The notes beneath the pieces were generated by a model that saw nothing but the letters and a program-made list of their open reading frames with translations, ran no database searches and was not told the origin of the DNA. The position numbers were made by a program, and so were the translations under genes. 64,000 bases of DNA. Source: an uncultured Flaviramulus sp. (GTDB lineage: Bacteria; Bacteroidota; Bacteroidia; Flavobacteriales; Flavobacteriaceae). The stretch covers positions 186,001 to 250,000 of the forward strand of contig CANMUP010000002.1 of the NCBI GenBank assembly GCA_947501105.1, given 5' to 3'. Below are positions 1 through 64,000 of the stretch, in pieces (position 1 is the first letter of the stretch; each line of letters begins with the position of its first letter).

Positions 1-1
1 T

Positions 2-235
2 GAAGTAGCCGATGGAATTATTATTAATGCCATTCATATAGATATTTACAAGGGGCAAGAATTTGTTAATGAGATAGAAGAGCTTGACAAAGATAAAAAT
101 TACTATGTGTATTGCAGGTCTGGTAATAGAAGCGGGCAAGCTTGTAATATTATGAATCAATTAGGGTTTGAAAATGCCTATAATCTAGAAGGGGGTATTT
201 TAGAATGGGAAGGCGATCTTGTAGATTTAGATTAA
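2..235 (+). CDS. rhodanese-like domain protein, 5' truncated by window edge
   Basis: The open frame enters from the left edge and ends at TAA 233-235, giving 77 visible residues. They carry the rhodanese active-site loop CRSGNRS and, further on, the typical LEGGILEWEG ending. In this family the loop cysteine carries a persulfide and acts in sulfur transfer or sulfide handling. No signal peptide can be judged because the N-terminus is missing. A second rhodanese gene begins 10 bp downstream on the same strand, so the two are probably co-transcribed. The family is clear; the substrate is unknown. Confidence 0.85.
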   Translation, partial: EVADGIIINAIHIDIYKGQEFVNEIEELDKDKNYYVYCRSGNRSGQACNIMNQLGFENAYNLEGGILEWEGDLVDLD

Positions 236-245
236 AAATTATTGA

Positions 246-641
246 ATGAATAAAATTTTAATAAGACTCTTAATAATAGGAACAACTCTTATTAGTTGTA
301 ATGAAACATTAAAAGGAGAAACTAAAATAGTATCTCCTGAGGAAATGCAAACATTGCTGCAATTAGATAATGTACAACTAGTTGATGTTAGAACACCAAA
401 AGAGTTCAAAGAAGGATATATTGATAATGCTCAAAACATCGACTTTTTTTCGTCTACATTTAATGAGGATATTAAAAAATTAAACAAAAAACAGCCAGTA
501 TTAATATATTGTCGTTCAGGAGGAAGAAGTGCTAAATTTGCCAAAAAACTAATTGAAGCTGGTTTTGTAAAAGTTTATGATTTGGACGGCGGAATGATCA
601 AATGGAAACATAAAGGGTTTAAAATAAAAACAACTTCTTAA
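246..641 (+). CDS. rhodanese-like lipoprotein
   Basis: This 131-residue single-domain rhodanese opens with a hydrophobic signal ending in a lipobox (TTLISC), so it is probably a lipoprotein on the periplasmic side of an envelope membrane. The active-site loop is CRSGGRSA near residues 89-96, and the domain ends with the usual DLDGGMIKW motif. The length equals one domain plus signal. It follows another rhodanese gene by 10 bp, which suggests an operon with one soluble and one envelope-anchored sulfurtransferase. A thiosulfate or persulfide transfer role is a family inference. Confidence 0.88.
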   Translation: MNKILIRLLIIGTTLISCNETLKGETKIVSPEEMQTLLQLDNVQLVDVRTPKEFKEGYIDNAQNIDFFSSTFNEDIKKLNKKQPVLIYCRSGGRSAKFAKKLIEAGFVKVYDLDGGMIKWKHKGFKIKTTS

Positions 642-865
642 TTTCATACGTTTTAAAATAAGAATTTTCATTATAAAAATCTTTATAGCTTTTTGTGTAT
701 TTCAAAGGATTTTTTTGATTCAACAATTATTTTAACTTCTTTTTAAGTACTTTACCTTTTTTATTTTTAGACATAGCTCTTTTTTTATATTTTTATTGAA
801 AATATGCAACATAAGGGCTTTAAAGGGCTTTAAAACATTTAATAAACTACCTAAGAAAAAAAGTT

Positions 866-1177
866 ATGGATAACGGCTTTATAATATTGTCAATAATAGC
901 ATTATTATTTTTAAGTATATATGGATATACATATGGCTCTATTGCTTTAGCAAAAATTAAACAAAAGAAAGCCGAGAAAAAAGAATTAATGCTTGAAGAA
1001 ATTAAGCTTGAAGAAAATAAAAGAAAGCAAGCTATAAGAGATGAAAAACTTAGAAAGCAAAATAAAAGGCGTGAAGAAATCAATCACGAACTTAAGCTTC
1101 TTGAAGAAATGAAACTTAATAATGAGAAATTGAATAAACTGCGAGTTGAAAAAATGAAGCAGAAAAAAGTGGGTTAA
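866..1177 (+). CDS. small membrane-anchored coiled-coil protein
   Basis: This 103-residue protein has one N-terminal membrane segment (about residues 4-28) followed by a very charged Lys/Glu helix to the end, which probably forms a coiled coil on the cytoplasmic side. I do not recognise a named family. Its own transcription unit is plausible: more than 200 bp of gene-free DNA lies upstream and a strong hairpin terminator follows 26 bp after the stop. The biased composition makes homology calls unreliable, and the minus-strand reading of the same stretch looks like a shadow. Confidence 0.6.
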   Translation: MDNGFIILSIIALLFLSIYGYTYGSIALAKIKQKKAEKKELMLEEIKLEENKRKQAIRDEKLRKQNKRREEINHELKLLEEMKLNNEKLNKLRVEKMKQKKVG

Positions 1178-1202
1178 AAATTACCCTTTGTAAATAAAAG
1201 AT

Positions 1203-1245
1203 AAAAGCTCGGTGTTTTAAATTTAAAAACACTGAGCTTTTTTTT
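1203..1245 (+). terminator. rho-independent terminator
   Basis: The arms AAAAGCTCGGTGTTTT (1203-1218) and the matching AAAACACTGAGCTTTT (from about 1226) form a long stem followed by a T tract. It ends transcription of the small coiled-coil gene. Confidence 0.85.
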
Positions 1246-1292
1246 GATTTTTTTTTTAAAAGGTTAATCAATTTAAAAAACTAAAGTTTTTG

Positions 1293-2132
1293 CTATTTTT
1301 CTTTTTTCTGAATTTTTGATGTATTGGTAAATTTATCTATAATGATTTTTGGGTCATTATATAAATACAAGTCGCTTGAACCTGCTAATGAGACTGTTAC
1401 TGTATCGGTAACTTCAACAGTAGCATCACTTGAAATGTCACAATAAAGGTTGCAATTTTTTACTGTAAAGTTTTTACCATTAAATTGAGAATTGTTATCA
1501 GTTCTCAAAAGCAAATTATCGCTATCACCTTCGATATTTGCGTTAGCACGCTGATATAAATCGGCTTTTAAAAGTGGAGAATAAATTAAAGCATCTAATT
1601 TACTATTACCATTTAAAATTATTTTGGTACTGTCGGCAGTTAAATTAAGTTTTACTTTAGCTTTATCAAGACTTTCAAAATTAAAGTAATCTGTTTCTAT
1701 TATTAATTCTGCTTTTGAGTTCCCTGTTGTTTTAAGATTAGTATTTGTTAAGTCCATTGTCGCCAACGAAAATATTTTACCGCTATCTCTGGTTTCAATA
1801 TTATTTAAAGAATCATCATAACTTACCGTTATATTCAATCTTTTTTTTGAAGTAATTCTTCTAGTCTTATTAAATGAGAGCACACTATCACGAACGCTAA
1901 AAATTATAAATTCATGAAGATTTTCATCGGCCTCAATTTCTACTGATGGTTCTTTGTTGAATATAATATCTATTTCAAAATCTTCATCAACAATTATGGT
2001 ATGAAAAGAACTTATTAGAGTTTGTAAAGTAGTTACATTTCTATTGCCTTTTACTTTTTTTGCTTTTTGAGCCTGAGTTATAAAGCAAATACTTAAAGAA
2101 AAAATTAATGCCAGGAACTGTCTGTTTTTCAT
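1293..2132 (-). CDS. GIN domain (DUF2807) secreted protein
   Basis: This 279-residue protein has a signal peptide ending around TQAQK and then a GIN/DUF2807 domain, the putative autotransporter-adhesin head domain common in Bacteroidota. The domain start is shown by the segment with VEIEADENLHEFI, which closely matches VEADENLHDLI in the neighbouring gene, so the two are paralogs. The predicted fold is a right-handed beta helix exposed on the periplasmic or outer surface. It lies 174 bp after the second GIN gene, separated by a strong palindrome, so it is probably transcribed separately. Function is not established. Confidence 0.8.
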   Translation of the reverse strand: MKNRQFLALIFSLSICFITQAQKAKKVKGNRNVTTLQTLISSFHTIIVDEDFEIDIIFNKEPSVEIEADENLHEFIIFSVRDSVLSFNKTRRITSKKRLNITVSYDDSLNNIETRDSGKIFSLATMDLTNTNLKTTGNSKAELIIETDYFNFESLDKAKVKLNLTADSTKIILNGNSKLDALIYSPLLKADLYQRANANIEGDSDNLLLRTDNNSQFNGKNFTVKNCNLYCDISSDATVEVTDTVTVSLAGSSDLYLYNDPKIIIDKFTNTSKIQKKEK

Positions 2133-2232
2133 GCCTCTATAAATTGATTATATAGTTTTAGACCTGTTTAATTATAAAATGTCACATATTCCTTATTTTT
2201 TAGGCTCTAAAGCTGTATAATAGATATAAAAT

Positions 2233-2270
2233 AAATCCATCTTAAACTAAATTTAGTTTAAGATGGATTT
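2233..2270. terminator. perfect 38-bp palindrome, likely terminator
   Basis: Two 19-bp arms (AAATCCATCTTAAACTAAA and its exact complement) meet with no spacer between the two GIN-domain genes, followed by A/T-rich DNA. It most likely terminates the upstream minus-strand GIN gene. Confidence 0.7.
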
Positions 2271-2306
2271 TAAAATGGGTTGGTTATTAAGGTTGGTTGT
2301 TTTATT

Positions 2307-3035
2307 TTATTGTTTTCTAATACTTCCAGAAGGCCCACCATTTTTATTTACCTTTTCTGGATTGCCATAATATTTTATATCACCACCACTACTTGCTTTA
2401 GCTGTAAGCTCTTTTGATGTGTTTACAGTAATATCTGCGCCACTTGTTGCTTTTACCTGGCTAGATTCAGCAATTAAATTTGATGCTTTAATATCGCTGC
2501 CACTTGTGGCCTCTGCAATTAGTTTTTTTGTTTTCCCAGATAATTTTAAGTCACTACCACTAGTTGATTCGCATTCTAAAATTGAAGTATCTACATTTAG
2601 TTTCATATCACTTCCGCTAGTAGATTTTAATTTTAAATGATTCGTTGTAATAGTGTTAGTTGAATATACATCACTACCACTTGTTGAGGTAATTGCTGAA
2701 ATATCTTTAAAACTTACCATAATTTTCTTTGAAGAAGACCTACCAATATTTTCTCTAGTATGTATTTTTAATACATTATCAACCACTTCGGTTATAATAA
2801 GATCATGTAAGTTTTCATCCGCTTCAACGGTTATACTTTCGTTATTACTTTGAGTTAAGTATACATCTAAGCCTTCAGTAGCTTTAATAGATGTAAACGA
2901 TTCTGTAATGGTTCGTTCTACTGTTTGTACATTGCCATTACCACTAACACCAGAGTTCATGTTAATATCAAAATTACATGAAAATAATGTTAAGCTTAAT
3001 AATGTAGCTACGATAATTTTTGTTAGTGTTGTCAT
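2307..3035 (-). CDS. GIN domain (DUF2807) lipoprotein with TSGSD repeats
   Basis: This 242-residue protein begins with a lipoprotein signal (lipobox LFSC). A GIN/DUF2807 domain starts near residue 38 (VERTITESFTSIKATEGLDV). From about residue 115 there are six repeats of roughly 20 residues built on T/S-S-G-S/A/G-D, which fits rungs of a right-handed beta helix with the Ser/Gly/Asp turns aligned. A C-terminal Gly-rich tail ends the protein. It lies 109 bp downstream of the PspC-domain gene on the same strand, suggesting a shared envelope role. Ligand and function are unknown. Confidence 0.82.
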   Translation of the reverse strand: MTTLTKIIVATLLSLTLFSCNFDINMNSGVSGNGNVQTVERTITESFTSIKATEGLDVYLTQSNNESITVEADENLHDLIITEVVDNVLKIHTRENIGRSSSKKIMVSFKDISAITSTSGSDVYSTNTITTNHLKLKSTSGSDMKLNVDTSILECESTSGSDLKLSGKTKKLIAEATSGSDIKASNLIAESSQVKATSGADITVNTSKELTAKASSGGDIKYYGNPEKVNKNGGPSGSIRKQ

Positions 3036-3144
3036 AATTGTTTGTTTTTGATTGATGATTTTTATCTATTCAAATATCTGCATTGTGTTAAACAATTTTA
3101 AACTTAAATATCTGAATTGTTGTTTTTTAATGATGAATTGTTAT

Positions 3145-4995
3145 TTAGTTGTCTTTAGATTTTATTGAAATGCCATCGCCATCTATATTTACATTAACAT
3201 CTTCCCCACCTGCTTTTACTCCAGTTTTATCAATTTTTAAACTAGAGCTATCTACAGTTACTTTCAAGCCATCTTCATTTATTTTTAGGCTAGAATTTTC
3301 ATCCTTTAAATCAACATCTACTTCATAGTCTTCTTCATTTTCTTCAATTGGGCAGTCTAAGCATTCAATATCATCTTCTAAAATTTTTAAATAATGATTA
3401 GTGTTACCATGTGTTATAATAGTGCCGTTATAATTATGATAATAAAAAAATGTTTTCGAGTTCTCATTACATTTTATAACGGTGCCTTCCGGTAAATATA
3501 AAGTGAGCATTATTTCTTGGTCGCTAAATTTATTCTCAGAATCGGTAGTGAAATAAGAGTCAAGAAGTAAGACATCGTTTTTTAAAGCATAATTATAGTT
3601 TATGTTTTTAGCACGTTCTATAGCTTTTTCATAACTTCTACCATCTGCACTTCTATCTATGCTTAATGTCGCTAAAGAATCAGTAGTAGATTTAACTATA
3701 ATAACTATGTCAGAAGAAAAAATGGTTTTGTTTCCGTTTTCATCATGAATAAGTTTAAAATATTCATTATGTCTGTTTGTGCCATTTTTATACAAATCGC
3801 TACCTAACATTTTTAAGTTTATGGTATCGTTTGCAGTAATTTGCAACTCTTTCTTTTCTATAACATGCTCTTCAAAAGCATGCTCACTAACTTGCCTAAC
3901 ACCAACAATAACTAGCCCTATAATAGAGATTAGCCATACGCCTAAAAGCGTAAACTTTGCAATGTTCCCTATAGACTTCAGGTTATTAATAAGAATCTTT
4001 AATCCTAAGTAGAACAAAAAGAAGAATGGTATTCCAACTGTGAAAAATGTTAATAATGATACTAACCATACAGGTGTATTTCCTGCGTTAACAATATCCG
4101 CATGATCTAACCAAGGTATGTTAATTATGTCTACAACTCCTAAAGAAAGTAAGGTTACTATTAAAGCAATAAGTGTTGAAGCACCTACAATCATTAATAT
4201 AATACCTATGAATTTTGCAAAAACTTTAAAGAAAAACATAATTATTTCTCCAATAGTATCAAAAAATGTTCTTGATGATGATTTTATTTTACCACCTTGT
4301 TTTTGAAAATCTACTTTCTTTGCAGCATCCGAAACAGAGTCACTTACATTTTTAGCGGCTCCAGAAACAGAATCCGTTACATTTTTTGCTACATCACTTA
4401 CCGTTCCTGTAACGTTTTCAAATCCATCTTTAATTTTTTTTTCAATATTGCTAATGTTAACTGGATCTCCAGTCATCATTATTTTTTCTGAGGTTGTTTG
4501 AGCTTCAGGAACTAAAATCCAAAGTAGTATATATAAAAGAATTCCTGTACCAGCTCCAAATATTAAAACGATCCAAGCCAAACGTATCCATAATACATCA
4601 ATTCCAAAATAATGCCCTAATCCGGATGATACACCACCAATATATGAGTTGTCGGTATCTCTAAATAATTTTTTAGATGGGGCAGCCTTTCTTTTATAAG
4701 TTGGTTGAGGTTCATCCTCAAAAATTTCATCATCTACCAAATAATCTTCTGGTTGACCCATAATAGAGATTACTTCGTCTACCTCTTTAATTCTAATAAC
4801 TTGTTTGTCGTTTTGTACACGTTCGCTAAAAAGTTCAGAAATACGAGCTTCGATGTCTGATATAATTTCAGAGCGACCTTGAGAGTCTGTAAATGAACGT
4901 TTTATAGCCTCAAGATAGCGTTGTAGTTTTAAGTATGCATCTTCATCTATATGAAAAAATATACCTGCTAAATTTATGTTGACTGTTTTATTCAT
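3145..4995 (-). CDS. PspC-domain multi-pass membrane protein
   Basis: I place the start at 4995 (MNKTVNINLAG), where ATG overlaps the PadR stop as ATGA; the frame stays open further upstream, but only as an out-of-frame reading of padR. The 616-residue product has a cytoplasmic N-terminal region (residues 14-85), a PspC domain at about 110-166 with conserved GG.SSGLGHYFGID and two hydrophobic segments, and three exact-length 11-residue amphipathic repeats at 194-226. Four further membrane segments follow (about 250-365), then an extracytoplasmic C-terminal domain ending in acidic repeats. PspC proteins sense or buffer envelope stress. Translational coupling to the PadR gene suggests joint control. 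Confidence 0.85.
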   Translation of the reverse strand: MNKTVNINLAGIFFHIDEDAYLKLQRYLEAIKRSFTDSQGRSEIISDIEARISELFSERVQNDKQVIRIKEVDEVISIMGQPEDYLVDDEIFEDEPQPTYKRKAAPSKKLFRDTDNSYIGGVSSGLGHYFGIDVLWIRLAWIVLIFGAGTGILLYILLWILVPEAQTTSEKIMMTGDPVNISNIEKKIKDGFENVTGTVSDVAKNVTDSVSGAAKNVSDSVSDAAKKVDFQKQGGKIKSSSRTFFDTIGEIIMFFFKVFAKFIGIILMIVGASTLIALIVTLLSLGVVDIINIPWLDHADIVNAGNTPVWLVSLLTFFTVGIPFFFLFYLGLKILINNLKSIGNIAKFTLLGVWLISIIGLVIVGVRQVSEHAFEEHVIEKKELQITANDTINLKMLGSDLYKNGTNRHNEYFKLIHDENGNKTIFSSDIVIIVKSTTDSLATLSIDRSADGRSYEKAIERAKNINYNYALKNDVLLLDSYFTTDSENKFSDQEIMLTLYLPEGTVIKCNENSKTFFYYHNYNGTIITHGNTNHYLKILEDDIECLDCPIEENEEDYEVDVDLKDENSSLKINEDGLKVTVDSSSLKIDKTGVKAGGEDVNVNIDGDGISIKSKDN

Positions 4996-5333
4996 TTTTT
5001 TGTAGTTTTTTGGCTTGTTACTATTGTTACTGCGTTGTGTAATTCGCTCCAGGTAGTGTTTAATTCTTTTAAAAACAATTTCCCTGTTTCTGTTAATCCG
5101 TAATATTTTCTTGGTGGTCCAGAGGTTGATTCTTCCCATCTGTAATTTAAAAGACCTGCGTTTTTAAGTCGCGTTAGTAGTGGGTAAATAGTACCTTCTA
5201 CAACAAGCAATTTTGCGTCTTTTAGTGTGCCTAAAATTTCTGCTACATAGGCATCGTCATCTTTTAAGACCGATAGTATGCAGAATTCTAATACGCCTTT
5301 ACGCATCTGAGCTTTTGTGTTTTCTATCTTCAT
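4992..5333 (-). CDS. PadR-family transcriptional regulator
   Basis: This 113-residue winged-helix protein is of PadR type: RKGVLEFCILSVL in the first helix, then GTIYPLLTRLKNAGLL as the recognition helix region, and the wing motif SGPPRKYYGLTETG. The length matches the short PadR-s2 subgroup, which has a single dimerisation helix. Its stop overlaps the PspC start by 4 bp (ATGA), so it heads a PadR-PspC operon and probably represses it. The inducer is unknown; envelope-active compounds are common for PadR-PspC pairs, but that is inference here. Confidence 0.92.
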   Translation of the reverse strand: MKIENTKAQMRKGVLEFCILSVLKDDDAYVAEILGTLKDAKLLVVEGTIYPLLTRLKNAGLLNYRWEESTSGPPRKYYGLTETGKLFLKELNTTWSELHNAVTIVTSQKTTKK

Positions 5334-5402
5334 ATTCTAAAGCGTTTTAATATTGTGAAACTGTTCATTTTTTGATTGATTATGATTGATTATTGATGAA
5401 AG

Positions 5403-5849
5403 TTATTTTAAAAAATTGATGGTTAATGGGTAATGATATATTTCACCATCTCTAGCTTTTAAACTTGCTATAACTATAAAAACGAGCTCTAAAATAAAAC
5501 CTATTATTGCAAATGCTCCCAGAGTACCACCTATATAAAGTAGTGGTGATGGTTCGCCAATATTAATATGAAAATCATGAAAGCCATTAAAATCTATAAA
5601 GTCTATACCATTAAAAACTTTAAAAATAAAAAACGGAATAGTTAGGGTTCCTAAAATAATAGCATAAAGCAAAATACTTATCTGAAAATTAATAGCTTGT
5701 TTGCCATGCGTATCTATAAAATCAGATTTATCTTTGTTGGTAACCCATAATATTATTGGGCCAATAAAGTTTCCAAACGGAATTATAAACCGACTAAAGG
5801 TTGATAAATGAATAAATGTTGCGATGTTTTTTTGATGATTGTCTAGCAT
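5403..5849 (-). CDS. DUF4870 domain membrane protein
   Basis: This 148-residue protein has about three or four membrane segments and the DUF4870 pattern: an opening ATFIHLSTFSRFIIPFGNFIGP, then DFIDTHGKQAINFQISI, then hydrophobic helices. The family is widespread and has no assigned function. It lies 70 bp upstream of the PadR gene on the same strand and may belong to the same envelope module. A candidate -7 element (CAAATATA on the plus strand, 5879-5886) lies 30 bp before the start. Confidence 0.85.
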   Translation of the reverse strand: MLDNHQKNIATFIHLSTFSRFIIPFGNFIGPIILWVTNKDKSDFIDTHGKQAINFQISILLYAIILGTLTIPFFIFKVFNGIDFIDFNGFHDFHINIGEPSPLLYIGGTLGAFAIIGFILELVFIVIASLKARDGEIYHYPLTINFLK

Positions 5850-5992
5850 GATTTTAAAACATATAATAGTTTCTTATGCAAATATATGTCTAAAAAAAGG
5901 TACTTTGTTACGCATAGTACTAAAAATTAACAAAACTTTAACAAATTGATATGTCGATTATTTTCAATAATTTTGATAAAAATGAATTTATA

Positions 5993-6448
5993 ATGAAGTT
6001 AACACCTAGTAAAATAAACACATTCAACATTTTTAAACTGCCAGCAGTTTTCTTTATGGGTGTTAGAGTTAAATCTATTAATAATACAACCTGTACAGTA
6101 ACTGTTAAACACAGATGGCTAAATCAAAATCCATTTAAATCGTTGTTTTGGGCTGTACAAGGTATGGCAGCCGAACTTACTACAGGTGCTATAGTGATGG
6201 CAAAAATTCAAGAAAGTGGTAAAAAAGTTTCTATGCTAGTAACTACTAATAATGCGACATTCACCAAAAAAGCAACTGGCAGGATTACATTTGTTTGTTA
6301 TGATGGCGAATTAATAGATAATGCTTTGCAAAAAACTATTGAAACGGGAGAAGGGCAAACCATTTGGATGAAATCTATCGGAACTAATAAAGAAGGTATC
6401 GAAGTATCAACCTTTAATTTTGAATGGAGTATTAAAGCGAAAAGCTAG
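5993..6448 (+). CDS. DUF4442 domain protein (hotdog-thioesterase-like)
   Basis: This 151-residue protein has the DUF4442 pattern of hotdog-fold proteins: opening MKLTPSKINTF, then AAELTTGAIVMAKI and a beta-rich second half. I prefer the ATG at 5993 because the homologous block begins there; an in-frame ATG at 5951 would add 14 residues without family support. Hotdog proteins of this type are thought to act on acyl-CoA or related thioesters, but substrates are not known for DUF4442. It precedes an AIM24-like gene by 77 bp. Confidence 0.8.
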   Translation: MKLTPSKINTFNIFKLPAVFFMGVRVKSINNTTCTVTVKHRWLNQNPFKSLFWAVQGMAAELTTGAIVMAKIQESGKKVSMLVTTNNATFTKKATGRITFVCYDGELIDNALQKTIETGEGQTIWMKSIGTNKEGIEVSTFNFEWSIKAKS

Positions 6449-6525
6449 TTAGAATATTTAGAATTTGTGTAACAAAACCTTAAATACGTCAACATATAAA
6501 CGAATCAACAAAAAACATTAAAAAA

Positions 6526-7326
6526 ATGACAGCACACGAAATTGATTATAGAATCTACGGCGAAGAAATGCAATATGTAGAGATTGAACTAGACCCGCAA
6601 GAAGGTGTAGTTGCCGAAGCAGGAAGTTTTATGATGATGGACGATGGCATTAAAATGGAAACCATTTTTGGCGATGGTTCTCAAAAAGATTCAGGTTTTT
6701 TAGGAAAAATTCTTGGAGCAGGAAAACGAATCCTTACAGGAGAAAGTTTATTTATGACGGCTTTTTATAATGATTTAGTAGGAAAACGAAATGTCTCTTT
6801 TGCCTCTCCGTACCCAGGAAAAATTATACCAATAGATTTGACTGAATTTGGGGGTAAGTTTATTTGTCAAAAAGATGCATTTTTATGTGCAGCAAAAGGA
6901 GTTAGTGTTGGCATAGAATTTTCTAAAAAATTAGGAAGAGGATTATTTGGCGGCGAAGGTTTTATTATGCAAAAGCTTGAAGGAGATGGAATGGCGTTTG
7001 TACATGCAGGTGGCACTATGGCTAGAAAGGAATTACAAGCTGGCGAAACGTTACGTGTAGACACTGGTTGTATTGTTGGCTTTGATCAAAGCGTAGATTA
7101 TGATATTGAATTTGTTGGAGGTATAAAAAATACAGTATTTGGAGGCGAAGGTTTGTTTTTTGCAAAACTTCAAGGTCCAGGTACAGTTTATGTGCAATCA
7201 TTACCATTTAGTAGATTAGCAGGTCGTGTTTTGGCATCAGCACCAAGAGCTGGAGGAAAAAGTAAAGGAGAAGGCAGTATACTTGGTGGTTTGGGAGATT
7301 TATTAGATGGTGATAATAGATTTTAA
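6526..7326 (+). CDS. AIM24 / TIGR00266 family protein
   Basis: This 266-residue protein matches the AIM24-like family: [20 protein letters not shown] at the start, many Gly-rich turns ([21 protein letters not shown]), then [21 protein letters not shown] and a closing [19 protein letters not shown]. The fold is a beta-sandwich related to tryptophan-RNA-binding attenuator-like barrels. The bacterial function is not known; the yeast relative is needed for mitochondrial inner-membrane architecture. No signal or membrane segment is present, so it is probably cytoplasmic. Confidence 0.88.
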
Positions 7327-7450
7327 GTGTTAAATTTTCTTTAATTTGAAAAAGCAACGCAATTTTTTATTAAATTTATATGTTTAATAAAAAAATATAG
7401 CCTATACGCAGATCTACTTTTAATTTAAACCAAAATCCTAATAAGTAATT

Positions 7451-7648
7451 ATGGCAAGAGCAATGCTAGAGTATACCAAAACGGTACTTAAAAAAGTAAG
7501 TTTTGATACTACGTTGTTTTGCAAAGAAGTACAAAAAGCGGTAAGTAGATTATTACCTTACGAGATTGAAGAGCTTAAAATTTTTATTCATTCTCTTGTA
7601 CAGCAAAACCCAGAATTAAATCAATGTTTAATCTATTTAAAAGCATAA
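7451..7648 (+). CDS. small conserved-looking protein of unknown function
   Basis: This 65-residue protein (MARAMLEYTKTVLKK...) is mostly helical, with one pair of Cys residues (23 and 60) and no membrane segment. I do not recognise a named family. It is credible as a gene because it has clean codon use, ends 2-3 bp before a strong bidirectional terminator and has a 124-bp upstream region of its own. An Leu-Pro-Tyr-Glu-Ile-Glu-Glu-Leu segment in the middle suggests a packed helical hairpin. Confidence 0.65.
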   Translation: MARAMLEYTKTVLKKVSFDTTLFCKEVQKAVSRLLPYEIEELKIFIHSLVQQNPELNQCLIYLKA

Positions 7649-7676
7649 AAAAAAGCGACTATTAGTCGCTTTTTTA
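7648..7676. terminator. bidirectional terminator
   Basis: AAAAGCGACT and AGTCGCTTTT form a 10-bp stem with a 3-nt loop, with A and T tracts on the two sides. It serves the converging 65-residue gene and oxyR. Confidence 0.88.
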
Positions 7677-7682
7677 GTTTTA

Positions 7683-8621
7683 TTATTTAGAAATTGGACT
7701 AATTATTTCTACATTTTGAAAAGCAATTGCTCCTCGAATAATACTAGAAATAACATCTTGTAAAGCTTCAATAATTTGCATTTTCAACTCACTTTTATGG
7801 TAAATTAAACTTACTTCTCTTGCTGGTGTAGGTTCATTAAAATGATGTAAATTCTGTTTTTCTTTTTCGTTAATATCTAAAGTGTGTAGATAAGGTAAAA
7901 GCGTCATACCTAACCCTTCGTTTGATAACTTTATAAGGGTCTCAATACTGCCGCTTTCTAACTGAAATTGGTCATCGGTATGATTTTTAAAAACTTTACA
8001 AAGATTAATAACACCATCTCTAAAACAATGCCCATCTTCAAGTAGTAGCATGTCATTTAAATCTAAATCGGACACATTAATTTTTTTATTAGAATGTAAA
8101 CGATGATTTTTTGGTATGTAGCTTACAAAAGGCTCAAAAAATAGTACCCGTTCTTTAATTAATTCATTTTCAAGAGGTGTTGCTGCTATTGCCGCATCTA
8201 AATGCCCATCGGTAATGCGTTCTATAATTTCTTCTGTGGTTAATTCCTCTATTTTTAACTTTACTTTAGGATGCTTTTTTATAAAAGTCTTTAAAAACAT
8301 TGGTAAAAGCGTAGGCATTACCGTTGGAATAATACCAAGTTTAAATTCACCTCCAATAAAGCCTTTCTGTTGATCTACAATATCTTGAATTCTATAGGAT
8401 TCGTTAACAATATTTCTAGCTTGATTAACAATTTTTCGACCTACTTCGGTAAGCTCAATTGGTTTTTTACTTCTATCAAATATTTGTACATCAAGTTGAT
8501 CTTCAAGCTTTTGAATTTGCATACTAAGCGTAGGTTGTGTAACAAAACATTTTTCGGCAGCTTTTGTGAAATTTTGATTTTCGGCTACTGCTAAAACGTA
8601 ATATAATTGTGTAATCGTCAT
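7683..8621 (-). CDS. oxyR: OxyR peroxide-sensing LysR-type regulator
   Basis: This is a 312-residue LysR-type protein. The N-terminal helix-turn-helix is NFTKAAEKCFVTQPTLSMQI, followed by the linker helix and a periplasmic-binding-like sensor domain. I start at MTITQLYY (8621), three codons inside the longer frame, since LysR proteins begin there. With this start the redox pair falls at Cys199 and Cys208 in the motif GHCFRDGVINLC, the same numbering and 9-residue spacing as E. coli OxyR. It is divergent from dps over a 105-bp shared control region, a classic peroxide-response arrangement. The C-terminal 15 residues are extra compared with E. coli. Confidence 0.95.
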   Translation of the reverse strand: MTITQLYYVLAVAENQNFTKAAEKCFVTQPTLSMQIQKLEDQLDVQIFDRSKKPIELTEVGRKIVNQARNIVNESYRIQDIVDQQKGFIGGEFKLGIIPTVMPTLLPMFLKTFIKKHPKVKLKIEELTTEEIIERITDGHLDAAIAATPLENELIKERVLFFEPFVSYIPKNHRLHSNKKINVSDLDLNDMLLLEDGHCFRDGVINLCKVFKNHTDDQFQLESGSIETLIKLSNEGLGMTLLPYLHTLDINEKEKQNLHHFNEPTPAREVSLIYHKSELKMQIIEALQDVISSIIRGAIAFQNVEIISPISK

Positions 8622-8693
8622 AAGTATCAATTTAGGCTATAAAAATATAAAAACTATCAATAAAATTTATTAAAACACCTGTTAATTATAAAT

Positions 8694-8701
8694 TAAATTT
8701 G
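8694..8701 (+). promoter_or_regulatory. candidate -7 element of dps
   Basis: TAAATTTG matches the Bacteroidota -7 consensus TAnnTTTG 25 bp before the dps start. No clear -33 box is present at the usual distance, which would fit an activated promoter. The region just upstream (8652-8672) holds an A/T-rich near-palindrome that could bind OxyR, but this is only a position-based guess. Confidence 0.5.
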
Positions 8702-8726
8702 TGGTAAATAAAAAAACAACATAAAA

Positions 8727-9206
8727 ATGACATATAATAGTTTAGGTTTAAATACCTCCAAAACCAAGGATTTAGCTGATGATTTGAATCATTTATTAGC
8801 TAATTTTCAAATATATTACCAGAATTTAAGAGGCATACATTGGAATATTAAAGGAAAACGTTTTTTTGACTTACATGTTAAGTTTGAAGAGTTATATACC
8901 GATGCCAATATGAAAGTTGATGAAATAGCAGAACGTATATTGACTTTAGGTGAAACACCTTTACATACGTTTGAAGATTATTCAGCGAAAGCTGAAGTGC
9001 AAGTAGGTAAAAATGTTTCTGAAGATGATAAAGCGGTACGATTAATAGTAGAATCTTTAACTCAACTGTTAAAGATTGAAAGGGCTATTTTAGAAAAGGC
9101 TGGTGATGCAAACGATGAAGGAACAAACTCTATGATGAGTGATTTTATAACCGAGCAAGAAAAAACAGTGTGGATGATGAAAGCTTGGTTAAACGAAACA
9201 GTTTAG
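8727..9206 (+). CDS. dps: Dps ferritin-like DNA-protection protein
   Basis: This 159-residue four-helix ferritin-like protein has the inter-subunit ferroxidase residues of Dps in order: His38, His50, Glu54, Asp65 and Glu69, with the same 12-4-11-4 spacing as E. coli Dps (Glu54 replaces the usual Asp). The signature HWNIKGKRFFDLHVKFEELY is intact apart from small changes. Dps dodecamers oxidise Fe(II) with hydrogen peroxide and store iron, limiting Fenton damage. Being divergent to oxyR indicates peroxide-inducible expression. Confidence 0.95.
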   Translation: MTYNSLGLNTSKTKDLADDLNHLLANFQIYYQNLRGIHWNIKGKRFFDLHVKFEELYTDANMKVDEIAERILTLGETPLHTFEDYSAKAEVQVGKNVSEDDKAVRLIVESLTQLLKIERAILEKAGDANDEGTNSMMSDFITEQEKTVWMMKAWLNETV

Positions 9207-9231
9207 TTTTTTAGTTTAGTTGGTTAGTTTT

Positions 9232-9276
9232 AAAAGCGACTTATGAGTTATGTTATAACTTAAATAAGTCGCTTTT
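9232..9276. terminator. bidirectional terminator
   Basis: AAAAGCGACTTAT and ATAAGTCGCTTTT form a 13-bp stem, and a smaller AGTTAT/ATAACT hairpin sits in its loop. A T tract follows dps. The stop codon of the converging RDD gene lies inside the stem-loop. Confidence 0.82.
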
Positions 9277-9769
9277 TTAGTTTTATTTTTGTGCTAGAAA
9301 ATTTGTCATAAGCACTGCTTTCGCCTTTAGTGTAAATAATGGTGATTATATATACTACTATTATGAGTTGAGGTATAATTAGTACAACCCAAATCCAAGA
9401 CGGTATTTCTGCATTTTTATTGGCGTAAAAATATATCCAATGTACACCTGTATGAGCAAATTCCCAAGGTAAATATTTTAAAATATTACGCTTTAAGATG
9501 TGTTTTTTTTCTGCTTCTATACAAATCCCGGTAACCCATTTTCCAATAGTCCCCTTTTTTGAGCTTCTTTCTGTTAAAACTGAATAAAGAATAACTGGTA
9601 TTGTTAAAGTTAAAAAGGAAATAAATTGACTTTTTATTGGGTTAATAGTTTCTAAATTAAAATTGAATGTTTCACTTGATAAAATGGTAACTTTAAATAA
9701 TAATATAGCATAGCTTATTATAATTATGTAGTCAATAAAGAAGGCAAGAAATCTTTTTAAAACTAGCAT
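9260..9769 (-). CDS. RDD family membrane protein
   Basis: This 169-residue protein has about four membrane helices. It starts with the RDD-like motif LKRFLAFFIDYIIIISYAILL and contains the second conserved block KKGTIGKWVTGICIEAEKK. RDD proteins are small membrane proteins; some have been linked to Na+/H+ transport, but most have no proven role. The gene ends inside the terminator shared with dps and lies 5 bp from the DUF2141 gene upstream, so the pair is probably an operon. Confidence 0.82.
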   Translation of the reverse strand: MLVLKRFLAFFIDYIIIISYAILLFKVTILSSETFNFNLETINPIKSQFISFLTLTIPVILYSVLTERSSKKGTIGKWVTGICIEAEKKHILKRNILKYLPWEFAHTGVHWIYFYANKNAEIPSWIWVVLIIPQLIIVVYIITIIYTKGESSAYDKFSSTKIKLKKRLI

Positions 9770-9774
9770 GGGTT

Positions 9775-10197
9775 TTAGAAAATAATATTCATTTTTAAGT
9801 TATCTTCTTTTAATTCAAATTTAGCAGTTGCAAATTGTGGCGGACCAAAACTCATTGAATTATTTGACATTCCATATGATTCTTTTGGCATACCAGTATC
9901 TTCAAAATCCATTCTGTTGTTTTCGTTTTCATCGTGTAAAGCCATTATAGCGTAAGTTCCAGGTTCAACATTTTTAAAAGTCACAGTGATTTTTCCGTTT
10001 TCAATTTTGCTTTGCTTACTTTTAATGCCTTGTCCTTTCATAAATGTATTCTCTGTATGAAGAGATAATAATACATTTCCTTTATTGTTTTTAATATTTT
10101 CAATGGTAATTGTAATAGTTTTTCCTTCTGAATTTTCTTGTGCATTTGTTAAAATAACAGCAAATAATAGGGTAATGATTAGTGATAGTGTTTTCAT
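9775..10197 (-). CDS. DUF2141 secreted protein
   Basis: This 140-residue protein has a signal peptide ending near ILTNAQ, then a DUF2141 beta-sandwich domain: ITITIENIKNNKGNVLLSLH, then VEPGTYAIMALHDENENNRMDFEDTGMPKESYGMSNN. The family is periplasmic or secreted and common in Bacteroidota and Proteobacteria, without an assigned function. It is followed by the RDD gene after 5 bp. Confidence 0.88.
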   Translation of the reverse strand: MKTLSLIITLLFAVILTNAQENSEGKTITITIENIKNNKGNVLLSLHTENTFMKGQGIKSKQSKIENGKITVTFKNVEPGTYAIMALHDENENNRMDFEDTGMPKESYGMSNNSMSFGPPQFATAKFELKEDNLKMNIIF

Positions 10198-10350
10198 GAT
10201 TTTATAGTTTTTAATGGTTTAACACTTCAAATATCTGGTAGAAAAGTATGATTTAATAATTGTTATTACCCAATTGTAGATTTTAAATGATGAATTGTAT
10301 TTAGTTGAAAGACAGAAGTTAATATGATGCAACTACCATTACAGATAGGT

Positions 10351-10434
10351 GCGTTAGGGATTGTAAAGGAAATCCTTTTTTGAGGCACGATAAAAAAGAT
10401 TGTATTGAAAAGCCCGACCCTTGTGGTAACGCCC
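10351..10434 (-). repeat. dispersed intergenic repeat, copy A
   Basis: This is one of four copies in the window of an element that begins GGGCGTTA and ends CAATCCCTAACGC. Here it lies on the minus strand and begins 3 bp after the stop of the DUF58 gene. The ends GCGTTA/TAACGC can pair. Internal hairpins are ACC-ACAA-GGT, a CTTTTTT/AAAAAAG stem and a GGATTTCC palindrome. It fills the second half of the 240-bp gap between the DUF2141 and DUF58 genes. Confidence 0.8.
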
Positions 10435-10437
10435 AAA

Positions 10438-11769
10438 TTAAAGTAAACCTCGAGCTTTAATTTCTAAATACTTATTTATAGTATCGATGGTAAGATTTTC
10501 TGGTGTGGTTAATATGGAGTAGATGCCGTATTTTTTTAGTTCGCTTACAATTAAACGCTTTTCGAAGGCAAATTTCTCAGCAATTACCTTATCGTAAACT
10601 TGTTGTACGGTTTCTGCTTTTTCTGTAATTATACTGTTTAACTCGGTGTTTTTAAAGAAAATAACAACTAGCAAATGGCTTTTAGCAATGGCTTTTAAAT
10701 AGGGAAGCTGACGGTTTAAGCCATCTAAAGTTTCGAAATTGGTATACATTAAAATTAGACTTCGTTGTGTGATGTGCCTTTTTATGTTACCGTACAATCT
10801 GCTAAAATCGCTTTCAAAAAAATCTGTTTTTACGTTATAAAGCGATTCTAAAATAAGTTGCATTTGAGAGCTTCTACGTTCTGCAACTACAATGTTTTCA
10901 ATTTTTTTAGAAAACGAAAGCATCCCTGCTTTATCGTGCTTTTTTAAAACAACATTACTTATTACAAGTGTGGCGTTAATAGCATAATCTAAAAGGCTTA
11001 AACCGTTAAAAGGCATTTTCATAATGCGCCCTTTATCTATAATGGAGTAAATAGGTTGTGATTTTTCGTCCTGAAATTGATTTACCATTAATTGACTACG
11101 CTTTGCAGTGGCTTTCCAATTTATAGTACGCAAATCATCGCCTAAAACATAATCTTTAATCTGCTCAAATTCCATGGTATGCCCAAGGCGACGTACTTTT
11201 TTTATGCCATGTTCTAAAGCATTTTGATTAATATTTAAAAGTTCAAACTTTTTTAATTGCTTAAAACTTGGAAAAGTTCGCACCATGGCATCATGGTTAA
11301 AAGTAAAGCGTTTTGCTACTAATTTTATTGCAGAAGACGCATAAACATTTAAACTTCCAAAATGATATTCCCCACGTTCAGTTGGTTTTAAATGATATTG
11401 AATTGATTTTATTTTTCGAGTAGTAATGCTGTCTTTAATTTTGAAATCTCTTACTTGAAATTGTTCTGGTATTTCGTCAATAATTTCAAGATGAATGGTA
11501 AAAGGGTAGTTGTTATTAATACTTAAATCTATTGCGTTTTTATCTCCATTAGAAAATTTATCAGGCAAAATTCTGGTAGCTTCTATTTTATTTTTACCAA
11601 TGAAAATGATAAGAAAATCTAAAAAGAAAAGCAGAACAAGTACTAAAATTGAAAGCTGCGCAATGTTAAATAACAGCGGAACAAAATAGCTTAAAGCAAA
11701 CAAAACTACAATGCCAATGCCAGCATAAAAGAACCGTGGTTGTATGTAGAATGGTTTAAAGAGTTTCAT
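10438..11769 (-). CDS. DUF58 domain protein
   Basis: This 443-residue protein has two N-terminal membrane helices (about residues 10-55), then a beta-rich region and the DUF58 core LGDDLRTINWKATAKRSQLMVNQF followed by a von Willebrand A-like half. DUF58 proteins nearly always accompany MoxR ATPases and are thought to act with them in envelope protein maturation or stress. Here MoxR lies two genes upstream. Repeat copy A begins right after the stop codon. Confidence 0.9.
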   Translation of the reverse strand: MKLFKPFYIQPRFFYAGIGIVVLFALSYFVPLLFNIAQLSILVLVLLFFLDFLIIFIGKNKIEATRILPDKFSNGDKNAIDLSINNNYPFTIHLEIIDEIPEQFQVRDFKIKDSITTRKIKSIQYHLKPTERGEYHFGSLNVYASSAIKLVAKRFTFNHDAMVRTFPSFKQLKKFELLNINQNALEHGIKKVRRLGHTMEFEQIKDYVLGDDLRTINWKATAKRSQLMVNQFQDEKSQPIYSIIDKGRIMKMPFNGLSLLDYAINATLVISNVVLKKHDKAGMLSFSKKIENIVVAERRSSQMQLILESLYNVKTDFFESDFSRLYGNIKRHITQRSLILMYTNFETLDGLNRQLPYLKAIAKSHLLVVIFFKNTELNSIITEKAETVQQVYDKVIAEKFAFEKRLIVSELKKYGIYSILTTPENLTIDTINKYLEIKARGLL

Positions 11770-11774
11770 TAAAA

Positions 11775-12137
11775 TTATTCATTTTCGATTTGTATTCCAA
11801 TATCTTTTATTTCATCATGATTTCCAATACCTTTTGGGTTATCTCCATATTCATTTGGTCCATGATCGCTATCTGCTAAAAACATCCAAAACTGATAAAA
11901 CGGAATAAGTTGATACCAACCACTATTACCTCTGTCATGGCATCGCTTTGTACTTTGAGCAAAAAAAATCCATAATATAGGTGTTATTAGAATTAATCGA
12001 ATTAATTCTGGTAAAACAATATGAAAAAATTGTAGAAAGACATCTAAAAAAACATAAAGAAAGATGACTGCTGGATAAGTTAAGAAATATTCAGTTCTTC
12101 TTATTCTGCCTTTGAACGAAAAGTTGTTTCTAAACAT
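11775..12137 (-). CDS. DUF805 domain membrane protein
   Basis: I start this 120-residue protein at MFRNNFSFKGRIRRTEYF (12137), because the longer frame would overlap the moxR-like gene by 59 bp and the family begins at this point. The DUF805 pattern is present: GRIRRTEYFLTYPA, three membrane segments, QSTKRCHDRGNSGWYQLIPFY and DSDHGPNEYGDNPKG. The family function is unknown. It sits between the MoxR and DUF58 genes with small gaps, so it is probably part of the operon, an insertion into an otherwise standard order. Confidence 0.85.
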   Translation of the reverse strand: MFRNNFSFKGRIRRTEYFLTYPAVIFLYVFLDVFLQFFHIVLPELIRLILITPILWIFFAQSTKRCHDRGNSGWYQLIPFYQFWMFLADSDHGPNEYGDNPKGIGNHDEIKDIGIQIENE

Positions 12138-12156
12138 GTTTTGTGTTAGTTTCCAT

Positions 12157-13227
12157 TTACCTTGGTATTTCAACAGTTTCAATAATTTGTTTAATAATTT
12201 GCTTGCTTGATACACCTTCCATTTCGCGTTCTGGAGTTACAATAACTCTGTGATGTAAAACAGGAATGGCGGCACGTTTAATATCTTCAGGAGTTACAAA
12301 ATCGCGACCAGACATAGCTGCAAAAGCTTTACTGGATTTTAGTATGGCTATAGATGCTCTAGGTGATGCACCTAAGTATAAAAATTGATTGCTACGTGTT
12401 GCTACAATAAGTTCTGCTATATATTTTAGTAAATGTTCTTCAACTAAGATTTGTGTTACCAAATTTTGATATTCTGCAATTTGTTTGGCTGTTAAAAAAG
12501 ACGAAACAGTCTCTGTTTTTTCAATGTCTCTTAATTGGTGTTCTCTTGAAAGAATTTCAATCTCTTCATCTAAATTTGGATAATCCACATCAATTTTAAA
12601 TAGAAATCGATCTAACTGAGCCTCAGGTAAGCGATATGTTCCTTCTTGTTCAATTGGATTTTGAGTTGCCAAAACCATAAAGGGAGAGTCTAATCTAAAC
12701 TTGTTACCATCAATGGTTATTTGCTGTTCTTCCATGACTTCAAACAAAGCTGCTTGCGTTTTTGCAGGAGCTCTATTAATTTCATCTATTAAAATCATAT
12801 TAGAAAAAATAGGACCTTTTTTAAATTCGAATTCTGAGTCTTTTAAATTAAAGACTGAGGTACCTAAAATATCGCTAGGCATTAAATCTGGTGTAAATTG
12901 AATACGGCTAAAACCAACACTTAATGATTTTGCCAATAGCTTTGCGGTTATGGTTTTTGCAACACCAGGAACACCCTCAATAAGCGAATGCCCTTTTGCT
13001 AAAAGTGATGCAATAAGCATATCTACCATATCTTTTTGGCCAACGATTACTTTCCCAACTTCTTGTTTTATTTTTTCAACACTATTTTGAAGTTCGGTTA
13101 AATCCAAACGATTTTTAAATTGCAAATTGTTAGTGTCTTGAAGCGCGCTATCATCTATTGAGGATACTACATCTTCTGGTTTAGGTATAAAATCTTGATG
13201 GTCTTTCTCTTCTTTGTTTTCGTCCAT
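12157..13227 (-). CDS. MoxR-type AAA+ ATPase
   Basis: This 356-residue AAA+ ATPase of the MoxR class has the Walker A segment EGVPGVAKT, Walker B ILIDEINRAPAKTQAALFEVMEE, sensor-1 region LATQNPIEQEGTYRLPEAQLDRF and a C-terminal lid with LGASPRASIAILKSSKAFA. The first 60 residues are an acidic extension. MoxR ATPases act as chaperones for assembly of VWA-type and membrane complexes. The adjacent DUF58, DUF4350, DUF4129 and SpoIIM genes form the usual neighbourhood. It follows the DUF4350 gene by 2 bp. Confidence 0.93.
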   Translation of the reverse strand: MDENKEEKDHQDFIPKPEDVVSSIDDSALQDTNNLQFKNRLDLTELQNSVEKIKQEVGKVIVGQKDMVDMLIASLLAKGHSLIEGVPGVAKTITAKLLAKSLSVGFSRIQFTPDLMPSDILGTSVFNLKDSEFEFKKGPIFSNMILIDEINRAPAKTQAALFEVMEEQQITIDGNKFRLDSPFMVLATQNPIEQEGTYRLPEAQLDRFLFKIDVDYPNLDEEIEILSREHQLRDIEKTETVSSFLTAKQIAEYQNLVTQILVEEHLLKYIAELIVATRSNQFLYLGASPRASIAILKSSKAFAAMSGRDFVTPEDIKRAAIPVLHHRVIVTPEREMEGVSSKQIIKQIIETVEIPR

Positions 13228-13229
13228 AA

Positions 13230-14435
13230 TTATGTTAAATAAAAAGCTTCAATTAGCTTGTTTAATTTTATTAGATTTTCTTCAAAAAATTCATTTTTAG
13301 TGCGTAACCAATTTATAAAATCGATTAGTTTTTTAATGTCCTCTTTTTTCTTTCCTGTTTTCGACGCTAATTTTACTATAAATTCTTCATTTAAAATGGA
13401 AGTATCTATATTAAAATCGGTTCGGATGCGCTCCAAAAAATACGTTATTTTTTTATCTATTAAGTTTTTATGATCCTGAGTTTCAAAATATAAATTAGAA
13501 ATTGTTTTAACAAAAGCTACGGTTGTATTTTGCAATGGTTTTATGATTTTAATAACACGTTGTCTACGTTTAGCGTTAAAAATCATAAAAAGAAGACCAA
13601 AAATTAAAGCAGTGTACCAAGCCCATTTAAAAGATAATTGCTCTAAAAACCAACTTAAATTTGATTCTTTTTCAACATTGCCATCATACCCTGTTTGTAT
13701 TTTTGTATAAGAGTCGAAATAAACATCATTCTCTGGTAAATAGGATATAATGCCTTCTGCATATTTATATCTATCCTCTTTTAAAAGGTTGTAATTGGTA
13801 AAAGCTTTTGGTTCTAAATGAAGATATATTTTGCCTTCTCCAAAAGGAACTTCAATAAAATTTACATGCTTGTAATCAATTTTAGAATGACCTAAAATTT
13901 TATAGTTTATAGTATCGAAATTTGCAAAATAGTTATCACCTTCATTTCTGTCAATAGCAATATCCTTTATGTTGAGATGTTTTAAGGATTGATATGAAAT
14001 ACTATCTTTTAAGTTTTCAATATACTCAACATCAAAACTTAATGTGTCATGAATTTTTTGAGTGAAGTAATAATCTGATATAAAAAGCGTGTTTCCCGAG
14101 TCGACAAAATGTAATAATTCATCAATAGAATCGTCTTCTAAATAATCAGAATTTCCAATAATAACAAAACTGCCTTCAGCAACATGATCGCCATAACTGT
14201 CTTCAGAATGTGCTTGTAAATAACTGTCTGGTTGGTGGTAAACTGTTCTAACTTTATGGTTTTTAAAAAGACTATGGAGTTCTTTATAAAAAACACTTAC
14301 ACCATAAGGCTTATTGCTTTTTTCGTTAAAAGATTCTTCCCAATCAACCGTTTTTGTAGATTTTATACCAATAGTAATAGCTGCTGTAACAATTAAAGCG
14401 ACAATAATGAAAAGTATAGGTAGCGTTTTCTTCAT
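13230..14435 (-). CDS. DUF4350 domain membrane protein
   Basis: This 401-residue protein has an N-terminal membrane helix, a periplasmic GATase-like DUF4350 domain (residues 35-200, beginning WEESFNEKSNKPYGVSVFYKEL), a second membrane helix around 270-290 and a C-terminal cytoplasmic helical domain. Its start overlaps the DUF4129 stop by one base and its stop is 2 bp before the MoxR start, so it is translationally coupled to both. Function is unknown; the context is the MoxR cluster. Confidence 0.85.
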   Translation of the reverse strand: MKKTLPILFIIVALIVTAAITIGIKSTKTVDWEESFNEKSNKPYGVSVFYKELHSLFKNHKVRTVYHQPDSYLQAHSEDSYGDHVAEGSFVIIGNSDYLEDDSIDELLHFVDSGNTLFISDYYFTQKIHDTLSFDVEYIENLKDSISYQSLKHLNIKDIAIDRNEGDNYFANFDTINYKILGHSKIDYKHVNFIEVPFGEGKIYLHLEPKAFTNYNLLKEDRYKYAEGIISYLPENDVYFDSYTKIQTGYDGNVEKESNLSWFLEQLSFKWAWYTALIFGLLFMIFNAKRRQRVIKIIKPLQNTTVAFVKTISNLYFETQDHKNLIDKKITYFLERIRTDFNIDTSILNEEFIVKLASKTGKKKEDIKKLIDFINWLRTKNEFFEENLIKLNKLIEAFYLT

Positions 14436-15157
14436 TACTTCACCTGATTTAAAAGGGTTACAAAATTACTTTTTGCCTTGTTGTATTCGCTAATGTTTAA
14501 AGGAAACTCGCCATACCAAATGTAATTGTATAGATAAGAGATGTAAGCAAATTTTTTGCTAAATGGTTTTTTGCTTATTTCGTTTAAATACTCTGTATTG
14601 GTTTTATCGTCTTCAAATTTTATATGATTTTTTAAACTTAAATTTTTTAATACTAGCAAATAATAATATCGAATAGCTAGCCTGAAATTGTTGTCATTTT
14701 CAGCATTTTGTATGAGTGTATTAATATCTGCATTTTCAATATTTTCTGCGGTAATATCTTCGTAACCGTTAAGTTTTCTATTTTGCTTAGATGAAAACAA
14801 ACCAGAACCACCTTCGTTAAGTAAAATATAGACTAAATATATTACGGCAATTACTAATGCCAAATAAAATAACCAAGCAAAAGGGCCCAGATTTATACTG
14901 AAGCCATCGGAATTATTTCGCTCCTTTATTGATGGATCACCATTTTTATAATCTTCATATTTACCAGAACCGCTTTTAGTTTGGTTTACAACTTCTTTTC
15001 CCTCATAATTATATTTTCTACTAGAATAGCGAGTTTTAAAATCGTTATCAAATTTTCGAATTTGTTCAGGCTCTTGAAAAGAAGAAATACCAAAAACATT
15101 TTGAGGACTTGTAAAAATCAAAAACAGAAAAATAATATGTAATCTTATTATTTTCAA
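14435..15157 (-). CDS. DUF4129 domain membrane protein
   Basis: This 240-residue protein has an N-terminal signal or anchor, a periplasmic segment rich in Lys/Ser/Asn, one central membrane helix (about 92-113) and a C-terminal DUF4129-like helical domain (FRLAIRYYYLLVLKNLS...). In some actinobacterial proteins a DUF4129 domain is fused to transglutaminase; here it stands alone. It overlaps the SpoIIM gene by 4 bp and the DUF4350 gene by 1 bp, showing tight coupling. Confidence 0.85.
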   Translation of the reverse strand: MKIIRLHIIFLFLIFTSPQNVFGISSFQEPEQIRKFDNDFKTRYSSRKYNYEGKEVVNQTKSGSGKYEDYKNGDPSIKERNNSDGFSINLGPFAWLFYLALVIAVIYLVYILLNEGGSGLFSSKQNRKLNGYEDITAENIENADINTLIQNAENDNNFRLAIRYYYLLVLKNLSLKNHIKFEDDKTNTEYLNEISKKPFSKKFAYISYLYNYIWYGEFPLNISEYNKAKSNFVTLLNQVK

Positions 15158-16143
15158 ATAGAAGATTGATTTAAAATAGATAGCTGAGTAATTTCTTTTT
15201 GCACTTTGAAAGGATAAATTAAATAATAATAGCTAATGGTTCCGAGTGTAATTAAAATGATTCCAACCGATAACCAATGAGGCATTATGTTTGAATAACG
15301 TGTTATAAAACCTTCTAAAAAACCAGCAAAGAAAGTAAAAGGAAAAGTACTTATTAAAATTTTCACACCAGTTTTAGCACCATGCTTAAAAGATGTGTAT
15401 CTAGAATGTGTGCCAGGAAATAAAATACTAGCACCAAGAATTAATCCAGCAGCGGATTCAATAACTATAGCGAAAATTTCCATAGAACCATGAATCCAAA
15501 TACCACGAACACTTTCCCAAAACACTTCTTTTTCGTAAAAGAAATACTGGAAAGAACCTAGCATAATGCAGTTTTTAAACATAATATATAGTGTGCCAAT
15601 ACCGCCAAATACACCCAAAATAAAGGCAATAAGGCCTACTCGCAAATTATTAATAGTAATACCAATAAAACTGCCCCAATTACTCCCACTTTTATAAACG
15701 GCTACAGGGTCGCCAGCTTCAATATTTTCTAAAGACATGTTTACATAATTATCGCCTAGAACCGAACGCACAAACTCTCCATCATTTGCAGCAGAAATCA
15801 CTCCAATGAAAGTAAAAGCAAAAAAGATGACAAACGCGATGTAAATAAATTTTCGATATTGATAACAAATTAAAGGGACTTCGGTTTTCCAAAACTCAAT
15901 AAATCGGTTTGTGTTTTCTCTTTTTGTTTTATAAATTTTCTGAAACGCTTTGGCTGCTAACTGATTTAAGTATACAATCACCTTGCTTTTAGGGTAATAG
16001 GTTTGCGCGTAAGCTAAATCATTAATTAAATGAATGTATTGAGAGGCGAGTTCGTCAGGGTCTTTAAAATCATTATTAAAAATGGACTTTTCAAAACTCA
16101 GCCATTTTTCTTTATTTTGTTTGATGAATGAAACTTCCCTCAT
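15154..16143 (-). CDS. SpoIIM family (stage II sporulation protein M-like) membrane protein
   Basis: This 329-residue protein has a cytoplasmic N-terminal helical domain (residues 1-95) and about six membrane helices with the SpoIIM signature: NNLRVGLIAFILGVFGGIGTLYIMFKN, GIWIHGSMEIFAIVIESAAGLILG and FKHGAKTGVK. The organism is not a spore former; SpoIIM relatives outside Bacillota are found with MoxR/DUF58/RDD genes. It is the first gene of the minus-strand operon and is divergent from an RDD gene 24 bp away. Confidence 0.9.
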   Translation of the reverse strand: MREVSFIKQNKEKWLSFEKSIFNNDFKDPDELASQYIHLINDLAYAQTYYPKSKVIVYLNQLAAKAFQKIYKTKRENTNRFIEFWKTEVPLICYQYRKFIYIAFVIFFAFTFIGVISAANDGEFVRSVLGDNYVNMSLENIEAGDPVAVYKSGSNWGSFIGITINNLRVGLIAFILGVFGGIGTLYIMFKNCIMLGSFQYFFYEKEVFWESVRGIWIHGSMEIFAIVIESAAGLILGASILFPGTHSRYTSFKHGAKTGVKILISTFPFTFFAGFLEGFITRYSNIMPHWLSVGIILITLGTISYYYLIYPFKVQKEITQLSILNQSSI

Positions 16144-16167
16144 ATATTTGATAAAATAAAATATAAA

Positions 16168-16887
16168 ATGTCAGAGTTACAAATTAACACGACCCAAAAT
16201 GTAAAAATAAAATTCACAGCTGCAGGAGCAGGTGAACGTTTATTAGCGTTTATAATAGATACGGCCATTAAAATTGGTTATTTGTTAGTTTTAAATTGGA
16301 CCTTTGGAGCTTTTGAAAGCATGGATGAATGGTCTCAGATAGCTATTAACACGGTATTGAGTTTTCCTGTAATGTTTTATACTTTAGTTTTAGAATCACT
16401 TTTAGAAGGACAAACCGTTGGTAAGCGTGCTTTAAAAATTAGAGTTGTAAAAATTGACGGCTATCAAGCCTCATTAGCAGATTATGTGGTGCGTTGGTTT
16501 TTTAGAATAGTTGATATTTATATTTTCGGTTTAGGTTTTTTCGTAATAATGTTTAGTAAAAAACAACAACGACTAGGAGATATGGTAGCAGGAACAGCAG
16601 TTATAGCATTAAAAGATAAAGTTAATATTAGTCACACCATTTTAGAAAATTTAAAAACTGATTACAAGCCAACATATCCAAATGTTATTAAACTGTCTGA
16701 TAATGATGCGCGTATTATAAAAGATACATTTACAGTTGCTAAGGCATCTAAAGATTATCAAACTCTAATAAAGCTAAGAAATAAATTAATTGAAGTTGTT
16801 GAAATTAAAAACGTAAAACAAAGAACAGATATTGAGTTTATTGATGTTATTTTAAAAGATTATAATTTTTACACTCAAGATATGTAA
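16168..16887 (+). CDS. RDD family membrane protein of the MoxR cluster
   Basis: This 239-residue protein has an RDD domain in the first 150 residues (GERLLAFIIDTAIKIGYLL; LLEGQTVGKRALKIRVVKIDG; RLGDMVAGTAVIAL) with four membrane helices and a soluble C-terminal helical tail. The start lies 24 bp from the divergent SpoIIM start, so the two share a promoter region. RDD plus SpoIIM plus MoxR is a recurrent grouping; transport or complex assembly is possible but unproven. Confidence 0.88.
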   Translation: MSELQINTTQNVKIKFTAAGAGERLLAFIIDTAIKIGYLLVLNWTFGAFESMDEWSQIAINTVLSFPVMFYTLVLESLLEGQTVGKRALKIRVVKIDGYQASLADYVVRWFFRIVDIYIFGLGFFVIMFSKKQQRLGDMVAGTAVIALKDKVNISHTILENLKTDYKPTYPNVIKLSDNDARIIKDTFTVAKASKDYQTLIKLRNKLIEVVEIKNVKQRTDIEFIDVILKDYNFYTQDM

Positions 16888-16930
16888 GCAGAGAACCAAT
16901 TTTTGTAAAGCAAAATTGTGTGAATCGCTT

Positions 16931-16951
16931 ATCCCGAGATTATCTCGGGAT
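16931..16951. repeat. palindrome with CCCGAGA/TCTCGGG arms
   Basis: ATCCCGAGA and TCTCGGGAT form 9-bp arms around TTA in the 149-bp gap between the RDD and TRIC-like genes. A related palindrome with the same CGAG-TTATCTCGG core lies at 17000-17021. Both may be remnants of one repeat family. Confidence 0.6.
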
Positions 16952-16999
16952 CTCATTTTTTGAAGTTAGATGCTAAGACTTGAATAATTTTAAGAACTA

Positions 17000-17021
17000 G
17001 TTTCGAGTTTATCTCGGAAAC
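17000..17021. repeat. second CGAG...CTCGG palindrome
   Basis: GTTTCGAG and CTCGGAAAC pair with one bulged base. The core is nearly the same as at 16931-16951. It ends 16 bp before the TRIC-like start, so it could affect expression of that gene. Confidence 0.5.
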
Positions 17022-17036
17022 ACATTAATTAAAAAT

Positions 17037-17639
17037 ATGTTTTATACCATAGATATTTTAGGAACCATTGCTTTTGCTATTTCTGGCGTTTTGATTGCCA
17101 TTAATAAAAAAATGGATTTATTCGGAATCTTAATTATTGCTTTTGTAACTGCAGTAGGTGGCGGCACACTTCGAGATTTACTTATTGGAGAAACGCCAGT
17201 GAGTTGGATGAAAGACATGACATTTACGTACACAATTATAGCTTCGGCAATTTTTGCAATCATCTTTAGAAGTAAAATAAACTATTTGAGAACTTCATTA
17301 TTTTTGTTCGATACCATTGGTATTGGTTTATACACTGTAGTAGGTATAGATAAAGGAATCAATGCAGGGTTACATCCAATAATTTGCATAGCATTAGGAA
17401 CCATGACCGCCAGTTTTGGAGGCGTAATTAGAGATATTTTATGTAACGAAATACCTGTTATTTTTAGAAAAGAAATATATGCAACGGTCTGCATTCTTGG
17501 CGGAATAACATATTTTTTATTAAGCGAATTGCCAATAGAAAACAATTGGGTTTTTATAATTGCCGGGGTTGTAGTAATAGCTACCAGACTATTAGCTGTA
17601 AAATTTAAAATTGCATTACCAACTATATATAAAAACTAA
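17037..17639 (+). CDS. UPF0126 / TRIC-type membrane protein
   Basis: This 200-residue protein has seven hydrophobic segments in two homologous halves, each with the family motif: FGILIIAFVTAVGGGTLRDLLIG in the first and TMTASFGGVIRDILCNEIP in the second. The prokaryotic family resembles trimeric intracellular cation channels, and some members conduct K+ or Na+; other UPF0126 proteins have been tied to amino-acid uptake. Repeat copy B begins 8 bp after the stop. Confidence 0.92.
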   Translation: MFYTIDILGTIAFAISGVLIAINKKMDLFGILIIAFVTAVGGGTLRDLLIGETPVSWMKDMTFTYTIIASAIFAIIFRSKINYLRTSLFLFDTIGIGLYTVVGIDKGINAGLHPIICIALGTMTASFGGVIRDILCNEIPVIFRKEIYATVCILGGITYFLLSELPIENNWVFIIAGVVVIATRLLAVKFKIALPTIYKN

Positions 17640-17646
17640 TTTATTC

Positions 17647-17740
17647 GGGCGTTACTTTTTGAAAAAAAACAAAAAGTCGGGCTTTTCGCTATATCTTTTT
17701 CTCGTACCTTAAAAAAGGATGCCGCTGCAATCCCTAACGC
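17647..17740 (+). repeat. dispersed intergenic repeat, copy B
   Basis: This copy begins GGGCGTTAC and ends CAATCCCTAACGC. The first variable hairpin here is ACTTTTTG...CAAAAAGT, different in sequence from copies A and D but at the same position and still paired. The constant part CGGGCTTTTCGCTATATC follows. Confidence 0.85.
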
Positions 17741-17754
17741 AAAACCGTTTCAAC

Positions 17755-17786
17755 GTAAAAGCCATGCTATTTTGCATGGCTTTTAC
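17755..17786. terminator. bidirectional terminator
   Basis: GTAAAAGCCATGC and GCATGGCTTTTAC form a 13-bp stem with a 6-nt loop between the converging TRIC-like gene and the M3 peptidase gene. Confidence 0.82.
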
Positions 17787-17810
17787 TTATTATATTTAGT
17801 GTTCTAATTT

Positions 17811-19970
17811 CTAATTATTTGGTACAGGAAACCCTCTATCTCTTAATAAAGCTTCTATTTTAGCATCACGACCTCTAAACTTTCTAAACGCTTCCGCAGG
17901 ATCCATAGAGTTTCTAGGTGCAAATAAATACTTTACCAATTTATCTGCTATATCTTTATCATAAAAACCACCTGGAGCTTCTTTAAAAGCTTCAGAGGCA
18001 TCACTTGTTAAAACATCAGCCCACATATAACCATAATATGCCGTAGCATAACCTTCGCCAGAAAAAACATGCCCGAAATGTGGCGTTCTATGTCGCATTG
18101 GTAATTCTTTAGGCATTTTTAATTCTGTTAATGTTTCACGTTCAAATTTATCAATATCAATATCTGTTGGATCTGCTAAGTGTAGCTTCATATCCATAAT
18201 AGCAGATGCTAAATACTCAGTAGTTCCAAAGCCTTGATTAAAAGTAGATGCTTTTTTAATTTTTGCCACTAAATCTGCAGGAATTGGCTCTCCTGTTTTA
18301 TAATGCACTAAAAATTGATTAATTACTTCGTCTGTAGATAACCAACGTTCTAACAACTGACTTTGAAATTCGGTGTAATCTCTAACACCGCCATTCAAAG
18401 TAGGATATTTTACATTAGATGAAAAGAAATGTAAAGCGTGTCCAAACTCATGAAAAAACGTATTGGCATCGTCCCAAGAGACTAAAACAGCTTCTCCTGG
18501 GGCAGCTTTTACAAAGTTTGAATTATTTGAAGCTAACACATTTGTTTTTCCATCATACGTGGTATGACTTCTATAAGTTGTTGCCCAAGCTCCCGAACGT
18601 TTTCCTTCGCGAGCAAACGGGTCTAAATACCACAAGCCAATGTGTGCTCCAGAATCTTTATCGGTTACTTCCCAAACATTAACATCTGGATGAAATACTG
18701 GTACACTACCTTCTTTTACAGGTGTAAATTTATAATTAAATAAACGTCCAGCTGTGTAAAATAATGCTTGAGTTAATTTATCTAATTGCAAGTATTGTTT
18801 AACTTCATCACTATCTAAATCGTATTTCTTTTTACGCACTTTTTCAGCGTAATATCTGTAATCCCAAGGTTCAATAGTAATATTATCTCCATTTACATTT
18901 GCTACGGCTTGCATATCTGCTACTTCTTCAGCAACACGACCAATGGCAGCTGGCCAAACAGCATCCATTAAAGCCATAGCATTTTCTGGATTTTTAGCCA
19001 TACGATCTTGTAACCTCCAATCTGCATAATTGTCGTAACCCAATAATCCTACGCGTTCTTTACGTAGTTTTAAAATTTTGGCTATGATTTCGTTATTATC
19101 ATACTCATCTCCATTATCACCACGAGAATAGTAGTTTGTCCATACTTTTTTACGAAGCTCACGCTCTGTAGAATAAGTTAAAAACGGATCCATTGAAGAA
19201 CGACTGTTGGTAATAGCATATTTACCGTCTTGTCCTTTATCAATTGCAATTTTAGCTGCAGATTTTCTAAAACCTTCACTTAAACCATCTAGTTGATCTT
19301 TGGATAAATAGGTCACATAGTTTTCTTCGTCATGAAGTACGTTGTTAGAAAAATCGTTGTAAAAACTTGATAGTTCTTTATTTATTTCGGCGTAACGTTT
19401 CTTTTTTTCTGCATCAAGATTGGCGCCATTCATTTCAAAGCGCTTGTAAATTAAGTCAACAACACGTTGTTGGTCTGCTTCTAAAGGTGTTTTTTGCGAA
19501 GCATTATAAACCGTTTTTATACGTTTGAATAGGTTTTCGTTTTGAGATATTTTTGATCTGTATTCTGATAGTTTAGGTGTTAACTCACCTCTGACTTCCC
19601 TAAATTCAGGAGAACTCATATTACTACTTAAAATTCCGTAATACGTAAATACTCTATTTAATTCTTCACCAGAGCGCTCCATTTCTGCAATAGTGTTTTC
19701 AAAAGTTGGAGGTTCGGTATTATTTGCAATGGCGTCAATATCTTTTAAGCTTAACTCCATACCAACTTCAATAGCTTCTTTAATGTCTTCAACTTTCATT
19801 TTATCGAAAGCAGGAACACCTTCATACAATCCAGTCCATTCTTGAAGTAATGTGTTGTCATTCATAGATAATGCGTCTTTTTTTGAGTCTGTTTTGGTAT
19901 CATCTTTACAGCCAACAATTGAAAGTAATAAGCAAAAAACCAAAGGTTTAATCAGTGTTTTAGTATTCAT
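17811..19970 (-). CDS. M3 family metallopeptidase (peptidyl-dipeptidase Dcp-like) lipoprotein
   Basis: This 719-residue protein opens with a lipoprotein signal (lipobox LSIVGC, Cys21). The catalytic zinc site is HEFGH at residues 507-511, with the third ligand Glu534 in DYTEFQSQ, and the late motif GHVFSGEGYATAYYGYMWADVL is present. This is the M3 (Dcp/oligopeptidase A) pattern at full family length plus signal. As a lipoprotein it should degrade oligopeptides in the periplasm or at the outer membrane, releasing dipeptides if it is a Dcp. It stands alone. Confidence 0.92.
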   Translation of the reverse strand: MNTKTLIKPLVFCLLLSIVGCKDDTKTDSKKDALSMNDNTLLQEWTGLYEGVPAFDKMKVEDIKEAIEVGMELSLKDIDAIANNTEPPTFENTIAEMERSGEELNRVFTYYGILSSNMSSPEFREVRGELTPKLSEYRSKISQNENLFKRIKTVYNASQKTPLEADQQRVVDLIYKRFEMNGANLDAEKKKRYAEINKELSSFYNDFSNNVLHDEENYVTYLSKDQLDGLSEGFRKSAAKIAIDKGQDGKYAITNSRSSMDPFLTYSTERELRKKVWTNYYSRGDNGDEYDNNEIIAKILKLRKERVGLLGYDNYADWRLQDRMAKNPENAMALMDAVWPAAIGRVAEEVADMQAVANVNGDNITIEPWDYRYYAEKVRKKKYDLDSDEVKQYLQLDKLTQALFYTAGRLFNYKFTPVKEGSVPVFHPDVNVWEVTDKDSGAHIGLWYLDPFAREGKRSGAWATTYRSHTTYDGKTNVLASNNSNFVKAAPGEAVLVSWDDANTFFHEFGHALHFFSSNVKYPTLNGGVRDYTEFQSQLLERWLSTDEVINQFLVHYKTGEPIPADLVAKIKKASTFNQGFGTTEYLASAIMDMKLHLADPTDIDIDKFERETLTELKMPKELPMRHRTPHFGHVFSGEGYATAYYGYMWADVLTSDASEAFKEAPGGFYDKDIADKLVKYLFAPRNSMDPAEAFRKFRGRDAKIEALLRDRGFPVPNN

Positions 19971-20102
19971 TTTTAGTTTGAGTTTTTAAAGTTTTGTAAG
20001 GTATAGAATTAACTTATATTTTTTTATAATATTAAGTTAAAAAGGAAGTGTGATCTCTCAAAAAGAATGAATGTTAGTAATAGTTTTTATATGTAGTTTT
20101 GA

Positions 20103-20807
20103 TTAATCTATAATCTCCACATTACGGATGTAGATATTCTTTAATGGCCAATCGGCTTCATCGGTTTCAACAGCGGCAATTTTATCAACAACATCCATAC
20201 CTTTAATAACTTTACCAAAAACAGTGTAATCGCCATCTAAAAAATGTGCCCCGCCACGTTGTTGTACTATAAAAAATTCAAAAGGTGACGCTAATTTATG
20301 CGGATTATCAATTTCTCCACTTGGCATTGATATAACACCTCTATTGTGTTTAAATCCACGTTTCGTGTCAGTTGGTAATAAGTATCTTCCAATGTTAACT
20401 CGTTTTCTTCCAGTTTTTCTGTCGTCACTATTTCCAGCTTGTACTATAAAGTTATCAATTGCACGATAAAACTGAGTATCATTAAAATACTTTTGTTTCG
20501 TTAAGAAAATAAAATTTGAACGATGAAACTTAGTTTCATTAAATAATAAGATATCAATAGTTCCAAAATCTGTAGTAATACGTACTTTATTTTCTTTATT
20601 TTGCTTATCGTATTCTAAAAAGAATGACATTACATTTTTGGAATTTAGCTTGGGGAACTCACGTTCGTCTTCTGCTGTAACAACAGTTGTAGCCTCTTTT
20701 TTTGTAGAAGTCGTCTCGGAAGTTATAGGATTATCTTTCTTTTTGGATTGTTTATCTTCACAATTCAAAAAAAGTAAAAAAAGTAAAAAGAATAATTTAA
20801 AACGCAT
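20103..20807 (-). CDS. cyclophilin-type peptidyl-prolyl isomerase lipoprotein
   Basis: This 234-residue protein has a lipobox (LLFLNC, Cys16), a low-complexity Lys/Thr linker and a cyclophilin domain (residues 75-232): FYRAIDNFIVQAGN, RGVISMPSGEIDNPHKLASPFEFFIVQQRGGAHFLDGDYTVFGKVIKGMDVVDKIA. It should catalyse proline isomerisation during folding of exported proteins. The catalytic Arg is present in FYRAI, where His-Arg is more usual. It is divergent from the esterase gene by 43 bp. A second cyclophilin lipoprotein lies at 46.8 kb. Confidence 0.88.
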   Translation of the reverse strand: MRFKLFFLLFLLFLNCEDKQSKKKDNPITSETTSTKKEATTVVTAEDEREFPKLNSKNVMSFFLEYDKQNKENKVRITTDFGTIDILLFNETKFHRSNFIFLTKQKYFNDTQFYRAIDNFIVQAGNSDDRKTGRKRVNIGRYLLPTDTKRGFKHNRGVISMPSGEIDNPHKLASPFEFFIVQQRGGAHFLDGDYTVFGKVIKGMDVVDKIAAVETDEADWPLKNIYIRNVEIID

Positions 20808-20850
20808 TTAAATAATTTTTAATCGATATCAAAAATAAATAATTCAGTTT

Positions 20851-21723
20851 ATGTTTTATGTATCTATCAATAGAAAACAATTCATTTTTATAATTATTAC
20901 TGTCTTTTTCGCATTACAAAATTTTGCTCAAACTATGGAAACCATAAATCTATGGACAAATCAAGTGCCTAATGAAATAAATGAAAAGCACGATGCTGTT
21001 CAAACTTCTGATACTAGTAATAATGTTATTAGGTTAACAGATGTTACAAACCCTATCTTAGAAGTCTATAAACCAGATGATGCAAATAATAATGGAGCAA
21101 GTGTTATTGTTTGTCCAGGTGGAGGGTATCAAATTTTAGCAATTGATTTAGAAGGCTATGAAATTGCAAAATGGTTGAATACATTAGGGTTTACAGCATT
21201 TGTATTGCAATATAGAGTTCCAGAAAACCGTCTTGGTGCTTTAAATGATGTGCAAAGAGCCATTAGAATTGTAAGAAGTAAAGCAAAAGATTTTAATTAT
21301 AATCCAGAAAAAATAGGAGTCTTAGGCTTTTCAGCAGGTGGAAGTTTGTCTGCAAGGGCAGCTACTAATTTTAATAATGAAACTTATAAGAAATCAGATA
21401 AAATTGATGAAAAATCATGTAGACCAAACTTTGCAGTTCTCATTTACCCAGCTTATTTAAATTCAGGTAAAAATAATACCATTTCACCTGAATTATCCAT
21501 TACAGACCAAACGCCACCTATGTTTATATTTGCAACCACAGATGATCCTTATTCAAACAAAGGGTCGTTGGTTTTATCAAATGTTCTTATGGAAGCTAAA
21601 AGACCAGTTGAATTACACGTAATGTCATCTGGTGGGCATGGATATGGCTTAAGAAAAGGAAACATAGCTGCCGAAACATGGCCAAATTTAGCCGAAAAAT
21701 GGCTAAAAAACATCATTAGATAG
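20851..21723 (+). CDS. secreted alpha/beta hydrolase (esterase)
   Basis: This 290-residue protein has a signal peptide (to about FALQNFAQ), then an alpha/beta-hydrolase of the BD-FAE or acetyl-xylan-esterase-like group: oxyanion motif CPGGGYQ, nucleophile elbow GFSAGG, acid in the DDPYSNKGS region and His in SSGGHGYG. It lies 58 bp upstream of a sulfatase on the same strand, suggesting joint removal of ester decorations (acetyl and sulfate) from a marine polysaccharide. The substrate is inference. Confidence 0.85.
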   Translation: MFYVSINRKQFIFIIITVFFALQNFAQTMETINLWTNQVPNEINEKHDAVQTSDTSNNVIRLTDVTNPILEVYKPDDANNNGASVIVCPGGGYQILAIDLEGYEIAKWLNTLGFTAFVLQYRVPENRLGALNDVQRAIRIVRSKAKDFNYNPEKIGVLGFSAGGSLSARAATNFNNETYKKSDKIDEKSCRPNFAVLIYPAYLNSGKNNTISPELSITDQTPPMFIFATTDDPYSNKGSLVLSNVLMEAKRPVELHVMSSGGHGYGLRKGNIAAETWPNLAEKWLKNIIR

Positions 21724-21781
21724 ATACTTTCATTAGAATGAATTTTAGACTTTTTTCAATATACATTTCAAAAATAAAAAG

Positions 21782-23296
21782 ATGAAGAGTCAAACTTTAA
21801 AGCAAATCTTTGTTTGGTCAACAGTTGTATTACTTTTTAGCTGTTCTCAGCAAAAAAAAGAAACAATAAAACCTAATATTCTATTTATTTTATCTGAAGA
21901 TATGAGTATCGATTTAGGATGTTATGGAATGGATGCTGTAAAAACACCTGTACTAGATAAACTGGCTTCTAGCGGGATTCAATTTATGAATGTATACGGA
22001 AATAATTCAATTTGTTCTCCTAGCAGATCTAACATGATAACTGGTGTGCATCAAAATATTATTAATGCACAGCATCATAGATCAAACAGAAACATTCCTT
22101 TAGCTAAACCTTATAAACCTATAACGGCATATCTAAAAGATGCAGGTTATACCTGTATTATTGGTAACAAAATTGTTAGAGGGTCTGGAAGTAAAATAGA
22201 TGTAAATTTTAAACATAAAAAATTAGGAAAATGGAATGGTGTAGACAATTTTGGTTTGTTTGATAAGCAGAATGAATTTAATAGAGAGGATCAACCTTTT
22301 TTTTCTCAAGTAACTCTTAATGTTACACACAGAGGAGACTGGTGGAATGATATAAGAAAAAAATCTAAACACAAAATAAACCCTTCCGATATTAAATTAC
22401 CTCCGCATTATGCAGATACACCAGTAATTCGAGAAGATTGGGCAAAATACCTCGATCAGATTGAATATATGGATTATGAAGTTGGATTATTGTTAGACGA
22501 TTTAGATAAAAAAGATATGCGAGATAATACCATTACTATTTTTATAGCAGATAATGGACGATGTAATATTAGAGGTAAAGGTTATTTATATGAACCAGGA
22601 TTACATTTGCCTTTAATAGTAAATTGGCCTGCAGGAATAACTGGAGGTAAAAAAGACACTCGACTAGTGGCCTCAATAGATGTTGCAGCTACAATTTTAG
22701 ATGTAGCCGGAATAAAGTTGCCAGATTATATGACTTCAAGATCTATTATTAAAAAAGACAATAATCCAAGGGAATATATTTATTCTGCTAGAGATTTATG
22801 GGATGAAGTCCTCGAGCAATCTAGAGCTATTACAACCAAAAAGTATAGATATATCAAAAATAATATTATCAATCAATCTCATGATGCACATCAAGCGTAT
22901 TTGGAATTTCATAGACCAGCTGTACATATTATGCGAGATTTAAATGAAAAGGGAGAATTAACGAATCTTCAAAAACATTTTTTTAAAGAAAATAAAGATT
23001 CTGAGGAATTATACGATATTGTTAACGATCCTTTTGAGATGAATAACTTAATAAATAATCCTGAATATAAAGATGTTGTTAATGAATTGAGAGGATTTTA
23101 TCAAGATTGGAATACTAAAAATCATGATTATGGGTTAAACGCTATTGATTGGAAAAATGCTCCGCCACCTAATGCACCAGAAGTTATAGAATGGCTCAAA
23201 AAAGAAAAACCAGAAGTTTTAGCGCAAATGAAAGAAGGGATTGAGCCTGGGTTTGGAAAAATAATGAAAGAATACAGGAACCAAAAAAAACAGTAA
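21782..23296 (+). CDS. sulfatase, Cys-type, lipoprotein
   Basis: This 504-residue sulfatase has a lipobox (LLFSC, Cys21) and the formylglycine site CSPSRSN with Cys78. The metal site residues appear as LSEDMS (with Glu-Asp in place of the usual Asp-Asp) and ADNGRCN. The C-terminal part has the typical LYDIVNDPFEMNNLINNPEY. The sequence resembles heparan N-sulfatase-type (S1_8-like) enzymes, but the subclass is a guess. The Cys must be converted to formylglycine by a maturase encoded outside the window. It is probably co-transcribed with the upstream esterase. Confidence 0.9.
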   Translation: MKSQTLKQIFVWSTVVLLFSCSQQKKETIKPNILFILSEDMSIDLGCYGMDAVKTPVLDKLASSGIQFMNVYGNNSICSPSRSNMITGVHQNIINAQHHRSNRNIPLAKPYKPITAYLKDAGYTCIIGNKIVRGSGSKIDVNFKHKKLGKWNGVDNFGLFDKQNEFNREDQPFFSQVTLNVTHRGDWWNDIRKKSKHKINPSDIKLPPHYADTPVIREDWAKYLDQIEYMDYEVGLLLDDLDKKDMRDNTITIFIADNGRCNIRGKGYLYEPGLHLPLIVNWPAGITGGKKDTRLVASIDVAATILDVAGIKLPDYMTSRSIIKKDNNPREYIYSARDLWDEVLEQSRAITTKKYRYIKNNIINQSHDAHQAYLEFHRPAVHIMRDLNEKGELTNLQKHFFKENKDSEELYDIVNDPFEMNNLINNPEYKDVVNELRGFYQDWNTKNHDYGLNAIDWKNAPPPNAPEVIEWLKKEKPEVLAQMKEGIEPGFGKIMKEYRNQKKQ

Positions 23297-23324
23297 TTTT
23301 AAATAAAGCAATACTTTCTTTTAA

Positions 23325-23966
23325 ATGAATTTTAAAGATTTTTTAGCAGCTATTTCTGAAATAGAAAATATACCACTACCAGCTGAGGTATCTCACTTTA
23401 AAATGGTGCCACCGTTTCGTCAGGAATTGTTACGACGCCAAAAAAAAGCTATTAAAGATGCTAAAAAAGCGGGTGTTTTAGCCTTGTTTTACCCAGATGA
23501 TAGCCAAAAAACAACACTGGTTTTAATTTTAAGAAAAACCTATAATGGCGTACACTCAGCTCAGGTAGGATTCCCTGGAGGGAAGTTGGAAGACCAAGAT
23601 AAATCGTTACAAGATGCTGCGGTTAGAGAAACATTTGAAGAAGTAGGTGTTCCAATTCAAGACATTAAGATTGTTAAACAATTATCAGAAGTTTACATAC
23701 CTCCAAGTAATTTTCATGTACAGCCATTTATTGGAATTTCTCAAAATAGACCAAAGTTTGTTAAACAAGATGATGAGGTAGAAGCTATAATAGAGGTTGA
23801 ATTACAACATTTTTTAGATGATAATCAACTCGTTACAAAAACTGTTTCAACATCGTATAGTATTGATGTTGAGGTGCCAGCTTTTAAGTTAAATAATTTT
23901 GTCGTTTGGGGCGCAACAGCTATGATGCTTAGCGAAATCAAAGACATGTTAAAACAAATGCTATAG
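23325..23966 (+). CDS. Nudix hydrolase, CoA pyrophosphatase-like
   Basis: This 213-residue protein has the CoA-type Nudix pattern: ILRKTYNGVHSAQVGFPGGKLE followed by the Nudix box ending AAVRETFEEVGV. The GQ/FPGGK block before the box is the UPF0035 feature that marks CoA pyrophosphatases; here Ala-Gln-Val-Gly replaces the common Gly-Gln-Ile-Ser/Ala. The enzyme should cleave CoA or its derivatives to phosphopantetheine and 3',5'-ADP in the cytoplasm. It lies 28 bp after the sulfatase and 52 bp before an acyltransferase gene. Confidence 0.9.
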   Translation: MNFKDFLAAISEIENIPLPAEVSHFKMVPPFRQELLRRQKKAIKDAKKAGVLALFYPDDSQKTTLVLILRKTYNGVHSAQVGFPGGKLEDQDKSLQDAAVRETFEEVGVPIQDIKIVKQLSEVYIPPSNFHVQPFIGISQNRPKFVKQDDEVEAIIEVELQHFLDDNQLVTKTVSTSYSIDVEVPAFKLNNFVVWGATAMMLSEIKDMLKQML

Positions 23967-24018
23967 TTTACAAGATTTATTACATTTGTTGCAACTAACC
24001 AATTTTGACGCGTGATTT

Positions 24019-24816
24019 ATGGGATTATTTAAAAAAAATCCATTCGGACATATCCTTTTTGTAAAAAAATGGCTCATAAGAATTCTTGGAGTTATGACTC
24101 ACAGGCGCTTTCGCGGATTTAATGAGTTACAAATAGAAGGCTCGGAAATTATAAAAACCTTGCCTGATACAAATGTACTATTCATTTCAAATCATCAAAC
24201 CTATTTTGCCGATGTAGTATCTATGTTTCATGTATTTAATGCTAGTTTAAGCGGACGTTCTGATTCCATAAAAAATGTAGGTTATTTATGGAACCCGAAA
24301 CTTAATATATATTATGTAGCCGCAAAAGAAACCATGAAATCAGGATTACTGCCAAAAATATTAGCCTATGTAGGTTCAATTAGTATAGAGCGTACTTGGA
24401 GATCTGAAGGAAAGGATGTGAATCGTCAAGTGAAAATGAGCGATATTTCTAGTATAGGAAAAGCTTTAGATGACGGTTGGGTTATTACCTTTCCGCAAGG
24501 CACAACTACGCCTTTTAAGCCTATCCGTAAAGGAACAGCTCATATAATTAAACGTTATAAACCTGTTGTGGTACCCATAGTTATTGATGGGTTTAGACGC
24601 TCATTTGATAAAAAGGGACTCCGCATAAAAAAGAAAAATATACTACAAACTTTTGAAATTAAAGAGCCTTTAGAGATTGATTACGATAATGAAACTACTG
24701 ATGATATTGTAAAAAGAATTGAATATGCTATAGAGCAACACCCGTCTTTTTTAAAAGTAATTCCTCAAAAAGAGTTAGAAGCTCAAGAAGAATTGAATAA
24801 AAAACGCGAGTGGTAG
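24019..24816 (+). CDS. 1-acyl-glycerol-phosphate acyltransferase family protein (PlsC-like)
   Basis: This 265-residue protein has the PlsC-like order of blocks: SNHQTYFADV (catalytic His), then SISIERTWRSEG, then TFPQGTTTPFKPIRKGTAHI and a final VVPIVIDGF. Two signature positions are atypical: His and Asp are separated by five residues rather than four, and the usual FPEGT is FPQGT. It should acylate lysophosphatidic acid or an amino-lipid precursor at the inner membrane; the altered motif suggests a specialised acceptor. It lies 4 bp before a DUF418 gene. Confidence 0.85.
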   Translation: MGLFKKNPFGHILFVKKWLIRILGVMTHRRFRGFNELQIEGSEIIKTLPDTNVLFISNHQTYFADVVSMFHVFNASLSGRSDSIKNVGYLWNPKLNIYYVAAKETMKSGLLPKILAYVGSISIERTWRSEGKDVNRQVKMSDISSIGKALDDGWVITFPQGTTTPFKPIRKGTAHIIKRYKPVVVPIVIDGFRRSFDKKGLRIKKKNILQTFEIKEPLEIDYDNETTDDIVKRIEYAIEQHPSFLKVIPQKELEAQEELNKKREW

Positions 24817-24820
24817 TTTA

Positions 24821-25996
24821 ATGGATTCAACTAAAGATATTAATAGAATACATGTAGTTGATGCTTTGCGAGGTTTGGCTATTGTTTCAATAATGTTACT
24901 TCATAACCTCGAACATTTTGATGTGTATTTTTTGCCTGAAAATTTCCCAGATTGGTTAGTGAAATTAGATAAAATGGTTTGGGATAGTTCTTTTTTTATA
25001 TTTGCAGGAAAGTCTTATGCTATGTTTGCATTACTTTTTGGATTAACATTCTTTATTCAAACAGATAATCAAGCTAAAAGAGGTACGGATTTTAGACCAA
25101 TTTTTGCATGGAGACTCATTTTGTTATTAGTTTTCGGGATTATAAACTCTGCGTTCTATCAAGGTGATATACTTACTATATATGCTGTGATAGGGTTTTT
25201 ACTTATTCCTTTTGCTCGTTTAAATAATAAAATAGTTTTAGGTATTGCAGTTATTTTATTATTGCAACCTATTGAATTTGTTAGTTTAATACAGGCTATC
25301 CAAAACCCTGATGCAGTTATTGGAAACCCCGAATCTTGGACTTATTTTGGTAAAATGGATGAATATATAAAAGACGGATCGTTCATTAACACTATTAAAG
25401 GGAACTTAACTAATGGTAAAATAGCTGTGCTAAAATGGAGTAACGAAAATGGACGTTTTTTGCATATTTTATCATTATTCATGTTTGGTATGCTAGCAGG
25501 CAGAAAAAAACTTTTCAGGCCATCTGTTGAGAGTAATAAGTTTTGGTTAAAAGCATTAATTATTTCAAGTATAGCCTTTGTTATTTTGTATATTTTTCAA
25601 AAAAATATAGATAATATATTTATTAGTAAAGCAATTCGTCGCTCGGTGACAACTATTGAAACCTCTTGGATGAATCTTTCATTTATGGTTGTTTTAATCT
25701 CTGGTTTTGTTCTTTTATTTCAAAATAAAATCTGGAACAAAATTTTAAGAGTTTTATCACCAATTGGAAAAATGAGTCTTTCTAATTATATATTACAATC
25801 TATTATTGGTTCTACTCTATATTATGGATTTGGATTTGGTCTTTATAAGTATACAGGAGCAACTTATAGTCTTTTAATAAGTATTGTACTTTCAATTTTA
25901 ATTGGATATTTTTCTTATTGGTGGATGAAAAATAATAAGCGCGGTCCTTTAGAAACGATTTGGCATAAAGCAACTTGGATGTTTTCAAAGAAATAA
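24821..25996 (+). CDS. DUF418 domain membrane protein
   Basis: This 391-residue protein has about ten membrane helices. The start RIHVVDALRGLAIVSIMLLHN and the C-terminal DUF418 block (SPIGKMSLSNYILQSIIGSTLYYGFGFGLY) identify the family, which resembles acyltransferase-3 membrane proteins. The function is unknown. It is 4 bp downstream of the PlsC-like gene, so a lipid-related role is possible. Confidence 0.85.
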   Translation: MDSTKDINRIHVVDALRGLAIVSIMLLHNLEHFDVYFLPENFPDWLVKLDKMVWDSSFFIFAGKSYAMFALLFGLTFFIQTDNQAKRGTDFRPIFAWRLILLLVFGIINSAFYQGDILTIYAVIGFLLIPFARLNNKIVLGIAVILLLQPIEFVSLIQAIQNPDAVIGNPESWTYFGKMDEYIKDGSFINTIKGNLTNGKIAVLKWSNENGRFLHILSLFMFGMLAGRKKLFRPSVESNKFWLKALIISSIAFVILYIFQKNIDNIFISKAIRRSVTTIETSWMNLSFMVVLISGFVLLFQNKIWNKILRVLSPIGKMSLSNYILQSIIGSTLYYGFGFGLYKYTGATYSLLISIVLSILIGYFSYWWMKNNKRGPLETIWHKATWMFSKK

Positions 25997-26125
25997 TAAA
26001 AAGAGCTTTAAGTTAATTATTTTTTTAAATAGCAATCCGTTAATAACTCCTAATAATTCTACTTTAAAAAGCCTTCGTAAATCCTTATTTTGCAACTTCT
26101 TTAAGAAAATAGAAACATTAAATCA

Positions 26126-28417
26126 ATGAAGGTTTGTATAGCGGAAAAACCAAGTGTAGCAAGAGAAATAGCAACGGTGTTAGGAGCTAATACCAAACGC
26201 GATGGTTATTATGAAGGTAATGGTTATGCAATTACCTATACTTTTGGACATTTATGTACTTTAAAAGAACCTAACGATTATAAGCCCTATTGGAAAAGCT
26301 GGGATTTGAATAATTTACCTATGCTTCCTGAAAAATTTGAAACCAAAGTGGTAGCGAATTCAGGCATTCAAAAACAATTTAATATTGTAAAAAGCTTATT
26401 TGATAAAGCCGAAGTAGTTATAAACTGCGGGGATGCAGGTCAAGAAGGAGAGCTTATTCAACGTTGGGTGATGAATGAAGCTAACTATAAAGGAGAGGTG
26501 CAACGTTTGTGGATTTCCTCGTTAACTACCGAAGCGATCAAAGAAGGGTTTCAAAATTTAAAGCCAGCTTCAGATTATGATAATTTATACTACGCAGGAT
26601 TTTCCAGAGCTATTGGTGATTGGCTTTTAGGAATGAATGCCACCAGATTATATACTGTAAAGCATGGTGGTTATAAACAAGTGTTGTCTGTAGGCCGTGT
26701 GCAAACACCTACGTTAGCTATAGTTGTAAATAGATTTGCGGCCATTGAAAACTTTAAGCCGCAACCCTATTGGGAGTTGCAAACGCTTTATCGGGATACA
26801 CTTTTTAGTTACGAAGAAGGACGTTTTCTTAAAAAGGAGGATGGTGAAGCTTTAGCTAATAAAGTTAAAGAAAGCGAGTTTGAAATAGAATCTATTACCA
26901 AAAAGAAAGGAAAAGAATATGCACCCAAACTATTCGATTTGACCGGTTTGCAGGTGTATTGTAATACTAAATTTGGTTTTTCGGCAGACGAAACACTTAA
27001 AATTGTTCAGAAGTTATATGAACAAAAAGTGGTGACGTATCCAAGAGTTGATACCACGTTTTTGCCTAATGATGTGTACCCTAAAGTTGCTGGTATTCTT
27101 CAAAAAATAACGAATTATTCAAAGTTAACACAACCACTTTTAGGAAAGCCTATTAAAAAATCAACAAAAGTATTTAATGATAAAAAAGTAACCGATCATC
27201 ATGCTATAATTCCAACTGGCATTCAAATTAATTTGCAATATAATCAACAACAAGTTTACGATATTGTCGTAAAGCGTTTTATAGCTGTTTTTTACGATGA
27301 TTGTGCAGTATCTAACACTACGGTTTTGGGAAGTGCTGCAAAAGTGGTTTTTAAAACCACAGGAAAAGAAATTTTAGAGAAAGGATGGAGAATTGTCTTT
27401 GAAAATTCTGATAAAAAAGAAAAAGAATCTGGTATTTTGCCAACGTTTGAAAAGGGAGAAAAGGGGCCTCATGAACCTTCGTTTTTAGAAAAAGAAACCA
27501 AACCACCAAATCAGTTTACCGAAGCCTCTTTATTGCGTGCTATGGAAACTGCCGGCAAACATGTTGACGATGAAGAGTTACGCGATTTAATGAAAGAAAA
27601 TGGTATTGGGAGACCATCAACTCGTGCCAATATTATTGAAACATTATTCAAAAGAAAATATATAAAGCGTAATAAAAAGCAAGTGTTGCCTACAGTTACA
27701 GGTGTTCAGTTGATAGAAACGATTCAAAATGAATTATTAAAATCTGCTGAATTAACTGGGTCTTGGGAAAAGCAATTAAAAGATATTGAAAAAGGCAAAT
27801 TTAGCGCGAGTGCCTTTATAAGAAATATGAAACGAATGGTAGATGCCTTGGTATACGAAGTTCGAAGCGAGACAAAACGTGCAAACATATCTCAAGCTAC
27901 AGTAATCAAAAATAGAACTGATAAAGCTTCAACTAAAAAGTCGATAGGTATAACTTCTGAAGGCTGCCCTAAATGCAAAGAAGGAACTCTTATTAAAGGC
28001 AAAACTGCTTATGGATGTAGTATGTATAAGTCAGGGTGTGATTTTGTGTTACCTTTTAATTTTAGTGGGAAAAAAGTTTCAGAAAAACAATTTATAAGAT
28101 TACTTCAAAAAGGAAGTACTGTTAATTTAAAAGGTTTTAAAACGGATTCTGGGAAGGTTGAAGGGTTAATTCGTTTTGATGATAGTTTTAAGTTGAAATT
28201 TGAACCCAAAATAAATTCCGCGGAAGCAAAAACTAAAGACTTATCTTGCCCGAAGTGTGTAAAAGGAACAGTTATAAAAGGAAAAACAGCTTATGGATGT
28301 AGTGATTACAAATTGGGTTGTGATTTTAAAATGACTTTTGAAGCTGTAAGAGCTAAAATAAGCGGACAAACACCAACCAAGGAATTGGTTTATAATATTT
28401 TGAATGGAAGCCTTTAA
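26126..28417 (+). CDS. topB: DNA topoisomerase III
   Basis: This 763-residue type IA topoisomerase has the Toprim domain at the N-terminus (MKVCIAEKPSVAREIA; NCGDAGQEGELIQRWV), the catalytic tyrosine in VVTYPRVDTTFLP, then the conserved RPSTRANIIETLFKRKYI. Two C-terminal Cys4 zinc-finger-like repeats follow (CPKCKEGTLIKGKTAYGC and CPKCVKGTVIKGKTAYGC), each with a fourth Cys in GCDF. It relaxes negative supercoils and decatenates DNA. It lies alone upstream of a pseudouridine synthase gene that overlaps its last 14 bases. Confidence 0.95.
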   Translation: MKVCIAEKPSVAREIATVLGANTKRDGYYEGNGYAITYTFGHLCTLKEPNDYKPYWKSWDLNNLPMLPEKFETKVVANSGIQKQFNIVKSLFDKAEVVINCGDAGQEGELIQRWVMNEANYKGEVQRLWISSLTTEAIKEGFQNLKPASDYDNLYYAGFSRAIGDWLLGMNATRLYTVKHGGYKQVLSVGRVQTPTLAIVVNRFAAIENFKPQPYWELQTLYRDTLFSYEEGRFLKKEDGEALANKVKESEFEIESITKKKGKEYAPKLFDLTGLQVYCNTKFGFSADETLKIVQKLYEQKVVTYPRVDTTFLPNDVYPKVAGILQKITNYSKLTQPLLGKPIKKSTKVFNDKKVTDHHAIIPTGIQINLQYNQQQVYDIVVKRFIAVFYDDCAVSNTTVLGSAAKVVFKTTGKEILEKGWRIVFENSDKKEKESGILPTFEKGEKGPHEPSFLEKETKPPNQFTEASLLRAMETAGKHVDDEELRDLMKENGIGRPSTRANIIETLFKRKYIKRNKKQVLPTVTGVQLIETIQNELLKSAELTGSWEKQLKDIEKGKFSASAFIRNMKRMVDALVYEVRSETKRANISQATVIKNRTDKASTKKSIGITSEGCPKCKEGTLIKGKTAYGCSMYKSGCDFVLPFNFSGKKVSEKQFIRLLQKGSTVNLKGFKTDSGKVEGLIRFDDSFKLKFEPKINSAEAKTKDLSCPKCVKGTVIKGKTAYGCSDYKLGCDFKMTFEAVRAKISGQTPTKELVYNILNGSL

Positions 28418-28991
28418 ATTAGAGCACAGACATTTTATTATCTATAAGCCTTATGGATATTTAAGTCAGTTTAAAAGTCATGATTCTAAACAACAATCAA
28501 AAAAATTTCTAGGGAATCTTTATGATTTTCCTGAAAATGCTATGGCTATAGGTCGTTTAGATGAAAAATCGGAAGGTTTATTGTTAATTACTACAGATGG
28601 TAAGACAAGCTATTTTGTAAATGGCCAAAAAGTTGAAAAGGAATACTATGCGCAGGTTGATGGCGATATTTCCGCGAAAGCGATAGAACAATTAAAGAGC
28701 GGTGTAGAAATTGGTTTTGATGGTAAAAAATATCAAACCAAGCCTTGTATAGCGGTTAAGTTAAATGAAACTCCAAGCTTACCTAAACGCTCACAAAAAA
28801 TTAGAGATGATAGGCATGGACCGACATCTTGGGTGTCAATAACATTAAACGAAGGTAAATTTCGTCAAGTACGAAAAATGACATCTGCAGTTGGGTTTCC
28901 TACATTGCGCTTAGTTCGAGTTAGAGTAGGGGATTATCAGCTCGGTAAAATGCAAGCAGGTGATGTTGTTGAGGTTGATAATTTTTTTTAA
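28404..28991 (+). CDS. rRNA large-subunit pseudouridine synthase, RluE-like
   Basis: This 195-residue single-domain RsuA/RluE-type pseudouridine synthase has no S4 domain. The catalytic Asp is in IGRLDEKSEGLLLITTDG, with KPYGYLSQF upstream and NEGKFRQVRKMTSAVGFPTLRLVRVRVGDYQL downstream. RluE modifies U2457 of 23S rRNA in E. coli; the site here is inferred only. The gene starts inside the last codons of topB, which suggests translational coupling. Confidence 0.9.
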   Translation: MEAFKLEHRHFIIYKPYGYLSQFKSHDSKQQSKKFLGNLYDFPENAMAIGRLDEKSEGLLLITTDGKTSYFVNGQKVEKEYYAQVDGDISAKAIEQLKSGVEIGFDGKKYQTKPCIAVKLNETPSLPKRSQKIRDDRHGPTSWVSITLNEGKFRQVRKMTSAVGFPTLRLVRVRVGDYQLGKMQAGDVVEVDNFF

Positions 28992-29629
28992 TCCTCTAGT
29001 TTTTTAAGTTCTTTATAATTTTTGTTTAAGCGTTTTAGTAAAATGCCGTAAACTAACCAATAGAAGAAAAGAAGAATACCAATTGCAACTGCTAATAATA
29101 ATACTGTTACTATAATAATTCCTGCATAAAATTTAAAAGCCTCTCCGTTAGCTGCAGCTTGATTTACTTGAGCTATTACTTCCTGATCTCTATCAAACTC
29201 TAGAAATAAAACAACTACGGTAGATATAACGAGATAAATCAAATTGAATGCAACATATTGCTTTACGGTTTTTCTTGTTTTTAGGATGTTCTCCATTAAA
29301 ATTTTGGCATTGTCTATTGCCGAAATTGTTTTGTAATTCTTAAAAAACAAATAGAAAAAATAACCTAAAATTATGTAGCCAGCTATCATCAAAGGTATTA
29401 AAACAGCATCTGCATCATATTGCTCAAAGCGTTTCATACTTTCGGTATCTTTTAAGAAAAAAGAAATGAAAGTCCAGAAAGCAAACTCTAGCAAGCTTAT
29501 AATAAATATCCATTTTACGATAGAAGACGATTTTTTTAAAATCATCTTATAAATCTCATTATAAGATAATTTCGGAAACGTATTATCGTCTTTTTTCCAA
29601 TCTTTTTTTAATAAATCTAATTCATCCAT
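28988..29629 (-). CDS. sigma-factor-linked membrane protein of unknown function
   Basis: This 213-residue protein has a charged N-terminal cytoplasmic part (MDELDLLKKDWKKDDNTFPKLSYNEIYKM), then four membrane helices. It starts 4 bp after the sigma factor gene, which is the usual position of an anti-sigma factor, but there is no zinc-binding anti-sigma motif (HxxxCxxC). I therefore call it only a candidate regulator of the adjacent sigma factor. It ends 4 bp inside the converging pseudouridine synthase gene. Confidence 0.75.
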   Translation of the reverse strand: MDELDLLKKDWKKDDNTFPKLSYNEIYKMILKKSSSIVKWIFIISLLEFAFWTFISFFLKDTESMKRFEQYDADAVLIPLMIAGYIILGYFFYLFFKNYKTISAIDNAKILMENILKTRKTVKQYVAFNLIYLVISTVVVLFLEFDRDQEVIAQVNQAAANGEAFKFYAGIIIVTVLLLAVAIGILLFFYWLVYGILLKRLNKNYKELKKLED

Positions 29630-29633
29630 AGTA

Positions 29634-30128
29634 TTACGGATTTAGTATGGTTCTTAGTTTTGTTTTAATTCTATTCATTTTCACACGTGCATTCACTTCA
29701 CTAATACCTAAGGTTTCACTAATTTCTCTATAATCTTTGTCTTCTAAATACAAGAAAACAAGCGCTTTTTCAATATCATTTAATTGATGTACTGCTTTAT
29801 AAAGGACTTTTAATTGTTGCTCTTCAGTATCGTCATAATCTTCTGCCTTTATTTTAAACTCAACACCTTCAAAATTTTGTGTGTTTATGCTTCGTTTAGA
29901 TTTTCTGTAAAGTGTAATGGCAGTATTTAAACCAACACGATACATCCAAGTACTAAATTTTGCATCACCACGAAATTTCGGGTAAGCTTTCCAAAGTTGT
30001 ATGGTTATTTCTTGAAATAAATCATTATGAGCATCATAATTATTAGTATACAACCGGCATACCTTATGTATAATGTTTTGATGCTTTTCTAGCAATTCAA
30101 CAAAACTATGTTCAAGTTCTTTATTCAA
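29634..30128 (-). CDS. ECF-type RNA polymerase sigma factor
   Basis: This 164-residue sigma-70 family protein has region 2 (NNYDAHNDLFQEITIQLWKAYPKFRGDAKFSTWMYRVGLN) and region 4 (EKALVFLYLEDKDYREISETLGISEVNARVKMNRIKTKL) and no region 1 or 3, so it is an ECF factor. The membrane protein gene 4 bp downstream probably modulates its activity. The target regulon is unknown. Confidence 0.93.
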   Translation of the reverse strand: MNKELEHSFVELLEKHQNIIHKVCRLYTNNYDAHNDLFQEITIQLWKAYPKFRGDAKFSTWMYRVGLNTAITLYRKSKRSINTQNFEGVEFKIKAEDYDDTEEQQLKVLYKAVHQLNDIEKALVFLYLEDKDYREISETLGISEVNARVKMNRIKTKLRTILNP

Positions 30129-30309
30129 TTTGATGGTTTAGTTACAAGGTAAGTAGCTTAAATATTTAAAATGTTACAACTAGCTTAAAATAATATTTAA
30201 AAGTAGTGTATAAATTGGTCATATCAATTCTTATTTAAAGGAACTGTAAAAGAAAATAATGATTTTTTTCTTTGTATGAAATATAAAAATAAATATAGTT
30301 ATACTATGA

Positions 30310-30338
30310 TTTCCTTTTCTATTGAAATAGAAAGGAAA
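30310..30338. repeat. inverted repeat upstream of the NDH-2 promoter
   Basis: TTTCCTTTTCTAT and ATAGAAAGGAAA pair with one bulged T around TGAA. It ends 24 bp before the -33 element of the NADH dehydrogenase promoter, so it could be an operator or transcript boundary. It lies in the 293-bp gap between the sigma factor and the NADH dehydrogenase gene; the rest of that gap shows nothing else I can name. Confidence 0.5.
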
Positions 30339-30361
30339 AAAGGGTGTTTTGTTGCTGTTCT

Positions 30362-30394
30362 TTTGGGTAAGAATTGGTATTAATAGTATCTTTG
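30362..30394 (+). promoter_or_regulatory. Bacteroidota-type promoter of the NADH dehydrogenase gene
   Basis: A -33 box TTTG (30362-30365) and a -7 box TATCTTTG (30387-30394, exact TAnnTTTG) are separated by 21 bp. Transcription would begin near 30400, which decides the gene start: only the ATG at 30422 lies downstream. Confidence 0.75.
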
Positions 30395-30421
30395 TGTTAT
30401 AATACTTTTAGATACTTTTTC

Positions 30422-31699
30422 ATGAATATTCCCCAATCAAGTTTGCCAAGAGTTGTTATTGTTGGCGGAGGTTTTGCTGGTATTAATTTGGCAAAAACCC
30501 TAGCTAATAAAAAAGTTCAAGTTGTATTAATTGATAAGCGTAATTATCACACCTTTCAACCTTTATTATATCAAGTGTCCTCTGCCGGCCTAGAACCAGA
30601 TTCTATAGCTTACCCACTTAGAAAAATAATTAAGAAACATAAAAACACATTTTTCCGTTTAGCTGAAGTTGAAAATATTGATACTGAAAATCAAGAAATT
30701 ACCACTAGCATTGGGATTTTGAATTTTGATTATTTAGTAATTGCCACTGGAACGAAAACCAACTATTTTGGTAATAAATCAATTGAAACTTACAGTATGC
30801 CTATGAAAAAGGTGCCACAAGCTTTGAATATTAGAAGCTTGATTTTGCAAAATTTTGAGGAGGCAGCTATAACAAACGATAAAGCATATAGAAAAGCTTT
30901 ATTGAATTTTGTTATTGTTGGAGGCGGACCAACAGGGGTTGAGTTAGCAGGAGCTATTGCAGAGCTTAAAAATCATATTTTGCCAAGAGATTATCGAGAT
31001 TTGAATGCTAATGATATGCAAATATATTTGCTTGAAGGGAGTCCTCGTGTTTTACCAACTATGAGTGAACATGCTTCAACAAAGGCTGAGCAATTTCTTA
31101 AAAAACTTGGTGTGCATGTGAAATGTGATACGTTTGTTAAAGATTACGATGGTAAAAAAGTGCTTACTAATTCAAGCCTGGAAATGGAATCTGAAACATT
31201 AATTTGGGCTGCTGGTGTTACAGGAAATCCTGTTAAAGGCCTACATGGAAAATCTTTGTTAGATCGTATAAATCGATACAAAGTTAATGCGTTTAATCAG
31301 GTGGAAGGTTATACTAATATTTTTGCTTTAGGCGACATTGCTTCGATGCAAACTGAGGACTACCCTAAAGGGCATCCACAGGTTGCACAACCTGCTATTC
31401 AACAAGGCGAACTTCTAGGAAAAAATTTAATAAAATTAATTGAAGGAAAGCCTCTTAAAAAATTCAAATATAAAGACAAAGGTTCGATGGCAACCGTGGG
31501 TAGAAATAAAGCCGTAGTCGATTTAAAACATTATAAGTTTGCTGGATTTTTTGCTTGGTTTGTTTGGATGTTTATTCACCTTATGGCATTGGTTGGCTTT
31601 AGAAATAGAGTAGTGGTTTTCTTTAATTGGTGCTACAATTACATCAACTTTGATAAAGCTGCACGACTAATTATACGTCCATTTCATAAATTAAATTAA
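30422..31699 (+). CDS. type II NADH:quinone oxidoreductase (NDH-2-like)
   Basis: This 425-residue FAD protein has two dinucleotide folds: VVIVGGGFAGINLAKTL near the N-terminus (FAD) and FVIVGGGPTGVELAGAIAEL in the middle (NADH). The segment NIFALGDIASMQ completes the FAD site, and the C-terminal hydrophobic helices (FFAWFVWMFIHLMALVGF) anchor the enzyme to the membrane. It feeds NADH electrons to menaquinone without proton pumping. I chose ATG 30422 because the longer frame starts inside the promoter with TTG at 30374. Confidence 0.92.
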   Translation: MNIPQSSLPRVVIVGGGFAGINLAKTLANKKVQVVLIDKRNYHTFQPLLYQVSSAGLEPDSIAYPLRKIIKKHKNTFFRLAEVENIDTENQEITTSIGILNFDYLVIATGTKTNYFGNKSIETYSMPMKKVPQALNIRSLILQNFEEAAITNDKAYRKALLNFVIVGGGPTGVELAGAIAELKNHILPRDYRDLNANDMQIYLLEGSPRVLPTMSEHASTKAEQFLKKLGVHVKCDTFVKDYDGKKVLTNSSLEMESETLIWAAGVTGNPVKGLHGKSLLDRINRYKVNAFNQVEGYTNIFALGDIASMQTEDYPKGHPQVAQPAIQQGELLGKNLIKLIEGKPLKKFKYKDKGSMATVGRNKAVVDLKHYKFAGFFAWFVWMFIHLMALVGFRNRVVVFFNWCYNYINFDKAARLIIRPFHKLN

Positions 31700-31747
31700 C
31701 ACTTTAATTTTTATTGATTAACCATCTGATTAATAATTAATTAATTT

Positions 31748-31779
31748 AACACAATAGATTTTGTCTATTGTTGTTTTTT
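31748..31779 (+). terminator. terminator after the NADH dehydrogenase gene
   Basis: CAATAGA and TCTATTG form a stem with a 5-nt loop followed by TTGTTTTTT. It overlaps the last codons of the converging lysoplasmalogenase-like gene. Confidence 0.72.
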
Positions 31780-32433
31780 AATGCCTAAAACGATAAATAA
31801 TTGAGCAATTGAGTAGGTAAGCATAATACTAATACCGGAAAAAGGTAAAGGCTTGTGGAATTTATTTAAAGCCAATAAACTATCCGAAGTTATAAAAAAA
31901 AGTGCACCTAAAAAAACTAAAACGAAACTACTTTTTGGGACGCTTCCTTTTCGAATAAAAGCGGTTATTACCATCGATAAAATCACAACCATATATATTA
32001 TAACTGGCACTAATAAATCGCCTAGGCCATCCTTTAAAAAGTAAAATAATCCAGCTGCATAAATGAGTAATATAACGACTAATAAAACAGCATTATTTGA
32101 ACTGTTTTTCTTTTTTAAAAATGTAAAAACATACATAAGGTGAGCTAGTAAAAAAGATACTAATCCACCAATAAAAAAGCTAGTTGATTCATCTGCAAAC
32201 ATTAAAAGGATATCCCCAAAAAGAGATAACGCTAATGCCAAAAAAGTTAACTGTTTTGTTTTTATGTCAAGATGCTTTCCGTATTTCCAAAAGAAAAAAA
32301 TAAGCGATATTAAAATTAGAGGTTTGGTTAAATAATGAAATGTTGTTAAGGTTTCAATATTATCACAAACTAATTCTGCAATAACAATAATTAAGAAAAT
32401 TAATGAGAATGATTTTTCAGTTTTGGAAAGCAT
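31765..32433 (-). CDS. YhhN-family (lysoplasmalogenase-like) membrane protein
   Basis: This 222-residue protein has about seven to eight membrane helices with the YhhN pattern: YLTKPLILISLIFFFWKYG, FLALALSLFGDILLMF and GALFFITSDSLLALNKF. I use ATG at 32433 (MLSKTEKSF); the longer frame begins with TTG at 32460. Family members hydrolyse the vinyl-ether bond of lysoplasmalogens. Whether this organism has such lipids is not shown here. Confidence 0.85.
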   Translation of the reverse strand: MLSKTEKSFSLIFLIIVIAELVCDNIETLTTFHYLTKPLILISLIFFFWKYGKHLDIKTKQLTFLALALSLFGDILLMFADESTSFFIGGLVSFLLAHLMYVFTFLKKKNSSNNAVLLVVILLIYAAGLFYFLKDGLGDLLVPVIIYMVVILSMVITAFIRKGSVPKSSFVLVFLGALFFITSDSLLALNKFHKPLPFSGISIMLTYSIAQLFIVLGIKKQQ

Positions 32434-32562
32434 ACAATTGATTTTATCAAATATATTCAATTCATCATTAAAATTTTACAATTCGGTTAGTATTAGTTTT
32501 TTCAAAACGGTATATGCTTCAATTTTGTTTCATCAATTAAAAACGAACTAACCATTTATAAA

Positions 32563-34716
32563 ATGAAAAATCTATTATTAATTTTAAGTTTAATTACTTC
32601 AACTCAGTTTTCTGCTCAAAGTGTTATCAACGGAAAAGTTACAGATAACAAAGGCTTTCCAATTTCTGGAGCAAACGTTTATTTAGATGCTACATACGAC
32701 GGAAGTACAACCGACGAGAATGGTTTGTTTTCTTTTAAAACTGAAGAAACTGGCACACAAACCTTAATTGTATCCTTTTTGTCTTTTGAGACATTTACAA
32801 TGGTTGGTGACATTTCATATATGAAAGATTTAGCCATTAAACTTCGAGAAGATATTAGTGCTTTAGATGCCGTTGTTTTATCTGCGGGTACATTTGCTGC
32901 TGGCGATAATAGTAAAGTGAATGTGTTAAAACCTTTAGATGTTGTAACTACCGCGAGTGCTTTAGGCGATTTTGTTGGCGCTTTGCAAACATTACCTGGC
33001 ACAACCACTGTTGCAGAAGATGGGCGTTTATTTGTTCGTGGAGGTGAAGCCGAAGAAACGCAAATATTCATAGATGGTATTCGTGTGTTTACACCATATT
33101 CGCCAACAACTAATAACACGCCAACTCGTGGTAGATATTCGCCATTTTTATTTGATGGTATCACATTTTCTACGGGAGGTTATTCTGCAGAATTTGGTCA
33201 AGCACTATCAAGTGTGTTGTTGTTAAATACTATTGACGAACCAGATCAAGAAAAAACAGATATAGGAATTATGAGTGTTGGCGCGACACTTGGAAATACT
33301 CAAAAGTGGAATAAGAGCTCTCTTAGTGTTAATGCATCTTATATAAACTTAGCACCATATATTGCTTTGTTTCCTGATAGAAATGATTGGAAAAAACCTT
33401 TTGAGACACTTTCTGGTGAAGCAGTATTCAGAAAAAAAACCGACTCTGGGTTGTTTAAGCTTTATGGCGCTTTTGATACTACAAATTTTGAGTTAACTCA
33501 AGAAGATATTAATTACAGCGAAGGGTTAGATTTTAAATTGAAAAACAAAAATTTATATTTTAATGGTTCATATCAAGGTGTTTTGAATGATAACTGGACT
33601 TTATTTGGAGGTTTAAGCTATACTCACGGAAATAATAATATTAATATTATGGATAGTGATATTGAGGATTCAGAAAACTCAGTACACGCAAAACTTAAAT
33701 TTAAAAACAGAATAAGTAACCGTTTTAAACTGTACTTTGGAGCTGAGTATTTTGCAACAGATTTTGATGAAACTTATGCCGATGATTTAGTTAATCCTGT
33801 AACTTATGGTTATAGCGATAATATAGCAGCAGCATTTGCAGAGGCAGATATTTTCTTATCTAAAAAACTAGCCTTTAAAACAGGATTACGCGCAGAGTAT
33901 GTTGAGATTTTTAAAGATTTTACTTTAGCTCCTAGGTTGTCATTAGCTTATAAAACATCTGGAAAAAGTCAATTGTCATTAGCATATGGTAATTTTTATC
34001 AAAATCCATCAAGTTATATTTTGAAGTTTAATCAAAATTTAAAACCACAAAATACATCACATTACATTTTTAACTATCAATATAATGCCGATAGAAAAAT
34101 ATTTAGAGCCGAAGCCTATTACAAAAAGTATGATAATTTAGTTAAGTTTAATGATGAGTTTCCTGATTTCAATAGCAATTATAACAATGAAGGCAACGGT
34201 TTTGCAAAAGGTATCGATTTCTTTTGGAGAGATAGTAAAAGCATCAAAAATTTCGATTATTGGATAAGCTACTCATTCTTAGACACTAAACGTGATTATA
34301 GAAATTATCAAGCTAATGCACAACCAAATTTTGCGAATACACATAATCTATCGGTAGTTGGTAAATACTGGATTAACGATTGGCGCAGTCAAGTTGGATT
34401 TAGTTATGGCTTTGCCTCTGGAAGAACATATACCAATCCTATCGAACCAGGGTTTTTAAATAACAAAACAAAGGCTTACAACAGTTTAAGTGTGAATTGG
34501 GCATATTTAATAAGTCCGCAAAAAATTCTATATGCTTCAGTAAATAACGTATTAGGTTTTAAAAATGTTAACGGCTATCAATATGCAAATACGCCAAATG
34601 TAAACGGCGATTTTGCAAGACGTACGTTACAGCCAGCGGCAGATCAATTCTTTTTTGTTGGCTTCTTTTGGACGATTAGCGAGGATAAAAAAAGTAACCA
34701 ATTGGATAATTTATAA
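32563..34716 (+). CDS. TonB-dependent receptor with CarboxypepD_reg-like N-terminus
   Basis: This 717-residue outer-membrane receptor has a signal peptide (to about STQFSAQS), a carboxypeptidase-regulatory-like domain (residues 20-95: VINGKVTDNKGFPISGANVYLDATYDG...), a plug domain (about 125-215, with RGGEAEETQIFIDGIRV) and a beta-barrel ending in aromatic residues. No TonB-dependent transducer extension or SusD partner gene is next to it. The ligand is unknown. It converges with a sulfatase gene 3 bp away, and tonB lies 1.8 kb downstream. Confidence 0.92.
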   Translation: MKNLLLILSLITSTQFSAQSVINGKVTDNKGFPISGANVYLDATYDGSTTDENGLFSFKTEETGTQTLIVSFLSFETFTMVGDISYMKDLAIKLREDISALDAVVLSAGTFAAGDNSKVNVLKPLDVVTTASALGDFVGALQTLPGTTTVAEDGRLFVRGGEAEETQIFIDGIRVFTPYSPTTNNTPTRGRYSPFLFDGITFSTGGYSAEFGQALSSVLLLNTIDEPDQEKTDIGIMSVGATLGNTQKWNKSSLSVNASYINLAPYIALFPDRNDWKKPFETLSGEAVFRKKTDSGLFKLYGAFDTTNFELTQEDINYSEGLDFKLKNKNLYFNGSYQGVLNDNWTLFGGLSYTHGNNNINIMDSDIEDSENSVHAKLKFKNRISNRFKLYFGAEYFATDFDETYADDLVNPVTYGYSDNIAAAFAEADIFLSKKLAFKTGLRAEYVEIFKDFTLAPRLSLAYKTSGKSQLSLAYGNFYQNPSSYILKFNQNLKPQNTSHYIFNYQYNADRKIFRAEAYYKKYDNLVKFNDEFPDFNSNYNNEGNGFAKGIDFFWRDSKSIKNFDYWISYSFLDTKRDYRNYQANAQPNFANTHNLSVVGKYWINDWRSQVGFSYGFASGRTYTNPIEPGFLNNKTKAYNSLSVNWAYLISPQKILYASVNNVLGFKNVNGYQYANTPNVNGDFARRTLQPAADQFFFVGFFWTISEDKKSNQLDNL

Positions 34717-34719
34717 ACC

Positions 34720-36336
34720 TTATTTTTTAACCGACATATTTATATATTTTTGGTCTAGTGCTTTGGAGTCTTTATACTTTACTCGTAATGCTTCAAGTTC
34801 TATTTTCAACTTTTTTACTATGTCGGCATAATCAGGGTTATTGTAAACGTTATTCATCTCTTGCGGATCTTTTAAACGGTCATAAAGCTCCCATTCATTT
34901 ATATCGTGATAAAAATGCACTAATTTATATTCTTTATTAACTATGCCGTAATGTCTTTTAACGGTATGTTCACCAGGGTATTCGTAGTAATGATAATAAA
35001 CTGCATCTCGAGTCCATTTTTCATTTTCACCTTTTAACAAAGGAATTAAACTTTCTCCTTGCATGTCTTCAGGAGCATTAATTAGTGCAGCTTCTAAAAA
35101 GGTTTGAGCAAAGTCTAAATTTTGTACCATTTCATCGTTTGTTGTTCCAGGTTTTATTTGATTTGGCCAACGAATTAGTAAAGGTGTCTTAAACGATTCA
35201 TCATATATAAAGCGTTTGTCAAACCAACCATGCTCTCCAAGATAAAAACCTTGATCAGATGTATACACTACAATAGTGTTTTTAGCTAAACCACTTTCAT
35301 CTAAATAATCTAAAACACGACCAACATTATCGTCAACTGATGAAATACAGCCCAAATAATCTTGCATATAGCGTTGATATTTCCATTTCATTTTCTCTTT
35401 ATCATTCAACGTTGCCCAATTGTTTTTAAACCATGTGTTAATAGAATCTATAACGGGGTCGTACAATTTCCTTTGTTCTTCATTAAATCTATTATAGGCA
35501 CGATTAAACCCATTAATAGAAGGAACCTTAGGTTCTACACCACCCATTTCTTCAATAGTTTCAGGACTTATTTTTGAGTCGTGACCATATTTCATATGTG
35601 TTAACAAGTTCATTTCTGCAGTTCTTGCAGCTGTTCCTCTATTGGAATAGTCATCAAAAAGCGTCTCTGGTTCTGGGAATGTTTTTTTAGTAAATTCCTT
35701 AAATTTTTCTGGATTTGGCCACCAAGGTCTGTGAGGAGCTTTATGCAAATACATCATCATAAAAGGTTTTTCCTTGTTTCGTTTTTTGTCTAGCCAATTA
35801 ATAGTGAAATCTGTAATAATATCGGTTACATAACCCGTAATGGTAGTATCTCCTTCTTTAGTTATAAATTTTGGGTTTAAATAATTGCCTTGCCCTGGTA
35901 AAATCATAAAATCATCTACTCCTTTTGGGTTATTACCAAAATGTAACTTCCCATACATAGCAGTTTCGTAACCCGCCTTTTGAAAAATTTGAGGAAACGT
36001 AACTTGGGTAGTGTCAAAAGGCATTAAATTATTAATCTTTCCATTTATGTGGGTGTGTTTTCCAGTAAGAATTGTAGCTCTAGAAGGCGCACAAATAGAA
36101 TTTGTAACACAGGCATTAGTAAACAGCATGCCTTCGTTAGCAATTCTATCAATGTTTGGAGTATTTATTAGTTTGTCTGAATATGCGCTAATGGCTTGAT
36201 ATGCATGATCATCAGACATGATAAAAAGAATATTCGGTCGTTCTGGGGAGTTTTTTTCCTTTTCTGAGCAAGAATTAAAAGTTAAAAATCCGATTAAAAA
36301 AAGTGTGAAAGCGTAATTAGTTTTTGCTAAACTCAT
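34720..36336 (-). CDS. sulfatase, Cys-type, lipoprotein
   Basis: This 538-residue sulfatase starts at MSLAKTNYAF (36336), which puts the lipobox TFNSC (Cys23) at a normal distance; an in-frame start at 36357 adds seven residues. Metal and active-site residues are SDDHA, the formylglycine site CAPSRAT (Cys82), and SDQGFYLGEHGWFDKRF. The C-terminal DUF4976-like part contains YDRLKDPQEMNNVYNNPDY. The order resembles N-acetylglucosamine-6-sulfatase or choline-type groups, but the substrate is not determined. A candidate Fnr-type operator lies 65 bp upstream, between this gene and tonB. Confidence 0.9.
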   Translation of the reverse strand: MSLAKTNYAFTLFLIGFLTFNSCSEKEKNSPERPNILFIMSDDHAYQAISAYSDKLINTPNIDRIANEGMLFTNACVTNSICAPSRATILTGKHTHINGKINNLMPFDTTQVTFPQIFQKAGYETAMYGKLHFGNNPKGVDDFMILPGQGNYLNPKFITKEGDTTITGYVTDIITDFTINWLDKKRNKEKPFMMMYLHKAPHRPWWPNPEKFKEFTKKTFPEPETLFDDYSNRGTAARTAEMNLLTHMKYGHDSKISPETIEEMGGVEPKVPSINGFNRAYNRFNEEQRKLYDPVIDSINTWFKNNWATLNDKEKMKWKYQRYMQDYLGCISSVDDNVGRVLDYLDESGLAKNTIVVYTSDQGFYLGEHGWFDKRFIYDESFKTPLLIRWPNQIKPGTTNDEMVQNLDFAQTFLEAALINAPEDMQGESLIPLLKGENEKWTRDAVYYHYYEYPGEHTVKRHYGIVNKEYKLVHFYHDINEWELYDRLKDPQEMNNVYNNPDYADIVKKLKIELEALRVKYKDSKALDQKYINMSVKK

Positions 36337-36400
36337 ATTTAAAATAAAATTAAGCATCTAAGATAGTAAAACTTAGAAATTAATTATATGAAAATCGTAC

Positions 36401-36414
36401 ATGATAAATGTCAT
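36401..36414. promoter_or_regulatory. candidate Crp/Fnr operator, site 4
   Basis: ATGATAAATGTCAT fits the consensus ATGATnnnTGTCAT seen at hemN, ccoS and ccoI. It sits between the divergent sulfatase and tonB genes. No TTTG lies at the 36.5-bp distance seen at the other sites, so control here is less certain. Confidence 0.5.
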
Positions 36415-36465
36415 AGTTATTCAGTTTGATTCTTAATAATTTTAATGGTATAAAATGTATGAGCC

Positions 36466-37194
36466 ATGAAACCAAAAAAGAATCCAGAAATAGAAATAGG
36501 ACGAAATAGCAGCCTATATTTTGCTATAGGTTTAAATTTAATGTTGTTTTTGTCATGGCAAGCTTTAGAGTATAAAACTTACGATAAAGATCTTGCAAGT
36601 ATAGATATCATCGATGTAGATGAAGAGATAGACGAGGAAATTCCTGTTATAAATATAAACACACCGCCTCCGCCTCCGCCTCCAGTAGCGATAACAGAAT
36701 CTATCGAAATAGTCGAAGATGCTGAAGAGGTTGAAGAAACAATTATTGAAAGCACCGAAACTGCACTAGATGATGCCATAGAGGAACGTGTTATATCTGT
36801 AAGTGATGTTGATGTTGAGGAGGTAGAAGAAGAGGTGGAAGTTCCTTTTGCAGCTATTGAAGATGTACCTATTTTCCCTGGTTGTGAGGGAAAATCTAGA
36901 AAAGAAATGAAAGATTGTTTTCAGAAAAAAATACAGGAGCATGTTGTTAAAAATTTTAGATATCCACAAACAGCTATAGATTTGGGTATTCAAGGGCGAG
37001 TCTCTGTAATATTTGTTATAGATTCTAAAGGCCATACAATTAAAGTAAGATCTAGAGGTCCTGATAAAATTTTAGAGAAAGAAGCAGAACGAATTATTGG
37101 CTTGTTGCCAAAAATGACACCAGGAAAACAGCGTGGTAGATCTGTAAAAGTAAGTTATGCTATCCCCATTTTTTTCAAATACCAAGAAGGTTAA
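36466..37194 (+). CDS. tonB: energy transducer TonB
   Basis: This 242-residue protein has one membrane helix (residues 16-34), an acidic and proline-rich periplasmic linker (TPPPPPPPVAITES...) and a C-terminal TonB domain (FRYPQTAIDLGIQGRVSVIFVIDSKGHTIKVRSRGPDKILEKEA). It passes proton-motive energy from ExbB/ExbD to outer-membrane receptors. exbB and exbD are not in the window. The linker is more acidic than the Lys-rich linker of the E. coli protein. Confidence 0.93.
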   Translation: MKPKKNPEIEIGRNSSLYFAIGLNLMLFLSWQALEYKTYDKDLASIDIIDVDEEIDEEIPVININTPPPPPPPVAITESIEIVEDAEEVEETIIESTETALDDAIEERVISVSDVDVEEVEEEVEVPFAAIEDVPIFPGCEGKSRKEMKDCFQKKIQEHVVKNFRYPQTAIDLGIQGRVSVIFVIDSKGHTIKVRSRGPDKILEKEAERIIGLLPKMTPGKQRGRSVKVSYAIPIFFKYQEG

Positions 37195-37225
37195 TTGGTT
37201 TTGTAAATGGTTTTATATCAATGTG

Positions 37226-37259
37226 AAAAAGGCAACCTAAATTATTAGGTTGCCTTTTT
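37226..37259. terminator. bidirectional terminator
   Basis: AAAAAGGCAACCTAA and TTAGGTTGCCTTTTT form a 15-bp stem with a 4-nt loop between tonB and the converging small gene. Confidence 0.9.
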
Positions 37260-37280
37260 AAATTAATTGAGTTTAATCTT

Positions 37281-37682
37281 TTAATTCCAGTGTTTTATTG
37301 CATCATTGTGCAGAATAACTTTTCTGAATTCGTTTGGTTTTTTATTGTTTAATAGTTTTAATCCATCACTAGCATCAATCAATTTCCGAAAATTTTTCTC
37401 GCTAACTTTATATTGTTCCATATTTTTATATGTTGTTACAAGCATAAAAGTATAGGGTGTTTCAACTGTTGGCGTGGTTTCTAAAAGCTGATAAGATTCA
37501 ATATAATTTTTTTCAATGGCTTTAATGCGCAGTTGTTGCCAATTGTTTTGATAATAAAAAAGAGCTTCGGCTTTGTTTTTGTTTAAAACTTGCACATAAT
37601 CTATCATTGAAATATGTTTAGATTGTTGGCTTATTCCAGTGTAGCATGAAATAAGTAAAATAAAAAGAATAATTTTTTTCAT
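37281..37682 (-). CDS. secreted protein of unknown function
   Basis: This 133-residue protein has a signal peptide (MKKIILFILLISCYTGISQ) and a soluble alpha/beta region. I do not recognise a family. The second half (TYKNMEQYKVSEKNFRKLIDASDGLKLLNNKKPNEFRK) resembles a small ferredoxin-like or NIPSNAP-like fold only in general terms. It follows the esterase gene by 2 bp and is probably co-transcribed with it. Confidence 0.72.
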   Translation of the reverse strand: MKKIILFILLISCYTGISQQSKHISMIDYVQVLNKNKAEALFYYQNNWQQLRIKAIEKNYIESYQLLETTPTVETPYTFMLVTTYKNMEQYKVSEKNFRKLIDASDGLKLLNNKKPNEFRKVILHNDAIKHWN

Positions 37683-37684
37683 AA

Positions 37685-38935
37685 TTATTGGTTTTTAAGC
37701 TTATCTAGTTTTCCTTTAGAGTAACCATTTCCGCCACCTGTGCTTAAGGCTTTTTCGTATGCTTTAATAGCTTTTTTGGTTTCTTTTACAGATGAGTAAT
37801 AATCACCTAAAGAGTCATAAACATTAGATTTATTTGGGTAATTTTTTACATTCATTTTAAAAAATGCGAGCGCCTTTTTATCCATTTTCTGATTCATTGA
37901 ACCATATCCCATTTGGTTTATTAAGTTTTCAGGCGGTAAAATTATGTACCCCATTTTTGTTGAAACGTTTTCATAATGTTTAGTAACATCAGAAATAAGG
38001 TCATCTGCAGAAATATCTGGATTCATTATTTTAGGAATCAAGTTATTCTCAATATCATACCACGAAAAAATAAAATGAAAAGCATCATAAGTTGTTATCA
38101 ATGGGACAGAGCCATGTGAATCATTCTCATAATATTTATAATCAAAATCTAATTGACTAGAAGAGTTTGGTACTACCTTTTTAGAAAACTCTAAGATGTC
38201 GCGTATATGCTGAGTCGTTTTAGTTGTGTCTTGCATTACTGTGCTTATTTCCGCTTTGGGACCCATAGTATTTGCTATACCTACAAACAAACTTTCTTTT
38301 GATAAATTTTTGCTATTCAATACGGTTTTTGCTTTTTCTAATGTTGCTGAATCTGCCCACCATAAGCTTGGGTCTATGGCTACATAACTATTAAATATTT
38401 CAGGACGTTTTAATAATGTGTTTATTACTGTTAAACCTCCTAAAGAATGTCCTATATATGCACGATATGGAGATGTCGGGTATTTGCTATCTATATATGG
38501 AATAAGTTCTTTTTCTATAAAATCCATAAAATTGTCACCGCCTCCAGGACCATTACTATTTATCTCACCAGAGTTTAGATTATTTTCTGGAGTAGGTGTT
38601 AAATCCCTCATGCGATTTGTATTTGGGATTCCAACTACTATCATTTTTGGAACAATGGTATTACCATTTATGGAGCTTAATTGATGAATCATACCGGTTA
38701 CTGAAGAAAAATGCGCATCACCATCTAATAAATAGACTACAGGATATTTTTCGTTAGTATTAACATTTCCATCCGGTAAGTGGACCCAAATTTTTCTAAG
38801 CTCGTGTAGCGTGTTAGATTTAATACTATCAACTATTCCTATAGTTAGTTTTTCATTTTCTACTTGTTGTGCTTCAATTTTTATAATAGACATGATGAAG
38901 AACGTGCAGAAAATGAATATTAGCTGTTTTTTCAT
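37685..38935 (-). CDS. secreted esterase (Fes/IroE-like alpha/beta hydrolase) with TPR tail
   Basis: This 416-residue protein has a signal peptide, then an esterase-D-like alpha/beta hydrolase (YPVVYLLDGDAHFSSVTGM; nucleophile GHSLGG; IDPSLWWADSA; His in NDSHGSVP) and a C-terminal TPR (residues 365-410: VYDSLGDYYSSVKETKKAIKAYEKAL). Related enzymes hydrolyse enterobactin-type siderophores or other esters. Being close to TonB and a receptor is compatible with siderophore use, but that is weak context. The pair with the downstream 133-residue gene suggests an operon. Confidence 0.85.
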   Translation of the reverse strand: MKKQLIFIFCTFFIMSIIKIEAQQVENEKLTIGIVDSIKSNTLHELRKIWVHLPDGNVNTNEKYPVVYLLDGDAHFSSVTGMIHQLSSINGNTIVPKMIVVGIPNTNRMRDLTPTPENNLNSGEINSNGPGGGDNFMDFIEKELIPYIDSKYPTSPYRAYIGHSLGGLTVINTLLKRPEIFNSYVAIDPSLWWADSATLEKAKTVLNSKNLSKESLFVGIANTMGPKAEISTVMQDTTKTTQHIRDILEFSKKVVPNSSSQLDFDYKYYENDSHGSVPLITTYDAFHFIFSWYDIENNLIPKIMNPDISADDLISDVTKHYENVSTKMGYIILPPENLINQMGYGSMNQKMDKKALAFFKMNVKNYPNKSNVYDSLGDYYSSVKETKKAIKAYEKALSTGGGNGYSKGKLDKLKNQ

Positions 38936-39100
38936 AATTCGAGAAGAGTTAAATTTTCTTCAATTTAATAATTATTGATGGTGAATAATCGCAGTTTAAC
39001 ATTTCATCAACAAAAAATAACAATTCAGTAAGTCGTTTTTTTTAAAACAAGCCACCTACTAGATATTTGTTGCATAATTAAAAACTTTAAAAACAAAATA

Positions 39101-39724
39101 ATGAAACATTTAATCATCATCGCAACACTTTTAGTTTCAGGAGTTATGAATTCCCAAACTAATTACGAAAAAGGAATGCAAAAAGCTTTTGAACTTTGGG
39201 GAAGCAATAAACCAACAGAAGCAGTAAACTTATTTGAACGTATTGCAAAAGCAGAACCAGATAATTGGTTGCCTTCATATTATGCAGCGCAAATAAATAT
39301 AGTGAACAGTTTTGGCGAAAAGGACGAAGAAAAACTTTCCGCACAACTTAAAAAAGCACAAGATTTAATTAACGATGCTACAGCAATATCAAAAGATAAT
39401 CCAGAAATTTTAGTGCTTCAGGCATTATTGCACACTGCTTGGGTAGCTTATGATGGAGCAACATATGGCATGACGCTTTCGGGTAAAGTGGTAGAGTTAT
39501 ATGCAAAAGCAAAGCAAATTGCACCAAAAAATCCACGAGTAGTATATTGTAAAGCAGAGTGGGATATAGGCGGAGCGACTTACTTTGGGCAAGACACCAC
39601 ACCATTTTGCAAAGATTTAGAACTTGCCTTAGAACTTTTTGCTAACTTTAAGCCAGAAACGGCGTTTCATCCTAATTGGGGGAAAGAACGTGCTGGGCAA
39701 GTATTAAAATCTTGTAAAAAGTAA
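39101..39724 (+). CDS. secreted TPR-like protein
   Basis: This 207-residue protein has a signal peptide (to about SGVMNSQT) and helical repeats of TPR type (AFELWGSNKPTEAVNLFERIAKAEPDNWLPSYYAAQINI; AKQIAPKNPRVVYCKAEWDIG). It lies 25 bp upstream of the histidine kinase on the same strand. A periplasmic scaffold role is plausible; no specific function can be assigned. The histidine-kinase operon may begin with this gene. Confidence 0.75.
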   Translation: MKHLIIIATLLVSGVMNSQTNYEKGMQKAFELWGSNKPTEAVNLFERIAKAEPDNWLPSYYAAQINIVNSFGEKDEEKLSAQLKKAQDLINDATAISKDNPEILVLQALLHTAWVAYDGATYGMTLSGKVVELYAKAKQIAPKNPRVVYCKAEWDIGGATYFGQDTTPFCKDLELALELFANFKPETAFHPNWGKERAGQVLKSCKK

Positions 39725-39749
39725 GAGAAAATATCTATAAACTAATAGC

Positions 39750-41093
39750 ATGACAAAATCAGTTAAAAATATATTAATCACATTCATTATCGGGTGTTTA
39801 GTCTTTGTAGTTGGCAATGCTATTTCAGGCGGATTTAGGTTTGAAAGCGCTAACGAATTTTTAATTGAATTTGTTTTCTATCAGTTGTATTCTTTTGTTT
39901 TAGGATACTCTAACATGTATTTTTTCGATTATTTCAATAATAAGATCAATTGGAAAAAAGAAGACACTGTAAAGCGCCTAGTTTTGGGTATTATTGGCTC
40001 TACAGTTATCACATTAATTGGTTTGTTCATATTGCGTATGCTTACATCTTTAAGTTTAGAAGGCGAATCCTTTAGTCAGTTTATAGCAAACGAAACATGG
40101 AGACCTTATAAATTTGGATTATGGATAACGCTAACCATTGTAATCGTTTTTCATGTCGTTTATTTTTATAATAAGTACCAGCAAAACAAAATAAAAGAGC
40201 AAAAAGTAATTGCAGGAACGGCAAGTGCAAAATTTGATGCTTTAAAAAATCAGTTAGATCCACATTTTCTTTTTAACAGTTTAAATGTACTAACCAGTTT
40301 AATAGAGGAGAATCCAGATAATGCTCAAAAGTTTACAACATCGTTATCAAAAGTATATCGCTATGTTTTAGAACAAAAAAATAAAGAATTAGTAACGGTT
40401 GATGAAGAATTGCAATTTGCAAAAACCTATATGTCGTTGTTAAAAATGAGGTTTGAAGACAGTATTGTTTTCACTATGCCAGAAAAAGCAATGAATCCAG
40501 AAAGCAAAGTAGTACCACTATCGCTACAATTACTTCTAGAAAATGCTGTAAAACACAACATGGTAACATCAAGTAAACCGTTGCATATTAAAATTTACGA
40601 AGATCAAAACAATTTAGTTGTAGAAAACAATTTACAACCCAAACAAATAGTAAAAAAGAGTAGTGGCGTAGGCTTAAGCAATATTATGCAGCGTTACGAT
40701 TTACTAACCAACCGAAAAATAAATATAAACAAACAAGCAAATAGGTTTGCAGTAGCCATACCAATGCTTACAAAACAAATATCAGTAATGAGAACAGAAC
40801 AAACATCATCAAAATTAGACGACAGTTATATGCGGGCACTCAACCATGTCGACGAGCTTAAAGGCTTTTATTATAGCCTAATATCGTACTGCTTGGTCAT
40901 TCCATTTTTAATATTCATCAATTACAGAACTTCTTGGGATTTCCAATGGTTTTGGTTCCCAATGTTTGGTTGGGGTATTGGTTTAGCTATTCAAGCCTTT
41001 AGGGTTTTTGTAAACGATGGCGCATTTGGTAGAGATTGGGAAAAGCGCAAAATGGAAGAGTATATGAATGATGAAAAAAATAACTGGAACTAA
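39750..41093 (+). CDS. LytS-type sensor histidine kinase with C-terminal 2TM domain
   Basis: This 447-residue protein has four N-terminal membrane helices (residues 8-140), then a LytS/YehU-type kinase: phosphoacceptor His172 in LKNQLDPHFLFNSLN, N box around Asn265-Asn270 (LLLENAVKHNM) and G box SSGVGLSN (304-311). A 2TM domain (about 358-447: HVDELKGFYYSLISYCLV...WFPMFGWGIGLAIQAFRVFV...WEKRKMEEYM) is fused to the C-terminus. Two stand-alone 2TM genes follow directly, then a LytTR regulator. The ligand is unknown. Confidence 0.92.
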   Translation: MTKSVKNILITFIIGCLVFVVGNAISGGFRFESANEFLIEFVFYQLYSFVLGYSNMYFFDYFNNKINWKKEDTVKRLVLGIIGSTVITLIGLFILRMLTSLSLEGESFSQFIANETWRPYKFGLWITLTIVIVFHVVYFYNKYQQNKIKEQKVIAGTASAKFDALKNQLDPHFLFNSLNVLTSLIEENPDNAQKFTTSLSKVYRYVLEQKNKELVTVDEELQFAKTYMSLLKMRFEDSIVFTMPEKAMNPESKVVPLSLQLLLENAVKHNMVTSSKPLHIKIYEDQNNLVVENNLQPKQIVKKSSGVGLSNIMQRYDLLTNRKININKQANRFAVAIPMLTKQISVMRTEQTSSKLDDSYMRALNHVDELKGFYYSLISYCLVIPFLIFINYRTSWDFQWFWFPMFGWGIGLAIQAFRVFVNDGAFGRDWEKRKMEEYMNDEKNNWN

Positions 41094-41106
41094 AAGCTAA
41101 CAATTA

Positions 41107-41409
41107 ATGGAAAGATTACCAGATTTTGAGACCAACAAAAAAGTGATAAGAGCTCGTAAGCGTATCGAAGAGATAAAAGGATTTTATCAGCACCTTCTTG
41201 CATATTGTTTATTTACCCCGTTTACAATTTTTATTAACTATAAAACCTATTGGGACTATAAATGGTTCTGGTTTTCAATCATAGGTTGGGGTATAGGTTT
41301 AGCAATTCATGCATTTGTTGTTTTTGTTAAGAAAGGTGTCTTTGGGCGCCAATGGGAAGAACGCAAAATAGAAGAATTGATGCGTAAAGAAGAAAATAAG
41401 TGGGATTAA
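41107..41409 (+). CDS. stand-alone 2TM domain protein
   Basis: This 100-residue protein is almost wholly a 2TM domain. It is closely similar to the C-terminal domain of the upstream kinase: EIKGFYQHLLAYCLFTPFTIFINYKTYWDYKWFWFSIIGWGIGLAIHAFVVFVKKGVFG, ending WEERKIEELM. It starts 13 bp after the kinase stop. The similarity suggests duplication of the kinase's domain and possible heteromeric contact. Function is not known. Confidence 0.88.
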   Translation: MERLPDFETNKKVIRARKRIEEIKGFYQHLLAYCLFTPFTIFINYKTYWDYKWFWFSIIGWGIGLAIHAFVVFVKKGVFGRQWEERKIEELMRKEENKWD

Positions 41410-41420
41410 CTATTAAGATT

Positions 41421-41756
41421 ATGGAAAATTATAACTTAAAACAACTAGGAAATAAAGAGTATCAAAAAGAGCAGGCATATATTCGCGCAAAAAAACGTGT
41501 AAAAGAACTCAAAGGTTTTTATTGGCACGCCTTCTGGTATTTAGTTGTAAATATTTTTATTATCAGTATGGTGGCGATTAACTCAAATAATAACGACTTT
41601 TGGCATTTCGGAACATTTACCACAGCTTTTTTCTGGGGTTTAGGTTTAGGTTTTCATGCCTTAAGTATATTTGGTAAAGACTTGTTTTTCTCTAAAAATT
41701 GGCATGAACGAAAAATAAGAGAATACATGGATAAAGATAAAAAACAATGGAAGTAG
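41421..41756 (+). CDS. second stand-alone 2TM domain protein
   Basis: This 111-residue 2TM protein starts at MENYNLKQLG (41421); the longer frame would overlap the previous gene. It has the same order KELKGFYWHAFWYLV...GLGLGFHALSIFGKDLFF...WHERKIREYM but is more diverged than the first copy. The last base of its stop codon is the first base of repeat copy C, so the repeat begins at the stop. Confidence 0.88.
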   Translation: MENYNLKQLGNKEYQKEQAYIRAKKRVKELKGFYWHAFWYLVVNIFIISMVAINSNNNDFWHFGTFTTAFFWGLGLGFHALSIFGKDLFFSKNWHERKIREYMDKDKKQWK

Positions 41757-41905
41757 GGCGTTCCCTTTCAGGTCGTGCTTTCCACTATATCTTTTTAAAA
41801 GGTCATTGAGAAGAAGGAACGACTGTGGCAATCTGTTTAATTTTAGTTTTATACTATTTTCGTATTACCAAGTTTTAAAAAGGATGCCGTTTCAATCACT
41901 AACGC
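41756..41905 (+). repeat. dispersed intergenic repeat, copy C (composite)
   Basis: This copy begins at the stop codon with GGGCG and ends AATCACTAACGC. After the constant ACTATATCTTTTT block, about 60 bp are inserted, including a segment (41802-41835: GTCATTGAGAAGAAGGAACG...GGCAATCTG) that resembles a different dispersed repeat. It separates the 2TM genes from the LytTR gene and fills the 168-bp gap. Confidence 0.7.
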
Positions 41906-41924
41906 AAACAAGAACTAATAAGAA

Positions 41925-42680
41925 ATGAACGTAATAATTATAGAAGACGAAAAACCATCAGCACGACGTTTACAACGTATGCTACAAAAATTAAATTTAG
42001 AAGCCGGAACCATGTTGCATTCTGTTGAAGAATCTATCGCATGGTTTCAAAACAACACGCATCCAGATTTAATATTTTTAGACATTCAATTAAGTGATGG
42101 CTTATCGTTCGAAATATTTGAAACCATCGATATAAAATCAGCCATCATTTTTACCACAGCTTATGATGAGTATGCTTTACAAGCCTTTAAACTTAATAGT
42201 ATCGATTACTTATTAAAACCTATTGATGAGGACGATTTAGCCATAGCTGTAAAAAAATATCAAGACCGTGCACCACAAAAGCAAGCCGTAACCTTAGATT
42301 TTAACGATATTAAAAAATTGCTTGTAAATCCTATCGATAGAGAATACAAAAAGCGTTTCTCAGTAAAAGTGGGGCAACATTTAAAGCTTATTAATATCGA
42401 TGAGATTGAGTGTTTTTACAGCGAAAATAAAGGCACTTATTTACACACAACAGAAGGGCGAAATTATTTGTTAGACACCACCTTAGAACATTTGGAAGAT
42501 GAGCTAGAACCACAAATCTTTTACCGTATTAATCGTAAATTTTTTGTAAATATAAATGCTATAAAAGATATGGTAAGCTATACCAATTCGCGTTTACAAA
42601 TAAAATTAAACTCTTATAGTGAACAAGATGTTATAGTAGCTCGAGAGCGTGTTAAAGATTTTAAAGCGTGGTTGGAGTAA
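41925..42680 (+). CDS. LytTR-type response regulator
   Basis: This 251-residue protein has a receiver domain (phospho-acceptor Asp53 in LIFLDIQLSDG, Lys in LKPID) and a C-terminal LytTR DNA-binding domain (KLINIDEIECFYSENKGTYLHTTEGRNYLLDTTLEHLEDEL...FYRINRKFFVNINAI). It is the partner of the kinase 1.8 kb upstream, but repeat copy C lies between it and the 2TM genes. A repeat-flanked gene cassette begins 10 bp after the stop. Confidence 0.93.
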   Translation: MNVIIIEDEKPSARRLQRMLQKLNLEAGTMLHSVEESIAWFQNNTHPDLIFLDIQLSDGLSFEIFETIDIKSAIIFTTAYDEYALQAFKLNSIDYLLKPIDEDDLAIAVKKYQDRAPQKQAVTLDFNDIKKLLVNPIDREYKKRFSVKVGQHLKLINIDEIECFYSENKGTYLHTTEGRNYLLDTTLEHLEDELEPQIFYRINRKFFVNINAIKDMVSYTNSRLQIKLNSYSEQDVIVARERVKDFKAWLE

Positions 42681-42690
42681 TTTTTTTAGG

Positions 42691-42832
42691 TTCGTTTAAC
42701 GTGTTTGTGTATGATTTCGTTGCGTGTTTCAGCAACTAATTTAGCAAATACAAACCAAATAGAAAATCCGCGAGGATTTTCGTAAGTAGGCGAGCACTAG
42801 CAATGAATTATACACGGTGTTGTAGGTAGTTA
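42691..42832 (+). repeat. structured repeat element, left boundary of the gene cassette
   Basis: The element begins with TTCGTTTAACGT (42691-42702) and ends with TTGTAGGTAGTTA (42820-42832), which contains the stop codon of the lipoprotein gene. Outer arms GTGTATGAT (42706-42714) and ATTATACAC pair with one mismatch. Inside are GTTGC/GCAAC and a perfect GAAAATCC-GCGA-GGATTTTC hairpin (42762-42781, GNRA loop). It has a branched fold closed by an outer stem. Confidence 0.75.
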
Positions 42833-43591
42833 TTCTTCCGTTTTTTTCTTTGAATCGATTAACTCAATTAATTTTTTCAGGGACGATTTAATTTTGTCAG
42901 ACTCACTCTTTTTAAGCATCAATTCCGCTTTCTTTTTCATACCGCTATAATTTGCGTCAGGATAAAGTTTAATCAGTTGAGTAAAGTATTTATCTATTCC
43001 GTCAGCAAGTTTAGTTTTTCCTTTTTCCGAAAATGCCTTTTCTTCGTTTATCTCATCCAAATAAATAATATAATTACCAATTAAAGTACTAATGTTTGAG
43101 TTAATAACATTCTTGACTCTTGAAGAATTTGGGTCGTCTGCACTCTCTAATATTTCATCATTTCCTAATTTAAAATAGTCAAGTTGCAAACTCAAACCAT
43201 ATTGCCAAACAGCCAACATTTCTATTTCATAAACATACATATCCTTTCGGTCAGTTGCTTGATAAATTTGATGCATATCTTTCCAATGTTCAAAGAATTC
43301 GGTTGCAACTGCATTTCGATGTTTTGTACCTAATTCATTGTCTTTAAGTACTATTTTGAAATTTTGTTCGTCCGTTAATTTTTCAACTATTATTCTTTGT
43401 TCTGGATTGTCAAAAGTCGGTTTCTTTTCATCGTCTTCGTAACCAAATCTTAATTCAAGAATTGCTTTGTCGTAATCATTAGTATCCCAATATCTTTTAT
43501 CTAAAGGGAATTCGTGTTCTTCTGTTGTTTTGCAATTTGATAAAGTCAAGCAAATAATTGCTAAAAGGACATACTTAATTTTTGTCATCAA
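42830..43591 (-). CDS. lipoprotein of unknown function in the repeat-flanked cassette
   Basis: This 253-residue protein has a lipobox (TLSNC) and a charged, helical body with no domain I recognise. It ends inside the left repeat element and overlaps the upstream metalloprotease-like gene by 17 bp, so the pair is translationally coupled. Its charge-rich body looks different from the envelope proteins around it. Confidence 0.78.
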   Translation of the reverse strand: MMTKIKYVLLAIICLTLSNCKTTEEHEFPLDKRYWDTNDYDKAILELRFGYEDDEKKPTFDNPEQRIIVEKLTDEQNFKIVLKDNELGTKHRNAVATEFFEHWKDMHQIYQATDRKDMYVYEIEMLAVWQYGLSLQLDYFKLGNDEILESADDPNSSRVKNVINSNISTLIGNYIIYLDEINEEKAFSEKGKTKLADGIDKYFTQLIKLYPDANYSGMKKKAELMLKKSESDKIKSSLKKLIELIDSKKKTEE

Positions 43592-44282
43592 TTATAATTT
43601 TTGGGTTTTCGTATTTGGTTAGCGAAGTTAATAAACTATCAACTTCTTTCTCATATCTTTTTTGTTCACTTAATACATAACTGTGAAAAGTATTGTAATC
43701 ATATTCTTTTTGAAATGCTCTTTCTTTTGATTTTACATCGTTAATTATTCCCTGGATTTTGTTTTCATCGAAAGTTTTTAAATCAGATATCTCTTGTTTT
43801 GCTTTTCGAGCGAACAATTCTGTTATTTTGATGTGATACTTTTCGTGAGTTAAAAGCTCTGTACTATTCGTGTTTTTTTTGTAAACGAAAGAGCGTGATG
43901 GATAGAATAATGATTGCACAGTTACAGAATTATCATCAATTTCACTATCTATTGATGTTACGACATAAGCAAATCGTTCATTTCCATATAGTGACTTTTT
44001 AAAAAATTCCAAACCTCGGAAGTTCTGAAATGTGATTTGGTCGTACTTGTCAAAAGTCATAGGTTTTTCATAATTCAAGTAGTTTGTATGACTTAAAATT
44101 CTAAACACAATTACAGTAAAAATTAGAATTAAAAAACTGTATTTCGTAAAACGCAATAATCTTTTGAGCAGTTTTTTGTTTTCTTCTTTTCGTTCTTTTA
44201 ATAATAAGTATAATTGATAAAATACTGGTGAAAAATAAAGCAATACAATCAGTGTAATTATTAAATAGTCATTCATTCGCAA
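43575..44282 (-). CDS. membrane protein with HExxH metalloprotease-like motif
   Basis: This 235-residue protein has two N-terminal membrane helices (about 7-28 and 46-63) and a soluble C-terminal half. That half contains HEKYH at residues 146-150 followed by IKITELFARK, the order of a zinc metalloprotease helix with a possible third ligand in Glu155. A similar motif occurs in DUF922-like Bacteroidota proteins. It lies 10 bp inside the right repeat element. Protease activity is inferred. Confidence 0.75.
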   Translation of the reverse strand: MRMNDYLIITLIVLLYFSPVFYQLYLLLKERKEENKKLLKRLLRFTKYSFLILIFTVIVFRILSHTNYLNYEKPMTFDKYDQITFQNFRGLEFFKKSLYGNERFAYVVTSIDSEIDDNSVTVQSLFYPSRSFVYKKNTNSTELLTHEKYHIKITELFARKAKQEISDLKTFDENKIQGIINDVKSKERAFQKEYDYNTFHSYVLSEQKRYEKEVDSLLTSLTKYENPKIIIDDKN

Positions 44283-44292
44283 AGGTTGGTTT

Positions 44293-44357
44293 TAATTACC
44301 TACAATGTTTTTACGGATATGCGTCGTTTGAATGACTTATATGCGACGTTAAACGAA
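44293..44357 (-). repeat. structured repeat element, right boundary of the gene cassette
   Basis: On the minus strand this element begins TTCGTTTAACGT (44346-44357) and ends TTGTAGGTAATTA (44293-44305). These are identical (12/12) and nearly identical (12/13) to the ends of the left element, in inverted orientation. The middle is shorter (65 bp in total) and of different sequence, with CGTCG/CGACG arms. No other feature is seen between 44358 and the MG2 gene stop at 44431. Confidence 0.75.
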
Positions 44358-44430
44358 GGTAGCTGAATTTTTTTACAAAGTCAAGAAGGAAAATATACTA
44401 ACATTAGTCTAAAACTTTTTAAAAAAGACA

Positions 44431-46713
44431 CTAATCTTTCCGTTTACGAACTGCAAACTCAAAATTAGTTGCGCCTAATAAACCATCATCGTTTACACCC
44501 TCTATCTCTCCTAAAAAAGTAGTGTTAATATCAGAGCAATAAAAGTCTATAATGGCTTCGCCTTGTTTGTTGGTAATAATATCAGGTTTCCAAAACAATG
44601 TGTTTCTATAATCTGGAAATGGGTCTTTTATAGTTTCTTCATCATAAACTGGTTGGTAAAATTCTCGTTTGCCATAATACCCTTTTATTCTAATAAGGCT
44701 AAATCTAGACATTAAATACTCATCCGTTATTTTACGTTTTTTATATACAACTGTTTCGCGTATTTCTTTGGGCTTGTTATTTACATAATAAGTGCTCACG
44801 TATTTGGAGTATGTTTGTCCTTCAACTGGTAATTTATTCCCTGGCATATAAGGATGAAAAGGGCAGTTTAACGTGCCACACGGTTCTGCTATCCAATCTA
44901 TAATGTCTAACCTTAAAATACTGTCTAGTTTACCCAAATATTTATCACGGGACACTCGTTTCTTTTTTGTTTTTAGCACAACTTCATCCAATTCTTTTAT
45001 ATCAGCATAAAGTTTAAAGGGTATAACGAGCTCTTCTTCCAAATTTTTAGGATGGTACTCTGGGTAGTTGATTGGCTTCGTTTTTCTAGTCGTGTTAATT
45101 GCGTTAAACCAATTGTTGTTAATTGAATAGCTGTATTTCTGTTCTGGCGAAATCATAAGTTTAAAGTAAACATAGTTTTGTTCTCCTAATTTTAAATGGC
45201 TAGGGTTAACTTTAAATTTGCCCAATGAGTCTAAAAGAATAAATTGACTTGGGTTTTTAAGCTCGGAATTAGAAACATTAATTACTGGCGTTCCTAATTG
45301 TTTAGAGTTTTTCTTTTTCTTCTTTTCCTTATTTGTTGATTTACCAATAATATCATCAAAAACAACTTGTTTCTTGTATTTTAAGGCTTCTAAATTGGTT
45401 TCAGACCATACATAACGCCTCCAACCTTGGGTTAATAAAAGTAAATCAAGATTTTCTTTTCGGTCTTTATTTTGCTCATCAAAATAATAAGCAGGATTGT
45501 AAAGTTTCCCTTTTAGCTGAGTAGATAAAAAATAATGACTTTCAATGGTTTTTGAATCTTGCTCACTTTTATAAATACGATCAAAAATACTTAAACTTAA
45601 ATGGGCTATTACTGGGTTTCCATTCTCGTCTGTCACCTGTATTTTTAAGGTGCCTTTATCTCTAGTTCTATATTCGCTTTTAAGCAAGCTTGTTTTTATA
45701 TTAAGTTTTTTATCTGGATTAACATAAATTAAACGTTCGCAAATAGGCTCAAAATTTTTATTAAATAATGTTACTTCTGCTATGCCTTGCGGTAAGTCGT
45801 TAATAGGAATTTTTATTTTTAAATCTTTTTCTAATACTGCTGTAGCTAAATTGTACGCAATACCTCTTGATTGCACTCTTATATGTACAGTTTCTTTTTT
45901 TAAACTTGGGTTTTGAGAAACCTTAAAAATTAAGTTTTCTTTTGTTTGAGAAATTAATCGCATCACTTTCCCTTGACTATAAATTTTAGGGATTGAATAG
46001 GTTTCTTGCTTTCCTTTTTTTGAGAGTTTTATGCGATAATTTTTGTTTGTATTGGGAATAAATAGAAAGCTTCCCATACCCAAATGTGTGCTTTTAAAAT
46101 GCGTTAAAGGCTCACCATTTTCGTATAATACACCTGATACACTTACAGGACGCCCTTTTGAATCTACAGCTTTAAAAGCTAATCTGCTTTCAATACCGTT
46201 TACTAAATTTCCTCCTTCAGGAAACGTTACAAACTGTGCTATGCTATCTTGTTTTTTCTGATTTGATTGAGGAGGTTTATCAGCTATATTTTTTAATACT
46301 TGAATTTTCCTAACGGCATTAAACGCGCCAGAATCTTTGTAAAAAGAATTTGCGCTGTATGCTGTTAGTGTATATGTGCCTGGTTTTAAGGTGTCCTGCA
46401 AAAATAAATGCCCATTTACAAAGCCATTCTCTATTTCGTATTTTTCTTCCCATACAGGAATACCCTGTTCGTTATTCAATAATTGAACAAATAAAATTTT
46501 GCTTTTGTTTGATGGCGTTAAGTTTTTTGAATCTAGTATATAGGCTTTAAACCATAAATCTTCTCTGGTTTCGTATATATCTTTACTCGTTTGTAAGTAT
46601 ATAGATTCGGAAGCTTTGTTATGCGATGCATGCTGTATCTGTTTTACAACATCAATGCTTTGAGAATTAATGGTTAATGTGAATAATATAGCAACTAAAA
46701 ATGTTACCCTCAT
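44431..46713 (-). CDS. secreted MG2 (alpha-2-macroglobulin-like) domain protein
   Basis: This 760-residue protein has a signal peptide (to about LTINSQ), then an MG2 macroglobulin-like domain (SESIYLQTSKDIYETREDLWFKAYILDSKN...) and several beta-sandwich domains; the later part contains LVNGIESRLAFKAVDSKGRPV and TSLLKSEYRTRDKGTLKIQVTDENGNPV. No thioester (CxEQ) is present, so it is not a trapping macroglobulin. Flavobacterial MG2 proteins are often near TonB receptors and are thought to sit at the outer membrane. The end may fold as a TonB-linked plug-like domain; this is not certain. Confidence 0.8.
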   Translation of the reverse strand: MRVTFLVAILFTLTINSQSIDVVKQIQHASHNKASESIYLQTSKDIYETREDLWFKAYILDSKNLTPSNKSKILFVQLLNNEQGIPVWEEKYEIENGFVNGHLFLQDTLKPGTYTLTAYSANSFYKDSGAFNAVRKIQVLKNIADKPPQSNQKKQDSIAQFVTFPEGGNLVNGIESRLAFKAVDSKGRPVSVSGVLYENGEPLTHFKSTHLGMGSFLFIPNTNKNYRIKLSKKGKQETYSIPKIYSQGKVMRLISQTKENLIFKVSQNPSLKKETVHIRVQSRGIAYNLATAVLEKDLKIKIPINDLPQGIAEVTLFNKNFEPICERLIYVNPDKKLNIKTSLLKSEYRTRDKGTLKIQVTDENGNPVIAHLSLSIFDRIYKSEQDSKTIESHYFLSTQLKGKLYNPAYYFDEQNKDRKENLDLLLLTQGWRRYVWSETNLEALKYKKQVVFDDIIGKSTNKEKKKKKNSKQLGTPVINVSNSELKNPSQFILLDSLGKFKVNPSHLKLGEQNYVYFKLMISPEQKYSYSINNNWFNAINTTRKTKPINYPEYHPKNLEEELVIPFKLYADIKELDEVVLKTKKKRVSRDKYLGKLDSILRLDIIDWIAEPCGTLNCPFHPYMPGNKLPVEGQTYSKYVSTYYVNNKPKEIRETVVYKKRKITDEYLMSRFSLIRIKGYYGKREFYQPVYDEETIKDPFPDYRNTLFWKPDIITNKQGEAIIDFYCSDINTTFLGEIEGVNDDGLLGATNFEFAVRKRKD

Positions 46714-46819
46714 TTTTGTTTTAACATCTAAATAATTTTAATTTAAAATTATCACTTTTTTCTGACAATAACAATCTATTACTATCTGGCCAATCTAGAT
46801 AGTCTTATCAGTTTTGTAT

Positions 46820-47725
46820 TTAGTATGATTTTCTTTTAATCATTTTTACTGATAAGATTCGAATATCATGAATTGGTTTATCAGATTCATCTGTTTTGGC
46901 TTTCGCTATACTATCAACAATATTCATCCCTTTAACTACTTCACCAAAAACAGTATAGTTTTGATCTAGATGAGGTGTTCCTCCAATAGTTTTATAAACA
47001 TCAGTATGAGCTTTTGGGTAATTATATTGTTTTATGTTTTTCAATTCAATTTTAGCCAACGAATTCATGTTATAGGAGTCAATCTTATTTTTTAAAGTAT
47101 TAAACAACAAGGAGTCTTCATCAGTAAGGTCTTCTTCATTTATTAGCTGATTTCTTTTCATTAATCTAATGTATTCATCAATATCTGGTTTTATTCTTGA
47201 ACTATTAATTACATTATTTCTCGCAGACATAAAATTAACACGATCTAACGACCTATTTAAAGTGCTATCGGTTTGTTTGCCCCTTTGTACAATATAAAAT
47301 TGAAAACCACTGGAAGAACGACTTGGGTTAGCAATGTCTCCTTCTCTTGCAGCACCTATAGCGCCTCTTTTATGAAATAAATTAGGCTCAAATTCTGGTT
47401 CTAGAGTGTATGAAAGTTTAGGGTTACCATCTGGATTATAAGACGTGTTAGGCTTACTAGTTGGATTTCCCGACTGAATCATAAAACCTTCAATAACACG
47501 ATGAAACGCAATACTATCATAAAAACGATTATTTACTAATTTGATGAAATTATGTTGATGCTTTGGAGTGTCATCAGATAAACGAATAACAATCTTTCCA
47601 AAGTCTGTTACCATCTCAACATCTTTTGAAAGATCACTTTCCATAACACCTTCTTCAATCTTTTTATCACATCCTAAAAGAAGGAATAATAAACTCCCAA
47701 GAAAAGGGGTTATAATTACTTTCAT
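46820..47725 (-). CDS. cyclophilin-type peptidyl-prolyl isomerase lipoprotein
   Basis: This 301-residue protein has a lipobox (LLLGC) and a cyclophilin domain with FYDSIAFHRVIEGFMIQSGNP and RSSSGFQFYIVQRGKQTDS. It contains an insertion of about 80 residues (about 155-240) before the final block TVFGEVVKGMNIVDSIAKAKTDESDKPIHDIRI. It assists periplasmic protein folding. It lies 12 bp after the lpxD-like gene and is probably co-transcribed. Confidence 0.88.
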   Translation of the reverse strand: MKVIITPFLGSLLFLLLGCDKKIEEGVMESDLSKDVEMVTDFGKIVIRLSDDTPKHQHNFIKLVNNRFYDSIAFHRVIEGFMIQSGNPTSKPNTSYNPDGNPKLSYTLEPEFEPNLFHKRGAIGAAREGDIANPSRSSSGFQFYIVQRGKQTDSTLNRSLDRVNFMSARNNVINSSRIKPDIDEYIRLMKRNQLINEEDLTDEDSLLFNTLKNKIDSYNMNSLAKIELKNIKQYNYPKAHTDVYKTIGGTPHLDQNYTVFGEVVKGMNIVDSIAKAKTDESDKPIHDIRILSVKMIKRKSY

Positions 47726-47737
47726 GTTTTTTAAAAT

Positions 47738-48730
47738 CTATTTTTTTGCTAACCGTCGCATTGCTACCCATTGTTTTAGCATATCTCGTGCCTCTTGTGC
47801 TGGATAACCTAAAACAGTTTGTCCAGCTTTTACATTGTTCATAACACCAGAGCCAGCCCCTACAGTTGCACCAGATTCTATAGTAGTGTGGTCTTTTATG
47901 GAAGCACTTCCGCCAATAATAACACCATCTCCTAAAGTTACAGAACCCGCTAAACCACTATGCCCAGCCATAATACAAAAACGCCCCATAACACTATTAT
48001 GTGCTATTTGTACTAGGTTATCTATTTTACAACCATCGCCAACAATAGTAGCACTAAATTTAGCTCTATCTACGCACGAGTTTGCACCAATTTCTACATA
48101 ATGCCCAATAATTACATTACCAATTTGTGGTATTTTAACTAGTCCGCGGCCATCATCACTTGGGCGGTACCCAAAACCATCGGCTCCAATACTTACATTC
48201 GTATGAAAAATACAATGGCTGCCAATAATACAACGTTCACGAATTACAGTTCCAGACCATGCAATAGTATTATCGCCAATAGTAGTTTCATCAAAAACAC
48301 AAACATTTGGATATAAAATAACCCCGTTTCCTAAAATTACATTTTTACCAATGTAGCAGTTTGCACCAATTTTACAGCCATCCCCAATAGTTGCTGTTTT
48401 ATGAATGACTGCAGTTGGATGAATATCAGTTTCAAATTCTGGTGCAGGCGGATTGAATAATTCTAATATTTTAGCCATAGCTAAATCTGCATTTTTTACT
48501 TTTATTAATGCACGATTTTCACCAGCTTCAACATTTAAATTATCATTTACAATTGCGGCACAAGCTTTTGAGTCAGCCCAATGCTTTATATATTTATTAC
48601 TTCCTATAAAAGTGATATGATTATTTTTTGCGTTAAGTAATTGCTCTGGACCATCAATTTGCTGATCAGTATTCCCAATTAATTCGCCTTTTAAAATGTT
48701 GTTAATGTCGTTAATTGTATAAGAAATCAT
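47738..48730 (-). CDS. lpxD: LpxD-type UDP-3-O-acyl-glucosamine N-acyltransferase
   Basis: This 330-residue protein has an N-terminal LpxD uridine-binding region (residues 1-100) and a left-handed beta helix of hexapeptide repeats (about 105-290). The catalytic His lies in IDNLVQIAHNSVMGRF. The family adds the second acyl chain of lipid A. The gene is not next to lpxC or lpxA, so it may be a paralog of another LpxD. Confidence 0.88.
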   Translation of the reverse strand: MISYTINDINNILKGELIGNTDQQIDGPEQLLNAKNNHITFIGSNKYIKHWADSKACAAIVNDNLNVEAGENRALIKVKNADLAMAKILELFNPPAPEFETDIHPTAVIHKTATIGDGCKIGANCYIGKNVILGNGVILYPNVCVFDETTIGDNTIAWSGTVIRERCIIGSHCIFHTNVSIGADGFGYRPSDDGRGLVKIPQIGNVIIGHYVEIGANSCVDRAKFSATIVGDGCKIDNLVQIAHNSVMGRFCIMAGHSGLAGSVTLGDGVIIGGSASIKDHTTIESGATVGAGSGVMNNVKAGQTVLGYPAQEARDMLKQWVAMRRLAKK

Positions 48731-48890
48731 TTATAGTTTTATTGGTTAGTTGTTTGTAAATCTAACGGAAATAAAACAGAATTCCACTTTTTATTGAATG
48801 ATATCTTATTAAACAGCAACTCTTTGTTAATAACCACAGTGATTATCTACAAAGAGCTTTAAACCTAATTGTATTTATAAGGAAGAAGGG

Positions 48891-49319
48891 TTACTTGCTT
48901 TTCTTTAAAAGAACATCCAATTCAAAATATTTGTCCTTCATTGTGCTTAAGGCAAAAGCACCTGCAGAAGTAGCCAATACTGAGTAATCAAACACGCCTT
49001 TTATACCAGTTGAAGAAGCCATTGCTAGCGCAAAACTTAATATAAGAAATCCACTAAGCTTTGCAAAGAGTTCTGTTTTGAAACCAATAATAAGACAACA
49101 AGCAAAAATAACTTCTGTAATGGTAGCTATAATCCCTAATGCGGGGATTAAAGATTCTGGTGCAAAGGGGTTTATTAATGCTGTATATTCTAAAAAAGCA
49201 TCCCAACTATACCATGCTGAAATTTCTTTAGGCCAATAACCAAACCTATCTGCTACTGCAGAAATGAAACCAAAACTTATTGTTACCCTTAAAAACAGTT
49301 TTATGATTTTTTCTTGCAT
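48891..49319 (-). CDS. DoxX family membrane protein
   Basis: This 142-residue protein has four membrane helices with the DoxX-like order (KLFLRVTISFGFISAVADRFGYWPK...GIIATITEVIFACCLIIGF). It is the last gene of a minus-strand operon with AhpD-like, Crp-like and LETM1-like genes. DoxX proteins act near the quinone pool or in redox stress, and partners with AhpD-like proteins are common. Confidence 0.85.
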   Translation of the reverse strand: MQEKIIKLFLRVTISFGFISAVADRFGYWPKEISAWYSWDAFLEYTALINPFAPESLIPALGIIATITEVIFACCLIIGFKTELFAKLSGFLILSFALAMASSTGIKGVFDYSVLATSAGAFALSTMKDKYFELDVLLKKSK

Positions 49320-49322
49320 AAT

Positions 49323-49787
49323 TTATTGTGTTACTTTATAATGTCCTGGAGTAAATTGAAATACTTTCATTAATCTATTCCATGTGTTTATTTGTGTAAT
49401 TGCTAATGTTAAATAAGCAATATCTGGTTTGCTAAAGTATTCTAAAAGCGGATTATATTCAGCATCAGAAATGGGAACTCTATTTAATCGCGTTACAGTA
49501 TCAGCAAATTTTAAAACAGTACGTTCTTTTTTTGAGAAATAAGGCGTTTCTTCCCAAACACAAAGCGAGGATAAACGTAATTCGGTTTCACCAGTATGCT
49601 TCAATTCTTTATAGTGCATATCAACACAATAGGCACAACCATTTTTTTGAGAAATTCTAAGTTTTACAAGTTCTAATAATTGAGTTTCTAAAGGTGATTG
49701 CTTTAAAAAATCTTCAATGCTTCTTAATTTTTCAAACATTCCATGAGGGATATCTTCATAGCTAATACGTTGCATAATTGTTTTCAT
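49323..49787 (-). CDS. carboxymuconolactone decarboxylase / AhpD-like protein
   Basis: This 154-residue protein has the AhpD core: LVKLRISQKNGCAYCVDMHYKEL with the redox CxxC and His. I start at MKTIMQRISYEDIP (49787); the longer frame begins with TTG. Such proteins reduce peroxides with thiols or act on related redox substrates. It is 3 bp from the DoxX gene and 99 bp from the Crp-like gene upstream. Confidence 0.88.
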   Translation of the reverse strand: MKTIMQRISYEDIPHGMFEKLRSIEDFLKQSPLETQLLELVKLRISQKNGCAYCVDMHYKELKHTGETELRLSSLCVWEETPYFSKKERTVLKFADTVTRLNRVPISDAEYNPLLEYFSKPDIAYLTLAITQINTWNRLMKVFQFTPGHYKVTQ

Positions 49788-49886
49788 TTTTTGATTATGA
49801 AACAAAGTTAGATTTACATATGCTTTTAAAAATTAAGATATCTTAAGAAATTGAATCTTGAGGTGAATTTTGCACAAATAGAATTA

Positions 49887-50453
49887 TTAACCTTTTCTAA
49901 GTTCACTTAAATATTCTGGTGTAATATCTAAGTATGAAGCAATCATATATTGAGGTATCCGTTGAGCAAAAGAAGGGAGTTTTTCAATAAAAAAATCATA
50001 ACGTTCCTTACTACTCATTTTTGTATAAAATTCGTTTTTACGTTCAATGGCGATTAACATATTCTCTGTGGTAATTCTAAACACACGTTCTAGTTTTGGA
50101 ATATTATAATATGCTTTCTCTAGATTTTCTTTATTGATTGAAAGCACGGTTGTTTTTTCTAAAGCCTGCATGTACAACAAAGATGGTTTTTCTGTAATAA
50201 AGCTTTCAAAACTTGTCGTCCACCAATTTTCAATGCCAAAATGGATGATGTTTTCATGCCCTTTATTATCAATATTAAAAAGGCGTACAAGACCTTCTAT
50301 AATGAAAAATTTGTTTTTACAAATGTCACCTTCTTTTAAAAGAAATTCTTTTTTCTGAAATGTTTTAGGTGTAAGATAATTATAAAAAGCATCTATTTCT
50401 TCAGAAGAAAATGTAGCGTATCTATTTAAATAGCTTTGTAATTGACTTTTCAT
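49887..50453 (-). CDS. Crp/Fnr-family transcriptional regulator
   Basis: This 188-residue protein has a cyclic-nucleotide-binding-like beta roll (FLLKEGDICKNKFFIIEGLVRLFNIDNKGHENIIHFGIENWW) and a C-terminal helix-turn-helix of reduced length (IPQYMIASYLDITPEYLSELRKG). It is of the short Crp-like type with no Fe-S cysteine cluster. It lies 5 bp after the LETM1-like gene and 99 bp before the AhpD-like gene, which it may regulate. Confidence 0.9.
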   Translation of the reverse strand: MKSQLQSYLNRYATFSSEEIDAFYNYLTPKTFQKKEFLLKEGDICKNKFFIIEGLVRLFNIDNKGHENIIHFGIENWWTTSFESFITEKPSLLYMQALEKTTVLSINKENLEKAYYNIPKLERVFRITTENMLIAIERKNEFYTKMSSKERYDFFIEKLPSFAQRIPQYMIASYLDITPEYLSELRKG

Positions 50454-50458
50454 AAGAG

Positions 50459-51631
50459 CTATTCTTCAATCCTATTATCATCAAAAGCTGATGGTAATAA
50501 TTTAGGAATAAATTTAACCACTAAAGGGAGTAACAAAGCACCACCTGGAAGTAAAAATATAGCAAGACTTGGAATAGATTTAAAAATATCTAAAAGTTGT
50601 TCTTGTACTTTTTTTTGCTCATCTTTATTCAGGTCTCTGATGGTAGATTGAGAAATAAGAACCATAAGTTCTTTACTGTCTTTTAGCTCTTGGTATAAGC
50701 GTTTACTATTTCTAGAAATAAGTTTTGTAACCATTTTACTAGAGTTGTCGTAAAAACTTTTTACAATGTTTTTAGAACTTAACAGCGCAATATTATCTTT
50801 ATGTGTGGTGTAAAATTGATTAACCGATTCTATAGATTGATTAACCTTAGATGAGCTTACATTTAAATCGTTACCCAATTTAATAAGGAACTGTTGTTCG
50901 TCTTTATCAATGGTACGATCACTCCAAGTTGCCATACATGCTAAATCTAAAATATATTGTTTTTCTTGAGATGTTTTTAAGATGTTAATAGCATTCTTAT
51001 AACTAATATATGTATTGTTTTGATACCTTAATGATGATTCAAAAAGCTTTATCAAGCTATCGTCATATTGATTTATTGTGGTTTTAGATTTTAAAACGTC
51101 TAAAGAAATAGATTCTATGGTAGCTTCTAAATTTTTTATGTATTCGTTCGAAATAGATTCATTTTTTAAAAACTCTTGATACGCTAATACATCAACAAAT
51201 AGTAAGGCATTAATAATAAAATAGTTGAAGTTTTTAGTGATGATATTATCATCAATTTGAATCCGTTTATGAATTATCTTTTCTAATTGTTCGCTTGATT
51301 TTTTTCCACCTAAAAGCTCTTGAAAAAATGACATTTTATACTCATTAATACTAGTATAAAAGTCTATAACACTATCAATAAAAGAAAGTTTGGAGTTTGA
51401 GTTTGTATGTGCATATAACAGTGTTAAGCATAAGTTGGTTTTGCATAACTCTTCTTCAGAAAGATCAGCATTTTTAAAAACTTGTGCAACTACACTTAAA
51501 TTACTACCATAAATAAAACCACAAGCTCTTAAAGCACTATAAAACTCATCTTCTTTATACTTTAAAAAAGAATTGTTTTCTGCTACTTCCCTTAGTAATT
51601 TTTTTATCCAACCTTGAGCCGACGGATTCAT
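50459..51631 (-). CDS. LETM1-related protein
   Basis: This 390-residue protein is mostly helical and ends with a LETM1-like membrane segment (FKSIPSLAIFLLPGGALLLPLVVKFIPKLLPSAFDDNR). The region near residues 230-255 (DLACMATWSDRTIDKDEQQFLIKLG) looks like a TerB-type helix pair. Flavobacterial proteins of this type have been called LETM1-related biofilm proteins; mitochondrial LETM1 is a cation/proton exchanger. Function here is not established. A terminator lies 24 bp upstream of its start, ending yceI, so it likely heads its own operon. Confidence 0.85.
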   Translation of the reverse strand: MNPSAQGWIKKLLREVAENNSFLKYKEDEFYSALRACGFIYGSNLSVVAQVFKNADLSEEELCKTNLCLTLLYAHTNSNSKLSFIDSVIDFYTSINEYKMSFFQELLGGKKSSEQLEKIIHKRIQIDDNIITKNFNYFIINALLFVDVLAYQEFLKNESISNEYIKNLEATIESISLDVLKSKTTINQYDDSLIKLFESSLRYQNNTYISYKNAINILKTSQEKQYILDLACMATWSDRTIDKDEQQFLIKLGNDLNVSSSKVNQSIESVNQFYTTHKDNIALLSSKNIVKSFYDNSSKMVTKLISRNSKRLYQELKDSKELMVLISQSTIRDLNKDEQKKVQEQLLDIFKSIPSLAIFLLPGGALLLPLVVKFIPKLLPSAFDDNRIEE

Positions 51632-51654
51632 ATGGTTATTTTAATTGATGGTGT

Positions 51655-51686
51655 AAAAATAAAAAAGCTGCCTTTATAAGCAGCTT
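51655..51686 (-). terminator. terminator of the yceI-like gene
   Basis: AAAGCTGC and GCAGCTTT pair around a CTTTATAA loop. On the minus strand the stem is followed by TTTTTTATTTTT. Confidence 0.8.
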
Positions 51687-51718
51687 TAAATATTAATATA
51701 TTTTAAAACTAGATACGA

Positions 51719-52342
51719 TTAGTTTTTACGGAGAAAGGTATTAACTTCAATAGCAACATCTTCCCAAGTCTTACTCTCACCATCTGGACCTTTATGTAAA
51801 TCAAAGCATGCTTTGTTTAATGCTTCTAATGCCTCTAAGGCATTCCAATCTTTAAGATTCATGGTGCCAGTCATACTCACGCGTCTTTCATCTGTTATGC
51901 TAACAGCTAGCGGTAAATCATTGGTAACACCGTTCATAGTTATTGAAGCAACATAATTATTATCAATAAACTTAATGGTTCCTTTTAAAAATTCAGTATC
52001 TAACATCGTACCAAAGAAAGAGGCCTTTATTTTTGCATCACGAGTATTGGTTGCATCATTAGTAAATATACTACTAATAGGAATTGAAAAGCTTAAATTA
52101 TTTAAGGCTTCTTGTGGTGTAGCACCTTCTTTGTTTTCAAATTTTAAAATTTTAAACAGGCCACCAACAGGTTTTTTTTCGGTAGTTTTGTAAGCTGTCC
52201 ATTTTACAGATGTTCCTTCTGGTTTAACAACAAATTTTTCAGCAGCTACTGTTTCTTCAGCAGATTTGGCTTCTTTCTTTTCATTTTTACAAGCCGAAAA
52301 ACTTAGTGCTACGGCAATTAATAGAAAGCTTATTTTTTTCAT
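51719..52342 (-). CDS. YceI-family lipoprotein
   Basis: This 207-residue protein has a lipobox (LSFSAC, Cys19) and a YceI lipocalin-like domain (VKWTAYKTTEKKPVGG...; FFGTMLDTEFLKGTIKFIDN). YceI proteins bind isoprenoid lipids such as polyprenyl chains or quinones in the periplasm. It is a single gene divergent from hemN with a 125-bp gap that contains the hemN operator. Confidence 0.9.
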   Translation of the reverse strand: MKKISFLLIAVALSFSACKNEKKEAKSAEETVAAEKFVVKPEGTSVKWTAYKTTEKKPVGGLFKILKFENKEGATPQEALNNLSFSIPISSIFTNDATNTRDAKIKASFFGTMLDTEFLKGTIKFIDNNYVASITMNGVTNDLPLAVSITDERRVSMTGTMNLKDWNALEALEALNKACFDLHKGPDGESKTWEDVAIEVNTFLRKN

Positions 52343-52406
52343 TTTTGATAGTGTTTTTATTCATCCGAAAGTTAAGTTAATAATTAGCTAATTGCAAATA
52401 TTCTAC

Positions 52407-52420
52407 ATGACATATATCAT
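52407..52420 (+). promoter_or_regulatory. candidate Crp/Fnr operator, site 1 (hemN)
   Basis: ATGACATATATCAT, the reverse complement of ATGATATATGTCAT, fits the consensus ATGATnnnTGTCAT. Its centre (52413.5) lies 36.5 bp before the last base of the hemN -7 element, the same distance as at ccoS and ccoI. Confidence 0.75.
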
Positions 52421-52442
52421 ATTTTAAACCTATGCTGTATTG

Positions 52443-52450
52443 TATTTTTG
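52443..52450 (+). promoter_or_regulatory. -7 element of hemN
   Basis: TATTTTTG matches TAnnTTTG and ends 17 bp before the hemN start. There is no clear -33 box, as expected for an activator-dependent promoter with the operator centred near -41.5. Confidence 0.65.
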
Positions 52451-52467
52451 TTATATAAAAGTTAGGT

Positions 52468-53832
52468 ATGTTAAGCAATTTAGTAAACAAGTATAATATT
52501 GCAGGACCGCGGTATACAAGTTACCCAACGGTTCCTTATTGGAATAATGATACATTTTCTTTAAAAAAATGGAAATCGTCTTTAATCACATCTTTTAATG
52601 AAAGTAATTTAGATGAAGGTATAAGTCTTTATATTCACCTTCCTTTTTGCGAAAGTTTATGTACATTTTGTGGTTGTAATAAGCGTATTACAAAACAACA
52701 TAGTGTTGAGTCTCCTTATATGAGTGCGGTTTTAAAAGAATGGGCTTTATATTTAAAACTGTTTGATGAAAAACCAATAATTAAAGAAATGCATCTTGGA
52801 GGTGGCACACCAACCTTTTTTAGTCCTGAAAATTTAAAACGACTTATTAACGGTATTTTAAATACATCTGAGCTTGCAGAAGATTACGAGTTTAGCTTTG
52901 AAGGACACCCAAATAATACAACGCGAGAACATTTACAAGCACTTTACGATGTTGGTTTTAGGCGTGTAAGTTACGGTGTGCAGGACTATAATGAAACGGT
53001 GCAAAAAGCTATACATAGAATTCAACCTTTTGAAAACGTAAAGCGTGCAACAGAATTAGCAAGAGAAATTGGATATACTTCTGTGGGGCATGATATTATT
53101 TTTGGGCTACCATTTCAAACTTTAAATCATGTAAAAGAAACCATATTAAAAACAAAAGAATTGCTTCCAGATAGATTGGCTTTTTATAGTTATGCACACG
53201 TCCCTTGGATAAAAGGAAATGGGCAACGAGGTTTTAAAGATACAGATTTACCGTCAGCAGAATTAAAAAGAGCACAATACGAGTTAGGTAAAGAACTACT
53301 TGCTAAAGTTGGCTACCATGAAATAGGAATGGACCATTTTGCTTTAACTACCGATAGCCTTTATCAATCTATGCAAAATGGTGGTTTGCACAGAAATTTC
53401 ATGGGCTATACAGCATCTAAAACTCAGGCTATGGTTGGACTAGGAGTGTCTTCTATTAGCGATAGTTGGTATGGTTTTGCCCAAAATGTAAAAGGTATCG
53501 AAGAATATTATCATTTAATAAATGAAGATATAATTCCAGTATATAGAGGACATATTTTAAGTGAAGAAGACTTAGTTATAAGAAAGCACATTCTTAATTT
53601 AATGTGCCAGTTTAAAACCTCATGGACTGAAGATTATCTTTATTTTAAAGAAATACCAGAAGCATTAATACAATTAAAAGAAATGGAAGCTGATGGACTA
53701 CTTAAAATAAGCTCGAATAGTATTGAAGTAACTAAAGCTGGGCAACCATTTGTTAGAAATGTTTGTATGGCTTTTGATGTATTATTACAACGAAAACAAC
53801 CTGATGTACAGTTGTTTTCTATGACTGTTTAA
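52468..53832 (+). CDS. hemN: oxygen-independent coproporphyrinogen III oxidase
   Basis: This 454-residue radical SAM enzyme has the cluster motif CESLCTFCGC (Cys61, Cys65, Cys68) in IHLPFCESLCTFCGC, with the HemN signatures NKYNIAGPRYTSYPTVPYW at the start, GGGTPTFF and SFEGHPNNTT. It converts coproporphyrinogen III to protoporphyrinogen IX without O2, supporting haem synthesis at low oxygen. The upstream operator ties it to the cbb3 oxidase. The usp gene starts 18 bp after its stop. Confidence 0.95.
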   Translation: MLSNLVNKYNIAGPRYTSYPTVPYWNNDTFSLKKWKSSLITSFNESNLDEGISLYIHLPFCESLCTFCGCNKRITKQHSVESPYMSAVLKEWALYLKLFDEKPIIKEMHLGGGTPTFFSPENLKRLINGILNTSELAEDYEFSFEGHPNNTTREHLQALYDVGFRRVSYGVQDYNETVQKAIHRIQPFENVKRATELAREIGYTSVGHDIIFGLPFQTLNHVKETILKTKELLPDRLAFYSYAHVPWIKGNGQRGFKDTDLPSAELKRAQYELGKELLAKVGYHEIGMDHFALTTDSLYQSMQNGGLHRNFMGYTASKTQAMVGLGVSSISDSWYGFAQNVKGIEEYYHLINEDIIPVYRGHILSEEDLVIRKHILNLMCQFKTSWTEDYLYFKEIPEALIQLKEMEADGLLKISSNSIEVTKAGQPFVRNVCMAFDVLLQRKQPDVQLFSMTV

Positions 53833-53850
53833 CACTAAAACACTAAAATC

Positions 53851-54684
53851 ATGAAAAAAATTATTGTACCCATAGATTTTTCTGAACATTCAGAATTTGC
53901 TTTAAAAGCATCAGCAAAATTAGCAAAGAAAAACAATGCAGAACTGTTAGTATTACATATGTTAGAAATGTCTGACATCATGCTAAATGCAACAGACGGA
54001 TTACAAAACCAAAAGGCTGCGTTCTTCTTTAAGTTAGCAGAACAAAAATTCAATGATTTTCTTGATAAAGATTATTTGAAAGATATAAAAGTAACCCCAA
54101 TAGTTAAGCACTTTAAAGTTTTTAGCGAAGTAAATGATGTTGCACTAAAACATGATGCAGACCTTATTGTTATGGGTTCTCACGGAGTAAGTGGTGCAAA
54201 AGAATTTTTTATAGGATCAAATACTGAGCGAGTAGTTCGCAACGCAGAGATACCTGTTTTGGTTGTAAAGAATAATTTAAATCAAATAGATTTTTACGAT
54301 GTAGTTTTTGCTTGCGATTTCTCTGAAGATTCAATAAGAGCTTATTTAAACGCCACTAAGTTATTCGAAAAGATGGGTTCTAAAGTGTCTTTGGTTTATG
54401 TAAACTTGCCTAATGATAGATTTAAAAACTCATTGGAAATTGAACGTCTTGTGGTTAACTTTTTCACTAAAGCTGATGGAAATTTAGATAAAATGAAAGA
54501 TGTTCATTATGTATCTGATTATACCGTTGAAGATGGAATTTTAAACTTTTCTATAAAGATGGGAGCAGATTTAATTGCTGTACCTACACATGGAAGAAAA
54601 GGGTTGTCTCACTTCTTTCAAGGAAGTGTTGGAGAAGATGTTGCAAACCATTCAACCTTGCCAGTTATTACTTTTAAGATTTAG
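53851..54684 (+). CDS. universal stress protein with two USP domains
   Basis: This 277-residue protein has two USP domains (residues 1-140 and about 150-277), each with the ATP-site pattern: MGSHGVSGAKEFFIGSNTERVVRNAEIPVLVV and PTHGRKGLSHFFQGSVGEDVANHSTLPVI. USPs are linked to oxygen limitation and growth arrest. It is 18 bp after hemN and ends with a terminator, so hemN-usp is probably one operon under the Fnr-type operator. Confidence 0.92.
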   Translation: MKKIIVPIDFSEHSEFALKASAKLAKKNNAELLVLHMLEMSDIMLNATDGLQNQKAAFFFKLAEQKFNDFLDKDYLKDIKVTPIVKHFKVFSEVNDVALKHDADLIVMGSHGVSGAKEFFIGSNTERVVRNAEIPVLVVKNNLNQIDFYDVVFACDFSEDSIRAYLNATKLFEKMGSKVSLVYVNLPNDRFKNSLEIERLVVNFFTKADGNLDKMKDVHYVSDYTVEDGILNFSIKMGADLIAVPTHGRKGLSHFFQGSVGEDVANHSTLPVITFKI

Positions 54685-54711
54685 TTAGTATGAAATCTTA
54701 TTGAATGCAAT

Positions 54712-54741
54712 GGGAATAATAAAACTATTGTTCCCTTTTTT
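54712..54741 (+). terminator. terminator of hemN-usp
   Basis: GGGAATAAT and ATTGTTCCC pair with one T-G wobble, followed by a T tract. Confidence 0.8.
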
Positions 54742-54755
54742 ATGAAATTTAATAA

Positions 54756-55457
54756 TTAGTGACACTCAATTGAACTCGAAGCTATTTCGGTAATAGGAGC
54801 AGGGGATATGTACGGAATACCTAAGCCTAAGCCTCTAATAATAAATAGCAACCCAATTACAACAACAAAAACAGGAATAGCTTTTTGGATACGCTGCTTA
54901 ATTGTGGCGTTTAAAAATTTGCCTAAATAAATGGCTGACGTCATAAGAGGAATGGTGCCTAATCCAAACAGAGCCATATACAAGCTCCCTTGAAAAGCAT
55001 TTGCAGTTGTTATAGACGCAAAAACAGCCACATAAACTAATCCGCAAGGTAAAAAACCATTTAAAAAGCCGATGGTTAAAAACGTATCGGCAGTTTTCTT
55101 TTTTAGAGCTTTTCCTAATGCAGATTTTACTTTAGAAATTATTTTATAAACGGGTTTTGAGAAGTTATATTTATTAAAAGTTTGTACAGGAATTAACACC
55201 ACAACTATCATTATAACACCTATTACAATTGATAATTGTTGTTGTAAACCAAAAATATAAAGGCTTTTGCCAACCAAGCCAAAAATTAATCCAATTAAGC
55301 TATAAGCCAATAATCTACCAAAATGATAGATAGAAATTTGTATTATTTTTTTAGTAGAATTACTCCTATCTACGGGCAACATAAACGCAATAGGACCACA
55401 CATACCAATGCAGTGAAAACTTCCTAAAAGACCCAGTATAAGTGCAGACCAAAGCAT
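54756..55457 (-). CDS. sulfite exporter TauE/SafE-like membrane protein of the cbb3 operon
   Basis: This 233-residue protein has about six membrane helices and begins LGLLGSFHCIGMCGPIAF, a Cys-Cys motif shared with DsbD-like cytochrome biogenesis proteins. It is the last gene of the cbb3 operon, 11 bp after the FixH-like gene, a position seen in other Bacteroidota. A role in metal or thiol handling during oxidase assembly is probable but not proven. Confidence 0.88.
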   Translation of the reverse strand: MLWSALILGLLGSFHCIGMCGPIAFMLPVDRSNSTKKIIQISIYHFGRLLAYSLIGLIFGLVGKSLYIFGLQQQLSIVIGVIMIVVVLIPVQTFNKYNFSKPVYKIISKVKSALGKALKKKTADTFLTIGFLNGFLPCGLVYVAVFASITTANAFQGSLYMALFGLGTIPLMTSAIYLGKFLNATIKQRIQKAIPVFVVVIGLLFIIRGLGLGIPYISPAPITEIASSSIECH

Positions 55458-55468
55458 CGTTTTAAATT

Positions 55469-55915
55469 TTAATACACAATTTCTTTTTTGTACAGATATG
55501 ATTTTCCGTTATATTGCCAATCTACTTTAATGTTCCAACGACCACCTAATAAACGTTTGTCAGGTATGAGCAAATTATGGTTTGACAATGAAATAGCAGT
55601 TTCAAAGTCAAATTGTTTACTAGATGGTCTATATAGGAACACTTTTCCAGTTATATCTTCAATTTTTAATGTTTCAGGAAATACTATTAATATACCGTCA
55701 CTCGTTTTTTTCCAAGTAATGTTTGAGGCTAAATCTTTAGAGTTATTTTCTTTATCTATATCGTTCTGAAACTCTAATTCTTGTTTGTAATAATCTTCAG
55801 TTACTAGATCATGATCATATTTTGAATCAGTATGCATAGTAACAATAAAGTACATGATAAAGCTAATAAAGCCTATAAAAGCTAATACAATTCCAGTTCC
55901 CCAATTAAATTTCAT
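55469..55915 (-). CDS. ccoH: FixH/CcoH-like oxidase assembly protein
   Basis: This 148-residue protein has an N-terminal membrane helix and a periplasmic beta-sandwich (TWKKTSDGILIVFPETLKIEDITGKVFLYRPSS). The segment MHTDSKYDHDLVTEDYYKQELEFQ is typical of the family. It supports maturation of cbb3 oxidase and lies between ccoG and the TauE-like gene. Confidence 0.88.
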   Translation of the reverse strand: MKFNWGTGIVLAFIGFISFIMYFIVTMHTDSKYDHDLVTEDYYKQELEFQNDIDKENNSKDLASNITWKKTSDGILIVFPETLKIEDITGKVFLYRPSSKQFDFETAISLSNHNLLIPDKRLLGGRWNIKVDWQYNGKSYLYKKEIVY

Positions 55916-55941
55916 AATCTTTATTTTTTAAAAACTAACAG

Positions 55942-57366
55942 TTAATTATAACTTCTTGGTGCTAAGAAATTTACAGAGGTAGTTTCAATAAGTGTATCAC
56001 CACTATATACATCAATAGTTAGTTTGTTTTTATCTCCTTTTAGTTTGTTCTTATCAATTTCAATAAACAAAGTACCTTCGGCCAAACCTTGTTCTGGTAC
56101 TGCAAAATTATTAGTTGCCGATACTAATTTAATTTCGCCATCATACTTTCTAAGTTTAAAACTAATATTTTCAATAGTTTTTGATGTTTTATTAACTAAT
56201 TTATAAGTAAATACATTACTTATAATGGTTCCCTCTTTATGTTCATATAATTGCCCTGGTAATCGTAAAACTCTAGCTTCTATATCATTTCTTAATGACA
56301 ACATCCCAGCTAAAACACCTGTTAGAATTACGAGAACAGCTATATAACCTTTCATTCTAGCGGTAAGCTTAAACTTTTCTTTTTTCTCTATTTCATCTTC
56401 ACTTGCATACCTAATTAACCCTTTTGGTAGGTTGATACTTTCCATAATATGGTCGCACTCATCAATACAAGCCGTACAGTTTACACATTCTAATTGTGTA
56501 CCATTTCTAATATCTATATTGGTTGGGCACACGTGCACACATTGTAAACAATCTATACAATCTCCGTGACCAAGTTCTTTTCGATCTTCATTTTTTCTAA
56601 ACTTTTTTCTGCCGCTTTCACCTTCACCACGTTTATGGTCATAGGCTACAACTATTGATTTGTTATCTAGTAATACACCTTGTAACCTTCCATAGGGACA
56701 GGCAATAATACAGACTTGTTCTCTAAACCATGCAAATACAAAATAGAATACTGCAGTAAAAATTATTAGAGGAAGCATGGTGCCTAAATGTTCAAAAGGA
56801 CCATCTGTAACATATTTTATAAGCTTATCGCTACCAATTAAATAAGCTAAAAACACATTAGCAATTAAAAATGAAATGACTAAAAATATAAACCATTTTA
56901 ATAAACGTTTTCTAATTTTCTCAGCATCCCATTTTTGCCTATCTAGTTTACGTTGCTTGTTTCTGTCTCCATCAATCCAATACTCAATTCTGCGAAATAC
57001 CATTTCCATAAAAATGGTTTGTGGACAAATCCAGCCACAAAAAATACGACCAAAACTAACAGTAAAAAGAGCAATAAAAATAACACCAATAATCATTGAG
57101 ATTACAAATAAGTGGAAATCTTGTGGCCAAAAAGGAAAACTAAAAACGTTATAGCGGCGTTCTAAAATATTAAACATTAAGAACTGGTTGCCATTAATTT
57201 TTATAAATGGTGCTGCAAATAAAAAAACAAGTAAAATATAGCTTACTATTTTTCGTTTTTCATAGTATCTGCCGCTTGGCTTTTTTGGATATGCCCAAGC
57301 ACGTTTGCCATCTTCATTAATGGTGCCAATAGAGTCTCTAAACGATTCGTTTTCTGGTGCTTCCAA
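55942..57366 (-). CDS. ccoG: CcoG/RdxA cbb3-oxidase accessory Fe-S protein
   Basis: This 474-residue protein has membrane helices, the motif FCGWICPQTIFMEMVFRRIE and a ferredoxin-type region with two Cys clusters (CIDCLQCVHVCPTNIDIRNG; LECVNCTACIDECDHIM), then a C-terminal periplasmic Ig-like domain. CcoG is thought to reduce Cu(II) before it is inserted into the oxidase. It starts 18 bp after the ccoP stop. Confidence 0.95.
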   Translation of the reverse strand: MEAPENESFRDSIGTINEDGKRAWAYPKKPSGRYYEKRKIVSYILLVFLFAAPFIKINGNQFLMFNILERRYNVFSFPFWPQDFHLFVISMIIGVIFIALFTVSFGRIFCGWICPQTIFMEMVFRRIEYWIDGDRNKQRKLDRQKWDAEKIRKRLLKWFIFLVISFLIANVFLAYLIGSDKLIKYVTDGPFEHLGTMLPLIIFTAVFYFVFAWFREQVCIIACPYGRLQGVLLDNKSIVVAYDHKRGEGESGRKKFRKNEDRKELGHGDCIDCLQCVHVCPTNIDIRNGTQLECVNCTACIDECDHIMESINLPKGLIRYASEDEIEKKEKFKLTARMKGYIAVLVILTGVLAGMLSLRNDIEARVLRLPGQLYEHKEGTIISNVFTYKLVNKTSKTIENISFKLRKYDGEIKLVSATNNFAVPEQGLAEGTLFIEIDKNKLKGDKNKLTIDVYSGDTLIETTSVNFLAPRSYN

Positions 57367-57383
57367 AGTGCTGTTTTTAGACT

Positions 57384-58259
57384 TTATTCATTAACCCAAA
57401 TATCTCCTTCAGCTGCTTTTGGTTCTGCTGGTGTTGTGCCTTGGAACTGCAAAAGATAACTAGATACTTGAGCTATTTCGGCAGGTTTTAAACTTTGTTT
57501 CCAAGCAATCATACCTTTTCCATCACGACCACCTTCAGAAACTGTTTTGAAAACATTTTTAATGCCACCTCCTAGTATCCAATGTTCATCGGTTAGGTTT
57601 GGACCAATGCCACCACCACCATCAGCTTTATGACATGCCACACAATTGGTTTCAAAAATGGTTTGTCCCGCTTTTAAATCGGATGCTTCAGTTAATAATT
57701 CAACGGTATTAAAATCAACTAAGTCTTTAGCAGTTTTTTTATAATTTTCAATTGCAATTTTGGCTTCGGCATACTCGGTTTCTAATTCATTATATTGATT
57801 TTCTCCATTAAATACATGAAACCTAAGTAAATAAACTGCAGCAAATACTATTGAAATGTAAAAACTGTATACCCACCAAGGTGGTAGGTTATTATCTAAT
57901 TCTTTTATACCATCATAATTATGGTCTAAAATAATTTCGTGTTCTTCTTTAATTGGTTTTTGTCCCAATAATTTTTCATAAGTGTTTTTTATCCACTTAA
58001 ATTCAGGCACTTTGCTTCTTTTGGCATCATACCTTGCTTTGCCTTTTTCATCTAAACTTTGATATAAGATATTATCAACAGAAGCAACAATAGCTTCAAT
58101 AGCTATAAGAACAAACAGTACTAATAATAAAAATAATAATACTATTGGTTGTTCTATAAATGCTGGTTTATCGCCAGAATCTACAAAATATTCTACTAGT
58201 CCGAAGATGATAAAGAATACGATAGGTACTCTTACCCAAGATGGAATTAAATTTCTCAT
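57384..58259 (-). CDS. ccoP: cbb3 oxidase CcoP-like subunit with a single haem c
   Basis: This 291-residue protein has an N-terminal pair of membrane helices, a FixP-N-like block (DHNYDGIKELDNNLPPWW) and one membrane helix (residues 130-150), then one c-type haem domain (CVACH at 206-210, axial Met250 in GKGMIAWK). Proteobacterial CcoP has two haems; only one CxxCH is present here, as is usual in Bacteroidota. Its start overlaps ccoQ by 4 bp. Confidence 0.92.
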   Translation of the reverse strand: MRNLIPSWVRVPIVFFIIFGLVEYFVDSGDKPAFIEQPIVLLFLLLVLFVLIAIEAIVASVDNILYQSLDEKGKARYDAKRSKVPEFKWIKNTYEKLLGQKPIKEEHEIILDHNYDGIKELDNNLPPWWVYSFYISIVFAAVYLLRFHVFNGENQYNELETEYAEAKIAIENYKKTAKDLVDFNTVELLTEASDLKAGQTIFETNCVACHKADGGGGIGPNLTDEHWILGGGIKNVFKTVSEGGRDGKGMIAWKQSLKPAEIAQVSSYLLQFQGTTPAEPKAAEGDIWVNE

Positions 58260-58441
58260 AACTCTGTTTGATTTTGGTTGTCTAATGGTATGTTACTTAC
58301 TGTTTTTATATAGTCCTTTTTAGCAGTGAAAACCCACCAAAACAGTACTACAAAAAAGATAAAAAATATGAGTAAGGAAATAATCGGGTATATCTCGATA
58401 CCTGTGATGCTTTCCATATGGTTTTTTACAAATTTTAGCAT
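58256..58441 (-). CDS. ccoQ: CcoQ-like small membrane subunit
   Basis: This 61-residue protein has one membrane helix (YPIISLLIFFIFFVVLFWWVFTAKKDYI) and the position between ccoNO and ccoP, which makes it the CcoQ/FixQ subunit. It overlaps ccoP by 4 bp and lies 5 bp after the ccoNO stop. Confidence 0.85.
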   Translation of the reverse strand: MLKFVKNHMESITGIEIYPIISLLIFFIFFVVLFWWVFTAKKDYIKTVSNIPLDNQNQTEL

Positions 58442-58446
58442 GATTT

Positions 58447-60657
58447 TTAGTTTTGAGCGGTTTCTAGATTGTTTACTTTAATGTCGGTTCCTAATCGTTG
58501 TAAATAGGCTATTAATGCTACTATTTCACGATCTTTTATCTCAACATAATTATCCCCATTTGCTAAAGCCTCTTTTTTGCCTTCAATGAAGGATGTAGAT
58601 AAATCAGGATCATCATTTAAGTTTTTAACTATTTTTTCAGCTTGAGCATTCATATTCAGTTGAGCATTTGCTATATCTTCTTCGGAATATGGTACCCCTA
58701 ACTTTACCATAACTTCCATTTTAGCTTCTGTTAAGGATTTATCAAGCTCATTTCTAATAAGCCATTGGTATGCAGGCATTATAGAACCTGGAGAAATTTC
58801 TTGAGGAGTATACATATGTTTAAAATGCCATGAGTCTTGTCTACCACCTGTCAGTTTACCTCCAACACCTTCTCTTGCTAAATCTGGTCCAGTACGTTTA
58901 CTTCCCCAAAGGAATGGGTGATCGTAAACAAATTCTCCTGCTTTTGAATATTCTCCGTAACGTTCTACTTCACTTCTAAAAGGTCTAATCATTTGAGAAT
59001 GACATCCAACACAACCTTCACGGATATAAATATCACGACCTTCTAACTCTAATGGAGTATAGGGTTGCACACTACTTATTGTTGGGATATTAGATTTTAC
59101 CATAATAGTTGGAACAATTTGTACAATACCTCCAATTAAAATAGCTACAGTTGCTAATATTGTTAATTGAACTGGTTTTCTTTCTAGCCAAGTATGCCAT
59201 CCCTCATTAGCTGTACGACGTTTTGAAACGTTTTGTAACGCAGGAGCTTCAGCCAATTCATCTGACACTTTACTACCATTTAGAATGGTTACAATGATGT
59301 TATAAACAAGAATTAACATGCCTACAATGAAAAGCGTTCCGCCTATAGCACGCATCCAATACATTGGCATAATTTCAGTAACCGTTTCTAAAAAGTTCCC
59401 ATAAGTTAATGTTCCATCAGGATTGAATTGTTTCCACATACTAGCTTGTGTAAATCCAGCAACGTACATTGGTAAAGCATACATAATGATACCTAAGGTT
59501 CCAATCCAGAAGTGCAAGTTTGCTAATCCTATAGAGTATAATTTTGTTTTAAATAGTTTTGGTACTAAATAGTAAATCATTCCAAAGGTTAAAAACCCAT
59601 TCCAAGCTAATGCACCAACATGAACGTGTGCAATAATCCAGTCTGTAAAGTGGCCTATGGCATTTACGTTTTTAAGCGATAACAGTGGGCCTTCAAAGGT
59701 TGCCATACCATAACCTGTAATAGCAACTACCATAAATTTTAAAACAGGATCTGTTCTAACTTTATCCCAAGCACCACGAAGCGTTAATAGTCCGTTTATC
59801 ATTCCTCCCCAAGAAGGCATTAATAACATTACTGAAAATGCAACACCAAGGTTTTGAGCCCATTCCGGTAACGCTGTATATAAAAGGTGATGAGGTCCGG
59901 CCCAAATGTATATAAAGATTAATGACCAAAAGTGAACAATAGATAGTCTGTATGAATACACTGGACGGTTTGCTGCTTTAGGAACAAAGTAATACATCAA
60001 CCCTAGAAACGGTGTTGTTAAGAAAAATGCAACCGCATTATGTCCGTACCACCATTGTACTAAAGCATCTTGTACACCAGCGTATACAGAATAACTTTTC
60101 ATAGCACTTACTGGTATTTCTAAACTATTAAAAATATGAAGTACTGCAACAGTTACAAAGGTTGCTATATAAAACCAAATAGCTACATATAAATGACGTT
60201 GTCTTCTTTTTAAAATAGTACCAATTAAATTCCATCCAAATACCACCCAAATAAGTGCAATAGCAATATCAAATGGCCATTCTAATTCGGCATATTCTTT
60301 TGATGTGGTGTAACCTAAAGGCAAAGTAATTGCTGCACCTACAATAATAAGTTGCCAACCCCAAAAGTTGATTTTACTTAATACATCGTTAAACATTCTT
60401 GCTTTAAGTAAGCGTTGCGATGAGTAGTAAACACCTGCAAAAATAGCATTACCTACAAAGGCAAAAATAACTGCATTGGTGTGCAATGGTCTTAAACGCC
60501 CAAAACTTAACCAGGAAATACCATCGGTTAGGTTAGGGAATAAAAACATAAACGCCAGTAGTAAACCTACTAGCATGCCTACAACTCCCCAAAGCATAGT
60601 GGCGTAGAGGAAATTTTTAACGATTTTGTTATCGTAATGAAACTGTTGTACTTCCAT
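58447..60657 (-). CDS. ccoNO: fused cbb3 oxidase subunits I and II (CcoN-CcoO)
   Basis: This 736-residue fusion joins CcoN (about 1-480) to CcoO (about 500-736). CcoN has haem and Cu ligands His59, His206, His256-His257 (GPHH) and His344-His346 (IIAHVHVGAL). CcoO has one haem c (CVGCH at 549-553, with axial Met627 in GSIMPAYQ). The enzyme reduces O2 with high affinity and pumps protons. Fusion of the two subunits is known from Bacteroidota. Confidence 0.95.
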   Translation of the reverse strand: MEVQQFHYDNKIVKNFLYATMLWGVVGMLVGLLLAFMFLFPNLTDGISWLSFGRLRPLHTNAVIFAFVGNAIFAGVYYSSQRLLKARMFNDVLSKINFWGWQLIIVGAAITLPLGYTTSKEYAELEWPFDIAIALIWVVFGWNLIGTILKRRQRHLYVAIWFYIATFVTVAVLHIFNSLEIPVSAMKSYSVYAGVQDALVQWWYGHNAVAFFLTTPFLGLMYYFVPKAANRPVYSYRLSIVHFWSLIFIYIWAGPHHLLYTALPEWAQNLGVAFSVMLLMPSWGGMINGLLTLRGAWDKVRTDPVLKFMVVAITGYGMATFEGPLLSLKNVNAIGHFTDWIIAHVHVGALAWNGFLTFGMIYYLVPKLFKTKLYSIGLANLHFWIGTLGIIMYALPMYVAGFTQASMWKQFNPDGTLTYGNFLETVTEIMPMYWMRAIGGTLFIVGMLILVYNIIVTILNGSKVSDELAEAPALQNVSKRRTANEGWHTWLERKPVQLTILATVAILIGGIVQIVPTIMVKSNIPTISSVQPYTPLELEGRDIYIREGCVGCHSQMIRPFRSEVERYGEYSKAGEFVYDHPFLWGSKRTGPDLAREGVGGKLTGGRQDSWHFKHMYTPQEISPGSIMPAYQWLIRNELDKSLTEAKMEVMVKLGVPYSEEDIANAQLNMNAQAEKIVKNLNDDPDLSTSFIEGKKEALANGDNYVEIKDREIVALIAYLQRLGTDIKVNNLETAQN

Positions 60658-60662
60658 AATAA

Positions 60663-60851
60663 TTAATTGGTCTTTTTAGCTTTTAATGATGGTTTTGATT
60701 GTTCTTTAACTAGTTCGTCTTCAAAAAGCATACGAACAGAAGGTGTATAGCTGTCATCAAATTGTCCTTTTTTTACAGCATAGATAAATGCAATAAAAAA
60801 GCCAACAGCAACAATAATACTGATAGTCAATAAAATATATATAACGCTCAT
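60663..60851 (-). CDS. ccoS: CcoS-like cbb3 maturation protein
   Basis: This 62-residue protein begins with a membrane helix (IYILLTISIIVAVGFFIAFIYAV) and the typical motif KKGQFDD..TPSVRMLFED. CcoS helps insert haem and copper into CcoN. It is the first gene of the operon, 5 bp before ccoNO, and is preceded by the operator and -7 element. Confidence 0.92.
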   Translation of the reverse strand: MSVIYILLTISIIVAVGFFIAFIYAVKKGQFDDSYTPSVRMLFEDELVKEQSKPSLKAKKTN

Positions 60852-60871
60852 ACCTATTTGAAGTTATGGTT

Positions 60872-60879
60872 CAAAATTA
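60872..60879 (-). promoter_or_regulatory. -7 element of the cbb3 operon
   Basis: On the minus strand this reads TAATTTTG (consensus TAnnTTTG), 20 bp before the ccoS start. Confidence 0.65.
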
Positions 60880-60901
60880 CTTTCATATGCTTTTATAAAA
60901 T

Positions 60902-60915
60902 ATGATTTTTGTCAT
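60902..60915 (-). promoter_or_regulatory. candidate Crp/Fnr operator, site 2 (ccoS)
   Basis: ATGATTTTTGTCAT fits ATGATnnnTGTCAT, with an AAAAT flank shared with sites 1 and 3. Its centre is 36.5 bp from the last base of the -7 element. Confidence 0.75.
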
Positions 60916-60937
60916 GTTTCATTTGTTTTTTCTTTTT

Positions 60938-61040
60938 GGCCTTACCCTAATGGGTCGGGCTTTTCGCTATATCTTTTTCTCGTGCCTCAAAAAAGGTTAA
61001 GACTATCGAGGGATAGTCGAACGGTTGCAATCCCTAACGC
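60938..61040 (+). repeat. dispersed intergenic repeat, copy D
   Basis: This copy starts GGCCTTACCC and ends CAATCCCTAACGC. The first hairpin is ACCC-TAAT-GGGT; an extra GACTATC-GAGG-GATAGTC hairpin (61001-61018) is inserted before the end. It lies in the 217-bp gap between ccoS and ccoI together with the operator; nothing else is seen there. Confidence 0.8.
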
Positions 61041-61068
61041 ACCCATCCGCAAAATTCAGTTATCATTT

Positions 61069-63444
61069 CTATTTTAATTTTCTTCCTATAATGTTTGTAG
61101 CAATAGTTGTAAATACTACTATACTAATAGAACTTAAAGGCATTAAAATAGCAGCCACAACTGGAGCTAATTGTCCTGTTACCGCGAAATAAAGCCCAAT
61201 AATGTTATAAATGAATGATAACAGGAAACTCCATTTTATAATTTTTATAGCTGATTTAGAAATCTTTATATAGTTAAATAATTGGTTGAATTTTGAAGCA
61301 TCTAAAATGGCATCACAGGCTGGAGAAAACACATTCACATTTTCTGAAATAGCAATGCCTACATTACTTTGTGCTAAAGCGCCTGCATCATTCAATCCAT
61401 CGCCAACCATTAATACACGGGCTCCCTCAGATTGATGATACTTTATATATTCTAGTTTATCTTCTGGCTTTTGATTGAATAACAACTTCGTTTTTGTTGG
61501 TAACAATTTGGTTAGATTTTCTTTTTCACCTGAATTATCCCCAGAAAGAATAACTAAATCATATTCTTTTTTTAAAGCATTGAATAATTGAGACAGTCCT
61601 TTTCTGTAAGCGTTGTAAAAAGTAAATTTTCCTTTGTATTGTTTATTACTGCTAATATGTACGGTTGTGTTTAACGTTGCTGTATCTGAAGTATAACCTA
61701 CAAAAGAAGCAGAACCTACTTTTATATGCTCTTCTTTGTGTTGTGCTTCAATGCCTTTGCCTAAGTGTTCTTCAAAAGTGTCTAACGAAACAATATTGTG
61801 CTCACTTAAAAGGTTGTATAAAGATCTGCTTAAAGGATGATTTGAGCCTCTTAATGTGCTCTTTAATAGTGACTCTTCTTTTATAGAAAGTTCTACTCCT
61901 TCATAGTTGATAGAGGTTTCCTCATTTGCAGTTATAGTTCCTGTTTTGTCAAAAATTATGGTATTTATTTTTGCTAACTGTTCAATTACACTAGCATTTT
62001 TTAAGTAGAACTTTTTCTTGCCTAAAATGCGTAGAACATTTCCAAAAGTAAATGGAGCAGAAAGCGCGATGGCACATGGACATGCTATAATTAAAACTGA
62101 TGTAAAAACATTTAGGGCTTTACTAGGATCTGAAATTAACCAATATGTAGTAGCTACTATGGCTATAGTTAAAATGATGATTGTAAAACGCTTACTAATA
62201 CTGTTAGTAATATTTGTAAAAGCTAACTCTTTATTAGTTTTAAATACATCGTTGCTCCAAAGTTGGGTTAAATAACTTTGCTCTACAGATTTTAAAACAT
62301 CTACTTCAATGGTGCCGTTAAGTTGTTTGCCACCAGCAAAAAGTTTATCACCAGATTGTTTAGAAACCGTTTTAGATTCCCCTGTAACAAAACTATAATC
62401 TATTCGAGCTTTACCTTTAATTAAAATACAATCAACAGGAATTAATTCTTCATTCCTAATAAGGAGTCTGTCTCCCTTCTTTATATCGTATACCTGAATG
62501 GATTCTTCTTTTTTATCGACATTTATTTTTGTAATTCCGATAGGGAAATAGGATTTGTAATCTCGCTCAAAAGATAAGAATGTATAAGTTTTTTGTTGAA
62601 AAAATTTTCCGAGTAACAAAAAGAAAATTAAGCCTGTTAAACTATCAAAAAAGCCTGTGCCAATATCAAATATAATTTCAAAGGAACTTCTTAAAAATAA
62701 TACTAATACTCCAAGTACTATGGGAACATCAATATTTAAAATTTTAGAACGAAGCCCTTTGTATGCAGAAATAAAATAATCTTGAGCCGAATAAAAAACA
62801 ACAGGAACCGAAAAGACAAACATAAGCCATCTAAAAACTGGAGCATATCGTTCAATCCAAAAACCACTCACTTGAAAATATTCAGGAAAAGAAAGAAACA
62901 TCACATTACCAAATGCAAAACCAGCAACGCCAAGCTTATAAATAAGCGACCTATCAATTTGTTTTTTACCAATACTATAATCGTCTAAACTTATATAAGG
63001 CTCGTAACCAATACTACTTAGTAATGTCACTAAGCTTTTGAGTGTAATTGTTTTAGAATTATAAGTGACTCTAACTGTCTTTTTTCCGAAATTGACTATT
63101 GATGAACTTATAGAAGCATTCAATTTATTTAAATTTTCTAAAATCCAAATACAAGAACTACAATGAATATTAGGAATGTATAAGTTTATAATTTGTATTT
63201 CATCATCATTAAACTCTAATAACTGTTCTACAATTTTTTGATTTTCTAAAAAATTATATTTGCCTTCTATTTCTTTAGGTGTCGTACCAGAGGCTTGTTG
63301 CAAGTCATAGTAACAAGTTAAATCGTTTGTAGAAAAAATTTCGTAAACAGTTTTACAACCATTACAACAAAAAGATTTGTCATCAAATGTGATTTTTGAA
63401 GATGTAGAATCTAAACCACAATGAAAACATGTGTTTTTATTCAT
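61069..63444 (-). CDS. ccoI: CcoI/FixI copper-transporting P-type ATPase
   Basis: This 791-residue P1B-ATPase starts at MNKNTCFHCG (63444), not the longer frame at 63480, because the family begins with this Cys-rich zinc-finger-like block (CFHC...CCNGC). A metal site CSSC (95-98) follows, then the CPC transport motif (455-457), DKTGT (499-503), TGES (354-357), HP (536-537) and GDGLND (691-696). It supplies copper for cbb3 assembly. It has its own operator and is divergent from a Crp/Fnr gene. Confidence 0.93.
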   Translation of the reverse strand: MNKNTCFHCGLDSTSSKITFDDKSFCCNGCKTVYEIFSTNDLTCYYDLQQASGTTPKEIEGKYNFLENQKIVEQLLEFNDDEIQIINLYIPNIHCSSCIWILENLNKLNASISSSIVNFGKKTVRVTYNSKTITLKSLVTLLSSIGYEPYISLDDYSIGKKQIDRSLIYKLGVAGFAFGNVMFLSFPEYFQVSGFWIERYAPVFRWLMFVFSVPVVFYSAQDYFISAYKGLRSKILNIDVPIVLGVLVLFLRSSFEIIFDIGTGFFDSLTGLIFFLLLGKFFQQKTYTFLSFERDYKSYFPIGITKINVDKKEESIQVYDIKKGDRLLIRNEELIPVDCILIKGKARIDYSFVTGESKTVSKQSGDKLFAGGKQLNGTIEVDVLKSVEQSYLTQLWSNDVFKTNKELAFTNITNSISKRFTIIILTIAIVATTYWLISDPSKALNVFTSVLIIACPCAIALSAPFTFGNVLRILGKKKFYLKNASVIEQLAKINTIIFDKTGTITANEETSINYEGVELSIKEESLLKSTLRGSNHPLSRSLYNLLSEHNIVSLDTFEEHLGKGIEAQHKEEHIKVGSASFVGYTSDTATLNTTVHISSNKQYKGKFTFYNAYRKGLSQLFNALKKEYDLVILSGDNSGEKENLTKLLPTKTKLLFNQKPEDKLEYIKYHQSEGARVLMVGDGLNDAGALAQSNVGIAISENVNVFSPACDAILDASKFNQLFNYIKISKSAIKIIKWSFLLSFIYNIIGLYFAVTGQLAPVVAAILMPLSSISIVVFTTIATNIIGRKLK

Positions 63445-63470
63445 TATTATTTGCTCATTTATACCTGTAA

Positions 63471-63478
63471 CAAAAGTC
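63471..63478 (-). promoter_or_regulatory. possible -7 element of ccoI
   Basis: On the minus strand this reads GACTTTTG, matching only the TTTG half of TAnnTTTG, but it lies at the exact 36.5-bp distance from the operator found at hemN and ccoS. Confidence 0.45.
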
Positions 63479-63500
63479 ACAAATGATATCCTTTTAAAAT

Positions 63501-63514
63501 ATGATATTTGTCAT
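63501..63514 (-). promoter_or_regulatory. candidate Crp/Fnr operator, site 3 (ccoI/fnr)
   Basis: ATGATATTTGTCAT fits ATGATnnnTGTCAT and shares AAAAT and GTTT flanks with site 2. It lies between ccoI and the divergent Crp/Fnr gene. The spacing fits ccoI; for the plus-strand gene no TTTG lies at that distance, so there it may act as an autoregulatory site. Confidence 0.7.
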
Positions 63515-63550
63515 GTTTTATTTATTTTTACAAAACACGAATTATTAGTT

Positions 63551-64000
63551 ATGGGCAAGTGCGAACAATGTATTATAAAACAGTTTAATTCTCTTAAAGC
63601 ATTGACAACAGATGAGTTAGTGCGTATTTCAAGTTGTAAAACATCGATGACTATAAAAAAGGGCGATGTTATTTTTGAGGAAGGAGAAACGCTAAATGGT
63701 GTTTATTGTGTTAAAGATGGCATTTGCAAACTATCAAAGTTAAGTGCTAATGGTAAAGACCAAATAGTAAAAATGGTTGTTAAAGGTCAATTATTAGGAC
63801 AGCGTTCTCTTATTTCTGATGAAAGTTCTAATTTACAAGCTGTAGCACTAAATGATATGGAGGTTTGTTTTATTCCGAAAAGTGAAATTATTGGAGATTT
63901 ACAAAAGAACTCAAAATTTTCTTTTGAAGTATTAAAAGAAATGGCACATGATTTAAAGGAAGCTGATGATGTAATTGTTAATATGGCTCAAAAATCGGTT
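63551..64000 (+). CDS. Crp/Fnr-family regulator, 3' truncated by window edge
   Basis: The first 150 codons are visible. The protein has an N-terminal CEQC motif (residues 4-7), a nucleotide-binding-like beta roll (IKKGDVIFEEGETLNGVYCVKDGICKLSKLSANGKDQIVKMVVKGQLLGQRSLI) and the beginning of the dimer helix. The DNA-binding domain is outside the window. Its place next to ccoI and the operator suggests it controls the low-oxygen genes. The Cys pair could carry a redox or metal function, but the four-Cys set of Fnr is not complete in the visible part. Confidence 0.88.
   Translation, partial: MGKCEQCIIKQFNSLKALTTDELVRISSCKTSMTIKKGDVIFEEGETLNGVYCVKDGICKLSKLSANGKDQIVKMVVKGQLLGQRSLISDESSNLQAVALNDMEVCFIPKSEIIGDLQKNSKFSFEVLKEMAHDLKEADDVIVNMAQKSV

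Follow-up and report, generated by a model that had tools for sequence, protein, structure and literature searches.

A probable class II ATGAY-type operator and a predicted FNR variant for low-oxygen respiration in a flavobacterium

The window, a 64-kb stretch of DNA from an uncultured Flaviramulus sp. that was analysed as a whole, carries hemN, encoding an oxygen-independent coproporphyrinogen III oxidase (52468–53832, + strand; TIGR00538, 438.9 bits vs. a cut-off of 324.95), and a set of cbb3 oxidase genes on the – strand. The latter comprise a ccoNO fusion of oxidase subunits I and II (58447–60657; NF011053, 1338.6 bits vs. a cut-off of 1080), ccoS (60663–60851; PF03597 and TIGR00847, both above cut-offs) and ccoI (61069–63444), whose product is a P1B-type metal ATPase with N-terminal metal-binding domains (PF00122, PF12156 and PF00702 above cut-offs, PF00403 just under at 24.4 vs. 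24.8). A Crp/Fnr gene had been proposed to lie beside the ccoI promoter, and the gene at 63551 bears this out, with PF00027 (66.8 bits) and PF13545 (62.5 bits) both above their cut-offs. The first 150 of the 225 codons of this fnr-like regulator are within the window (63551–64000, + strand), and the gene is complete in L011 (1501–2178).

An earlier sequence-only reading had described three 14-mers as operators, and these are present at 60902–60915 and 63501–63514 (+ strand) and at 52407–52420 (– strand). Read in the direction of the gene, all three are ATGAC-N4-ATCAT and have the same orientation relative to transcription: ATGACATATATCAT precedes hemN (+ strand), its centre 54.5 bp from the hemN ATG, ATGACAAAAATCAT lies upstream of ccoS-ccoNO (– strand), and ATGACAAATATCAT faces ccoI (– strand) in an operator common to ccoI and fnr. 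The corresponding -7 elements are TATTTTTG for hemN (52443–52450, +), TAATTTTG for ccoS (60872–60879, –) and GACTTTTG for ccoI (63471–63478, –), the last without its first T. For each of them the distance from the box centre to the last G is 36.5 bp, exactly as that reading had it. The AAAAT that it placed before each box is also present, on the gene-proximal side at about -34 to -29; as this is the slot of the -33 element, AAAAT was rejected as part of the operator. The pattern occurs exactly a fourth time, outside those three sites, as ATGATAAATGTCAT at 36401–36414 (+ strand) before a tonB-like gene, with TAATTTTA (36437–36444) at 36.5 bp; on the other side lies a divergent gene, called sulfatase-like on the strength of its translation alone. 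Promoter positions given here take the last base of TAnnTTTG to be at -5, as stated for Flavobacterium psychrophilum (PMC9723704). By geometry alone, the 36.5 bp from centre to last base then places the box near -41.5, the class II position.

Within the window, the earlier pattern with up to 2 mismatches is mildly enriched (40 matches vs. 30.0 expected, sd 5.6), and 5 of 100 shuffled windows reached 40 matches. When the box is combined with TAnnTTTR at 36.5 bp, there are three occurrences (hemN, ccoS and tonB), compared with a mean of 0.01 and a maximum of 1 in 100 first-order Markov sequences; ccoI is not among them, its -7 element lacking the first T. A genome-wide motif scan, proposed earlier as a check, gave a divided answer: the bare palindrome ATGAYN4RTCAT is not enriched in the source genome (42 matches vs. 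43 for the reversed control) and was rejected as evidence, whereas the ATGAY palindrome with TAnnTTTG at the fixed spacing occurs 7 times vs. 0 for the reversed control. The pattern ATGAYANNTRTCAT has 10 matches genome-wide vs. 4 in the control. Forty of the 42 palindrome sites were classified, leaving out the ccoS site and a window site at 8779 and treating L010 as intergenic on the basis of its ATG start; 26 lie within open frames and 14 are intergenic. TAnnTTTR at 36.5 bp accompanies 8 of the 40, and all 8 are intergenic. The relaxed composite HTGAYN4RTCAK-N22-TAnnTTTR, allowing at most one mismatch, is found 43 times in the source genome vs. 18 for the control. All 12 perfect relaxed composites are intergenic, and in each the distance from the centre to a downstream start codon is 41.5 to 98.5 bp. 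Half of the one-mismatch composites examined (9/18, out of 31) are intragenic.

The spacing is also sharp across genomes. Among 41 genomes of the family, the box followed by TAnnTTTG at any gap from 7 to 37 gives 229 matches vs. 30 for the reversed pattern. A gap of 22, which corresponds to the 36.5 bp spacing, accounts for 98 among the 150 matches listed of these 229, compared with a mean of 1.7 over each of the 30 other gaps; the next commonest gaps in the same list, 21 and 23, have 6 each. With the gap fixed at 22, 119 genomes of the class yield 134 matches, in 50 genomes, vs. 1 for the reversed pattern. The 89 composite promoters of nosZ, ccoS and hemN show a T-run at -33 to -30, the place of the -33 element, and A as the commonest base at the predicted start.

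In the source genome, perfect composites precede two nos-linked genes (a cytochrome c gene upstream of nosZ and a small gene after the nos genes) and nirK, thioredoxin-like, CBS-domain, tonB, hemN, ccoS, Usp and ompW genes, as well as permease-like and hibernation-factor-like genes, both named from their translations with no profile. One-mismatch composites include those of ccoI, a CoA transferase gene, a cytochrome oxidase subunit III-like gene (named from its translation) and a NapD-like gene that falls under the Pfam cut-off. A box is also present at hemA, with no -7 element at 36.5 bp. The predicted regulon extends to denitrification, which was absent from the earlier reading. Near the nos genes there are two boxes 273 bp apart (G000:C1:29565 and 29838; L016, L017), one within the last gene of the nos run, the other before the small gene that follows; a -7 element at 36.5 bp accompanies the latter alone.

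Conservation was assessed in 80 cbb3 loci, the best of 587 by CcoNO similarity, together with the window. The 300 bp in front of the gene contain a perfect box for 35 of 73 ccoS, 22 of 57 ccoI, 12 of 28 hemN and 20 of 42 Fnr-like genes (counting REC fusions), compared with a mean of 0.1 and a maximum of 1 for each of 11 permuted half-sites. At 9 or more of the 10 letters the counts are 53, 40, 16 and 28, respectively, vs. control means of 1.4 to 4.2. Perfect boxes number 0/78 for ccoP, 1/67 for ccoG and 0/71 for ccoH, genes downstream in the operon. CcoNO has a box upstream in 35/79, as expected for loci in which the ccoS promoter sits immediately before it. Usp-like genes in these loci have a perfect box in 4 of 27 cases and a 9-letter box in 16, and CTGAY in the distal half is a common near-variant. 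Among the same loci, distant ones (Pedobacter, Larkinella and others) are mostly without the box. At 9 or more letters, ccoP upstream regions (L079–L158) contain a box in 10/78 vs. a permuted-control mean of 1.6.

The nosZ genes served as an independent test set that was not used in defining the motif. A clade II nosZ model has matches in 80 of 149 genomes of the family, above cut-off in 69. In 28 of the 30 best loci, the 1.5 kb preceding the nosZ match contain the box followed by TAnnTTTR at gap 22; the corresponding counts are 0/150 for five permuted cores and 0 to 2 for other gaps. One genome without a close match to the CxxC regulator, G029, has a box at nosZ nonetheless (L209).

The operator between ccoI and fnr (63501–63514) is predicted to serve both genes. 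Toward ccoI it lies at about -41.5; toward fnr it reads ATGATATTTGTCAT and would lie at about -27.5 of a candidate promoter whose -7 element, TATTTTTA (63523–63530, + strand), has its last base 22.5 bp from the operator centre. In this position, the active protein would probably hold down the expression of its own gene. A site with the first and last letters free is present in the 160 bp upstream of fnr in 53 of 61 loci and absent from the other 8. Among the 53, TAnnTTTR on the fnr side is at 22.5 to 25.5 bp in 35, placing the operator inside the promoter, where repression is expected, and at 36.5 bp in 7, where activation is expected; 11 have neither geometry. All 7 loci with the self-activating geometry belong to one 13-row clade (support 100/98) that contains Arenibacter and Maribacter rows and also includes 5 undecided rows and 1 of the repressing type. 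On the ccoI side, the first T of the -7 element is missing in 32 of 34 loci from several genera and present in 2; the same T is present in 44/44 ccoS and 17/18 hemN elements. This recurrent absence could make ccoI fully dependent on the activator. In the ccoI leader (around 63450–63470), a AGGTATAAWTGAGCAAA-like stretch right after the predicted start is conserved in several genera (L050–L062); in the source genome it contains ATG-AGC-AAA-TAA, and some others have no such start codon.

With its cNMP-binding-like domain and Crp-type HTH, the regulator belongs to the Crp/Fnr superfamily, and Foldseek matches it to Crp, GlxR and FNR structures. It does not reach the cut-off of the NCBIfam Fnr model (PRK11161; 88.4 vs. 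228 bits). Canonical FNR has an N-terminal C-x2-C-x5-C motif and a beta-roll cysteine (C20, C23, C29 and C122 in E. coli numbering), and its dimerisation is governed by an oxygen-labile [4Fe-4S] cluster. In the regulator, C4, C7, C53 and C106 are invariant in 54/54 aligned orthologues, which were hand-chosen without REC fusions, several near-copies and the badly called starts of L078 and L135; these last two proteins have all four cysteines. Compared with Aliivibrio fischeri FNR, C4 and C7 align with its CxxC, C106 aligns with the equivalent of Cys122, and C53 stands opposite the alanine of YAIRSG. There is no cysteine opposite the third N-terminal cysteine of FNR, and Cys53 is an extra, invariant one, so the canonical FNR pattern is absent. 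An AlphaFold model (mean pLDDT 91.6) aligns with A. fischeri holo-FNR (5e44) over 225 columns with a TM score of 0.82 and places C53 in strand 50–56 and C106 in strand 103–109, strands 3 and 8, which we take to be neighbours by jelly-roll topology. The recognition helix, with E191, I194 and R195 invariant in the same 54 orthologues, is E-x-x-I-R vs. VETISR in A. fischeri FNR, and its proposed box is ATGAY, not TTGAT. Judged from its sequence, the regulator probably does the work of an FNR, but its cysteine layout, helix, box and profile score each set it apart from canonical FNR.

The FNR box is TTGAT-N4-ATCAA. The corresponding TTGAY...RTCAA composite is absent from the source genome (0 vs. 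7 for ATGAY), and the 80 cbb3 loci and window have 0 of this type vs. 100 relaxed ATGAY composites; for these reasons, the canonical FNR-like box was rejected as the code here. Over the 119 genomes of the class, the TTGAY composite has 27 matches vs. 3 in the control, against 134 for ATGAY, and it may be in use in some other genomes. Three genomes (G088, G105 and G137) have 3 to 4 TTGAY-type composites each, so an FNR-like code at the same spacing is possible in some Bacteroidia.

Several known systems resemble the one described here. The FNR proteins of E. coli and A. fischeri share with the regulator the Crp fold with HTH, the N-terminal CxxC, the Cys122 equivalent and class II spacing, but they have Cys29, and where the regulator has Cys53, A. 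fischeri FNR has the alanine of YAIRSG; their helix, E-x-x-S-R, goes with a TTGAT box, whereas E-x-x-I-R goes with ATGAY here. E. coli FNR targets respiratory and haem genes and OmpW, all shared with the regulon here. FixK and FixK2 control the cbb3 oxidase, its pump and haem genes, and FixK2 is not known to have iron-sulfur cysteines. Autorepression of rhizobial fixK2 can be likened to the self-repressing geometry at fnr, but FixK2 is induced through FixLJ (PMC9104804). The Acidithiobacillus ferrooxidans FNR is also without Cys29; the study concerned considers a serine ligand and disfavours an alternative Cys40 (PMC6659574), whereas the protein here has an extra invariant cysteine in the beta-roll. 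Bacillus subtilis Fnr has likewise non-canonical ligands, with three cysteines for its [4Fe-4S] cluster, but its sensor part is C-terminal (PMC8510549). The same study uses ‘MalR’-type as a label for Flavobacteriales Crp/Fnr homologues; the protein here, which may or may not be one of them, differs in its four invariant cysteines and predicted respiratory regulon. In the open-licence literature searched (titles and abstract openings), we found no description of the box or the cysteine set in Bacteroidetes.

Taken together, it is very probable that ATGAY-N4-RTCAT is the operator of the regulator at 63551, an FNR variant acting as class II activator of a low-oxygen regulon. Strong support for the earlier proposal that the box is a class II operator of a Crp/Fnr activator comes from a spacing sharp to one base over whole genomes, from conservation before ccoS, ccoI and hemN in other genera and from co-occurrence with matches to the neighbouring regulator; box, spacing, conservation, co-occurrence, gene content and cysteine invariance were all computed directly. 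A dimer would bind near -41.5 at hemN, ccoS, ccoI and about ten more promoters, directly upstream of TAnnTTTG, and the geometry predicts class II activation of these promoters. From the invariance of the cysteines and the fold, the probable sensor of low oxygen (or NO) is an iron-sulfur cluster on Cys4, Cys7, Cys106 and the relocated Cys53. A drop in oxygen would then switch on the high-affinity cbb3 oxidase together with its metal pump, haem synthesis by the oxygen-independent route and the reduction of nitrite and nitrous oxide wherever these pathways occur. From the shared operator, ccoI would be activated while fnr is probably self-limited. Binding, direction of regulation, cluster and signal are predictions here. 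Regulons for low oxygen typically include the cbb3 oxidase, its pump and hemN. We infer the ‘low-oxygen’ signal from the targets, the cysteines and the published finding that F. psychrophilum induces cbb3 oxidase and haem genes when oxygen is limiting (PMC9723704).

The box might instead be used mainly by a different Crp-type regulator, such as a REC-Crp fusion near the cbb3 genes, with the CxxC regulator secondary. Ten cbb3 loci have such fusions (L080, L102, L128, L131, L136, L140, L141, L147, L149 and L155), and in this small set of uncontrolled kinship the helix type tracks the boxes: at least one relaxed ATGAY-type box precedes a cco gene in 6/6 loci with E-x-x-I-R fusions, and the four E-x-x-S-R fusions (L128, L131, L141 and L155) have 0/4 with a box within 250 bp of cco or hemN genes. 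TTGAY boxes were expected at the E-x-x-S-R loci, and none was found. The helix of the L102 fusion, AGIATESLIR, is similar to that of the regulator, and L102 and L149, stretches that lack a CxxC gene, have 7 relaxed composites each. It may be that REC-Crp fusions of other genomes read the same box. Among the 119 genomes, those whose best match to the regulator alignment lies between 1e-62 and 1e-40, mostly REC-Crp fusions as judged by frame length, have composites in 14/43 (23 matches), and G029, without a close CxxC match, has three listed composites, all at gap 22. However, composites are commoner in genomes with a close CxxC regulator (best match below 1e-62; 36/50, 111 matches; Fisher p 0.0002), although the E-value class limits were chosen after the table was seen. 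Fourteen of these 50 genomes have no perfect composite, and composites are absent from the 8 genomes with a weaker match and the 18 without one. The CxxC gene itself has an upstream box in 53/61 loci, and the source genome has boxes with no REC-Crp fusion among the matches listed (3 of 5). Among other Crp-like proteins of the source genome, the helix comparison covered L012 and L013, which are without the E-x-x-I-R helix and were judged unlikely box binders; L014, in a 615-aa frame, is a further weak match. A main user other than the CxxC regulator is quite improbable.

That the regulator is the right one but responds to NO or thiol redox, its four cysteines binding another metal or forming disulfides, is unlikely, though a good deal less so. 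The boxes at nirK and the nosZ operon and the missing Cys29 ligand position speak for it; against it, three FNR ligand positions are kept and cbb3, its pump and hemN are the targets, to which the F. psychrophilum response to oxygen limitation adds. Chance AT-rich palindromes beside TAnnTTTG-like stretches would agree with a bare palindrome as common as its reversed control (42 vs. 43), but the spacing peak, the 134 vs. 1 matches and the 28/30 nosZ loci refute this, leaving it a negligible prospect.

A wider proposal is made tentatively, as a serious possibility somewhat short of an expectation: Bacteroidetes would have their own type of oxygen-sensing FNR, in which the third N-terminal ligand has moved to Cys53 of the beta-roll, in the strand beside that of Cys106, and E-x-x-I-R reads the ATGAY code, providing a common switch for cbb3 and clade II nosZ. 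One operator would activate ccoI and decide whether fnr represses or activates itself, a sign that would have switched from the former to the latter in one flavobacterial clade; E-x-x-I-R REC-Crp fusions would bring another signal to these boxes. No description of a switch to microaerobic respiration and N2O reduction in these bacteria was found in the open-licence literature searched.

The sequence-only reading was correct in its finding, which appears to point to a widespread class II regulon in flavobacteria; the present analysis adds the denitrification targets, the operator in the regulator's own promoter, the non-FNR box and cysteines, and the REC-Crp fusions elsewhere. With a promoter code sharp to one base, the regulon can be read from any genome. 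Screens that require the canonical FNR cysteine pattern would presumably miss these proteins. The moved cluster ligand, if true, would be an example of how FNR-type oxygen sensing can be rebuilt, and the change of one operator, in a single clade, from a self-repressing to a self-activating geometry offers a case of regulatory rewiring open to direct testing.
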